Source: Bacteroidota bacterium (GTDB lineage: Bacteria; Bacteroidota; Ignavibacteria; UBA10030; UBA8401). From it: a stretch of 39,845 bases of DNA. Position 1 is the stretch's first letter, and each line of letters starts with the position of its first letter. Shown here one piece after another: positions 1 to 39,845 of this stretch. Below the pieces are notes generated by a model. That model did no database searches, was not told the DNA's origin, and worked only from the letters and a program-made list of their open reading frames with translations. Location of the stretch: the NCBI GenBank assembly GCA_013361065.1, contig JABWAK010000016.1, positions 1 to 39,845 of the forward strand. Reading direction: 5' to 3'. The position numbers and the translations under genes are program-made.

Positions 1-117
1 GGCTACCGGGTGGAAGAGATCGAGAATCCGCTGACGCAACAGGTCCGGTATCTGGATAAGCTCGTCGAAGAACTGGCAAAAGGACGCGCGATGGAGAAGA
101 TCCTGCGGTCTCCGTGA
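1..117 (+). CDS. C-terminal end of an unidentified protein (partial)
   Basis: The reading frame is open from the first base of the window to a TGA at 115-117, giving the last 38 residues of a protein. The tail is charged and predicted helical ([19 protein letters not shown]), which looks like a real C-terminal helix. Codon use matches the GC-rich neighbours. I do not recognise the family from so short a piece. The start lies outside the window. Confidence 0.55.
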
Positions 118-441
118 CCATGACGATCATTCCTGAACGTTCCGAACAGGTCTCTCCTCACATCATCACCGCATCCTCCCTCCAGCACATCGAATCGATC
201 ATCCAGTAAACGCAGAGACATCATTGGATACCTTCGGCAATTGAACACCTCTCCGCGGGAGCCTTCTGTGCCCCGTTCGTTTGCGTGCGGTTCATGTCAT
301 CAGGGATACTCTTCATTCAAACACCGCGATCGAGCGTGATCCCACCTCCATCACACCCCACGTACCAATCCTTTTGTGTTGTATCATCGATCGCAACGAT
401 CTACATTCAATGGTTCGGACCATGAACAATAGTACCTACCA
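118..441. other. Intergenic spacer of 324 bp
   Basis: No convincing gene lies here. A 29-codon frame (120-209, +) begins two bases after the preceding stop, but it has no ribosome-binding site and no recognisable sequence. The right end holds a plausible promoter (379-407) for the nuclease gene at 442. No terminator-like hairpin with a T-run was seen after the gene ending at 117. Confidence 0.5.
379..407 (+). promoter_or_regulatory. Candidate sigma-70-type promoter for the YhcG-like gene
   Basis: TTGTAT (379-384) and TACATT (402-407) are separated by 17 bases. This architecture resembles the candidate boxes upstream of gap and the glmM-like gene in this window (TTGCTT-N17-TAAATT and TTGCTT-N17-TATTTT). 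It would leave a leader of about 28 bases before the ATG at 442. The call rests on sequence match only. Confidence 0.3.
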
Positions 442-1479
442 ATGACTCGATCACGAAGAACACAAAGATCCCACTACACACTTCTGCTGAATAACATCAG
501 CAGGTCCATCGAATCAGCCCGGCAGCGCGCACTCCATGCGATCAACACGGAACTGATACGGACGAATTGGGAGATCGGAAAACACATTATAGAGTTCGAG
601 CAGCAGGGTAGGGTCAGGGCAGAGTACGGAAGCGATCTTCTTTCGCGTCTCTCGCGGGATCTCAAACTTCGATTCGGAAAAGGCTTCAGCCGAAGGAATG
701 TTCTGGACATGCGGAGGTTTTACCTGGTCTATCCGATTTGGCAGGCAGTGCCTGCCAAATTAAGCTGGACACACTTGATCGTCTTGATGAGCATCGACGA
801 GGATGCACGACGAGCATTCTATGAGGGTCACGCCGTTCACGAGCATTGGACGACACGGGAGCTGCAACGATACATCGCTTCATCGCTGTTCGAACGCCGG
901 ACGTTGAGCCAGCACCGGAAGACCGCGATCGCTCCGCGACGCAAACACACCGTTGTCTCTCGACCTGATGACATCGTCAAAGATCCCTATATCCTCGATT
1001 TCTTGAATATCTCACGGGGCCATCGTACGACCGAAAGACATCTGGAACAACGGATCATCGATAATCTCCAGATGTTCCTGCTGGAACTGGGCAAAGGATT
1101 CTCCTTTGTCGGTCGTCAGGTCAAGATCTCCCTGCGGAACAAACACTTCCACATCGACCTGGTCTTTTACAACCGATATCTGCGATGCTTCGTGCTGATC
1201 GACCTCAAAACACGGCCGGTGTCCCACAGCGATATCGGACAGATGAATCTCTACCTGAATTACTTCCGTTCCGAGGAGAATGGCCCGGACGACCGTGAGC
1301 CGATCGGCATCATTCTCTCAGCGGACAAGGATGAGGTGCTGGTGGAATACGCGATGGGAGGGATCTCCAACAGGATCTTCGTGTCGAGATATCGACTGTA
1401 CCTGCCGGAGAAGGAACTGTTGCAGAACAAAGTGCAGGCCCTGCTTCATCCATCGAAGGGTCCTCCCGCGAAGCGATAG
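442..1479 (+). CDS. YhcG-family PDDEXK nuclease domain protein (DUF1016)
   Basis: This 345-residue protein has the usual two-part layout of the YhcG/DUF1016 family. The N-terminal helical DUF1016_N domain (about residues 15-160) contains a typical NWEIGKHIIEFEQQG stretch. The C-terminal PDDEXK-fold nuclease domain (about 175-325) carries the core acid D239 in HFHIDLVFYNR and D254-x-K256 in LIDLKT. That D-x-K form is common in this family. These proteins are often linked to restriction-modification or defence loci, but no methylase or partner is nearby, so the role here is open. It stands alone between a 324-bp spacer and the convergent folD. No strong ribosome-binding site precedes the ATG. 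A perfect 11-bp palindrome lies inside the gene at 736-760, encoding the IWQAVPAK segment, and may be an inserted element. Confidence 0.88.
   Translation: MTRSRRTQRSHYTLLLNNISRSIESARQRALHAINTELIRTNWEIGKHIIEFEQQGRVRAEYGSDLLSRLSRDLKLRFGKGFSRRNVLDMRRFYLVYPIWQAVPAKLSWTHLIVLMSIDEDARRAFYEGHAVHEHWTTRELQRYIASSLFERRTLSQHRKTAIAPRRKHTVVSRPDDIVKDPYILDFLNISRGHRTTERHLEQRIIDNLQMFLLELGKGFSFVGRQVKISLRNKHFHIDLVFYNRYLRCFVLIDLKTRPVSHSDIGQMNLYLNYFRSEENGPDDREPIGIILSADKDEVLVEYAMGGISNRIFVSRYRLYLPEKELLQNKVQALLHPSKGPPAKR
736..760. repeat. Perfect palindrome inside the YhcG-like gene
   Basis: Two 11-base arms (736-746 and 750-760) are exact reverse complements, separated by the 3-base loop AGT. It sits in frame within the coding sequence where the DUF1016_N domain leads into its last helices. 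It could be an inserted palindromic element tolerated in frame, or an mRNA hairpin. No second copy was noticed in this window. Confidence 0.8.
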
Positions 1480-1549
1480 CCGCGGAGAGGTCTGGACGTG
1501 AGCCGCACACAGAAAGACCATGCATCGGCCCGGGAGGACCGGACCCGGA

Positions 1550-2428
1550 TTATGATATCCTTCCGCCTGCCGCCCGGAGGGTATTCACCATGAGCATGGC
1601 GATGGTCATCGGACCGACACCGCCCGGCACCGGTGTGATCGCGGAAGCGATCTCCTTCACCCCTTCGAAATCGACATCCCCGACCAGGCGGGAGCCGTTC
1701 TTCGCCGCTGCGTCCTCGATGCGGTTGATGCCGACATCGATCACCACCACACCCGGCTTCAGCATCTCTTTGGTGATCGCGAACGGCACGCCGACGGCGG
1801 CAATAAGGATATCCGCTTGTTTCGTATAGGCGGCAATGTCCTTCGCCGCTGTATGTGCGATGGTCACGATGGCGTTCGCCCACGGCTTTTTCTGCACCAG
1901 CATGTTCGCGATCGGTTTGCCGACGATGTTGCTCCGTCCTACCACCACCACATGCTTGCCGGAGGGATCGATGCCCGACCGCTTCAGCAGTTCCACGATG
2001 CCGTACGGCGTGCAGGGAAGGAACGTCTCCAGACCGATCATCATCTTCCCCACGCTCATCGGATGGAACCCGTCCACATCCTTCGCCGGAGCGATCGCTT
2101 CGATCACCTTCTGTTCGTTGATGTGCTTCGGCAGCGGGAGCTGGACGAGGATACCGTGGATCCTCTCATCCTTGTTGAACCGGTCGATCATCGCCAGTAC
2201 CTCGGCCTCCGTGGTGGTAGCCGGGACGCGTTCCGTGACGGAGTGGAAACCGATCTCCTCGCATGCCTTCCCTTTGCTGTTCACGTAGGACTGCGATGCG
2301 GGGTTCTCTCCCACCAGAATGAATGCAAGCCCGGGCGCATACCCCCGTTCCTTCCGGAATATCGCCGTCGCCTGTTTCACTTCCTGTTTGATCTCCTGCG
2401 AGATCTTCTTTCCGTCAATGATCATCAT
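1550..2428 (-). CDS. folD: Bifunctional methylenetetrahydrofolate dehydrogenase/methenyltetrahydrofolate cyclohydrolase
   Basis: FolD interconverts 5,10-methylene-, 5,10-methenyl- and 10-formyl-tetrahydrofolate in the cytoplasm, feeding purine, formyl-methionine and thymidylate synthesis. The 292-residue length is normal. The catalytic Y-x3-K motif is present as Y48 and K52 in SYVNSKGKACEE, followed by the substrate loop QLPLPKHI, the PCTPYGIVELL segment and the NADP-binding GRSNIVGKP. The start is a double ATG at 2428/2425; either could be used, and the ribosome-binding site is weak. It converges on the YhcG-like gene with no clear terminator between them. The next gene upstream (ymdB-like) ends 91 bp away on the same strand. 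Confidence 0.97.
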   Translation of the reverse strand: MMIIDGKKISQEIKQEVKQATAIFRKERGYAPGLAFILVGENPASQSYVNSKGKACEEIGFHSVTERVPATTTEAEVLAMIDRFNKDERIHGILVQLPLPKHINEQKVIEAIAPAKDVDGFHPMSVGKMMIGLETFLPCTPYGIVELLKRSGIDPSGKHVVVVGRSNIVGKPIANMLVQKKPWANAIVTIAHTAAKDIAAYTKQADILIAAVGVPFAITKEMLKPGVVVIDVGINRIEDAAAKNGSRLVGDVDFEGVKEIASAITPVPGGVGPMTIAMLMVNTLRAAGGRIS

Positions 2429-2519
2429 ATCTCTATCGTTACTCTGAAGTGTTGGAGTATTAGGCTTTCTGCTTACGTTTCGCTAATCTTGATAATCTTG
2501 AAACTTGATAATTTTGCAA

Positions 2520-3314
2520 TTAAAACTTAGGGAATATTATTTGTTCAAACCTCACGCACTTCCCCGTCTCGACCTCCACTTCGGCGATCACCCCGCAGAG
2601 CCGTACGTCGTTCGATGCCGTCTCGTACTTATGCGGTGTCTGAGTCAGGAACCGTTTGATCGCCAGGTCTTTCTTCATGCCGAGCACCGAATCGTACGGT
2701 CCGGTCATCCCCACATCGGTGATGAATCCGGTGGAGCGCGGCAGGATGCGCGCATCGGCGGTCGGCGTGTGGGTATGCGTCCCCACCACCACGCTCACCC
2801 GTCCGTCCAGATGCCACGCCAGCGCCATCTTCTCCGCCGTTGCCTCCGCGTGGAAATCGACGAAACAGATCTTCGTCTGCTCATTGATCTTGCTCAGCGC
2901 CCAGTCCGCCGTGCGGAACGGGTCCTCGATCGGCTGCATGTAGGTCCGCCCCTGCAGGTTCATCACTCCCACCTTCACGCCGTTCTTCATCTCGTACACC
3001 GTATAGCCGATGCCGGCCGTGCCGTGCGGGAAGTTGAGCGGACGGAGCAGATGCCGGAAGGAGGTGTACACTTTCCGCATATCCCACCGGTCGAAGGTGT
3101 GATTGCCGCCGGTGATCACATGCACGCCGAGTTCGAACAGTTCCTTTACCTGACCCTCTTCGATCCCCTTCCCGTCCGCTGCATTCTCGCCGTTCGCGAT
3201 AACGAAGTCGATCCTGTGCTTCTCCACCAGTCCTTTGAAGAGGGATGCAACGAGGTCCATCCCCGGTTTTCCGATGATGTCGCCGATGAAGAGGATAGTG
3301 ATGGTCTGTGGCAT
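2520..3314 (-). CDS. ymdB: YmdB-family metallophosphoesterase (TIGR00282)
   Basis: Members of this family are binuclear-metal phosphodiesterases; the Bacillus YmdB hydrolyses 2',3'-cyclic nucleotides and affects RNA turnover and development. The 264-residue product has the metal-ligand blocks in order: FIGDIIGKPG near the N-terminus, NGENAADGKG, GGNHTFD, DFHAEAT and GTHTHTPTAD, ending with a GFITDVGMTGP block. I place the start at the ATG at 3314 because the family begins right at this ILFIGD strand; an in-frame TTG at 3347 would add 11 residues without homology. No Shine-Dalgarno sequence is evident. The gene lies between folD and the membrane glycosyltransferase on the same strand. Confidence 0.9.
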   Translation of the reverse strand: MPQTITILFIGDIIGKPGMDLVASLFKGLVEKHRIDFVIANGENAADGKGIEEGQVKELFELGVHVITGGNHTFDRWDMRKVYTSFRHLLRPLNFPHGTAGIGYTVYEMKNGVKVGVMNLQGRTYMQPIEDPFRTADWALSKINEQTKICFVDFHAEATAEKMALAWHLDGRVSVVVGTHTHTPTADARILPRSTGFITDVGMTGPYDSVLGMKKDLAIKRFLTQTPHKYETASNDVRLCGVIAEVEVETGKCVRFEQIIFPKF

Positions 3315-3384
3315 GGTCTGCTTTCGGAGGTACGGTTGGTGGATCAAAAAAAGGATGTTGGTCCTGCGGTGAATTGCCGGGCGG

Positions 3385-4977
3385 TCAGTACTTCACCCGG
3401 TACAGCACCGACGGCGGATTCACGGTGTACGTGATCGGTTCCAGCCAGGCCGGAGCGCGGCCGGGATCGAGCAGCGACTGGAATTCCGGCCGCATGTTCG
3501 CCTCATAGATGCCGTAGAAGAAATACGATGCGTTGAGTTTCTTCGTCTCCCGCTCCAGTGCATCGAAGCCGGTCACATACGGGAAGTATTTCATCGTCTT
3601 GTCGATATAGAACGCGATGTGCGGTTTGCGGCAGACGACGATCTTCGCCGGATCGGTATCCTTCACGTTCGCATTGAACCAATCGGCGATCACTTTGATC
3701 TCCTTCGGACCGGAGTCGATGTTGGTCTTATTATAGTCGTACGACGTTACGAATGTCCAGACGATGAGCGCCAGCGCGATGACCGTTCCGTTATAGAACG
3801 GGATGCCGCGCCACCGGTCCCAGGTGAGCGAGCCGACCGCGATCACTGCATAGACCGGCACCAGATACAGGGAGAACCGCTCGCCGTAGAAGACCAGCAG
3901 CAGCACCAGGAACATCATCAGTCCGAACGCGTAGAATGCCCCCTGCCGGGCGGTGGGACGGTTCTTCCACATGCCGACGAGTCCCGCAATGAAGCAGATC
4001 CCGACTCCCCAGCCGATGAGCAGTTCCATATCGCTGATGAAATGCTCCACCAGGTTCGTGGTGACCGTCGAGACGAAGAGCCCCGGGTCCGCCATGATCA
4101 CCTGTCCGAGCGAGCTGTATTTGACCGATTCCACATTCCAGTACTGGTCCCAGCCGATGCGGCCCTTGGCGAACATCTCGTACGCGATGTTGAGATAGTT
4201 CCGGTTGAAGAAGAAGCTCCCTTTCTCGTTCAGCGAATGGATACCCCACGGGGCGATGAACAGGAAGAAGAGTCCGACGAACGCCCCGGCAATGATGAGA
4301 CGCTGCTTCATCTCTATCTTATAGATATTGAACAGGACGATGATGAGCGGGACCGCGACGATGACGAAGATCCCGTTATACCGCGTCAGATAGGCCAGCG
4401 CCGCAGCAAGCGCCGTCAGGGTAATGTTCCGCCAGCTCCGCTGTTCATCCGAGAGCAGGAAGTACGCGGTGGCTGCTGCAAAGCAGTTGAAGGTCATGTC
4501 CGTGCCGGCGGTGTAGGCGTACTGCACGAAGGTCTTATTGACCGCCGTGAGCAGCACTACGATGAAAGCGATGTCAGCACGGAAGAGTTTCCGGAGGAGT
4601 TCGAAGGTGAAGAAGAGCGTCCCGGCGGCCATCACCGAGGAGACCACGATGCCGGAAGTGAAGAAATCCTTCAGCAGCAGACCGAACAGCGCCAGCACGG
4701 CGGGATAAGCAGGACCGCGAAAATCCTCGATGGTCCAGACGCCGTTCAGGATATCCTTGGCGGTCGGAACATACGCCTGGAAGAAATCGGTCTCCACATG
4801 GTAGTCCCCCACCACGTGGTAGCGGAGTCCCACATACAGCATGATCAGGAGATAACTCAGACCGATGGCCGCACCGGCAAAGCGGTGGGCCAGCGCAGCT
4901 TTGAAGAACGGGAAGACGGTGATATCAGCGAGAGGGAGCTTTGTACTGGCGACCCTGGGAGGACGTTGTTTAGCCAT
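3385..4977 (-). CDS. GT39/ArnT-like membrane glycosyltransferase
   Basis: This 530-residue polytopic membrane protein has many hydrophobic helices and resembles the GT-C superfamily of lipid-linked-sugar glycosyltransferases (PMT/ArnT/DUF2723-like). After the first membrane segment (about residues 35-50) comes an extracytoplasmic loop with the acidic motif VETDFFQAY (E62, D64), where this fold carries its catalytic acid, followed by RGPAYPAVLALFGLLL, also typical of the group. The C-terminal part (about 430-530) is soluble. Such enzymes move a sugar from a polyprenyl-phosphate donor to protein, lipid or glycan outside the membrane; the acceptor cannot be told from sequence. It is followed 70 bp later by the ymdB-like gene. 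No polysaccharide cluster is nearby. Confidence 0.75.
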   Translation of the reverse strand: MAKQRPPRVASTKLPLADITVFPFFKAALAHRFAGAAIGLSYLLIMLYVGLRYHVVGDYHVETDFFQAYVPTAKDILNGVWTIEDFRGPAYPAVLALFGLLLKDFFTSGIVVSSVMAAGTLFFTFELLRKLFRADIAFIVVLLTAVNKTFVQYAYTAGTDMTFNCFAAATAYFLLSDEQRSWRNITLTALAAALAYLTRYNGIFVIVAVPLIIVLFNIYKIEMKQRLIIAGAFVGLFFLFIAPWGIHSLNEKGSFFFNRNYLNIAYEMFAKGRIGWDQYWNVESVKYSSLGQVIMADPGLFVSTVTTNLVEHFISDMELLIGWGVGICFIAGLVGMWKNRPTARQGAFYAFGLMMFLVLLLVFYGERFSLYLVPVYAVIAVGSLTWDRWRGIPFYNGTVIALALIVWTFVTSYDYNKTNIDSGPKEIKVIADWFNANVKDTDPAKIVVCRKPHIAFYIDKTMKYFPYVTGFDALERETKKLNASYFFYGIYEANMRPEFQSLLDPGRAPAWLEPITYTVNPPSVLYRVKY

Positions 4978-5064
4978 GACACTGCACAGTCACTTTCTGA
5001 TTGGTATGGCACAAAATACTAAAAAGAGCGTGGCTGTGCAAGGAATCTGTCCGGTATCCACCGG

Positions 5065-5637
5065 TCACACCATCAGCACCGTACGGAATCCCCGCGCGGC
5101 ATAGTACGACTCCGCTCCGTTGTGGTAGATGAAGACGCGGCCGAACCGGCGGTCCCCGAAGATCGCGCCTCCCAGTTCGCGGATCTCATCCGGTGTGCTT
5201 AGCCAGCTGGAGGTCTTTAGGTCGAACTCGCCGACCGACTGCAGTTGGTGGTACTGTTCTTCCGTGAGCAGCGAGACACCCATCGCGGCGGCCAGATCGG
5301 CAGCGCTGTTCTTCGGTTTGTGTTCCTTGCGGGAATCGAGCGCTTCACGGTCGTAGCAGAGACTCCTCCGTTCGGCAGGGGACTCCGGTGAGCAGTCCAT
5401 GAAGATGAACTGTTTCCGTTTCTTGTCGAATCCCACCACATCCGGTTCACCGCCGGTCCTCTCCATCTCGCTCAGCGACCAGAGCGCCGCCGCATCCGCT
5501 TCCAGCGCGGTCTGGACCTTCTTCCAGTCGATGTCTGCATGACGCGGTCCGTTGTTCTTGAAGCGGATATGCAGTGTGCTGAGCAGTGCTTCACGCTGCT
5601 GCGGTGTGAGTTTCTTCGATACGGTGGAGGACTTCAT
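5065..5637 (-). CDS. DUF4256 family protein
   Basis: The 190-residue soluble protein matches the DUF4256 family through its full length, including GGEPDVVGFDKKRKQFIFMD, the CYDREALDSRKEHKP segment, the MGVSLLTEEQYHQLQ segment and a C-terminal region with GAIFGDRRFGRVFIYHNGA. The biochemical function of the family is unknown. No signal peptide or membrane helix is present. It starts with ATG at 5637 and lies upstream of the GT39-like gene on the same strand, 87 bp away, possibly cotranscribed. Confidence 0.85.
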   Translation of the reverse strand: MKSSTVSKKLTPQQREALLSTLHIRFKNNGPRHADIDWKKVQTALEADAAALWSLSEMERTGGEPDVVGFDKKRKQFIFMDCSPESPAERRSLCYDREALDSRKEHKPKNSAADLAAAMGVSLLTEEQYHQLQSVGEFDLKTSSWLSTPDEIRELGGAIFGDRRFGRVFIYHNGAESYYAARGFRTVLMV

Positions 5638-5670
5638 ATACGGTGCCTTTCCAGGGAAAAGGATGGGATC

Positions 5671-5862
5671 ATGCCATGGTTCTTCGGTCCGCTGGACGAT
5701 ATCAATTGGGACACAATGACACTCGTCCAGATATTCTGGATCGCAAGCAGCAGGGGCGAACTTCGTCGATGGAACTATGCCCGCCTGGTCCAGGCCGTAT
5801 CAAAGATTCATTGGCAGCACTATGGATACAAGTATACGAACGGGAAAAGGAGAGCACAATAG
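5671..5862 (+). CDS. Possible small tryptophan-rich protein (63 aa)
   Basis: A 63-codon frame starts at ATG 5671, with AGGA about eight bases upstream, and ends at TAG 5862. The product is rich in aromatic residues (five Trp) and basic at the end. I recognise no family. It is the only frame of note in the 281 bp between the DUF4256 gene and the anti-sigma gene, and its stop falls in the loop of a hairpin that would serve as terminator. It may equally be fortuitous, because the region must also hold the divergent DUF4256 promoter. Confidence 0.25.
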   Translation: MPWFFGPLDDINWDTMTLVQIFWIASSRGELRRWNYARLVQAVSKIHWQHYGYKYTNGKRRAQ

Positions 5863-5884
5863 TTTTTTTCCGTGCTCTTCTTTT
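5845..5884. terminator. Hairpin terminator between the anti-sigma gene and the small ORF
   Basis: Arms 5845-5857 and 5872-5884 pair over 13 bp with one G-T wobble around a GAGAGCAC/GTGCTCTT core. The outer ends are A-rich on one side and T-rich on the other, as expected for a bidirectional intrinsic terminator. It lies 35 bp beyond the stop of the anti-sigma gene. Confidence 0.55.
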
Positions 5885-5918
5885 GGACCGTCCTTGAAAT
5901 GAGTGACAGCAGAGGGAG

Positions 5919-6476
5919 TCAGCGCTTGAACGTCTGCCGGTGGTACCGCTTCCCCATCATTTCATCCAGCAGGATGAACAGGAAGAAGACCGCCAGCCCG
6001 ATGATCAGGGAACTGCCGGACGGCAGATGGATGGAACGGGACACGGACGGAAGCGACATGGTTGTCCAGCCGGAGACCCGTTCCGCAGCACCGTCGTAAA
6101 CGGTACGGAAGGAGGAGACAGCAGAGGAGAACAGCGAACGGTCCGGATGACCGGTCACAGGATCGGGACCGACCGCGAGGCCGATCACCGCCAGCACCAT
6201 TGCCATGGCGAACAGTGCGGAGGAACTTCGCGCGATACGGTACAGGAACAGCTCCTGCCGGGACGGCTGGAGCGCGGAGACAACGCGCTGGGTGAAACGG
6301 GCGGGGACCGGCGACGGGATATCCTTCCGCACTCCATGGTCCAGGGAGCGGAGCAGGCGGAGTTCCTGTTGCAGCCGGTATGACGCTGCGATCATCGCTT
6401 CGATCTCGCGGGTGCGGGACGGTGTGGTCCGTCCGTCGCAGTAGTCCATCAGTTCCTGATAGGAAAGGTCGCTCAT
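5919..6476 (-). CDS. Probable anti-sigma factor (membrane protein)
   Basis: The 185-residue product has a cytoplasmic N-terminal helical region (about residues 1-80, beginning LSYQELMDYCDGRTT) like an anti-sigma domain, but without the HxxxCxxC zinc motif. Two membrane helices follow, at about 85-103 and 155-172, with an extracytoplasmic loop between them. Its start overlaps the ECF sigma gene stop by four bases (ATGA at 6473-6476), so the two are translationally coupled. In known ECF pairs such a partner holds the sigma factor at the membrane until a signal triggers release. No cognate sensor or protease is adjacent. The assignment rests on position, size and topology rather than a conserved motif. 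Confidence 0.65.
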   Translation of the reverse strand: MSDLSYQELMDYCDGRTTPSRTREIEAMIAASYRLQQELRLLRSLDHGVRKDIPSPVPARFTQRVVSALQPSRQELFLYRIARSSSALFAMAMVLAVIGLAVGPDPVTGHPDRSLFSSAVSSFRTVYDGAAERVSGWTTMSLPSVSRSIHLPSGSSLIIGLAVFFLFILLDEMMGKRYHRQTFKR

Positions 6477-7060
6477 TGTATCACTCCATGACTATGTTCA
6501 GGGAACCGTTTCAGCACCGCCGCACGCAGCAGCATCCGCGCACGGAAAAGGCGGTTCTTCACCGTACCGACCGGCAGACCGGTCACCTCCATGATCTCCT
6601 CGTAACTCATCTCCTGCAGCAGGAACATCGTCAGAATGGCGGAATAGCGTCCCTCCATCCTCCTGATCTCCTCCTGCACGAAGTGCGTGAACTCGCCCGA
6701 CTCCATCGCGGCATCCGGCAGAGCGTCATCGGACGGGATCGCGGCTGCGGCGTCCTCGCCGTCCTCCTCCGGCCGCACGAACTCATCCTTCTCCCCGCGC
6801 CGGGAGAGCATCGTGGCGCAGACATTATAGACGATGCGGTAGAGCCAGGTGGAGAATTTGGCGCGCCGCTCGAATCCCGGCAGCGCACGGAAGGCGCGCA
6901 CGAACGCATCCTGCAGCGCCTCTTCGGCATCACGCCGGTCCTTCAGCATGCGCATCGCCAGGGTCATCGCATTCGGGGCATACCGGTCCACCAGGGTCCC
7001 GTAGGCCCGGGTATCCCCGTCCGCCGCACGCCGGATGACATCGCTCTCCTCTGCGCTCAT
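6473..7060 (-). CDS. ECF-type RNA polymerase sigma factor
   Basis: This is a sigma-70-family extracytoplasmic-function sigma factor of about 195 residues. Region 2 lies near the N-terminus (LVDRYAPNAMTLAMRML, DAEEALQDAFVRAFRALPGF and FSTWLYRIVYN). An acidic linker follows (EEDGEDAAAAIPSDD), then region 4 with a helix-turn-helix (MSYEEIMEVTGLPVGTVKNR). Two starts are possible: ATG 7075 and ATG 7060. I choose 7060 because the ECF-like promoter at 7090-7117 would leave almost no leader before 7075. It overlaps the anti-sigma gene and is divergent from a small membrane protein gene that carries the same promoter motif, which points to autoregulation plus a directly controlled neighbour. Confidence 0.93.
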   Translation of the reverse strand: MSAEESDVIRRAADGDTRAYGTLVDRYAPNAMTLAMRMLKDRRDAEEALQDAFVRAFRALPGFERRAKFSTWLYRIVYNVCATMLSRRGEKDEFVRPEEDGEDAAAAIPSDDALPDAAMESGEFTHFVQEEIRRMEGRYSAILTMFLLQEMSYEEIMEVTGLPVGTVKNRLFRARMLLRAAVLKRFPEHSHGVIQ

Positions 7061-7089
7061 TGATGACTCATACATTCCATTATAGAGTA

Positions 7090-7117
7090 TGACCGGATTT
7101 CCCGGCAGAAGGTTTCA
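7090..7117 (-). promoter_or_regulatory. Candidate ECF promoter, sigma-gene side
   Basis: Read on the minus strand, TGAAACCTT (7117-7109) is followed after exactly 15 bases by GTCA (7093-7090). This resembles ECF promoters with an AAC-type -35 and GTC-type -10. The same nine- and four-base blocks with the same spacing occur on the opposite strand at 7150-7177. It points at the sigma/anti-sigma operon, with transcription expected to begin near 7083. Confidence 0.65.
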
Positions 7118-7149
7118 TCCGACGATCTCCGGCCTCGGATCGGAAATGG

Positions 7150-7177
7150 TGAAACCTTGCCGCCGTAACTGCAGTCA
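7150..7177 (+). promoter_or_regulatory. Candidate ECF promoter, small-membrane-protein side
   Basis: TGAAACCTT (7150-7158), 15 bases, then GTCA (7174-7177): identical blocks and spacing to the motif on the other strand at 7090-7117. It would give a leader of roughly 28 bases containing the AAAGGAGG ribosome-binding site (7201-7208) of the gene at 7213. The intervening bases differ between the two copies, so the shared parts look selected rather than duplicated. Confidence 0.65.
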
Positions 7178-7212
7178 AACAAGGAAAGCACACACATATC
7201 AAAGGAGGAACA

Positions 7213-7590
7213 ATGGATCCAGATATCGTCATCCCCGTATTCCTGTTCGGCGGAACAGCGGTGGTCCTGTGGAAATTCCTCGATGACCGCCACCGGGAGC
7301 GGATGATCATCATCGAGAAAGGACTCGTCAAGGAGGACCTGAAATACCTCTACGCCGCCGGAAGCCGTCCCGCACATCCGCTCTCATCACTCAAATACGG
7401 CATGCTCGCAGCCTTCATCGGGATGGGGATCTTGGTCAGCGCATTCCTGTCCAGGGTATTCTGGGATAGTGCGGAACAGGTGACGGCAGGGATCATTTTC
7501 CTTTCTGCCGGACTCGGACTCATCACCTACTACTCCATCGCAAAAAAACGGCTGGAGGAGGAACGGCTGGCCCTCGCCGTCAAAGAATGA
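7213..7590 (+). CDS. Small membrane protein (DUF6249-like), likely ECF target
   Basis: The 125-residue product has a short hydrophobic helix at residues 5-20, a cytoplasmic segment with HRERMIIIEKGLVKEDL, and two more membrane helices at about 61-80 and 88-108, ending in a charged tail. The HRERM..IEKG motif is shared by small bacterial membrane proteins of the DUF6249 type, which have no known activity. It has the best ribosome-binding site in the window (AAAGGAGG, four bases before ATG). The gene is divergent from the ECF sigma gene and preceded by the same promoter motif, so I infer it belongs to the sigma regulon and perhaps to the envelope-stress response. A strong terminator follows 17 bp after the stop. 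Confidence 0.78.
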   Translation: MDPDIVIPVFLFGGTAVVLWKFLDDRHRERMIIIEKGLVKEDLKYLYAAGSRPAHPLSSLKYGMLAAFIGMGILVSAFLSRVFWDSAEQVTAGIIFLSAGLGLITYYSIAKKRLEEERLALAVKE

Positions 7591-7607
7591 CCGGGACGAG
7601 ACCAATA

Positions 7608-7636
7608 AAAAAAGCCGGCTGTGGGCCGGCTTTTTT
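7608..7636. terminator. Bidirectional terminator between the DUF6249-like gene and ispG
   Basis: The GCCGGC arms at 7614-7619 and 7625-7630 are flanked by A6 and T6, so the stem reads as an intrinsic terminator on both strands. It serves the plus gene ending at 7590 and ispG ending at 7644. Confidence 0.9.
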
Positions 7637-7643
7637 ATTCCCT

Positions 7644-8777
7644 TCACTGTTCGGGCTGGAACTTGTGGACTTCCTCCACCACCACATCCACGATCTCGCT
7701 CTCCTTGATCTTCCGGATCATCTCTCCTTTGCGGTAGAGGATGCCGACCCCTTTGCCGGCCGCGATGCCGATATCCGCATCGCTCGCTTCGCCGGGACCG
7801 TTCACCACACAACCGAGCACTGCAATCTTCACCGGCTTCTTCACTCCTTCCAGACGCTTCTCCAGTTCCGCCATGATGCCGAACAGGTCGATCTCCAGCC
7901 GGCCGCAGGTGGGACAGGCGATCAGTTCCACATTCCGCGTGGCGAGTCCCAGTGAACGGAGGATCTCCTTCCCCACTTCCACTTCCTTCACCGGCTCATC
8001 CGTCAGCGACACACGGATAGTATCGCCGATCCCTTCCGCCAGCAAGGCGCCGATACCGACCGCGGACTTGATCGTGCCGACGCGGGTCAGTCCCGCCTCC
8101 GTCACGCCGAGATGCAGCGGGATGTCGGTCCGCTGCGCCACCAGACGGTACGCTTCGATCATCAGCCGCACATCGGTCGACTTCACCGAGATGATCACAT
8201 CGCGGAAATTGAACTCGTCACAGATCCCCACATGGCGCATGGCGGATTCATACAATGCTTCGGCCGTCGGATATCCGTACTTCTCCAGGATATCCTCCTC
8301 CAGCGAACCGGAGTTCACACCGATACGGATCGGGATCCCTTTGTCCTTCGCTGCGGTCAGCACCTGACGGATACGGTCCTTCGACCCGATGTTGCCCGGA
8401 TTGATGCGGACCTTCGCCACACCGGCTTCCACTGCCTTCAGAGCGAAGACATGGTTGAAGTGGATGTCCGCCACGATCGGCAGCGGCGACTGGCGCACGA
8501 TCTCCGCCATGGCATCGGCCGCTTCCTTGTCGTTGACCGTCACCCGCACGATATCGCAGCCCGCTTCATGGGCATCGATGATCTGCTTCACGGTCCCTTT
8601 CACATCGTCCGTCTTCGTCTTGGTCATGGTCTGCACCGAGATCGGGGCGCCGCCGCCGACCTTGATGCCGCCGATGTTCACCTGACGGGTATGCCGCCGG
8701 ACGCCGACCTTGTAATTGGCCGGAAGTGAGGTGGTATTGCCGTTCGCCGGCTGGATGACTGGGAGGATGTTTTCCAT
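7644..8777 (-). CDS. ispG: 4-hydroxy-3-methylbut-2-en-1-yl diphosphate synthase
   Basis: IspG (GcpE) is the [4Fe-4S] enzyme that reductively opens MEcPP to HMBPP in the non-mevalonate isoprenoid pathway. The 377-residue protein has the TIM-barrel part (about 25-275; RRHTRQVNIGG, ADIHFNH, RINPGNIG) and the cluster domain with the three ligand cysteines C288 and C291 (ACPTCGR) and C323, plus E330 (GCVVNGPGE). It is the short bacterial form: the extra ~250-residue domain found in plants and in many Bacteroidetes and Chlorobi is absent. It starts at ATG 8777 and runs alone, ending at a bidirectional terminator. Confidence 0.97.
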   Translation of the reverse strand: MENILPVIQPANGNTTSLPANYKVGVRRHTRQVNIGGIKVGGGAPISVQTMTKTKTDDVKGTVKQIIDAHEAGCDIVRVTVNDKEAADAMAEIVRQSPLPIVADIHFNHVFALKAVEAGVAKVRINPGNIGSKDRIRQVLTAAKDKGIPIRIGVNSGSLEEDILEKYGYPTAEALYESAMRHVGICDEFNFRDVIISVKSTDVRLMIEAYRLVAQRTDIPLHLGVTEAGLTRVGTIKSAVGIGALLAEGIGDTIRVSLTDEPVKEVEVGKEILRSLGLATRNVELIACPTCGRLEIDLFGIMAELEKRLEGVKKPVKIAVLGCVVNGPGEASDADIGIAAGKGVGILYRKGEMIRKIKESEIVDVVVEEVHKFQPEQ

Positions 8778-8798
8778 ATGTTCGATTAAGATGATGAA

Positions 8799-8830
8799 GA
8801 ACGCTGAGACGCAGAGACGCTGAGAAAAAA
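8799..8830 (+). repeat. Left arm of inverted repeat around the GxxExxY gene
   Basis: The block is a degenerate run of ACGC(T/A)GAG units. In inverted orientation it matches 9418-9449 at 21 of the first 26 positions. The two arms bracket the GxxExxY gene and its upstream region. I recall similar ACGCAGAG-type runs near GxxExxY genes in other genomes; that link is recollection, not a search result. Confidence 0.5.
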
Positions 8831-8905
8831 TATAATCGGTGATTTAAGATTCGTGAAACTACTTAAAAATAATACCTTTGATTCCGCATCAATGATTGTA
8901 TACTA

Positions 8906-9301
8906 TCACTCCATCAACTTATTGACTTTACGATGGAGTCCATCTCTAAGAACAGGAACATTGAAATTGATCAGTAAACCGACCCTTTTCTTGGCAAGCT
9001 TCAGGTACGTGACCAACTGCACTTCATGTACCGGAAGGACGATCTCAATGGCTTTCAATTCGACAATCACAGCATCCTCGACCAGTACATCGATGAAAAA
9101 ATCTTTCCCAATCTCCTCATTCTTGTAGATCACCGGAAGCCGCACCTGGTTCTGATACTTCAACCCGCGGTGTTGCAGCTCTTTAATTAGACACGCTTCA
9201 TAGACAGATTCAAGCAATCCCGGTCCAAGCTCACGGTGCACCTCGATCGCAGCACCAATAATGTTATCCGTCAGCTTGTCGTATTCTGCCTTCGTCATCA
9301 T
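8906..9301 (-). CDS. GxxExxY family protein
   Basis: The 131-residue protein carries the family signature GPGLLESVYE (G..E..Y) near residue 26, then a compact PDDEXK-like alpha/beta core: DFFIDVLVED followed by VIVELKA, matching the D-(x)n-E-x-K pattern. The family is common, often present in several copies per genome, and has no established function; a nuclease-like activity is an inference from the fold. The start is a double ATG at 9301. It stands between ispG and the rhomboid gene with about 150 bp of pyrimidine-rich sequence upstream. Its base composition is less GC-rich than its neighbours, and it is bracketed by imperfect inverted repeats, both consistent with mobility. Confidence 0.88.
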   Translation of the reverse strand: MMTKAEYDKLTDNIIGAAIEVHRELGPGLLESVYEACLIKELQHRGLKYQNQVRLPVIYKNEEIGKDFFIDVLVEDAVIVELKAIEIVLPVHEVQLVTYLKLAKKRVGLLINFNVPVLRDGLHRKVNKLME

Positions 9302-9417
9302 TCACTGCCTCTCCCCATTCACACTCTTGATATTCTTCTCCGCGTTCCAGCCCTTGTTTCTCTGTCTCTTTCTCTTACCGTTCAGTCCACCACCGCTGCC
9401 AAATACTACGTTCCCCT

Positions 9418-9449
9418 TCCTCCTCTGCGTCTCCGTGCCTCCGCGTTCA
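9418..9449 (-). repeat. Right arm of inverted repeat around the GxxExxY gene
   Basis: Read on the minus strand this is GAACGCGGAGGCACGGAGAC and onward, the inverted partner of the block at 8799-8830. It lies between the GxxExxY gene and the stop of the rhomboid gene. Confidence 0.5.
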
Positions 9450-9453
9450 TTCC

Positions 9454-10371
9454 TTAATTAAGCTTCTTGCTCGCTTCGAAGAGGATCTTCTTCTCCTCGT
9501 CGCTCAGGCTTTGGTATCCGTTCTTGCTGATCTTGTCCAGGATCTCGTCGATCTGCGCCTGGGCTTTCGCTTCCTCGCTGCGGCGGTGCTCGGTGATGTC
9601 ATAGATCTTCGCATCGGAAACGTTGGAATAGTATTCCGTCGGCGGAGATTGTTGCTGCCGCCCGAATCCTGTCATGCGGGTGAACACATTCTCGCCGGAA
9701 TTGGTGCCGGAGTGGTACGGGGAGCCGAACTGGTACCCGTCCGCCAGCAGGTAGAGGAATCCGACCAATGCGCCGCCGAGATGCGCGAAGTGCGCCACGC
9801 CGTCCATACTCCCCACGGAGAAGATCTCGAACGCCATGTACATCACCACGAAATACTTCGCCTTGATGGGAAGCAGGAAGTAGATGTAGATCGGCCGTTC
9901 CGGGAACATCATCCCGAAAGCCAACAGGATGCCGTAGACCGCACCGGACGCGCCGACGGTCGGACCGACCGAGGTGAACATCGGAGCCACCAGCAGGTTC
10001 GCCAGACCGCCGCCGAAGCCGCAGAGCATATAATAGATGAGGAACTTCCGCGAACCCCAGACGTGCTCCAGTTCCATGCCGAACATCCAGAGCGCCAGCA
10101 TGTTGAAGAGGATGTGCGTGAAACTGGCATGCATGAACATATAGGTGAACAGCTGCCAGAACCCAAACCCGGAGCCGAGCGGCCAGAGGGCGAACGACTG
10201 GAAGAAGAACTGCTCCAGATAGAAATCGCCGAGACGGAAGCTGCCGAGGAAGAGTGTCCCCAGGAACACCGCCGCATTGGAGATAAGCAGTGCCTTGATC
10301 ACCGGCGGGAAGAACTGGAACCCGCCGAAGAAACTGGGACGATAGAAATTTCCGGAACGATTATAGGACAT
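9454..10371 (-). CDS. Rhomboid family intramembrane serine protease
   Basis: Rhomboids cleave substrates within the membrane using a Ser-His dyad. This 305-residue protein has six predicted helices between about residues 25 and 215. It shows the WQLFTYMFMHASFTHILFN block with the oxyanion-loop residues, the catalytic serine S142 in GASGAVYG, and the catalytic histidine H197 in AHLGG. A soluble C-terminal tail (about 220-305) ends in SLSDEEKKILFEASKKLN, a tail type seen in Bacteroidota rhomboids. It starts at ATG 10371 and lies 100 bp downstream of pgk on the same strand, separated by an inverted repeat. Substrates cannot be inferred. Confidence 0.95.
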   Translation of the reverse strand: MSYNRSGNFYRPSFFGGFQFFPPVIKALLISNAAVFLGTLFLGSFRLGDFYLEQFFFQSFALWPLGSGFGFWQLFTYMFMHASFTHILFNMLALWMFGMELEHVWGSRKFLIYYMLCGFGGGLANLLVAPMFTSVGPTVGASGAVYGILLAFGMMFPERPIYIYFLLPIKAKYFVVMYMAFEIFSVGSMDGVAHFAHLGGALVGFLYLLADGYQFGSPYHSGTNSGENVFTRMTGFGRQQQSPPTEYYSNVSDAKIYDITEHRRSEEAKAQAQIDEILDKISKNGYQSLSDEEKKILFEASKKLN

Positions 10372-10406
10372 ATCACCTTACAGAGAAAATTCCAAGATAC
10401 AATGAT

Positions 10407-10465
10407 CAAATTCCAAACTTCGCCCAATGCACTATTGTGATGTGGAGATTGAAGTTTGGAATTTG
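10407..10465. repeat. Long inverted repeat between pgk and the rhomboid gene
   Basis: CAAATTCCAAACTTC (10407-10421) and GAAGTTTGGAATTTG (10451-10465) are perfect 15-base complements around a 29-base loop. The AT-rich motif stands out from its GC-rich surroundings. No T-run follows on either strand, so it is not a standard terminator. The text around it (TTTGGAATTTG, ATTTGTCATT) looks like a dispersed intergenic element. Confidence 0.75.
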
Positions 10466-10471
10466 CATTTA

Positions 10472-11737
10472 CTATTTGTCATTCAGCGCGGCAACACCGG
10501 GCAGGACCTTTCCTTCCAGGAATTCCAGCGATGCACCGCCGCCGGTCGACACGTGCGACACCTGCTTCTCCAGTCCGGCCTTGGCGATCGCCGCCGCGGA
10601 ATCACCGCCGCCGACGATGGTCGTTCCGCCGAGCGCCGTCGCTTCCACCAACGCCGAAGCGATGGCATTCGTTCCGGCGGCGAAGTTGCTCATCTCGAAC
10701 ACGCCCATCGGACCGTTCCAGACGATCGTCTTCCCCCGTTTGATCTCGCCGGCGAACAGTTCCACCGTGGCAGGACCGATATCCATCCCGACACCGTCCG
10801 CCGGTATCGCCGTCACCGGCACGACCCGTTTCGGGGAATCATTGTCGAACTTCTCCGCCACCACACAGTCCACCGGCAGCAGCAGACGGATGTTCTTGGC
10901 CCGCGCCTCCTCGATGAGCGATTTCGCCAGGCCGATCTTATCCTCTTCCAACAACGATTTGCCGATCTCCATGCCCTGCGCTTTGAAGAAGGTGAACATC
11001 ATCCCGCCGCCAATGAGCAGCGCGTCGACCTTCCCCATCAGGTTCTGGATGACATCGATCTTCCCGGAGATCTTCGCGCCGCCCATGATCGCCACATACG
11101 GCTTCGTCGGTGCGGCGGTCGCCTTCACCAGATATGCCAGTTCCTTCTCCATCAGGAAGCCGGCCACGGCCGGAAGGAATTTCGCCACTGTCTCGGTAGA
11201 GGCATGCGCGCGGTGTGCGGAACCGAACGCATCGTTCACATAGACGTCCCCGAACTGCGCCAGTTCCTTCGCCATCCGTTCACGGTCCGCCGCTTCTTTG
11301 CCGGTCTCCTCTTTATGGAACCGGGTGTTCTCCAACATCAGGACCTCACCGGCCGCCAGACCGTCGACCATCGCTTTGGTCTCGGGACCGACCGCTGCCG
11401 GTGCTAGTTTCACCGGACGTCCGAGCAGTGCCGCCAGCCGTTCCGCCACCGGTTTCATCCGGTGCTTCCCGTCGCTGAACGCCTTCTCGTCGAACAGCTT
11501 CCCGTCCTTCTCCGCTTTCTCTTTCGCTTTCTGCGTATCCTTCTTCGGGTCCCCGAGATGGGACATCAGCACGAGCGATGCCGGTTTCTGTTCCAGCACA
11601 TATTGAATGGTGGGGAGCGCGGCTTTGATGCGGATATCGTCCTGGATGACGCCGTTCTTCAGGGGTACGTTGAAATCGACGCGCATCAGTACGCGCTTGC
11701 CGGTGAGGGTGATATCGGTGACGGTCTTCTTATTCAT
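10472..11737 (-). CDS. pgk: Phosphoglycerate kinase
   Basis: Pgk transfers phosphate between 1,3-bisphosphoglycerate and ADP in glycolysis and gluconeogenesis. Conserved blocks include the N-terminal RVDFNVPL, the [10 protein letters not shown] motif and the nucleotide-binding GGGDSAAAI with [14 protein letters not shown] at the end. At 421 residues it is longer than the usual ~395. The extra length is a lysine-rich insertion of about 25 residues after SHLGDP (near residues 62-90), where most Pgks have SHLGRP. The arginine of that motif, part of the basic patch binding 3-phosphoglycerate, is an aspartate here. The gene is the third in a gap-outer membrane protein-pgk cluster, starting 14 bp after the preceding stop. 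Confidence 0.96.
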
Positions 11738-11751
11738 GGCGGTTCGCAGTC

Positions 11752-12822
11752 TTAGAATTTGAGATAGAAAAGTATGACGTAGGGTTGATAATGGATACCG
11801 AATCGCAGGTTCTCGTCGTACGCATAAACGAACCCGAAATCCAGGTCGAACGGACTCTTGTTCCTCATTTCATTCCCCATCTGCCGGTAGGACGGCTGGT
11901 AGGGATCGTAATACAATTGGCCGATGATCTTGAATTTGGAGGTGATATCATTGTCCAGCGCGATCCAGGCGCGCGGCATGGTCTCCTCCGGATGCACGAT
12001 CACACTGGCACCGAGATGGTACGAGATGCGCCCCTGTTTGTCCGCTTTCAGGTTGGAGAGTGTATAGGCAGCAAAGAACTCCGTCCAGACCCGCGAATCG
12101 GAAGCATCCCCGACACTCTCCCACCGCTGCATCGTCTGATAGGTCGTCGGTCCGTTCCAATTGTAAACCGGCTCGGTGACCGAAACGTACCGCATCTTCC
12201 CCGTCATTCCTGCGGAATGGAAGTGGAAACCGACGGCGAACGACTGTTCCGATTCGATGCTGCCGGATTTGTACAGTCGGAATTTCGGCCGGATATTCAG
12301 GTCCGCCAGGAAGTAGCGCCAGTAGGAGGAGGAGACATCGATGTTCTCGGAGAGCGCAACGCCCCACGAAAGGCCGCTGATATAGATGGCCCCTTTCTCC
12401 ATTGTATAACCGGTCGGATCGAAGAAGATATCGATAAGACGCTCATCCGCATAGAGGAACTCCTCATCCTTCATCGTTCCGGGGATGAAGGTGCCGCCCT
12501 CGGACGTACGATCGACGTTCGCCTGGTCGATGGTCACCACTCCGAACGAGGTCCTCAGCCGGAGCCCTGCATCGCTGCGGGATTCGATCTCACCGCTCAC
12601 GACACTGCCGTCCTTCAGATAGACGGTGATCGATTGCGGTTTGATGGAACTCTTCAGGACGGAGATCTCGCCGAACGAGGTCTTCAGAACGACCGCAGTG
12701 TCGTTCTCCGTCACAACCGTGCCGGAGATCTTATCACCGCTGCGGAGTAACAGTGTCCGCTCCTCGGCCGATTGTGCGGTGAGCAGCGCGCAGCAAATGA
12801 CGGACAGCAGGAATGTTCTCAT
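11752..12822 (-). CDS. Probable outer-membrane protein with two N-terminal Sm-like repeats
   Basis: A signal peptide (residues 1-19, [19 protein letters not shown]) is followed by two similar short beta modules, at 24-59 ([11 protein letters not shown]...[10 protein letters not shown]) and 67-100 ([11 protein letters not shown]...[10 protein letters not shown]). These look like duplicated SH3/Sm-type barrels. The remainder (about 130-356) is rich in alternating aromatic strands and ends in a terminal phenylalanine (VILFYLKF), as expected for an outer-membrane beta barrel. I do not recognise a named family. The gene is sandwiched between gap (105 bp upstream) and pgk (14 bp downstream) on the same strand, an unusual position for an envelope protein. 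Confidence 0.7.
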
Positions 12823-12852
12823 CTCGGTCCGATCTGATATGGTGATGAAATA

Positions 12853-12888
12853 AACGGGCTGACCCCGGTGTTCGAGATGCAGCCCGTT
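12853..12888 (-). terminator. Weak hairpin downstream of gap
   Basis: AACGGGCTG (12853-12861) and CAGCCCGTT (12880-12888) form a 9-bp stem with an 18-base loop. On the minus strand the stem runs into TTTATTTC, an imperfect U-tract. It may attenuate transcription between gap and the outer-membrane protein gene rather than end it. Confidence 0.45.
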
Positions 12889-12926
12889 CTTTCGTTGATA
12901 CCCTCTCCGCGCTCAGCGGGGAGCGG

Positions 12927-14933
<2,007 letters not shown>

Positions 14934-14964
14934 CGGCAGCGCACCACATCGGAAGGATACTCCC

Positions 14965-16968
14965 ATGGACCTGAATCAGATCGCCTTCATCCTCTTCTTC
15001 CTTGCTTCCATGACCTTCTTCGCCATGAGTGCGAAGCGGCTCATCGCCACGCTGCAGCTCGGGAAGAAGGAGGACCGGTTCGGTGATATCCCGAAACGAT
15101 TGAAGAATGTGCTCACCATCGCCATCCTGCAGACCAAGCTGCTGCGCGAACCGGTCGCCGGCACGCTGCACCTGCTCATCTTCTGGGGATTCCTGGCACT
15201 CTCGCTGGTGGTGGTCGAATCGATCCTTGAAGGACTCTTCGGGCATTTCTCCTTCGCATTCCTCGGCGGCGCCTATTCCGTCATCACCTTCTCACAGGAG
15301 ATCTTCTGTCTGCTCGTCATGATCGGCGTGCTCGGCTCCCTCTGGCGCCGCTTCGTCACGAAAGTGCGCCGGCTGCAGGTGGATGCGCACGGCAGCCGCG
15401 ATGCGGCGATGATCCTCAGCTGGATCTTCCTGATCGTGACAACCACGCTGTTCCAGAATGCCACGCGGATCGCCGTCGGCACGTACGAGGCAGGGATGGG
15501 ATTCCCCGTCTCCTCGCAGCTCGCATCGCTGTTCGGCTACGACCAGTCCACGTACCTCGCCGAACGGTTCTTCTGGTGGGCGCATATCGGTCTGGTCTTT
15601 GCCTTCCTGAACTATCTCCCCTATTCGAAACATCTCCATGTGCTCACCTCCATCCCGAACGTTTTCTTCGCTTCGCTGAAACCGAAAGGGGCGCTGGAAC
15701 CGATCAATCTGCAGGATGAGACGCTCACCAAGTTCGGCGCATCGGACATCGAGGATCTCACCTGGAAGCAGCTGCTGGACGGATATACCTGCACCGAATG
15801 CGGCCGCTGTGAATCGGTCTGTCCGGCGAATCTCACCGGCAAACCGCTCTCACCGCGCAAGATCATCGTCGATACGCGGCACCGCACCGCCGAGAAGGCG
15901 CCGGTGATGCTGGCAGGTCAGCTGGAGGCGAATGCAGCCGTCGCGGAGCATACGCTGCTGGACAAGTTCATCACGGAGGAGGAACTCTGGTCCTGCACCA
16001 CCTGCATGGCCTGCGTGAACGAATGCCCGGTGATGATCGAGCATGTGAACGAGATCGTCGACCTGCGCCGCTCCCTGGTGCTGAACGAATCACGCTTCCC
16101 GGCTGAAGTCAAGACGGTGTTCGACAATCTCGAACGGAACTTCACACCGTGGGGCTTCTCGCACTCCACCCGCGCGGACTGGGCGGAAGGACTCAACATC
16201 CCGACGATGGCACAGGTCGGCGATGCAAAGAATGTCGACGTCCTCTTCTGGGTCGGCTGCGCCGGTGCGTATGACGCGCGCTATAAGAAGGTCTCCGTCG
16301 CCTTCTCCAAACTGATGCAGCATGCCGGCATCTCCTTCGCCATCCTCGGCACGGAGGAGAAATGCAACGGCGACGCCGCGCGCCGGATGGGGAACGAGTA
16401 CCTTGCCCAGACGATGATGGCGGAGAATATCGAGACGCTCAACCGGTACAATGTGAAGAAGGTGGTCGCCACCTGTCCGCACTGTTTCCACTCCCTCTCC
16501 AAGGAGTACCCGCAGCTCGGCGGACATTTCGAGGTGGAGCATCATACCGAGTTCCTCAACCGGCTGGTGGAGGAAGGGAAACTGAAGGTCGCGCCGGAGC
16601 AGAAGAACAGCCAGACCGTCACCTATCACGACTCCTGCTACCTGGCCCGCTATAACGATGTCACCGAGTCACCGCGCAGCATGCTGCAGGCGACCGGCGC
16701 TCAGCTGGTGGAGATGCCTCGGACGAAGGACAAAGGACTATGCTGCGGCGCCGGCGGAGGACGGATGTGGATGGAGGAGCATCACGGGAAGAGGATCAAT
16801 ATCGAACGGACCGAAGAAGCGCTCGCGACCGGTGCATCCACCGTGGCATCCGCCTGTCCGTTCTGTCTGACCATGGTGAACGACGGCGTGAAAGCGAAGG
16901 ATGCCGCAGAGAAGGTCCAAGTCCGCGACGTGGCCGAGATCCTGCTGGATGCCATCGAACGGAAGTAA
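14965..16968 (+). CDS. Membrane-anchored Fe-S oxidoreductase (HdrD/GlpC-like, EMO type)
   Basis: The 667-residue protein is a fusion in the order NarI-like membrane domain (about 1-235, five or more helices), a ferredoxin dicluster with C276/C279/C282/C286 and C344/C347/C350/C354, and two cysteine-rich CCG domains (about 425-515 and 550-640; C593-C594 in LCCGAGGGRMW). This architecture is that of heterodisulfide-reductase-like proteins that move electrons between a soluble donor, often an electron-transfer flavoprotein, and membrane quinone (EtfAB:menaquinone oxidoreductase). No etfAB genes lie nearby in this window, so the donor is unknown. A GGAAGGA site precedes the ATG. The physiological direction cannot be read from sequence. 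Confidence 0.88.
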   Translation: MDLNQIAFILFFLASMTFFAMSAKRLIATLQLGKKEDRFGDIPKRLKNVLTIAILQTKLLREPVAGTLHLLIFWGFLALSLVVVESILEGLFGHFSFAFLGGAYSVITFSQEIFCLLVMIGVLGSLWRRFVTKVRRLQVDAHGSRDAAMILSWIFLIVTTTLFQNATRIAVGTYEAGMGFPVSSQLASLFGYDQSTYLAERFFWWAHIGLVFAFLNYLPYSKHLHVLTSIPNVFFASLKPKGALEPINLQDETLTKFGASDIEDLTWKQLLDGYTCTECGRCESVCPANLTGKPLSPRKIIVDTRHRTAEKAPVMLAGQLEANAAVAEHTLLDKFITEEELWSCTTCMACVNECPVMIEHVNEIVDLRRSLVLNESRFPAEVKTVFDNLERNFTPWGFSHSTRADWAEGLNIPTMAQVGDAKNVDVLFWVGCAGAYDARYKKVSVAFSKLMQHAGISFAILGTEEKCNGDAARRMGNEYLAQTMMAENIETLNRYNVKKVVATCPHCFHSLSKEYPQLGGHFEVEHHTEFLNRLVEEGKLKVAPEQKNSQTVTYHDSCYLARYNDVTESPRSMLQATGAQLVEMPRTKDKGLCCGAGGGRMWMEEHHGKRINIERTEEALATGASTVASACPFCLTMVNDGVKAKDAAEKVQVRDVAEILLDAIERK

Positions 16969-16977
16969 CCTTCCGTT
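16958..16977 (+). terminator. Weak hairpin overlapping the stop of the Fe-S oxidoreductase gene
   Basis: AACGGAAG (16958-16965) and CTTCCGTT (16970-16977) form an 8-bp stem with a four-base loop that contains most of the stop codon. Only GTTCT follows, so termination would be weak. Confidence 0.3.
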
Positions 16978-17207
16978 GTTCTGCAGCAATGATGCTGCCG
17001 TTCCAAAAGAAGCATTGTGAGTATCGAACACCGGTGCGTCGTTATACCGGTGTGCACCCGTATATTCACCTGTGTCATTCACTCTTACAGCCGCCGGAAT
17101 GCCGGTGTGGCGCAGCACACATCCCAGCCGGAGGATGGCGCAACAATCGACGGAATTGAGTATCTTTTTTCAATGAATCTGGGCGTGCCGGACGGCGACC
17201 GTTACCG

Positions 17208-18188
17208 ATGACAACAGACGAAACCATAGAACCCAAGGAACATCTCCCTACTCCCGAAGAGCGGATGCTCTGGTTCGCCGAGTATGAACGGGTAAAGAAG
17301 GTCCCTGACGTCTGTAAGAAATTCGGCATCAGCCGGAAGACCTTCTACAAATGGTGGAAACGGTACAATGCAGCGCAGCAGAAGCCGGAGAGTCTGGCGA
17401 ACCAGTCCCGCAAACCGCACCGCAATCCCCGCGCCACGCCCGACCATATCGTACAGAGACTCAAGAGTCTGCGGGAGCAGACCGGGTTCGGACAGAAACG
17501 TCTGCAGCTCTACCTCTCCCTCTGGTACGGTATCGAGCTTGCCGAGAACACCATCTGGAAGATCCTCCGGCGCAGCGGCATCGACATGAAGGAGACGAAG
17601 TCCCGCCGGCGGAAGGTGAAACCGCACGAGCCGCTCCTGCCCGGGGACCGGGTGATCATCTTCGTGAAACCAATGGAGAAGCTGATCGGCAAACAGCGCT
17701 ACTTCTACTATGCCGCCATCGATGAGTGCACGCATCTGCGCATCGCTCATCTCTATGCGCGGCATTCCACTCTTTCCGCGCTCGATTTCGTGCAGTACCT
17801 GCTCACGTCGTTCCCGTTCCCGGTCCATTACATCCACACACCGCTGGACAATGCGTTCACCAGTATCGCGCATTCCCGTTCGCGCACCCATGCGTTCACA
17901 CAGAACCTGCGGCGCCTCGGCATCAAGCAGCATATCCCGACCCGGAAGCAGTCCCAGTCCAAACTCTACAACGAACGGATCCGCCGCTTCGACTCCCCGG
18001 AGGTCTTCATCACCTTCCCGTTCAACAGCATCGTGGATGCGGAACGGATGGTGAACAACTATCTCTTCGATTACAACAACAATCAACCGCGGAAGGAGAT
18101 CGGGATGGTGACGCCGCTGGAGAAGCTCAAGAGCTTCGAACAGTTCGCCGGCACACCCCCCTTCCAGCCCAAAAAGGAGAACGGATGA
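17208..18188 (+). CDS. IS481/IS3-like integrase homolog, apparently catalytically dead and domesticated
   Basis: The 326-residue protein aligns by eye along its length with integrase-core transposases. It has an N-terminal helix-turn-helix (VCKKFGISRKTFYKWWKRYN, about 34-53), a second HTH-like linker (about 75-125) and an rve-type core (about 140-275) with IDECTHLRIAHLY and ALDFVQYLLTSFPFP. The catalytic acids appear lost. The expected aspartate of the V-x-I-D-V-K strand is F152 (VIIFVK), and the TDNG motif reads TPLDN at 211-215. A glutamate (E256) remains near the third position. There are no terminal inverted repeats or target duplication in sight. The gene overlaps the following lipoprotein gene by four bases (ATGA). 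An intact but inactive frame suggests reuse as a DNA-binding protein. Confidence 0.8.
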   Translation: MTTDETIEPKEHLPTPEERMLWFAEYERVKKVPDVCKKFGISRKTFYKWWKRYNAAQQKPESLANQSRKPHRNPRATPDHIVQRLKSLREQTGFGQKRLQLYLSLWYGIELAENTIWKILRRSGIDMKETKSRRRKVKPHEPLLPGDRVIIFVKPMEKLIGKQRYFYYAAIDECTHLRIAHLYARHSTLSALDFVQYLLTSFPFPVHYIHTPLDNAFTSIAHSRSRTHAFTQNLRRLGIKQHIPTRKQSQSKLYNERIRRFDSPEVFITFPFNSIVDAERMVNNYLFDYNNNQPRKEIGMVTPLEKLKSFEQFAGTPPFQPKKENG

Positions 18189-18991
18189 ACACTTCCCGTC
18201 AAGGACCCGCCCGATACACTGCATCCGTTCCATCCGCTGTTCCGCATCCCTTCGTCCGTTCCTTCCCGCTGCTGTTGCTCCTCCTCGCTCTGTTCCTGAA
18301 CAGCTGCGGTTCCTCGTACCCTGCACCGGGAGTGGACGGCAAGAAGTACCGGTACATTTACCTGCTCTCCGAGCCGTCCGTTTCCCCCAAACTGGCGTTC
18401 CAGGATGCGAATGTCAGTTTCACGTTCACGGTGGACGATGCGGCGATCTCCTATACCATGCTGAGCCTCACCCGGAAGGATGTCTGGGTGGAATCGGCCG
18501 GCGCCACGTTTGTCATGGACAGTCAGTACATCCCGGTACGGAACATCATGAGTCTGTATTCGGACAGCGTGAAAGGATTCGCGCCGCTGTATGTCGCGCC
18601 GCGCGGATATCTGCAGGACATCATCATACCGCATCAGCATATCCGGTGGGATGAGGACGAAGGATGGAAGGAGAAGGACATCTTCCCGACGCTGGACAGC
18701 GGAACGGTGAGCGGCCGAGCCCGCATCGCAAAGAATCTCGGTAAACAGTTCGAGCTCCACATTCCGGTCCTGATCGGCGAACGCCGGAAGGTCTATAAGT
18801 TCGTCTTCAAGGTCTCCGCCATCAAGGTCGTCAGTCCGGATGCACCGGTCGCCGCGAAACAGCGTCCGCCGGCACCGGACCTGGACGGCGCTTCCTCCGG
18901 ACTCTGGTACTCCCTGGGACTGATCGGAACCACTGCCGCGGTCACCAGCGCCATTGTATTGTATGTAACGGGACAATTGCCGTTGAAGTAA
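18185..18991 (+). CDS. Lipoprotein of unknown function, coupled to the integrase-like gene
   Basis: The 268-residue product begins with a long basic N-region, then a hydrophobic stretch (PLLLLLLALFLNSC) ending in a lipobox with C41. The mature part has a beta-rich region (about 55-220), and a C-terminal hydrophobic helix (about 239-260) precedes the end TGQLPLK. No family is recognised. The ATG at 18185 follows AAGGAGAACGG and overlaps the stop of the integrase-like gene, so the two are translated together. A strong terminator follows 35 bp later. A lipoprotein coupled to a transposase-derived protein is not an arrangement I know. Confidence 0.75.
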   Translation: MNTSRQGPARYTASVPSAVPHPFVRSFPLLLLLLALFLNSCGSSYPAPGVDGKKYRYIYLLSEPSVSPKLAFQDANVSFTFTVDDAAISYTMLSLTRKDVWVESAGATFVMDSQYIPVRNIMSLYSDSVKGFAPLYVAPRGYLQDIIIPHQHIRWDEDEGWKEKDIFPTLDSGTVSGRARIAKNLGKQFELHIPVLIGERRKVYKFVFKVSAIKVVSPDAPVAAKQRPPAPDLDGASSGLWYSLGLIGTTAAVTSAIVLYVTGQLPLK

Positions 18992-19026
18992 CCATCTCTC
19001 CGCACCAACAGGCCGCTATAAACGAG

Positions 19027-19061
19027 AAAAGGTCCTTTACCGTCGGTAAAGGACCTTTTTT
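19027..19061. terminator. Strong bidirectional terminator after the lipoprotein gene
   Basis: Arms 19027-19041 and 19045-19059 are a perfect 15-bp match (AAAAGGTCCTTTACC) with a three-base loop and flanking A- and T-runs. It ends the lipoprotein transcript on the plus strand and the tRNA-Gly transcript on the minus strand. Confidence 0.92.
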
Positions 19062-19065
19062 ATTG

Positions 19066-19138
<73 letters not shown>

Positions 19139-19284
19139 GTAGTCAAAAATTCTAAACAAAACTGGCGAAATTCTTTAACTTGAGAATAGTTTGTGATTGT
19201 ATAAATATATCAAACTTAATATTTAACTATATTGATGAATATTACTATCAGCATGCTCATCACATAGAATATACTCATTTTTTT

Positions 19285-20817
19285 ATGAAATATAAAACAT
19301 GCTATTCATTAGTATTTTTGTTGTTGATCAATGTTGGTTTTTCTCAATACAAATATACAAAAAAAGATTATCCATTTGGGACATATTGGTCGATAAATGA
19401 AATTGGAATAACCTTACAAAACCTAGATACAAATTATTCAAAATTTGGAATAGTCCAAGCTGATTCAATATTGCTGGTTTGGAAAGGTTATAACTATACT
19501 ATTCCATCAAATGTGACGTCGAGTAATTCCTTAAAAAAAATTGAGTTATATGATACTCATTTTAATACATTATTTATTTCGAACGATATAAAGCAATCGA
19601 TTCTAGTCCTAAATTCACAAATTGACAATCTACATTTGGTTTCCATTCCATCAGATGACAACGACAAAGGGAAGTACTTACCCAATTTATCAATTATAGG
19701 GAGTAAAATCGTAAACTTTTTATTTTTACCTTCGACAACGACAACTTTTGCGGAAAATATATATTTCGGGGGAGATACGATAGGAAGAACAGATGTTGTT
19801 TTATCTAATATTGTGTTTCTTAAACCATTTACTCTTTATCGCTCTTCAATTAAATCGTTTTTTCAACTCAACGATATTAATTTTCGATTGGGGGCGGATT
19901 TCTCCTACACGGTATTTGATCATGAAGCGAATTTTATAAACATTAGCTTTGAGAATAAAACAGATTTTTCCAATTCAACATTTAAATCGTCCAGCTATTT
20001 TGACAAATGTTCTTTCAAAGATACTTTGGCATTTATCAATAGTTCAATCTCCAATCAATTGGATTTAAGAAACTGTAATTTAGATTCATTGTCCGTGTTG
20101 TATCTCGATCAATTGAATTACGACAATGGTCAACTATTTGTATATTGGAACCAGATAAAAGGAACAATTAAACCAAAAATCCAGCTTTTCTATTCCGACA
20201 GCAACATACAACTAAACTATTCACGCATTGAGAATATATATCATAAACTAAGAGATAATTATTTGTCTCAAGGGAATAAACAATCAGCTGATGAGGTGAT
20301 GTATGAATTAGCTTGGCAAAAGGATCTATTACTTGGCGGATTTTGGCAAAGCATGAATGGCTTTTTTCTTGGCTATGGCTATAAACCTTTTAGACTTGTT
20401 GCCTTTTTAGTAATTCCATTAATCCTTTTGTTCAGTTATGTATGGTATAAGTTTTTCTATCATGAAATATACACAATCTGTATAGAACAACAGCCCGATA
20501 AAGACGTTATTACAAAAAAAGGATTCTTTAAAACAATTCCGTTTAAGCTATTTTTTAAGTTTAACTTAACCTTACCAATATTTAATCATCAAGTTTATGG
20601 TCATCCGTTAATTAGAAAACTCCTGTATTCTCTACATTTTAGCGCTTCCGTATTATTAGGCTTTAGAATTAAAACATCTTGGATCAGAGTTGATAATAAA
20701 TGGTTTTTATCTGTTATGGTAATTGAATACATGTTTGGGAAAATACTTTATGTGTGGTTTGCGTTTACCATTGAAAATTCACAATTTTCATTAATAAAAA
20801 GTCTTTTCGAATTTTGA
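19285..20817 (+). CDS. AT-rich secreted/membrane protein with pentapeptide-like and channel-like parts
   Basis: This 510-residue protein is encoded in DNA far richer in A and T than everything around it. It has a signal peptide (1-20, cleavage near GFSQ), then a beta-rich region with pentapeptide-like repeats at about 205-275 (ADFSYTVFDHEANFINISF, then FSNSTF...FDKCSF). The helical motif YHKLRDNYLSQGNKQSADE (319-337) follows, then a membrane helix at about 380-398, a basic cytoplasmic stretch and a C-terminal pair of hydrophobic segments (about 455-470 and 483-500). This order resembles pentapeptide proteins fused to a two-helix potassium-channel-like domain, but the TVGYGD selectivity filter is missing (LHFSASVLLGF instead). 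I use ATG 19285 because it begins the signal peptide. Its composition and its place next to a tRNA suggest horizontal transfer. Confidence 0.75.
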   Translation: MKYKTCYSLVFLLLINVGFSQYKYTKKDYPFGTYWSINEIGITLQNLDTNYSKFGIVQADSILLVWKGYNYTIPSNVTSSNSLKKIELYDTHFNTLFISNDIKQSILVLNSQIDNLHLVSIPSDDNDKGKYLPNLSIIGSKIVNFLFLPSTTTTFAENIYFGGDTIGRTDVVLSNIVFLKPFTLYRSSIKSFFQLNDINFRLGADFSYTVFDHEANFINISFENKTDFSNSTFKSSSYFDKCSFKDTLAFINSSISNQLDLRNCNLDSLSVLYLDQLNYDNGQLFVYWNQIKGTIKPKIQLFYSDSNIQLNYSRIENIYHKLRDNYLSQGNKQSADEVMYELAWQKDLLLGGFWQSMNGFFLGYGYKPFRLVAFLVIPLILLFSYVWYKFFYHEIYTICIEQQPDKDVITKKGFFKTIPFKLFFKFNLTLPIFNHQVYGHPLIRKLLYSLHFSASVLLGFRIKTSWIRVDNKWFLSVMVIEYMFGKILYVWFAFTIENSQFSLIKSLFEF

Positions 20818-20951
20818 TTATCCGATTTCAGAAAGCAAATTATCTCTATACTAAACATTCCTAACATCCATTCAATAAAAATGGGAAACTTTTTCCCTTG
20901 ACCACAGGTTCTATTCAACAACTCACCTATCACTAATTCAGGGAAAAACCG

Positions 20952-21815
20952 ATGAAAATCCTCTCTTCCATGTTGTGTGCTCTTCTGCTGCTGGCCGCAG
21001 TTGCTGAGGCCCAACCGCTCCCCTCCCGACAGCTCCGCGTGAGTCCGTATGCGTCGGTCTCCCAGACCGTCGGCGTCACCGAAGTGAGCATCATGTACCA
21101 CCGCCCTGGCGTGAAGGGCCGCGAGGTATGGAACAAGCTCGTCCCCTACAACCAGGTCTGGCGTGCCGGTGCGAACAATGCCACCATCGTCTCGTTCTCG
21201 GATGATGTGACCATCAACGGTTCGGTGCTGAAGGCAGGCAAGTATTCCTTCTTCACCATCCCGACGGAGAAGGAATGGACCATCATCTTCAACTCCGCCG
21301 CGGACCAGTGGGGCGCCTACAATTACGATTCCACCAAGAACGTCCTCTCCTTCCGCATCACTCCGGAACAGGCCGCCCATGAGGAATGGCTCTCCTATTC
21401 CTTCTCCGACCTTGCCATGAATTCGGCGAAGGTGACCCTACGCTGGGAGAAGGTCGCTGTCTCTTTCACCGTCTCCACTAATACCGAAGAGCAGATCGCG
21501 AAGATCGAGAGCAGCCTGAAATCGCAGTCCGCCGGACAGGCTGCCACGCTTGCCCGCTACATCCTCGATACCAAGGGGGACCTTGCCGCGGGTCACCAGG
21601 CGATCGACCGCGCCATCGCACTGAATCCCTCCTGGGGGAACATCTCGGTGAAGGCACAGCTGTTCGCCGCGCAGGAGAAGTTTGCCGACGCCGTGAAGAC
21701 CGGCGAGTCGGCCATGGAAACGGCCAAGAAGGCGAACGCCAACGCCTCCGCATTCGAAACGATGCTGAACGAGTGGAAGGCAAAACTGCCGCCCGCCAAA
21801 GGGAAGAAAAAGTAA
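20952..21815 (+). CDS. DUF2911 family periplasmic protein
   Basis: A signal peptide (1-20, ending AVAEA before Q) precedes a DUF2911 domain (about 25-175) with the family blocks SIMYHRPGVKGREVW, WRAGANNATIVSFSDDV, GKYSFFTIPTEKEWTIIFN and WGAYNYD. A helical, TPR-like C-terminal part (about 180-280) follows, and the end is lysine-rich. The family is frequent in Bacteroidota and has no known activity; the sugar- or metal-binding roles sometimes suggested are not supported by anything visible here. GGGAAAAACCG precedes the ATG. A strong terminator follows the stop. Confidence 0.9.
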   Translation: MKILSSMLCALLLLAAVAEAQPLPSRQLRVSPYASVSQTVGVTEVSIMYHRPGVKGREVWNKLVPYNQVWRAGANNATIVSFSDDVTINGSVLKAGKYSFFTIPTEKEWTIIFNSAADQWGAYNYDSTKNVLSFRITPEQAAHEEWLSYSFSDLAMNSAKVTLRWEKVAVSFTVSTNTEEQIAKIESSLKSQSAGQAATLARYILDTKGDLAAGHQAIDRAIALNPSWGNISVKAQLFAAQEKFADAVKTGESAMETAKKANANASAFETMLNEWKAKLPPAKGKKK

Positions 21816-21838
21816 GTCTCAGCTCCGCTCCCCAAGTG

Positions 21839-21866
21839 AACGCCGGGCTTCCCCGGCGTTTTTTTT
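21839..21866 (+). terminator. Intrinsic terminator of the DUF2911 gene
   Basis: AACGCCGGG (21839-21847) and CCCGGCGTT (21852-21860) form a 9-bp stem with loop CTTC, followed by a T-run to 21866. Confidence 0.93.
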
Positions 21867-21922
21867 GTACGGGATGTATATCACAATGACCTCATCCGTC
21901 CATTCTTTTTCACCGCCGCTGC

Positions 21923-21951
21923 TTGCTTGCCTCTCCTTTCATCACTATTTT
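21923..21951 (+). promoter_or_regulatory. Candidate promoter of the glmM-like gene
   Basis: TTGCTT (21923-21928) and TATTTT (21946-21951) lie 17 bases apart, just after the DUF2911 terminator. A start near 21958 would give a leader of about 33 bases with AGGAAA before the ATG at 21991. Confidence 0.5.
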
Positions 21952-21990
21952 GGGTGAACATTTTTTCACTCACAGTCAGGAAATCCCCGT

Positions 21991-23355
21991 ATGTCCCTCA
22001 TGGTCAGTATCTCCGGTATCCGCGGCGTGGTCGGCGAATCGCTCACCCCGGAGGTCATCGTCAAATATGCCGCCGGCTTCGCAGAGTATTGTCACCGCGG
22101 CACCATCATCGTAGGACGCGACGGCAGGGTGACCGGTCACTCCATCGCGGAGATCGTGATCGCGACCCTGCTGCAGATGGGATGCAACGTCGTCGACCTC
22201 GGTATCTGTCCCACCCCCACCGTCGGTCTCGCCATCGAGCAGCGGCATGCCGCCGGCGGTATCGCCATCACCGCCAGCCACAACCCGATGATCTGGAACG
22301 GACTGAAGTTCATCGGCGCGTCCGGAATGTTCTTGAATGCCGCGGAGAACAAGGAGTTCTGGAGCATCGCGGACCGCGGTCAGTTCGCCTACAAAGCGTG
22401 GAATGCTCAAGGGACGCTGACCAGGGATCCCCAATTCATCCATACCCACGTCCGTCAGGTGCTGGAACTGCCTGGGATCGATACGAAACGGATCGCCGCC
22501 CGGAAGCTGAAAGTGGTGGTGGACGCGGTGAATGCGGCCGGCGGCGTCATCGCCCCGCGGCTGCTGCGGGAACTGGGGTGCGAGGTGATCGAGATGAACT
22601 GCGATGTGAGCGGCATCTTCAGCCATACCCCGGAACCGATCCCGGAGAACCTGATCGACCTGAGCGCCCGCGTCATCGCGGAGAAAGCGGACCTGGGCGT
22701 GGCGGTCGATCCGGATGTCGACCGGCTGGTGCTGATCACCGAGGAAGGGAAACCGTTCGTGGAGGAGTACACCATCGTCTCGGCCGCGAAGTTCGTCCTG
22801 GAAGCGCAGGCGCGGCAGGGTAAGACAGGACACACCGTAGTGGTGAATCTTTCCACCACACGTGCGGTGGAGGATGTGGCGAAGGAATACGGTGCGACCG
22901 TCCACCGCACGCCGGTCGGCGAGATCAACGTGGCATCCCGCATGAAACAGCTCGGCTCGGTCGTCGGAGGCGAAGGGAGCGGCGGTGTGATCCTGCCGGA
23001 GGTGCATCTGGGCCGCGATGCCATCGTCGGCATCGGACTCTTCCTGCAGCTGCTGGCCGATTCCGGCATGAAGGCATCGGCACTGAAGGCGAGTCTGCCG
23101 CAGTACGAGATCGTGAAGAACAAGATCGAGCTCGGCAGCCTGAAGCCGGACGAGATCCTGCAGCGGCTGCATGAGAAGTACGCCAGGACCGAGACGACCA
23201 ACTTCGATGACGGACTGAAGATCGACTTCCCCTCCTCCTGGGTGCATCTGCGCAAGTCCAACACCGAGCCGATCATCCGCATCATCGCCGAAGCGAAGAC
23301 CCGGGAGGAAGCTGCGGCGCTGGTCGAACGGTTCCAGCATGAGATCACCGGCTGA
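21991..23355 (+). CDS. glmM: Phosphoglucosamine/phosphomannomutase family protein
   Basis: The 454-residue protein is an alpha-D-phosphohexomutase that moves phosphate between C6 and C1 of a sugar. The catalytic serine S96 is in ITASHNP, the magnesium loop is D240-P-D242-V-D244-R, the sugar-specificity loop reads GGEGSGGVILPEVH, and the phosphate site is RKSNTEPIIRI near the end. The GEGSGG loop is like archaeal-type members rather than the GEQSGH of classical GlmM. The substrate is therefore uncertain: glucosamine-phosphate for cell-wall precursors is likely, but mannose- or glucose-phosphate is possible. It overlaps dprA by 17 bases. The ATG at 21991 fits the conserved start SISGIRGVVGE. 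Confidence 0.92.
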   Translation: MSLMVSISGIRGVVGESLTPEVIVKYAAGFAEYCHRGTIIVGRDGRVTGHSIAEIVIATLLQMGCNVVDLGICPTPTVGLAIEQRHAAGGIAITASHNPMIWNGLKFIGASGMFLNAAENKEFWSIADRGQFAYKAWNAQGTLTRDPQFIHTHVRQVLELPGIDTKRIAARKLKVVVDAVNAAGGVIAPRLLRELGCEVIEMNCDVSGIFSHTPEPIPENLIDLSARVIAEKADLGVAVDPDVDRLVLITEEGKPFVEEYTIVSAAKFVLEAQARQGKTGHTVVVNLSTTRAVEDVAKEYGATVHRTPVGEINVASRMKQLGSVVGGEGSGGVILPEVHLGRDAIVGIGLFLQLLADSGMKASALKASLPQYEIVKNKIELGSLKPDEILQRLHEKYARTETTNFDDGLKIDFPSSWVHLRKSNTEPIIRIIAEAKTREEAAALVERFQHEITG

Positions 23356-24487
23356 GCGGACCGGTCCAGGGAGCGTGCAGAACGGCATCGATATCCGGGA
23401 CCTGATCCATCTCCGGTCGATCCCCGGCATCAGCGACCGGAAGACCATCGCACTGGTGGACCATTTCCGTTCCACCGATGCGGTGCTGGCGGCCGACCCG
23501 CGGGCGCTCATCAAGGTCCGCGGTATCCGCGAACCGGACGCCTCCGCCATCCGTCACACCGCACGCGATGACCGTGCCATCGACACGCAGTTCTCGCTCC
23601 TGAACAAAGTGAACGGTTCCCTCCTATCCTACTGGGATGCAGTATATCCCGAACAGCTCCGGAACATCTACGATCCTCCTGTCCTCCTCTTCCTTCGCGG
23701 TGCCCTCACACCGGCGGACCGGTACTCCATCGCCATGGTCGGCACGCGTCATCCTACGCCGTACGGACGGGCCGCAGCGGAGACCTTCGCACGGGAACTG
23801 GCGCGCCGCAGCATCACGGTGGTGAGCGGACTCGCCCGCGGCGTCGATACGATCGTCCACCGCACCACGCTGCAGCATCAGGGACGGACCGTAGCGGTGC
23901 TGGGCGGCAGCATCGACCGGATCTATCCCGGCGAGAACATTCCGCTCGCCGACCGGATCGCCGACGCCGGGAACGGCGCCGTGCTCTCCGAACTCTTTAT
24001 GAGCACCCCTTCCCATCCCGCGTTCTTCCCACGGCGGAACCGCATCATCAGCGGCATGTCCCTCGGCACTCTGATCGTGGAGTCGGATGAGGACGGCGGC
24101 GCGATGATCACCGCCACTACGGCACTCGACCAGAACCGGGAGCTCTTCTCCATCCCCGGCAGCATCATGGAGCGGAAGAGCGCCGGGACCAACAAGCTGA
24201 TCAAAAGCGGTCAGGCGAAACTGGTGCAGAGTGTGGATGACATTCTCGTGGAACTGGAGCATGCGCTCCGCCCCATCCTCCCCTCCCGTCTCCCGGCCGC
24301 CGCACAGCCGCAGCTGAACGTGTTCGAGCAAAAGATCGCCGAACAGCTCTCCTCCGAGCCGCAGCATGTGGATCTCATCGCCGAACGGACGCAATTGGCG
24401 GTCTCGGACGTGCTGGTAAACCTCCTGGGGCTCGAATTCAAGGGGGTGGTCCGTCAGATGGCCGGGAAGATGTTTCTCCGCGTCTGA
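23339..24487 (+). CDS. dprA: DNA-processing protein DprA
   Basis: DprA binds incoming single-stranded DNA and loads RecA during natural transformation. The 382-residue product has an N-terminal helix-hairpin-helix part (about 15-75: IHLRSIPGISDRKTIALVDHF), a Rossmann-like core (about 95-300) with VGTRHPTPYGR, VVSGLARGVDTIVH, AVLGGSIDRIYPGEN, FPRRNRIISGM and IVESDEDGGAMITA, and a C-terminal winged-helix domain (about 322-382). The ATG at 23339 lies inside the glmM-like gene, so the two are translationally coupled, though no good ribosome-binding site is seen. Other competence genes are not in the window. Confidence 0.95.
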   Translation: MRSPAERTGPGSVQNGIDIRDLIHLRSIPGISDRKTIALVDHFRSTDAVLAADPRALIKVRGIREPDASAIRHTARDDRAIDTQFSLLNKVNGSLLSYWDAVYPEQLRNIYDPPVLLFLRGALTPADRYSIAMVGTRHPTPYGRAAAETFARELARRSITVVSGLARGVDTIVHRTTLQHQGRTVAVLGGSIDRIYPGENIPLADRIADAGNGAVLSELFMSTPSHPAFFPRRNRIISGMSLGTLIVESDEDGGAMITATTALDQNRELFSIPGSIMERKSAGTNKLIKSGQAKLVQSVDDILVELEHALRPILPSRLPAAAQPQLNVFEQKIAEQLSSEPQHVDLIAERTQLAVSDVLVNLLGLEFKGVVRQMAGKMFLRV

Positions 24488-24575
24488 ACCGCATTCCCGG
24501 ATAAAGCAAAACAACACCGATTTCTGCCGCTTCTTCTTTCCCCTTCCGCAAAAAATCCCTATCTTATCCCCGGAA

Positions 24576-25136
24576 ATGTTCATCATCGGTGAAATAGCGG
24601 TCGACGAGTCGGTTTCAGGAACGAAATTTGCATGCGACCTGAACGCCTGTAAAGGGGCCTGCTGCACGTTCCCCGGCGGACGCGGCGCACCGCTCTCGGA
24701 TGATGAGGTGGAACTGGTCCGTCGCCACTATCCGGCGGTGCAGCACTTCCTGCCGCCGGAGCACCGAGCAGTGATCGGGCAGCATGGACTGACCGACGGC
24801 GGGCCGGGCAATTACGCGACCCAGTGTGTGGACGGCAAAGCGTGCGTCTTCGTTTACTATGACGAAGAGATCGCCAAGTGTGCGTTCGAGCGGGGGAACG
24901 ACGAAGGTCTGACCGACTGGCGGAAACCGCTCTCCTGTCACCTGTTCCCCCTCCGGGTGCGGAACCACGGTACGGAACTCCACTACGAATATTTCAGTGA
25001 ATGTGCGCCCGCGCTGGAGCGCGGGAAGGCCGAGGACGTGGATGTCCACCGGTTCGTCGCTGCACCGCTGGTGCGGGCCTTCGGCAAGGAATGGTACACG
25101 CAATTGAACGAAACGATCGGTAACCGAAACGACTGA
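24576..25136 (+). CDS. DUF3109 family cysteine-rich protein
   Basis: The 186-residue protein matches DUF3109, a family related to YkgJ-type cysteine-cluster proteins that may bind zinc or an Fe-S cluster. Eight or so conserved cysteines are visible, including CDLNACKGACC near residue 20, then CVDGKACVF, KCAFE, LSCHLFPLRV and SECAPALERGK. Its function is unknown. No signal peptide is present. Its TGA overlaps the rpoN ATG by one base (TGATG at 25134-25138), so translation of the two is coupled. Its own leader is short, with CCGGAA directly before the ATG. Confidence 0.9.
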   Translation: MFIIGEIAVDESVSGTKFACDLNACKGACCTFPGGRGAPLSDDEVELVRRHYPAVQHFLPPEHRAVIGQHGLTDGGPGNYATQCVDGKACVFVYYDEEIAKCAFERGNDEGLTDWRKPLSCHLFPLRVRNHGTELHYEYFSECAPALERGKAEDVDVHRFVAAPLVRAFGKEWYTQLNETIGNRND

Positions 25137-26581
25137 TGCTCCATCTCTCCCAACAGCAGAAACTGCTCCAAAAACTGACGCCGCAGCAGATCCAGTATCT
25201 GAAGCTGCTCCAGCTTCCCACGCTTGCGCTCGAACAGATGATCAAGACCGAACTCGAGGTGAACCCCCTGCTCGAAGAGGGTGTGGACGGCGAAGCGGAA
25301 GTGGAACAATCCGCCGATGCCACACCGGCCGTGGAGGAGGAAGCGAAGGTCGAGGAGGAGGAGAAGAAGAAGGATGAGTTCTCGTTCGAGGATTACCTCA
25401 GCGACGAGGAATCGTTCGCCCCGCGGCGGGAGGTGCAACAGCAGAACGACGATGAGGAACGCGAGGAGATTCCCATCGCCGCCACCACCCCGCTCGCCGA
25501 GAAGCTGCTCGATCAGCTGCATCTGGCCGATGTGACGGACATGGGACTGCTCGTGGCGGAGGAGATCATCGGCAACATCGATGAGGACGGGTACCTGCGC
25601 CGCGACCTGGAGGCGATCGTCAGCGATATCAATCTGAGCAACAAGCTCCACCTCACCGTCCCGCAGGTGGAAGAGGTGCTGCGCATCATCCAGCGGCTGG
25701 AGCCGGTCGGCATCGCCTGCCGCTCCCTGCAGGAGTGCCTGCTGGTGCAGCTGGAGTTCTCCAAAGCGGACCACCGTCTGGTGGAGCTCGGCAAACGGCT
25801 GCTGCGCGACCATTTCGACGAGTTCACCAAGAAGCATTACGAGAAGATCGCCGAGATCCTGCAGATCACCATCGATGATGTGAAGCATATCCTGGAGATC
25901 ATCGCGCACCTGAATCCCAAACCGGGCGAAGGGACCATCGATGCCCAGCAGAACTACCTCACGCCGGACTTCATCGTGACGAAGGACGAGGAGGAGTTCA
26001 TCATCCAGCTGAACGACAAGAACGTCCCTCCCCTCCGCATCAACCGCAATTACAAGGATCTGATGTCCAAACGCAACAAGGATGTCGGCGCCGATACCAA
26101 ACAGTTCCTCCGGTCCAAATTCGATGCAGCCAAATGGTTCATTGCCTCCATCTACCAGCGCCGCGAGACGATGCTGAAGGTGATGCACGAGATCGTGAAC
26201 CGGCAGCGGGACTTCTTCGATACGGGCGAGGGACTGAAACCGCTCATCTACAAGGATATCGCCGAGGTGATCCGGATGGACATCTCCACCATCAGCCGCG
26301 TGGTGAACGGGAAGTACGTGCAGACCGATTTCGGCGTGTTCGAACTGCGGTACTTCTTCAGCGAAGGGATCAGCACGCAGAGCGGCGAGGATGTCTCCAA
26401 CAAGGAAGTGAAGGCCCGGATCCGCGAGATCCTGGCGGGCGAGGACAAGAGCAAGCCGCTCAGCGACGAGGATATCGCCGCCATCCTGAAGGAGAAAGGG
26501 TTCAACATCGCCCGCCGGACCGTGGCCAAATACCGCGAATCGATGATGATCCCGGTCGCACGCCTCCGCCGTTCGATCTGA
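25136..26581 (+). CDS. rpoN: RNA polymerase sigma-54 factor
   Basis: Sigma-54 directs RNA polymerase to -24/-12 promoters that need AAA+ activators. The 481-residue protein has the glutamine/leucine-rich region I (1-50: LSQQQKLLQKLTPQQIQYLK), an acidic region II (about 45-120), the core-binding region (about 125-310), and region III with the RpoN box ARRTVAKYRE near residue 465, which reads the -24 element. No activator gene is present in the window, so its regulon cannot be guessed. It begins inside the DUF3109 stop and is followed by a long repeat-bearing spacer. Confidence 0.97.
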   Translation: MLHLSQQQKLLQKLTPQQIQYLKLLQLPTLALEQMIKTELEVNPLLEEGVDGEAEVEQSADATPAVEEEAKVEEEEKKKDEFSFEDYLSDEESFAPRREVQQQNDDEEREEIPIAATTPLAEKLLDQLHLADVTDMGLLVAEEIIGNIDEDGYLRRDLEAIVSDINLSNKLHLTVPQVEEVLRIIQRLEPVGIACRSLQECLLVQLEFSKADHRLVELGKRLLRDHFDEFTKKHYEKIAEILQITIDDVKHILEIIAHLNPKPGEGTIDAQQNYLTPDFIVTKDEEEFIIQLNDKNVPPLRINRNYKDLMSKRNKDVGADTKQFLRSKFDAAKWFIASIYQRRETMLKVMHEIVNRQRDFFDTGEGLKPLIYKDIAEVIRMDISTISRVVNGKYVQTDFGVFELRYFFSEGISTQSGEDVSNKEVKARIREILAGEDKSKPLSDEDIAAILKEKGFNIARRTVAKYRESMMIPVARLRRSI

Positions 26582-26647
26582 CCGCCTTCCCCCACTCCGG
26601 TCAGTGCGGTTGAACGTCAGCTGCCAACACCGCAAGAAACAGAACTC

Positions 26648-26717
26648 CCGCAGAAACCGCAGAACTCCGCAGAACATTAACAGGCCGTTCCTGTAGCCGG
26701 GATGGTTCATCCCGGCA
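26648..26717 (+). repeat. Direct repeat copy 1 with internal hairpin, downstream of rpoN
   Basis: This copy starts CCCGCAGAAACCGCAGAAC, has an extra ten-base CCGCAGAAC-type unit, and ends in the perfect palindrome GCCGGGATG-GTT-CATCCCGGC (26697-26717). It corresponds to 26750-26807 with about 90 percent identity outside the extra unit. Confidence 0.75.
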
Positions 26718-26749
26718 GTGCTGATTTCAAGAAGCAACAGAACAACATC

Positions 26750-26807
26750 CCGCAGAAACCGCAGAACATTAACCGGCCGTCCTGTTGCCGGGATGGTTCA
26801 TCCCGGC
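26750..26807 (+). repeat. Direct repeat copy 2 with internal hairpin, downstream of rpoN
   Basis: This is the second copy of the repeat at 26648, ending in the same palindrome GCCGGGATG-GTT-CATCCCGGC (26787-26807). The two copies are separated by 32 bases. The rest of the spacer from 26582 holds no gene that I can support. Confidence 0.75.
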
Positions 26808-26816
26808 TATCGAGAA

Positions 26817-26864
26817 GGGTGAGTGTCACCATAACAACACACTCTTTAGAGGTGACGCTCACCC
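26817..26864. repeat. Inverted repeat between the rpoN repeats and the terminator
   Basis: GGGTGAGTGTCACC (26817-26830) and GGTGACGCTCACCC (26851-26864) pair with one G-T mismatch around a 20-base AT-rich loop. The shorter motif GGTGACGCTCAC recurs near 30770, upstream of the DUF3467 stop, so it may be part of a dispersed element. Confidence 0.6.
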
Positions 26865-26865
26865 A

Positions 26866-26910
26866 CATCAACAAAAAACCCCGAACACTGTTCGGGGTTT
26901 TTTGTTGATG
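26866..26910. terminator. Bidirectional terminator between rpoN and the DUF5723-like gene
   Basis: A perfect 20-bp stem (arms 26866-26885 and 26891-26910) contains CCCCGAA/TTCGGGG flanked by A6 and T6, with loop CACTG. It ends both convergent transcripts. Confidence 0.95.
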
Positions 26911-26925
26911 TTGATTCGGACGATC

Positions 26926-28365
26926 TCAGAGCCGCAGACGCATGCCCATGGTGAAGGAACCGGTGCGGAAGCTGTTCGGATTGGTGATGATCGCGATGGA
27001 CTGTGTGGCGAAATCCAGATCGAACGTGTTGGCGAGATGGATGCCGAACCCGAGCGACCAGGCGAACCGTTCACGGCCGCCCACGAGGATGCCGGTGCGC
27101 AGCGGCAGCCAGCCCGCCAGCGGATCGAGTTCCATCCCGAGTGAATACTGCGCCAACTTCGTATTGCCGGCCACTTCGTTGAAACCCAGATGCATGTCCG
27201 CCGCGACCATCCAGCGGAACGGCAGCACGTCGAAAACATCATCGAGCTGCACCGCCACACCCATATGCATCGCGGTCGGAAGGTCGAAGGTGAATCCGGT
27301 GGTATCGATCGTCCTTCCCTTGAAAGCGGTCTTCAGTGATTCCTGTGCCGCAGTCTCTGCGATACCTTCGATGGTCAGGTTCGCGCTGCCGATGACCGCT
27401 TTCGTCTGTTTGTCCCAGGTGATGGACCCGATATCGGTCACGCTGGCGCCGAACCGTACCGAATTGAACAGGAACGCCGAGATACCGACATCGAATCCCA
27501 TGCCGGTGCCGACCGGTTCCGGCGAATCCATATCGGGGATCGCAGTGAACTGCAGGAAGTCGAAGTTCGCATTCAGTGTGGTGAGGCTTTGTCCCGGGAC
27601 CTGTGTGATGACCAGCGGGGTATTCGAGATACTGGAGGTGTATTTGTCGGTGATGACATAGCCGATGCCGATCAGGTACTTCGCACCGAAACCGATGGTG
27701 ACTTCGTCGATGTCCGGCGTACTGAACGGCAGCATGTACGCTGCAGAGAAGTTCACCTCCGCCACGGCAGAGGCATTGATAGCCGTGCCGCTCAGGTCAT
27801 ATGTGGACCCTTCCGGCGCGAATCCGTTCAGAAGGAACTCAAGGTATCCTTTCGGCATATCCTGGTTGACCACCATCTGGATCGACGGGACCAGCGCGAA
27901 CCCGAAATCACCCGCCTGCACCGAGAGACCGATCGGTGCGAGTTCGGTGGTGAACTGCGTCCGGGCGATACCTCCCGGGAACAGATCGAGGATCTCCGTC
28001 TTATCCTTATCGGACAGTTCCTTCCCGACCCGTTCCATCTTGCCGGTCACCGGATTCAATTGCTCCTCTCCGGTGAAGAACTTATTGTAGATCTCCAGGT
28101 TGAGCATGTCGCTGCCGATCGAGAGTCCGAGCGGCACCACATTGATGGTGATCGTGGCATCCCGGTCGTTGAGCGCCAAGTTGGCAGGATTCATGCCGAC
28201 CGCATCCAGTCCGCGGGAGGAGGCGGTGAAGGAACGGCCCATGGAGGTGATCCGGGGGGAGTATTTATCCCCGCCGGCGTAGAGCAACGTCGTCATCGCC
28301 ATGCTCATCAGGAGCAGTCCCGAAACGACGGAAGCGGTGTTGAAGAACCGAGTGGTGATATTCAT
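26926..28365 (-). CDS. DUF5723-like outer-membrane beta-barrel protein
   Basis: The 479-residue product has a signal peptide (about 1-30, ending LLYAGG) and begins its mature part with SMGRSFTASSRGLDAVGMNPANLAL, the start motif of DUF5723/PorV-like barrels of the FadL superfamily. Many amphipathic strands follow, and the last strand reads TMGMRLRL with a C-terminal hydrophobic residue. It probably sits in the outer membrane. It lies 25 bp downstream of a large lipoprotein gene on the same strand, and the two are probably made together. Cargo or function is unknown. Confidence 0.82.
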   Translation of the reverse strand: MNITTRFFNTASVVSGLLLMSMAMTTLLYAGGDKYSPRITSMGRSFTASSRGLDAVGMNPANLALNDRDATITINVVPLGLSIGSDMLNLEIYNKFFTGEEQLNPVTGKMERVGKELSDKDKTEILDLFPGGIARTQFTTELAPIGLSVQAGDFGFALVPSIQMVVNQDMPKGYLEFLLNGFAPEGSTYDLSGTAINASAVAEVNFSAAYMLPFSTPDIDEVTIGFGAKYLIGIGYVITDKYTSSISNTPLVITQVPGQSLTTLNANFDFLQFTAIPDMDSPEPVGTGMGFDVGISAFLFNSVRFGASVTDIGSITWDKQTKAVIGSANLTIEGIAETAAQESLKTAFKGRTIDTTGFTFDLPTAMHMGVAVQLDDVFDVLPFRWMVAADMHLGFNEVAGNTKLAQYSLGMELDPLAGWLPLRTGILVGGRERFAWSLGFGIHLANTFDLDFATQSIAIITNPNSFRTGSFTMGMRLRL

Positions 28366-28390
28366 TGTCTTCTCCGTACGTGGGTGGCGG

Positions 28391-30640
28391 TTATTTTAAT
28401 TTGTCCTGATCGACGCGGAACTTGATGTTCGCAACGGTGATCACCTGGATGCTGTCATCCTTCACGAATGCCAGCGGTGTGTTCCCGTTGTCCGCGGCGG
28501 TGCGCATCTTGATCTGCACCGCATTGAACCGCGCCTGTGCCACCTTCTTCGCATCCTGATCGGAGAGCGAGATGCTGCGGTACTCCACTTTCACCTGGTT
28601 GTCCAGTGCACCGGGCACACCGAGCGGCAGTTTCGTGCTGTCCTGCGGGAAAGTGATGACGGAGTTCGTCAGCGGGTCGCGTGACGGCTTGGTCGGATCG
28701 GCCGGATCGGCCTTGATCAGATTGGAGTAGATATCCAGCGCCACCGGGAAGGTGCTAGCAAGATTGAAGCCGATGGTCCCTTCCACGATGGAATTGGTGA
28801 GCGATGTGTCCACATTATCCCCGATGGATGCGGTGTCGGCGGCATAGAGTCCGTTCACGATACCGATCTTCAGCGGGAAGGAGAAGTCGAGTGACGTGTA
28901 GACGCTGTCGTCATCCTTCACCACGCCGACGCTGGCCGGGTCGGTGCTGATGTACTGGTCCTGCGGCGAGATGATCGCATTCCCGCCGATGGCGAACTTG
29001 TCCGGGAATTTGAACTTCCCGTTCCGGATGAACTTGGAGAGGAACGCATCGATGGTCTTGCCGTTGGCATCTGCATTGTGCTTGTCGAAGATGATCTTCG
29101 CGGTATCGCCCGGCAGGATCCGGTAGCTCACGCCGTCCGGACTGGCGTTCTTTCCGGTCCCTTTCGGCGTGGAGAGCGAATCGGTCGGCGTGCCGTCCGC
29201 AAACCCTTTCACCGTGAACTTCAGGTCGGTCGGGAAGAGCGATTTGGTGAAGATCTTCAACATGATCTGGGCACCGTCGAACTTGATGCTGTCGGCGGAG
29301 AAATTGTCGTTGGAGGAACCGACGCCGGCCGGGATGGTGTCCGAGATGGAGACGATATTGGGCGGGATCTTCCCCTGCACCTCATCCAGCACGTACGGAT
29401 CATTCACACCGGCGGTCTGCTTCGGCCGGATCTCCACCAGCACCGAGTCTGTCTTCTTGATGACCACTTTGGTCGGCGATTTCACCAGCGTCTTGATGCT
29501 CAGGGAGAAGTGGATGTCCTTGGTGAGCGTATCGGAGCCGCCGTTCACCCTGCGTGCCGCGATCATATAGTCCTTCATCAGCACCGGATCGATGTACGAG
29601 GAGCGTCCTTTGATGGTGATGGAGTCCTGCGGAATACCGTTGGCATCCTTCAGCCGGAACGAACCGTTGGTCTGGCGGTTCACGAACTCACGCAGGTTGA
29701 AGCCGATGATCACGTCGAAGGGGATGCCATTGTTGATCACGATATCGAAGGCGCCCCCTTTGAACGTGGCGCTCTTGATAAAGATCGAGTCGGAGAGCTT
29801 CTGGGCCGAGTCTTGGATGGAGGTCACCGGCAGATAGAACTCCTGGAGCAGTTTCATTTTCGCTTCAGAAAGCGACGGATTGCCGCCGGCCGCGTTGGAG
29901 ATACCGAACCCGATGGTGAGACGGCCGTTATTGATGATGATGGTACCGGGGAACGGGATCGGCGCCTCGCTCTCCAGACGGAACTTCATCTTCATATAGC
30001 CGTTCTGGGGCTGTGTGATGGCGAACGAATCGCGTTTCACCCCGACATTCTTCGCGACAGTGCCGATATTGAACTGACCGAGCTTGGTGAGTTCGGCACC
30101 GTTGATATCGGAGTTGAAAACCTCCATCGGCGTGGTGAAGATCCAGTCGAAGTTCATCGTGTTCGACAGGTTGATCTTCATGTACCCGTCCTCGTACACC
30201 AGGTACTCGTACAGGGTCGTATCACCGATGACGATGGACGTATCGATCACGATCTTCTGGGCGAGCGGCAGACCGGAGAACACACCGCCGATCTCCACGC
30301 CCGGAACGGTCACGGAAGTGATCGGGATGAGTCCCAGCGCACGGGTGAAGAGCGCCGCGACCGGTTTCATCTCCGGAAGGTTGATCGCTTCCGGTTTATT
30401 GTTCTGGGACGCCGGTTTGTACACCAGTTCACCGTTGACCGTGGTGAACTTCGTGGAATCCTTCCTGATCATATCCTCGAAGAAGAAGGTCCGTTTCAGC
30501 AGCTGCACCGTCAGCTGGGTGGTCCACTTCGGTGCGACCGGGGACGCCGGGATATCGGTGCATTGGTACGACAACGGCAGCGTCACGGCGAGCAGCAGCG
30601 CGAGCTTCCATTGATGCATGAGTTTCGTAGCGAGGTTCAT
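28391..30640 (-). CDS. Large lipoprotein of unknown function
   Basis: The 749-residue protein has a signal peptide with lipobox LSYQC (C27) after MNLATKLMHQWKLALLLAVT. The mature part is beta-rich and rich in Asp, Ser and Thr, with repeated segments of the type DSVLVEIRP / DSIQVITV that suggest several Ig-like or jelly-roll modules; I cannot name the domains. The start is ATG 30640, preceded by CAGGGGATCC; longer in-frame extension to 30781 has no coding character. It is upstream of the DUF5723-like gene by 25 bp, so a surface lipoprotein/barrel pair is a reasonable inference. Confidence 0.75.
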   Translation of the reverse strand: MNLATKLMHQWKLALLLAVTLPLSYQCTDIPASPVAPKWTTQLTVQLLKRTFFFEDMIRKDSTKFTTVNGELVYKPASQNNKPEAINLPEMKPVAALFTRALGLIPITSVTVPGVEIGGVFSGLPLAQKIVIDTSIVIGDTTLYEYLVYEDGYMKINLSNTMNFDWIFTTPMEVFNSDINGAELTKLGQFNIGTVAKNVGVKRDSFAITQPQNGYMKMKFRLESEAPIPFPGTIIINNGRLTIGFGISNAAGGNPSLSEAKMKLLQEFYLPVTSIQDSAQKLSDSIFIKSATFKGGAFDIVINNGIPFDVIIGFNLREFVNRQTNGSFRLKDANGIPQDSITIKGRSSYIDPVLMKDYMIAARRVNGGSDTLTKDIHFSLSIKTLVKSPTKVVIKKTDSVLVEIRPKQTAGVNDPYVLDEVQGKIPPNIVSISDTIPAGVGSSNDNFSADSIKFDGAQIMLKIFTKSLFPTDLKFTVKGFADGTPTDSLSTPKGTGKNASPDGVSYRILPGDTAKIIFDKHNADANGKTIDAFLSKFIRNGKFKFPDKFAIGGNAIISPQDQYISTDPASVGVVKDDDSVYTSLDFSFPLKIGIVNGLYAADTASIGDNVDTSLTNSIVEGTIGFNLASTFPVALDIYSNLIKADPADPTKPSRDPLTNSVITFPQDSTKLPLGVPGALDNQVKVEYRSISLSDQDAKKVAQARFNAVQIKMRTAADNGNTPLAFVKDDSIQVITVANIKFRVDQDKLK

Positions 30641-30784
30641 GAAGGATCCCCTGAGATGTGTGTATGGTGATGTACAGGCATAAAATACAATGCCTGCCGG
30701 TAAAAGGCAACGGACGGCGGGTGGAATCCACCTGCAGGAATGTAGGGTACAATGGGTGCTGCCGGATGTGGTGACGCTCACACC

Positions 30785-31111
30785 CTAGTGGACCTTCTCC
30801 TTGTTCGGGATCTGGAAGCCGTACGGTGCCGAGCTCTCCTCCCCCTGGATCTTGATCTCGCCGAACTTCTCCTCGTACTTGCTGATATTGTCCTTCAATG
30901 CGCCGAGGAGCAGCTTGGCATGCTGCGGTGTCATGATGATGCGGGCGTGCACACGCGCTTTCGGCACGCCGGGGAGGATGCGGGTGAAGTCGGTGACGAA
31001 CTCGGCCGGGGAATGGGTGATGATGGCGAGGTTGGAGTAGATCCCTTCGGCTTCCTTCTCCCCGAGTTCGATGTTGATCTGCTGACCTTGCGGCGGCGGC
31101 TGGCTGCTCAT
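30785..31111 (-). CDS. DUF3467 domain protein
   Basis: The 108-residue soluble protein covers a complete DUF3467 domain: INIELGEKEAEGIYSNLA, ITHSPAEFVTDF, GVPKARVHARIIMTPQHAK and LLGALKDNISKYEEKFGEI. The family is small and widespread with no assigned activity. The start is ATG 31111 (MSSQPPPQGQQ), which fits the domain; upstream in-frame codons run through a terminator hairpin and are not coding. It stands between the TPR lipoprotein gene and the large lipoprotein gene, 144 bp from the latter. Confidence 0.9.
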   Translation of the reverse strand: MSSQPPPQGQQINIELGEKEAEGIYSNLAIITHSPAEFVTDFTRILPGVPKARVHARIIMTPQHAKLLLGALKDNISKYEEKFGEIKIQGEESSAPYGFQIPNKEKVH

Positions 31112-31143
31112 GATGCTCCTGTGGTGTGCTCCGTTCAAAAATA

Positions 31144-31181
31144 GCAAAACCTCACGGCCCGATGGGACCGTGAGGTTTTGC
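31144..31181 (-). terminator. Terminator of the TPR lipoprotein gene
   Basis: GCAAAACCTCACGG (31144-31157) and CCGTGAGGTTTTGC (31168-31181) form a perfect 14-bp stem. On the minus strand it is followed by TATTTTTG. It separates the TPR gene from DUF3467. Confidence 0.85.
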
Positions 31182-31193
31182 GGGGAATGTCGG

Positions 31194-32591
31194 TCAATTC
31201 TTCTTTTGACGGACTTCGTCCGCCTTCTTGTAATTCTCGTTGGCCTTATCCGCATCGCCGAGGTTCGCATACACCTGGCCGAGCAGCTCCAGGATCTGCA
31301 CATCCTCCGGCTTGTCCGCCTTCACCTTCTCCAGGTACGGCAGCGCCATGCGGTACTTCTCCTGGAACGACTTATCATCCTCCTTCTTCTCCTTCTTCAG
31401 ACGTTCCTGCTCCGCTACGCCCCAGTTCACATAGGTGGCAGCGAGGTTGTAGACGGCCGAACTGAAGGAGGGGTCGATCTCCAGCACCGCTTTGAACTCG
31501 TTCACGGATGCTTCGTACTTGTTGTCCTTCAGCAGGAACACGCCCAGATTGTACCGGTCGTACTTGCTGTTCGGATATTTCTTCACGCGGTCGTTCAGCA
31601 GCACCCGGGCATCATCGTTCAATTCAGCGCCGATGTAGGCGTTCATCAGGCTTTCGGAGAGTTCTGCATCCTCCGGGAAGAGGTCGTTCCCCTTCTTCAG
31701 CACGTCGATCGCCTTCACATATTCCTTCTGCGATAGGCGGTAATCGGAGGAATCGATCGCCGGAACGAACGGTTTCACATACTTCACCTCTTTGACCAAC
31801 TCACCTTCCACCGTGATAGTGAGGCCGTACTTGCTGTACGTCCAGGTCTCCTTCACCACCTGGGCCGCTTTCCCCTTCCCTTTGGTCTCTTTGTTCACGG
31901 AGGTCGCTTCGCCGATGTAGTATTTCACGTCCGCCGCTTTGATATTGGCACGGATATTCTCCAGATTCTTCACTTCCTCCAGCACGGCGCGGTTCTTCTC
32001 GGTGAACTTGGTGCGGTAGTCCGAGGCGCGGGTCAGGTAGATGTTGCTGAGGATACGGACCGCGAAGAGCGATTTCATCTTCTCCAGCGCGATGGTCATC
32101 GGCGGGATGGCATTGTCATAGTCCCCTTTGCGGTAGTAGGCCAGACCGAGATTCTGCTGATTGGCGATGGAATCCGGCATGATATAGATGGCGAGGGTGT
32201 AGGTCTCGATGGCCTTGTCGAATCCGGCGGGATCCTCCGCTTTGTTGAGTTCCTCAACACCCTGGTTGAACAGGTCGCCCCAGGTCTTCAGCGTGATACC
32301 GTCGGTCTCTTTCTTGAACTTCGTACCGGCCTTCTCCGCTTCCACGAACGCATCCTTCATCCCTTTGTAGTTCTTCAGCTCATAGCGGATCTTCCCGAGC
32401 AGCACCCAGGCTTCTTCATTCTTCGGATTTTTCGCGACTTCCTTCTGTAATTGTGCTTCGGCGTTCTGATACTCCTTGCGCTGGATGTACAGTTTTGCAC
32501 TGGTCATTTCGGCGGACGAGCATTGAAAGCCCATCAGAGCGAGTGACGCAGCGGTCACTACAAGCATGCCGAATACGATGAATTTCCTCAT
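31194..32591 (-). CDS. TPR-repeat lipoprotein
   Basis: The 465-residue protein has a lipoprotein signal (MRKFIVFGMLVVTAASLALM, lipobox GFQC, C24). Tetratricopeptide repeats follow in at least two blocks: about 29-75 (AKLYIQRKEYQNAEAQLQKE, then AWVLLGKIRYELKNYKGM) and again from about 270 to the end (EAVLEIDPSFSSAVYNLAATY-type units, then LLGQVYANLGDADKANENYK). The middle (about 195-250) carries a non-TPR insert with a beta-rich stretch (TWTYSKYGLTITVEGELVKE). Such proteins act as scaffolds in the envelope; partners are unknown. The start is ATG 32591 with AGAGG upstream; an open frame continues far upstream through the HIT and icd genes but is a shadow. Confidence 0.88.
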   Translation of the reverse strand: MRKFIVFGMLVVTAASLALMGFQCSSAEMTSAKLYIQRKEYQNAEAQLQKEVAKNPKNEEAWVLLGKIRYELKNYKGMKDAFVEAEKAGTKFKKETDGITLKTWGDLFNQGVEELNKAEDPAGFDKAIETYTLAIYIMPDSIANQQNLGLAYYRKGDYDNAIPPMTIALEKMKSLFAVRILSNIYLTRASDYRTKFTEKNRAVLEEVKNLENIRANIKAADVKYYIGEATSVNKETKGKGKAAQVVKETWTYSKYGLTITVEGELVKEVKYVKPFVPAIDSSDYRLSQKEYVKAIDVLKKGNDLFPEDAELSESLMNAYIGAELNDDARVLLNDRVKKYPNSKYDRYNLGVFLLKDNKYEASVNEFKAVLEIDPSFSSAVYNLAATYVNWGVAEQERLKKEKKEDDKSFQEKYRMALPYLEKVKADKPEDVQILELLGQVYANLGDADKANENYKKADEVRQKKN

Positions 32592-32735
32592 GGGAACCTC
32601 TGTTGATTGATTGTCGATGGGGGTTTTTTGCTGCGGAAATATAGAGATTTTTCCCTTTAAATTCTCCACTTCTTTTTCTACTTTCTGGGTGCCTTTGCAC
32701 CCTGTTCTGCCACGCAGCATCCTCTGAGCGCGCCC

Positions 32736-33146
32736 ATGAGCACCATCTTCACGAAGATCATCAACCGCGAGATCCCGGCCGAGATCCTGTACGAAACGGA
32801 CCGCGTCATTGCCATCATCGATATCATGCCGATCCATTACGGCCACGCCCTGATCATTCCCAAGAAGGAATACCGCAATTTCCTGGAAGTACCCGAACAG
32901 GAACTTGGGGAACTGATGACCGTTGCCCAGAAGGTGGCGCGTTCGCTGGTGAAGACCTTCGATCTGGAAGGATTCAATTTCTTCGCCAACAACGGCGAGG
33001 TGGCCGGCCAGTCGGTCTTCCATTTCCATATCCATGTCACACCGCGGTATCCGAACGACAACATCTCCTTCCATCTGAATCTGAAGAAGTATGCCGAGGG
33101 ACAGATGAAGGAGGTCGCCGACCGGATCCGGGGCAACATCCAATAA
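32736..33146 (+). CDS. HIT family nucleotide-binding hydrolase
   Basis: The 136-residue protein has the histidine triad H96-F-H98-I-H100 ([11 protein letters not shown]) and the N-terminal [17 protein letters not shown] block of the Hint/HinT branch, plus [16 protein letters not shown]. Hint enzymes hydrolyse nucleoside phosphoramidates and related adenylates. The real substrate is unknown. It lies 70 bp upstream of icd on the same strand, and divergent from the TPR lipoprotein gene. No clear ribosome-binding site is seen before the ATG. Confidence 0.95.
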
Positions 33147-33216
33147 CCGAACATCCCCGTCCGGCACACTGCGGCAGGACGGTCCATCGCACCACCCATT
33201 CAGAAGGAATCCATCC

Positions 33217-34506
33217 ATGGCAGAGAAGATCTCGATCAAGAACGGCGTGCTGACCGTTCCCAACAATCCCATCATCCCGTTCATCGAAGGGGACGGTACC
33301 GGACGCGACATCTGGCGCGCCTCGGTCCGTGTGTTCGACGCGGCCGTCGCCAAAGCGTACGGCGGCACCCGGAAGATCGAATGGAAGGAAGTGCTTGCCG
33401 GACAGAAATCGTTCGACCAGCTGAACACCTGGCTGCCGGACGCCACGATCGATGCTTTCAAGGAATACCTGGTCGGGATCAAAGGGCCCCTTACCACGCC
33501 GGTCGGCGGCGGTATCCGCTCCCTGAACGTTGCCCTCCGCCAGATGCTCGATCTGTACGTCTGCCTCCGTCCCGTGCAGTGGTTCAAAGGGGTCCCCTCC
33601 CCGGTGAAGCACCCGGAGAAGGTGGATATGGTCATCTTCCGCGAGAATACGGAGGATATCTACGCCGGCATCGAGTATAAAGGGGGCTCGCCCGAAGCAC
33701 AGAAGGTGCTCGATTTCCTGGCGAAGGAGTTCCCGAAGGAATACGGCAAGATCCGTTTCAGCACCAAAGAGAAAGCGTCCGAGTTCTGGACCCTTGTCGG
33801 CAACGCCGGATTCCCGACCGATGTGAATGTCGGCATCGGCATCAAACCGGTGAGCCATTCCGGGACCGTCCGCCTGGTGCACAGCGCCATCAGCTACGCC
33901 ATCAAGAACAACCGGAAGAGCGTCACGCTGGTGCACAAAGGGAACATCATGAAGTTCACGGAAGGGGCGTTCCGGGACTGGGGCTATCAGACGGCGAAGG
34001 AGTACTTCGGCGCGGTGGAGATCGACGGCGGACCGTGGTGCCGCATCCCCGAAGGGAAACCGGGTGCCGGCATCGTGATCAAGGATGCGATCGCGGACAT
34101 CACGCTGCAGCAGGTGCTCACCCGTCCTGAGGAGTTCGATGTGATCGCCACGCTGAACCTGAACGGCGACTATCTCTCCGACGCGCTCGCCGCACAGGTG
34201 GGCGGCATCGGTATCGCACCGGGCGGCAACATCAATTATATCACCGGCCATGCGATCTTCGAAGCGACGCACGGCACCGCACCGAAGTATGCGGACCAGG
34301 ATAAAGTGAATCCGGGCTCCGTCGTGCTGAGCGGCGAGATGATGTTCCGCTACATGGGTTGGACCGAAGCGGCGGACCTGATCGTGAAGGGGATGAACGG
34401 CGCCATCGGCGCGAAATCGGTCACGTACGATTTCGCACGACTGATGGACGGCGCGAAGGAGATCAAATGCTCTGCCTTCGGCGACGCGCTGATCGCGCAT
34501 ATGTGA
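33217..34506 (+). CDS. icd: Isocitrate dehydrogenase (probably NADP-dependent)
   Basis: Icd oxidatively decarboxylates isocitrate to 2-oxoglutarate in the TCA cycle. The 429-residue length suits the dimeric bacterial type. Visible motifs are [14 protein letters not shown] at the start, RSLNVALRQ with the serine that is phosphorylated in E. coli, [39 protein letters not shown] and [20 protein letters not shown]. The K-Y pair and the valine in that last block are those of NADP-specific enzymes. AGAAGGAA precedes the ATG. A terminator follows 21 bp after the stop. Confidence 0.96.
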
Positions 34507-34527
34507 TCCGCAGCGGACAGCACTGCA

Positions 34528-34563
34528 CAATAAAAAATCCCGCGCAAGCGGGATTTTTTATTG
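34528..34563. terminator. Bidirectional terminator between icd and the DUF3095 gene
   Basis: CAATAAAAAATCCCGC (34528-34543) and GCGGGATTTTTTATTG (34548-34563) are a perfect 16-bp stem around loop GCAA. The stop codon of the DUF3095 gene (34558-34560) lies within one arm. Confidence 0.95.
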
Positions 34564-35748
34564 CATGCCGAAGGAGCGCATCTGCTCCTTCACACGGAGC
34601 GCCGCGATCGCATAACCGCCGTCATCGGCATCGACCAGATGGACGTGCGCGTCGCTGTAATTGAAGAGCAGACAGGTGATGAGCGCATGCGGCGCGGCGT
34701 GAAGACCGTAGACGAGTTTCCGTTCCGCATGGAGCGGCGCCAGGAATGCTTCCAGCTGTTCCCGCTGCCGCCGGGAACCGGAGAGGACCTGCCGGATCTT
34801 ATCGTCGAACTTCTTGAAGTCGGTGTTCCGGACGAGCCGCTGCTTGTACGTTCCCCACTCGGTGAACTTCGTCTTGTACCCCGTCGCCATCAGCATCTTC
34901 CCGAGCAGCACACTCCACCGGATGCCGAACCAGTACTGCACCCGTGCCCATCTCCCTTTGGCGTACGAACGGATATCCGACTCGCCGGCCAGGAACCGTT
35001 CGGAGAGCGCCATCGTCAGTTTCTCCTCCCGGACCGGATGACATTCCGTATCATCTCCGTAGATGCGTCCGATAGCAGCAAGGACGGAACGGTAGAGGTC
35101 GTTCCGCTCCTGCTGGTCCTTCCCTACCGCCTGTACGATGAGCGAGACGATCTCCTCATGCGCGCTCGGAATGTTCTGCCACCGGCATTCGAGTCCGGTG
35201 AAATCCCCGTTCGGTGCGACCTCCGGCTCAACGCGGAACCGCGCCGCCGCCGGGTCCTTCAGACATTCCTCCGCATACTGCAGTCCGCCGCCGGTGAAGG
35301 CTGCCTGGGTGAACGAAGAAGAGAGCCTGCTCTTGGCCACGAGCACATCACGGCCCTGCGCACGGATGTAGGAGACCGGGATGATACCGGTCCGGAGTTC
35401 GATGCCGTATAGGTCCGCCGCCATGGCGCGTGTGGCAGCGAGCGCCTGACGGGTCTCTTCCAGGATGGAGGCAGGGATGCAGAGCGAGGCACCGTCGCCG
35501 CCGAAGATGAACGGCACGGAGAAATCCTTCTTCAGATTGAGCACCGCCATGATAGCGGAAGCGCCGACGAGGTTCACCTGTTTGTAGCGGCCCCGGCGGA
35601 TGAGTCCGGTGGAATCCTTCACATCCGTGACGGCGACGGACCAGTCGTCCGGCAGCGGCTGATAGACAGAATCATCGGAGAGATCCGCGAACCGGTCAAC
35701 GGCGGGGAGGGAGGAATAAAAGGTATCGGTCGCGAGCGGAGCGGGCAT
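34558..35748 (-). CDS. DUF3095 family protein (nucleotidyl-cyclase-like N-terminus)
   Basis: The 396-residue soluble protein matches DUF3095. Its N-terminal half has the look of a class III cyclase/GGDEF-like domain: VAVTDVKDSTGLIRRGRYK (about 37-55), LVGASAIMAVLNL and FIFGGDGASLCIP (about 80-92). The rest includes the family region SYAKGRWARVQYWFGIRWSV and a C-terminal block ending LVDADDGGYAIAALRVKEQM. No enzyme activity is established for the family. It starts five bases after the dnaG stop on the same strand, so it is almost certainly cotranscribed with dnaG. No signal peptide is seen. Confidence 0.88.
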   Translation of the reverse strand: MPAPLATDTFYSSLPAVDRFADLSDDSVYQPLPDDWSVAVTDVKDSTGLIRRGRYKQVNLVGASAIMAVLNLKKDFSVPFIFGGDGASLCIPASILEETRQALAATRAMAADLYGIELRTGIIPVSYIRAQGRDVLVAKSRLSSSFTQAAFTGGGLQYAEECLKDPAAARFRVEPEVAPNGDFTGLECRWQNIPSAHEEIVSLIVQAVGKDQQERNDLYRSVLAAIGRIYGDDTECHPVREEKLTMALSERFLAGESDIRSYAKGRWARVQYWFGIRWSVLLGKMLMATGYKTKFTEWGTYKQRLVRNTDFKKFDDKIRQVLSGSRRQREQLEAFLAPLHAERKLVYGLHAAPHALITCLLFNYSDAHVHLVDADDGGYAIAALRVKEQMRSFGMQ

Positions 35749-35753
35749 CCGGC

Positions 35754-37616
35754 TCAGCCTTTCATCAGCGTCAGTCCGTCGATCTCCTTGAGTGCAGCAA
35801 GGATCTCCTGCTGACGGCGGAGGAATTCCATCGTATCGCCGCCGGCGGCGGCAGCGAGTTTCATACGGTGCCGGTTGTCGGCGAGTTCATGCTCCAGCTG
35901 TTTCTTCTTCACCGCTTTGATGGCGCCGAGCGCCATCTCGTAGAGCCGCGTATCGCTCGCGCGGCTGCCGATCTTGGACCACCGGTCGCTCAGCTGGTAC
36001 CGGTGGAAACTCAGATTGGCGACGATGGTCCGTTCCTGTTCGGTCTCCATCTGCTCCATCACCTGGGCGGCATCGGCCTCGCCGGTCTCATCGAACAGCA
36101 GCAGTACCGCATCGGCGATACGCCGCGATGCCGGATGGGTCAGGTCGGACGGCTGCAGGCTGCGGAAGACGAACGGCACCATCTCCTTCGGGTCCTCCAG
36201 GACCGCCGTGAGCAGGTCCCGCTCCTCGGTCGGCATCTCCTCCGCCGCAGCGACCCGCAGTTTCGTTTCGCGTTCCTCCGCCGGCTCTTCCGCAGCGGCG
36301 GTCTGCACGAACTTCTGCGGTACACGCCGGGTCGATTTCTCCATCTCCGCATAGAGCGTCGATTCGTACAGTTCGTACTTCTCCGCCACCGCTTTGATGA
36401 AGAAGGAACGCTTCAGCTGGTCCGGGATCTTCGCGATGGACTGCACCAGTCCCCGCACCGCCTCTGCCTTCCCTTCCGGCGTGTCGAATGAACCGCTCCG
36501 CATGAACTCTCCCGCCTTGTAATCGATGAAACTGACCGCCTTCTTCAGCAGTTCCTCGAATGCTTCGCCGCCGTGCTTCCGCACGAACGAATCGGGATCC
36601 TCCCCTTCCGGCAGCCGCACGATCCGGACGTCGAGTCCTCCTTCCAGGACGAGGTCCACGCCGCGCAGCATCGCATTCGCGCCGGCGGAATCAGCATCAT
36701 AGACAAGAGTGATGTTCTTGGTATAGCGCGCCACGAGCTGGATCTGTTCCGGAGTGAGTGCGGTACCGCTGGAAGCGACGATGTTCCTCGTCCCGGCCTG
36801 ATGGACGGAGATGAGGTCGGCGTACCCTTCCACCAGCACGGCGAAGTCGCGTTCCCGGATGGCATCCTTCGCCTGCGAGAGTCCGTACAGCACCTTGCTC
36901 TTATGATAGATCGGCGTCTCCGAGGAATTGATGTACTTGCCGAGTTTGTCATCCTCGTACAGTTTACGTGCGCCGAAGGCGATCACCCGGCCGTTCGTGC
37001 TGAAGATGGGGAACATCGCCCGGCCGCGGAACGTATCATACGTCCCGCCGTCCTCCTTCTTCCGCACCAGGCCGACCTTCTCGAGCATCTCCGGTGCGAT
37101 CCCTTCCTCCGCCGCTTTCTTGATGAGTGAATCCCATCCCCGCATCGCGTACCCAAGTCCGAACGTCGTCATCGTCTGCGCTGTGAATCCCCGCTCGCGG
37201 AAATAGTTCAGCGCGAACTCCCCTTCCGTCGTCTTCGTCAGATTATGATAGAAGAAGCGGGCAGCGAAGGACATCACCGCATACAGCCGCTCCATCTCGT
37301 TCGCTGCCTCGTACGATTCCTCCGTCCGGGTGATGGTGATGCCGGCCCGTTCCGCCAATTGTTCGAGCGCCTCCACATAGGACGATTTCTCGTACTCCAT
37401 GACGAACTTCACCACATCGCCGCCGCGGTGGCATCCGAAGCAGTAGAACATCTGCTTCTGGGCACTCACGCTGAACGAGGGGGTCTTCTCCTGGTGGAAC
37501 GGGCAGAGACCGAGGTAATCCTTCCCCCGTTTCTTCAGCCGTACATAGGCGGAGATGACATCGACCACATCGGACGCCGCCCGTATCTCATCGATCTTTT
37601 CCTGGGGTATCTTCAC
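35754..37616 (-). CDS. dnaG: DNA primase
   Basis: DnaG makes the RNA primers for replication. The 620-residue protein has the N-terminal zinc-binding domain with C38, H41, C59 and C62 (LCPFHQEKTPSF and MFYCFGCHRGG), then the primase core with GRAMFPIF and the TOPRIM domain (about 255-340: LVEGYADLISVH, LVYDADSAGANAML), and a C-terminal helicase-binding region. The start codon is GTG at 37616, the only candidate that leaves the conserved KIPQEKIDEIR start intact. It is followed after five bases by the DUF3095 gene. The usual rpoD or rpsU neighbours are absent. Confidence 0.97.
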   Translation of the reverse strand: MKIPQEKIDEIRAASDVVDVISAYVRLKKRGKDYLGLCPFHQEKTPSFSVSAQKQMFYCFGCHRGGDVVKFVMEYEKSSYVEALEQLAERAGITITRTEESYEAANEMERLYAVMSFAARFFYHNLTKTTEGEFALNYFRERGFTAQTMTTFGLGYAMRGWDSLIKKAAEEGIAPEMLEKVGLVRKKEDGGTYDTFRGRAMFPIFSTNGRVIAFGARKLYEDDKLGKYINSSETPIYHKSKVLYGLSQAKDAIRERDFAVLVEGYADLISVHQAGTRNIVASSGTALTPEQIQLVARYTKNITLVYDADSAGANAMLRGVDLVLEGGLDVRIVRLPEGEDPDSFVRKHGGEAFEELLKKAVSFIDYKAGEFMRSGSFDTPEGKAEAVRGLVQSIAKIPDQLKRSFFIKAVAEKYELYESTLYAEMEKSTRRVPQKFVQTAAAEEPAEERETKLRVAAAEEMPTEERDLLTAVLEDPKEMVPFVFRSLQPSDLTHPASRRIADAVLLLFDETGEADAAQVMEQMETEQERTIVANLSFHRYQLSDRWSKIGSRASDTRLYEMALGAIKAVKKKQLEHELADNRHRMKLAAAAGGDTMEFLRRQQEILAALKEIDGLTLMKG

Positions 37617-37768
37617 GGTCCCAAGATAGCAAGAAAAACCGAGAGGTGGAAATGAGGCACCGGCATGGGAACGGATCTGGACTTTTCATTCACATGCAGT
37701 TTCACTATTTTTCATGCAGGCGGTCTCCGCCGCAATCCACCGTTTCCGGCACAAACAATGAGGAACCC

Positions 37769-38164
37769 ATGCTCACCCCTACACGCATTTCCGCGACCGT
37801 TGTCGTCATCCTTTGCCTGCTCGCCGGTGTCACCATCAGCAATGCACAGTCCATGCCGAAGAAGACCCACAGTCACGAGGTCTCGCTGGACAGCGCGAAG
37901 AAATACATCGGGAATCTGAAGAAGGATGCGATGCAGATGAAGACCAAGGGGGGATTGTTCACGCGGGACGTGCTGGAGAAGATCCTGGCGCAGAAAGGGA
38001 CCGTCGGGATCCGCTACTATTATGCGAAGATGGACGACGGCACGCCGACCATCGTCCTGGTCGGGGTCGATTCCACCGGAAAGAGCATGACGAACGGTGT
38101 CATCGCCGAGAAGACCTATCCCTGTCCGCCGTACTGCAACACGGACGATATCCTGGCGGAGTGA
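37769..38164 (+). CDS. Small secreted protein with a C-terminal CPPYC motif
   Basis: The 131-residue protein has a signal peptide (about 1-27, LCLLAGVTISNAQ). The mature domain has a helical stretch (DSAKKYIGNLKKDAMQMKTKG), then GTVGIRYYYAKMDDGTPTIVLVGVDSTGKSMTNG, and ends YPCPPYCNTDDILAE with two cysteines. I know of similar short periplasmic proteins in Bacteroidota but no function. The start is ATG 37769, with TGAGGAACCC upstream. It is the first gene of a tight unit: the next gene starts one base after its stop. Confidence 0.72.
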   Translation: MLTPTRISATVVVILCLLAGVTISNAQSMPKKTHSHEVSLDSAKKYIGNLKKDAMQMKTKGGLFTRDVLEKILAQKGTVGIRYYYAKMDDGTPTIVLVGVDSTGKSMTNGVIAEKTYPCPPYCNTDDILAE

Positions 38165-38165
38165 G

Positions 38166-38798
38166 ATGACCATCCCTGTGTTCGCCCATGTCGCTGCCGT
38201 CTCCTGCTTCATCCCGGCGGCGGTCGGTCTCTGGTACTGGAAGCAGTCCCCTGCCGCCATGCGTGTCTTCACGCTCTTCTGCCTCTATTCGACGCTTCAT
38301 CTGGTGATGGAGTTCACGCTCGGCCGGCTCGGCATCAGCAATCAGTTCCTGATGAACTATCATCAGATCATCGAACTGCTCTGCATCCTGTACCTCTTCC
38401 ATGCGCGTGTCACGGAACGGAGGACGCAGTTGTTCTTCCGTGCGCTGGCGGCGCTGTACAGCGTTCTCTGGCTGGTGAACAAGTTCCTCTATGAGGACCC
38501 GGAGCGCTTCAGCGAGGGGATCACCATCGCCGCCATGCTCGTGCTGATGACCGCTTCGGTCATCGTACTGAACATGTCGGTCCGCACCGCTGCGGGACCG
38601 GTCACGCAGCATTCCACTTTCTGGATCGCCCTGGCGGTGCTGCTCTACGGCGCCGGCACGGTGATCATCACCGGGTTCAGCAACACCATCCTGGCGATGG
38701 GCATGGAAGCCTTCGACACGTTCTGGCATATCAACTGGGGGTTCACCATCCTTACCAACCTACTCTATGCAAGGAGCTTCCGGTGCCCGTCCTTTTGA
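38166..38798 (+). CDS. Polytopic membrane protein of unknown function
   Basis: The 210-residue product is mostly hydrophobic, with about six or seven membrane helices and short loops (for instance RVFTLFCLYSTLHLVMEF and QIIELLCILYLFHARVTE). It resembles the uncharacterised multi-helix sensor-like membrane domains seen next to signalling proteins in Bacteroidota. The ATG at 38166 has GGAG just upstream. It overlaps the next gene by 16 bases, and the previous gene ends one base before it. The three may form one module. Confidence 0.65.
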   Translation: MTIPVFAHVAAVSCFIPAAVGLWYWKQSPAAMRVFTLFCLYSTLHLVMEFTLGRLGISNQFLMNYHQIIELLCILYLFHARVTERRTQLFFRALAALYSVLWLVNKFLYEDPERFSEGITIAAMLVLMTASVIVLNMSVRTAAGPVTQHSTFWIALAVLLYGAGTVIITGFSNTILAMGMEAFDTFWHINWGFTILTNLLYARSFRCPSF

Positions 38799-39277
38799 AT
38801 GATACCCTCTCCGTCATCCTCATCGCCACCGCGGTCGTACTGCTGTTCGCCTTCGGGTATGCGTATGTCATCCTGTCCAGCAGCCGTCGCATCGTGCAGG
38901 AGCAGCACCGGCGCATCGATGAACTGCGCCGGAGCGAGGAACGGTACAAAGCGCTCTTCATGAACTCGCTCGCCGGCATGATGAAGTTCAGCTTCTCCCC
39001 CTTCATTGTGCTGGAGACGAACCAGACCATCCTGGAGATGTTCAACGTGACGACCGATTATGAACTGCAGCGGCTGCTCAGCGACCTGCCGAACGGACAG
39101 ACGAAGCGGATCGAGACGGTGCTGCATGCGAAAGGGACCATCGATGCGATGGAGATCGAGTTCCCGACGCCGACCGGTATCAAGCGGCGGTTCCTCTTCT
39201 CGGCGAAACGGGAGGAAGGGACGAACCTCGCACACGCGGTGGTGATCCTGATGACGGCGGAACGGTTGATCGGATGA
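38783..39277 (+). CDS. Membrane-anchored PAS-like protein without an output domain
   Basis: The 164-residue protein has one N-terminal membrane helix (about 8-28), a charged coiled coil (SSRRIVQEQHRRIDELRRSE, about 32-51) and a PAS-like domain (about 52-160: RYKALFMNSLAGMMKFSF, then FIVLETNQTILEMFNV and the final FLFSAKREEG strand). It stops where a histidine kinase or GGDEF domain would normally begin. No frameshifted kinase fragment follows before the convergent gene at 39291. It overlaps the polytopic membrane protein gene by 16 bases, so the two are coupled. It may be a partner-type sensor rather than a broken kinase. Confidence 0.7.
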   Translation: MPVLLNDTLSVILIATAVVLLFAFGYAYVILSSSRRIVQEQHRRIDELRRSEERYKALFMNSLAGMMKFSFSPFIVLETNQTILEMFNVTTDYELQRLLSDLPNGQTKRIETVLHAKGTIDAMEIEFPTPTGIKRRFLFSAKREEGTNLAHAVVILMTAERLIG

Positions 39278-39290
39278 TATAACGAACGGA

Positions 39291-39833
39291 TCACGCGGCG
39301 GCGGAACGGGCATCCCGGAACGCTGCCAGGATCCCGCGCACCAGTCCCGTCCCCGCCAGCAGCATCCCCGCCCAGAAGAAGACCTCGCCGATCAGATAGC
39401 TCTCGTTCACCAGGTCCAATTGATGGAAAAGGTTCATCCAGTCATGGTGGGACTTGCTCAGCCCTCCGATCAGCGGCAGCTGCAGCAGCGCCGCATCCTT
39501 CATGTAGAGACTCACATCCACCACGCTCACCCCGGTGAAGAAGATCGCCACGTTCGCAAGGGCGGACCCTTCGCGCAGCGCCACCACGTACCAGACCGCA
39601 GGGGTCAGCACCTGCATGAGTGAACCGCCGAGGATGTTCAGCGTCCGTCCGAACACGGAGAAGAAGAGATGTCCCGCCTCGTGGATGTAGAGCAGGATCA
39701 GGTGCGTCATCCAGAGCAGGTTCGGCAGGTCGAACCGGCGGGTGGGCGTGTAGAGATGGAACGGCAGCTGGACGAAGAGGATGAGCAGCAGCGTGTAGCC
39801 GGTGAGCGGGAGGATGAGCCGTGAGATTCTCAT
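39291..39833 (-). CDS. Small M50-like membrane protein with an HEAGH motif
   Basis: The 180-residue product has about four hydrophobic helices and the zinc-protease motif H51-E52-A-G-H55 (LLYIHEAGHLFFSVFGRTL) at the end of the second helix, like site-2-protease-type M50 metalloproteases. A third zinc ligand is not obvious; a D or H in the HHDW segment near residue 130 is a candidate. At 180 residues it is short for the family and has no PDZ domain. The start is ATG 39833, so the gene is complete. It converges with the PAS gene, 13 bp apart. Confidence 0.7.
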   Translation of the reverse strand: MRISRLILPLTGYTLLLILFVQLPFHLYTPTRRFDLPNLLWMTHLILLYIHEAGHLFFSVFGRTLNILGGSLMQVLTPAVWYVVALREGSALANVAIFFTGVSVVDVSLYMKDAALLQLPLIGGLSKSHHDWMNLFHQLDLVNESYLIGEVFFWAGMLLAGTGLVRGILAAFRDARSAAA

Positions 39834-39845
39834 GGTCGTGTCGGA

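What the first reader, a model, noticed from the sequence alone, without database searches (positions are those of the whole stretch)
17208..18991. Apparently domesticated, catalytically dead integrase coupled to a lipoprotein
The integrase core aligns with IS481/IS3-type enzymes, but the first aspartate is F152 and the TDNG motif has become TPLDN. The frame is intact and its stop overlaps a lipoprotein start by four bases. No terminal repeats are visible. An exapted DDE protein that may now only bind DNA, made together with an exported lipoprotein, is not a system I recognise.
Basis: partly seen in the sequence, partly recalled or inferred. Interest (0 to 1): 0.68.

Follow-up and report, generated by a model that had tools for sequence, protein, structure and literature searches.

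The report
Ancient domesticated dead IS481 integrase
A jumping-gene enzyme that lost its DNA-cutting ability long ago has become an ordinary, strongly conserved single-copy gene in an order of Ignavibacteria-like bacteria, where different lineages have kept the whole protein, only its DNA-binding half, or only its dead enzyme half.

Summary
Window 17208-18188 is an intact 326-aa IS481-like integrase with D1 changed to F152, the TDNG motif changed to TPLDN, no inverted repeats and no second copy in the genome. Its stop overlaps a lipoprotein start (ATGA).

The domestication is real and much older than the window shows. Orthologues sit in 18 of 22 genomes of the same family (53-94% identical in the main clade), and every complete one is catalytically dead. 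Selection is as strong as on the neighbouring Fe-S gene (omega 0.048 versus 0.043), equally on the helix-turn-helix (HTH) half and the dead RNase H half.

Across the order the gene has come apart in two directions. Family f6 and part of f2 keep only the HTH half, through about four losses of the core; two f2 genomes still carry core relics behind the stop. Family f5 keeps only the dead core, with up to four paralogues. On the core tree 34 dead sequences form one side of a branch against 8 intact relatives (support 100/98).

The lipoprotein link occurs in two sister species only; the conserved neighbour is the upstream Fe-S gene. Most likely role: a DNA-binding regulator whose ex-catalytic domain became an interaction or sensing domain. 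That role is inferred; no operator was found.

The parts
17208..18188 (+). Catalytically dead IS481-type integrase, 326 aa, single copy
   Evidence: open frame; NF033577 144 bits, below cutoff 224; single copy; orthologues
17253..17573 (+). N-terminal DNA-binding half: HTH_28/HTH_23 (residues 16-55) and second HTH (residues 79-122). ISRKTFYKW recognition region nearly invariant. This half alone survives in f6 and part of f2
   Evidence: Pfam; AF2 helices; alignments
17643..18131 (+). RNase H-fold (rve) core, residues 146-308, without catalytic triad. This half alone survives in f5
   Evidence: AF2 pLDDT about 93 over the first strands; Foldseek IstA and retroviral integrases
17661..17663 (+). 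D1 position, now F152 (never D in the full-length dead forms)
   Evidence: alignment with intact relatives
17841..17843 (+). D2 position, now P212 (P or K in family f1; no catalytic D in any of 34 dead-clade sequences)
   Evidence: alignment
17973..17975 (+). E position, E256 kept here, D/K/other in several orthologues and in core-only forms
   Evidence: alignment
18185..18188 (+). ATGA stop/start overlap with the lipoprotein
   Evidence: sequence
18185..18991 (+). Lipoprotein, 268 aa, adjacent only in G000 and G094; homologues elsewhere in the order
19027..19059 (.). Perfect 16-bp hairpin downstream of the lipoprotein, probable terminator between the pair and tRNA-Gly (the scan's T-run rule was met on the - strand only)
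14965..16968 (+). 4Fe-4S/CCG (HdrD/GlpC-like) membrane protein, the conserved upstream neighbour of the dead integrase in most of family f1
14085..14933 (+). DUF4905 gene, part of the same conserved block

Best explanation
The gene is a host gene descended from one IS481-type transposase captured early in this bacterial order. It has lost transposition and is inherited vertically. Shown: loss of the triad in the whole clade, single copy in nearly all genomes, purifying selection on both halves, and reciprocal loss of either half in different families. Inferred: the two helix-turn-helix motifs bind a chromosomal site as a transcriptional regulator, and the dead RNase H domain serves as a dimerisation, sensing or partner-binding domain for co-transcribed functions (the Fe-S operon in the window's family; exported T9SS proteins and a response-regulator/histidine-kinase hybrid in others).
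For: One copy per genome and no IS copies (G078 has three paralogues). No catalytic D2 in 34 of 34 dead-clade sequences, D1 absent in all full-length forms; D1 and D2 intact in 8 of 8 outgroup relatives. Dead clade separated from active relatives at 100/98. Omega 0.048 for the whole gene, 0.040 HTH, 0.044 core, against 0.043 for the Fe-S neighbour; HTH-only 0.03-0.24, core-only 0.06-0.27 where dS was measurable. Sister species G002 (full length) and G001 (HTH only) in the same gene block, and core relics behind the stop in G004 and G005. HTH-only proteins match NCBIfam IS481 (best hit of the member shown in full) and all 12 core-only proteins match it. Recognition-helix residues ISRKT.YKW invariant in f1 and nearly so in the HTH-only forms. 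Core folds as integrase RNase H. Operon-like spacing: Fe-S gene within 20 bp upstream or overlapping in several f1 species, TIGR03790/T9SS gene within 60 bp upstream in f2/f6, T9SS cargo - core - RR/HK in f5 g40.
Against: No conserved operator was found upstream. The gene neighbourhood differs between families, so a single regulon is not shown. Core-only proteins keep no recognisable DNA-binding domain, so a purely DNA-binding role cannot be the whole story. No expression or binding data exist here.
Confidence: 0.6

Rival explanations
1. A decaying IS481 copy that happens to be still open: a dead passenger with no function, with the lipoprotein overlap a coincidence.
For: No terminal repeats and lost catalytic residues, as in old IS remnants.
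Against: Orthologues in 18 of 22 genomes of the family with conserved gene order; omega 0.048 at dS 0.71; an unconstrained core with 27% of bases changed would carry about four stops (1.6% stay open in simulation).
Confidence: 0.02
2. The protein is still an enzyme, using relocated acidic residues (D172, D214, D262) for metal-dependent DNA chemistry, such as nicking or hairpin processing.
For: D172 and D214 are invariant and D262 nearly invariant in family f1.
Against: D172 is also conserved in intact relatives beside their own triad, so it is probably structural; D214 and D262 are not conserved across f2 and the core-only forms.
Confidence: 0.06
3. The dead core is the functional module: a protein-protein or nucleic-acid-binding scaffold working at the membrane, export or signalling level, and the HTH is an older half being lost.
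For: Core-only family in f5 with up to four paralogues, a new N-terminal long helix, and operon-like order with a T9SS cargo and a response-regulator/histidine-kinase hybrid; ex-active-site loop TPLDNxFTS refashioned rather than degraded in f1.
Against: HTH-only descendants are retained in f2, f6 and G040 after about four core losses, and the HTH is the better conserved half between families.
Confidence: 0.22
4. The integrase and the lipoprotein form a dedicated two-gene system.
For: ATGA overlap in both G000 and G094; both genes under purifying selection.
Against: The pair exists in only two sister species; other lipoprotein homologues are unlinked, and the gene persists in many genomes without it.
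Confidence: 0.07

Closest known systems
IS481 family transposases (NCBIfam NF033577)
   Same: Same domain order (HTH - second HTH - rve core - C-terminal YNxxRPH..LgxxTP-like motif); profile match of all three forms (full length, HTH only, core only)
   Different: Catalytic residues lost, no inverted repeats, no multiple copies, vertical inheritance, family score below the curated cutoff
Imagin, a Ginger1-derived integrase-like gene of crustaceans (PMC12863088)
   Same: Single-copy DDE integrase-like host gene under strong purifying selection with the catalytic triad lost
   Different: Eukaryotic, multi-exon, Ginger1-derived with H2C2 zinc finger; its abstract reports no split into separate halves
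TldR, TnpB-like nuclease-dead repressors (PMC13418256)
   Same: Bacterial transposon protein whose nuclease was inactivated and which became associated with non-transposon genes
   Different: RNA-guided, RuvC-type TnpB rather than a DDE integrase; uses a guide RNA, whereas this has HTH domains
Transposon-derived transcription factors of metazoans (PMC10027918, abstract only)
   Same: Transposase DNA-binding domains reused as regulators
   Different: Animal families; not IS481-derived bacterial genes

Membership tests
Active IS481 insertion sequence | DDE triad | tested here: not met
   D1 is F152, D2 is P212; lost in all full-length orthologues
Active IS481 insertion sequence | terminal inverted repeats around the gene | tested here: not met
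   no inverted repeats in 16960-18260
Active IS481 insertion sequence | mobility: several copies or variable position between close relatives | tested here: not met
   one copy; same Fe-S/DUF4905 block across most of family f1
Active IS481 insertion sequence | score over the curated family cutoff | tested here: not met
   144 bits against 224; the ordinary IS at C2 scores 290
IS481 lineage by descent | IS481 domain architecture and integrase RNase H fold | tested here: met
   full-length NF033577 match E 5e-42; AF2 and Foldseek to IstA and retroviral integrases
Domesticated transposase | vertical inheritance with conserved gene order | tested here: met
Domesticated transposase | purifying selection on the coding sequence | tested here: met
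   omega 0.05-0.10 in f1 pairs where dS was measurable
Domesticated transposase | a demonstrated host function | not testable with these tools
   needs genetics or biochemistry
Transcription regulator | sequence-specific DNA binding to an operator | tested here: inconclusive
   HTH conserved, but motif searches found no convincing operator

The most novel reading that the evidence does not exclude
A bacterial host gene family made from a dead DDE integrase has been dismantled in opposite directions in sister families. The DNA-binding half became a stand-alone regulator in some lineages. In others the ex-catalytic RNase H half became a multi-paralogue signalling or scaffold protein without this DNA-binding domain, in operons with T9SS cargo and a sensor kinase.
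Probability: 0.5. Interest if true: 0.75.

Novelty: new variant of a known kind. Interest (0 to 1): 0.62.

Why it matters
Domesticated dead transposases are well documented in eukaryotes. The bacterial cases met here (casposase to Cas1, TnpB to Cas12 and TldR) are not DDE integrases. This family offers a graded series within one order: dead full-length protein, relic core behind a stop, clean core loss, and core-only, with intact relatives outside the clade. It makes testable which half of a transposase is worth keeping and why, and whether a catalytically dead integrase fold can become a regulatory or scaffold domain.

Tried and rejected
Decaying-IS reading: rejected by selection and synteny. 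Conserved lipoprotein coupling: rejected outside two species. HTH partner encoded separately in core-only genomes: the weak hits looked at in G038 and G054 are ordinary IS3-type OrfA/OrfB genes, so no partner was found. Operator search by palindromic and plain motif finding: scores exceeded crude shuffles, but the best sites fell inside coding sequence or among closely related species, so nothing convincing came out. Viral carriage: no relative in viral contigs, with only two search patterns used. Defence-system models: no hit for the window gene. Solved structures by sequence: none. The core tree does not reject all full-length forms as one side of a branch (p-AU 0.144), so the exact branching point of the core-only clade is unsettled; shared tilS adjacency in f1 g5 and f5 supports orthology.

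Full report
Observation. The protein is IS481-like along its length but scores 144 bits against a curated cutoff of 224. It is the only copy in the genome. The same genome holds one ordinary IS481 with intact motifs (LTDRGTEY, HPQTNGICERF) scoring 290 bits, which serves as an internal control.

Orthologues and inheritance. In 98 genomes of the order, the gene was found in 18 of the 22 genomes of the window's family, the window's own included: 53-94% identity in the main clade and 34-37% in genus g2. A nineteenth, G091, has only the first ~50 residues before its contig ends. It was not found in G085 or in the small genomes G087 and G088. In most of them the gene follows a DUF4905 gene and a 4Fe-4S/CCG membrane protein. 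In several species the Fe-S stop and the integrase start overlap or lie within 20 bp. The tree of the core follows the genus groups. One full-length sequence in another order (G260) sits in the same gene block and may be a transfer or a binning error; it does not affect the conclusion.

Dead everywhere. Relatives outside the dead clade (G013, G577, G205, G155, G336, G197, G536 and the genome's own IS) keep D1 and D2, and E where the sequence reaches it. In the 34 dead-clade sequences the D2 catalytic position is never D. D1 is lost in all full-length forms but survives in five of twelve core-only forms. E is variable. Active and dead sequences are separated at 100/98. Selection on the window gene against its sister species is omega 0.048: 0.040 for the HTH half, 0.044 for the core half. 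The upstream Fe-S gene gives 0.043 and the lipoprotein 0.146. The ex-active-site region of family f1 is not eroding: it has new invariant residues (T211, D214, F217, S219, H228-T231) and a conserved HSTLxALDFxQ helix.

Two-way dismantling. In family f6 (most genomes) and in part of f2 only the first ~125 residues survive, as genes of about 141-171 aa. In f2, sister species G002 (318 aa) and G001 (141 aa) carry the gene in the same block, after a TIGR03790 T9SS protein and before an EamA-like transporter gene. In G004 and G005 the core survives only as frame-broken relics behind the stop codon. The HTH tree needs four to five changes between full-length and HTH-only forms, so the core was lost repeatedly. 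In family f5 the opposite happened: genes of mostly 220-260 aa (a few with longer frames) hold only the RNase H core with a new N-terminal helix, up to four per genome. No HTH half was found in those genomes; G040 is the one f5 genome with an HTH-only form instead. All twelve core-only sequences match the IS481 profile, and so do all eight HTH-only sequences. Core-only genes of f5 and the full-length genes of f1 genus g5 sit next to tilS, with hpt and ftsH beyond, which supports orthology (hpt and ftsH named from their sequences). Both reduced forms are under purifying selection.

Mechanism. The ISRKTFYKW recognition region and the survival of the HTH half alone argue for sequence-specific DNA binding as a retained function. 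The survival of the core alone argues that the dead RNase H domain also acquired a role. In f5 genus g40 the core gene lies 9-19 bp after a T9SS-sorted protein and 8-84 bp before a response-regulator/histidine-kinase hybrid. Genes with T9SS-like tails are immediate neighbours in 16% of cases against 6% background; these cases are not independent, so this is only suggestive. I therefore favour a one-component-like regulator whose second domain became a sensing or partner-binding domain. Direct evidence for binding or regulation is missing, and motif searches failed.

Lipoprotein. It belongs to a family with homologues across the order (three in the window genome) but adjoins the integrase only in G000 and G094. 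It is a lineage-specific neighbour, probably co-transcribed, and not part of the core finding.

Comparison. Dead, single-copy, selected integrase-like genes are known in eukaryotes (Imagin, PMC12863088), and nuclease-dead TnpB regulators are known in bacteria (TldR, PMC13418256). A review of mobile-element recruitment in prokaryotes (PMC8987985) contains no mention of 'DDE', and its transposase passages concern casposase and Cas1. My literature searches found no bacterial DDE integrase domesticated in this way, but the library holds open-licence papers only.

Noticed in passing
window 19140-20850: An AT-rich island (32% GC against 57-60% around it) with a 545-aa pentapeptide-repeat protein lies beside tRNA-Gly; the sister genome G094 lacks that gene at this place, so it looks recently acquired.
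   Followed up: partly
G000:C2:16322-17281 (L110): An ordinary IS481 element with intact catalytic motifs, flanked by the inverted sequences CATCTGACA / TGTCAGATG, in the same genome.
   Followed up: partly
L121, L122, L125, L127 (family f5 genus g40): Conserved three-gene order: small T9SS-sorted secreted protein, dead integrase core, response-regulator/histidine-kinase hybrid.
   Followed up: partly
L060, L063, L064, L065, L067, L072, L073, L078: A TIGR03790-like T9SS protein sits directly upstream of the HTH-only or full-length gene in f2, f6 and f1 genus g2; the window genome keeps its only TIGR03790 gene elsewhere (C199).
   Followed up: partly
L128 (G260:C81): A full-length dead integrase with the family f1 gene block in a genome assigned to another order of the class: horizontal transfer or mis-binning.
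   Followed up: no
window 18185-18991 and G000:C104, G000:C196: The lipoprotein belongs to an unnamed family of about 250-270-aa proteins spread through the order with no Pfam match for the window member.
   Followed up: partly
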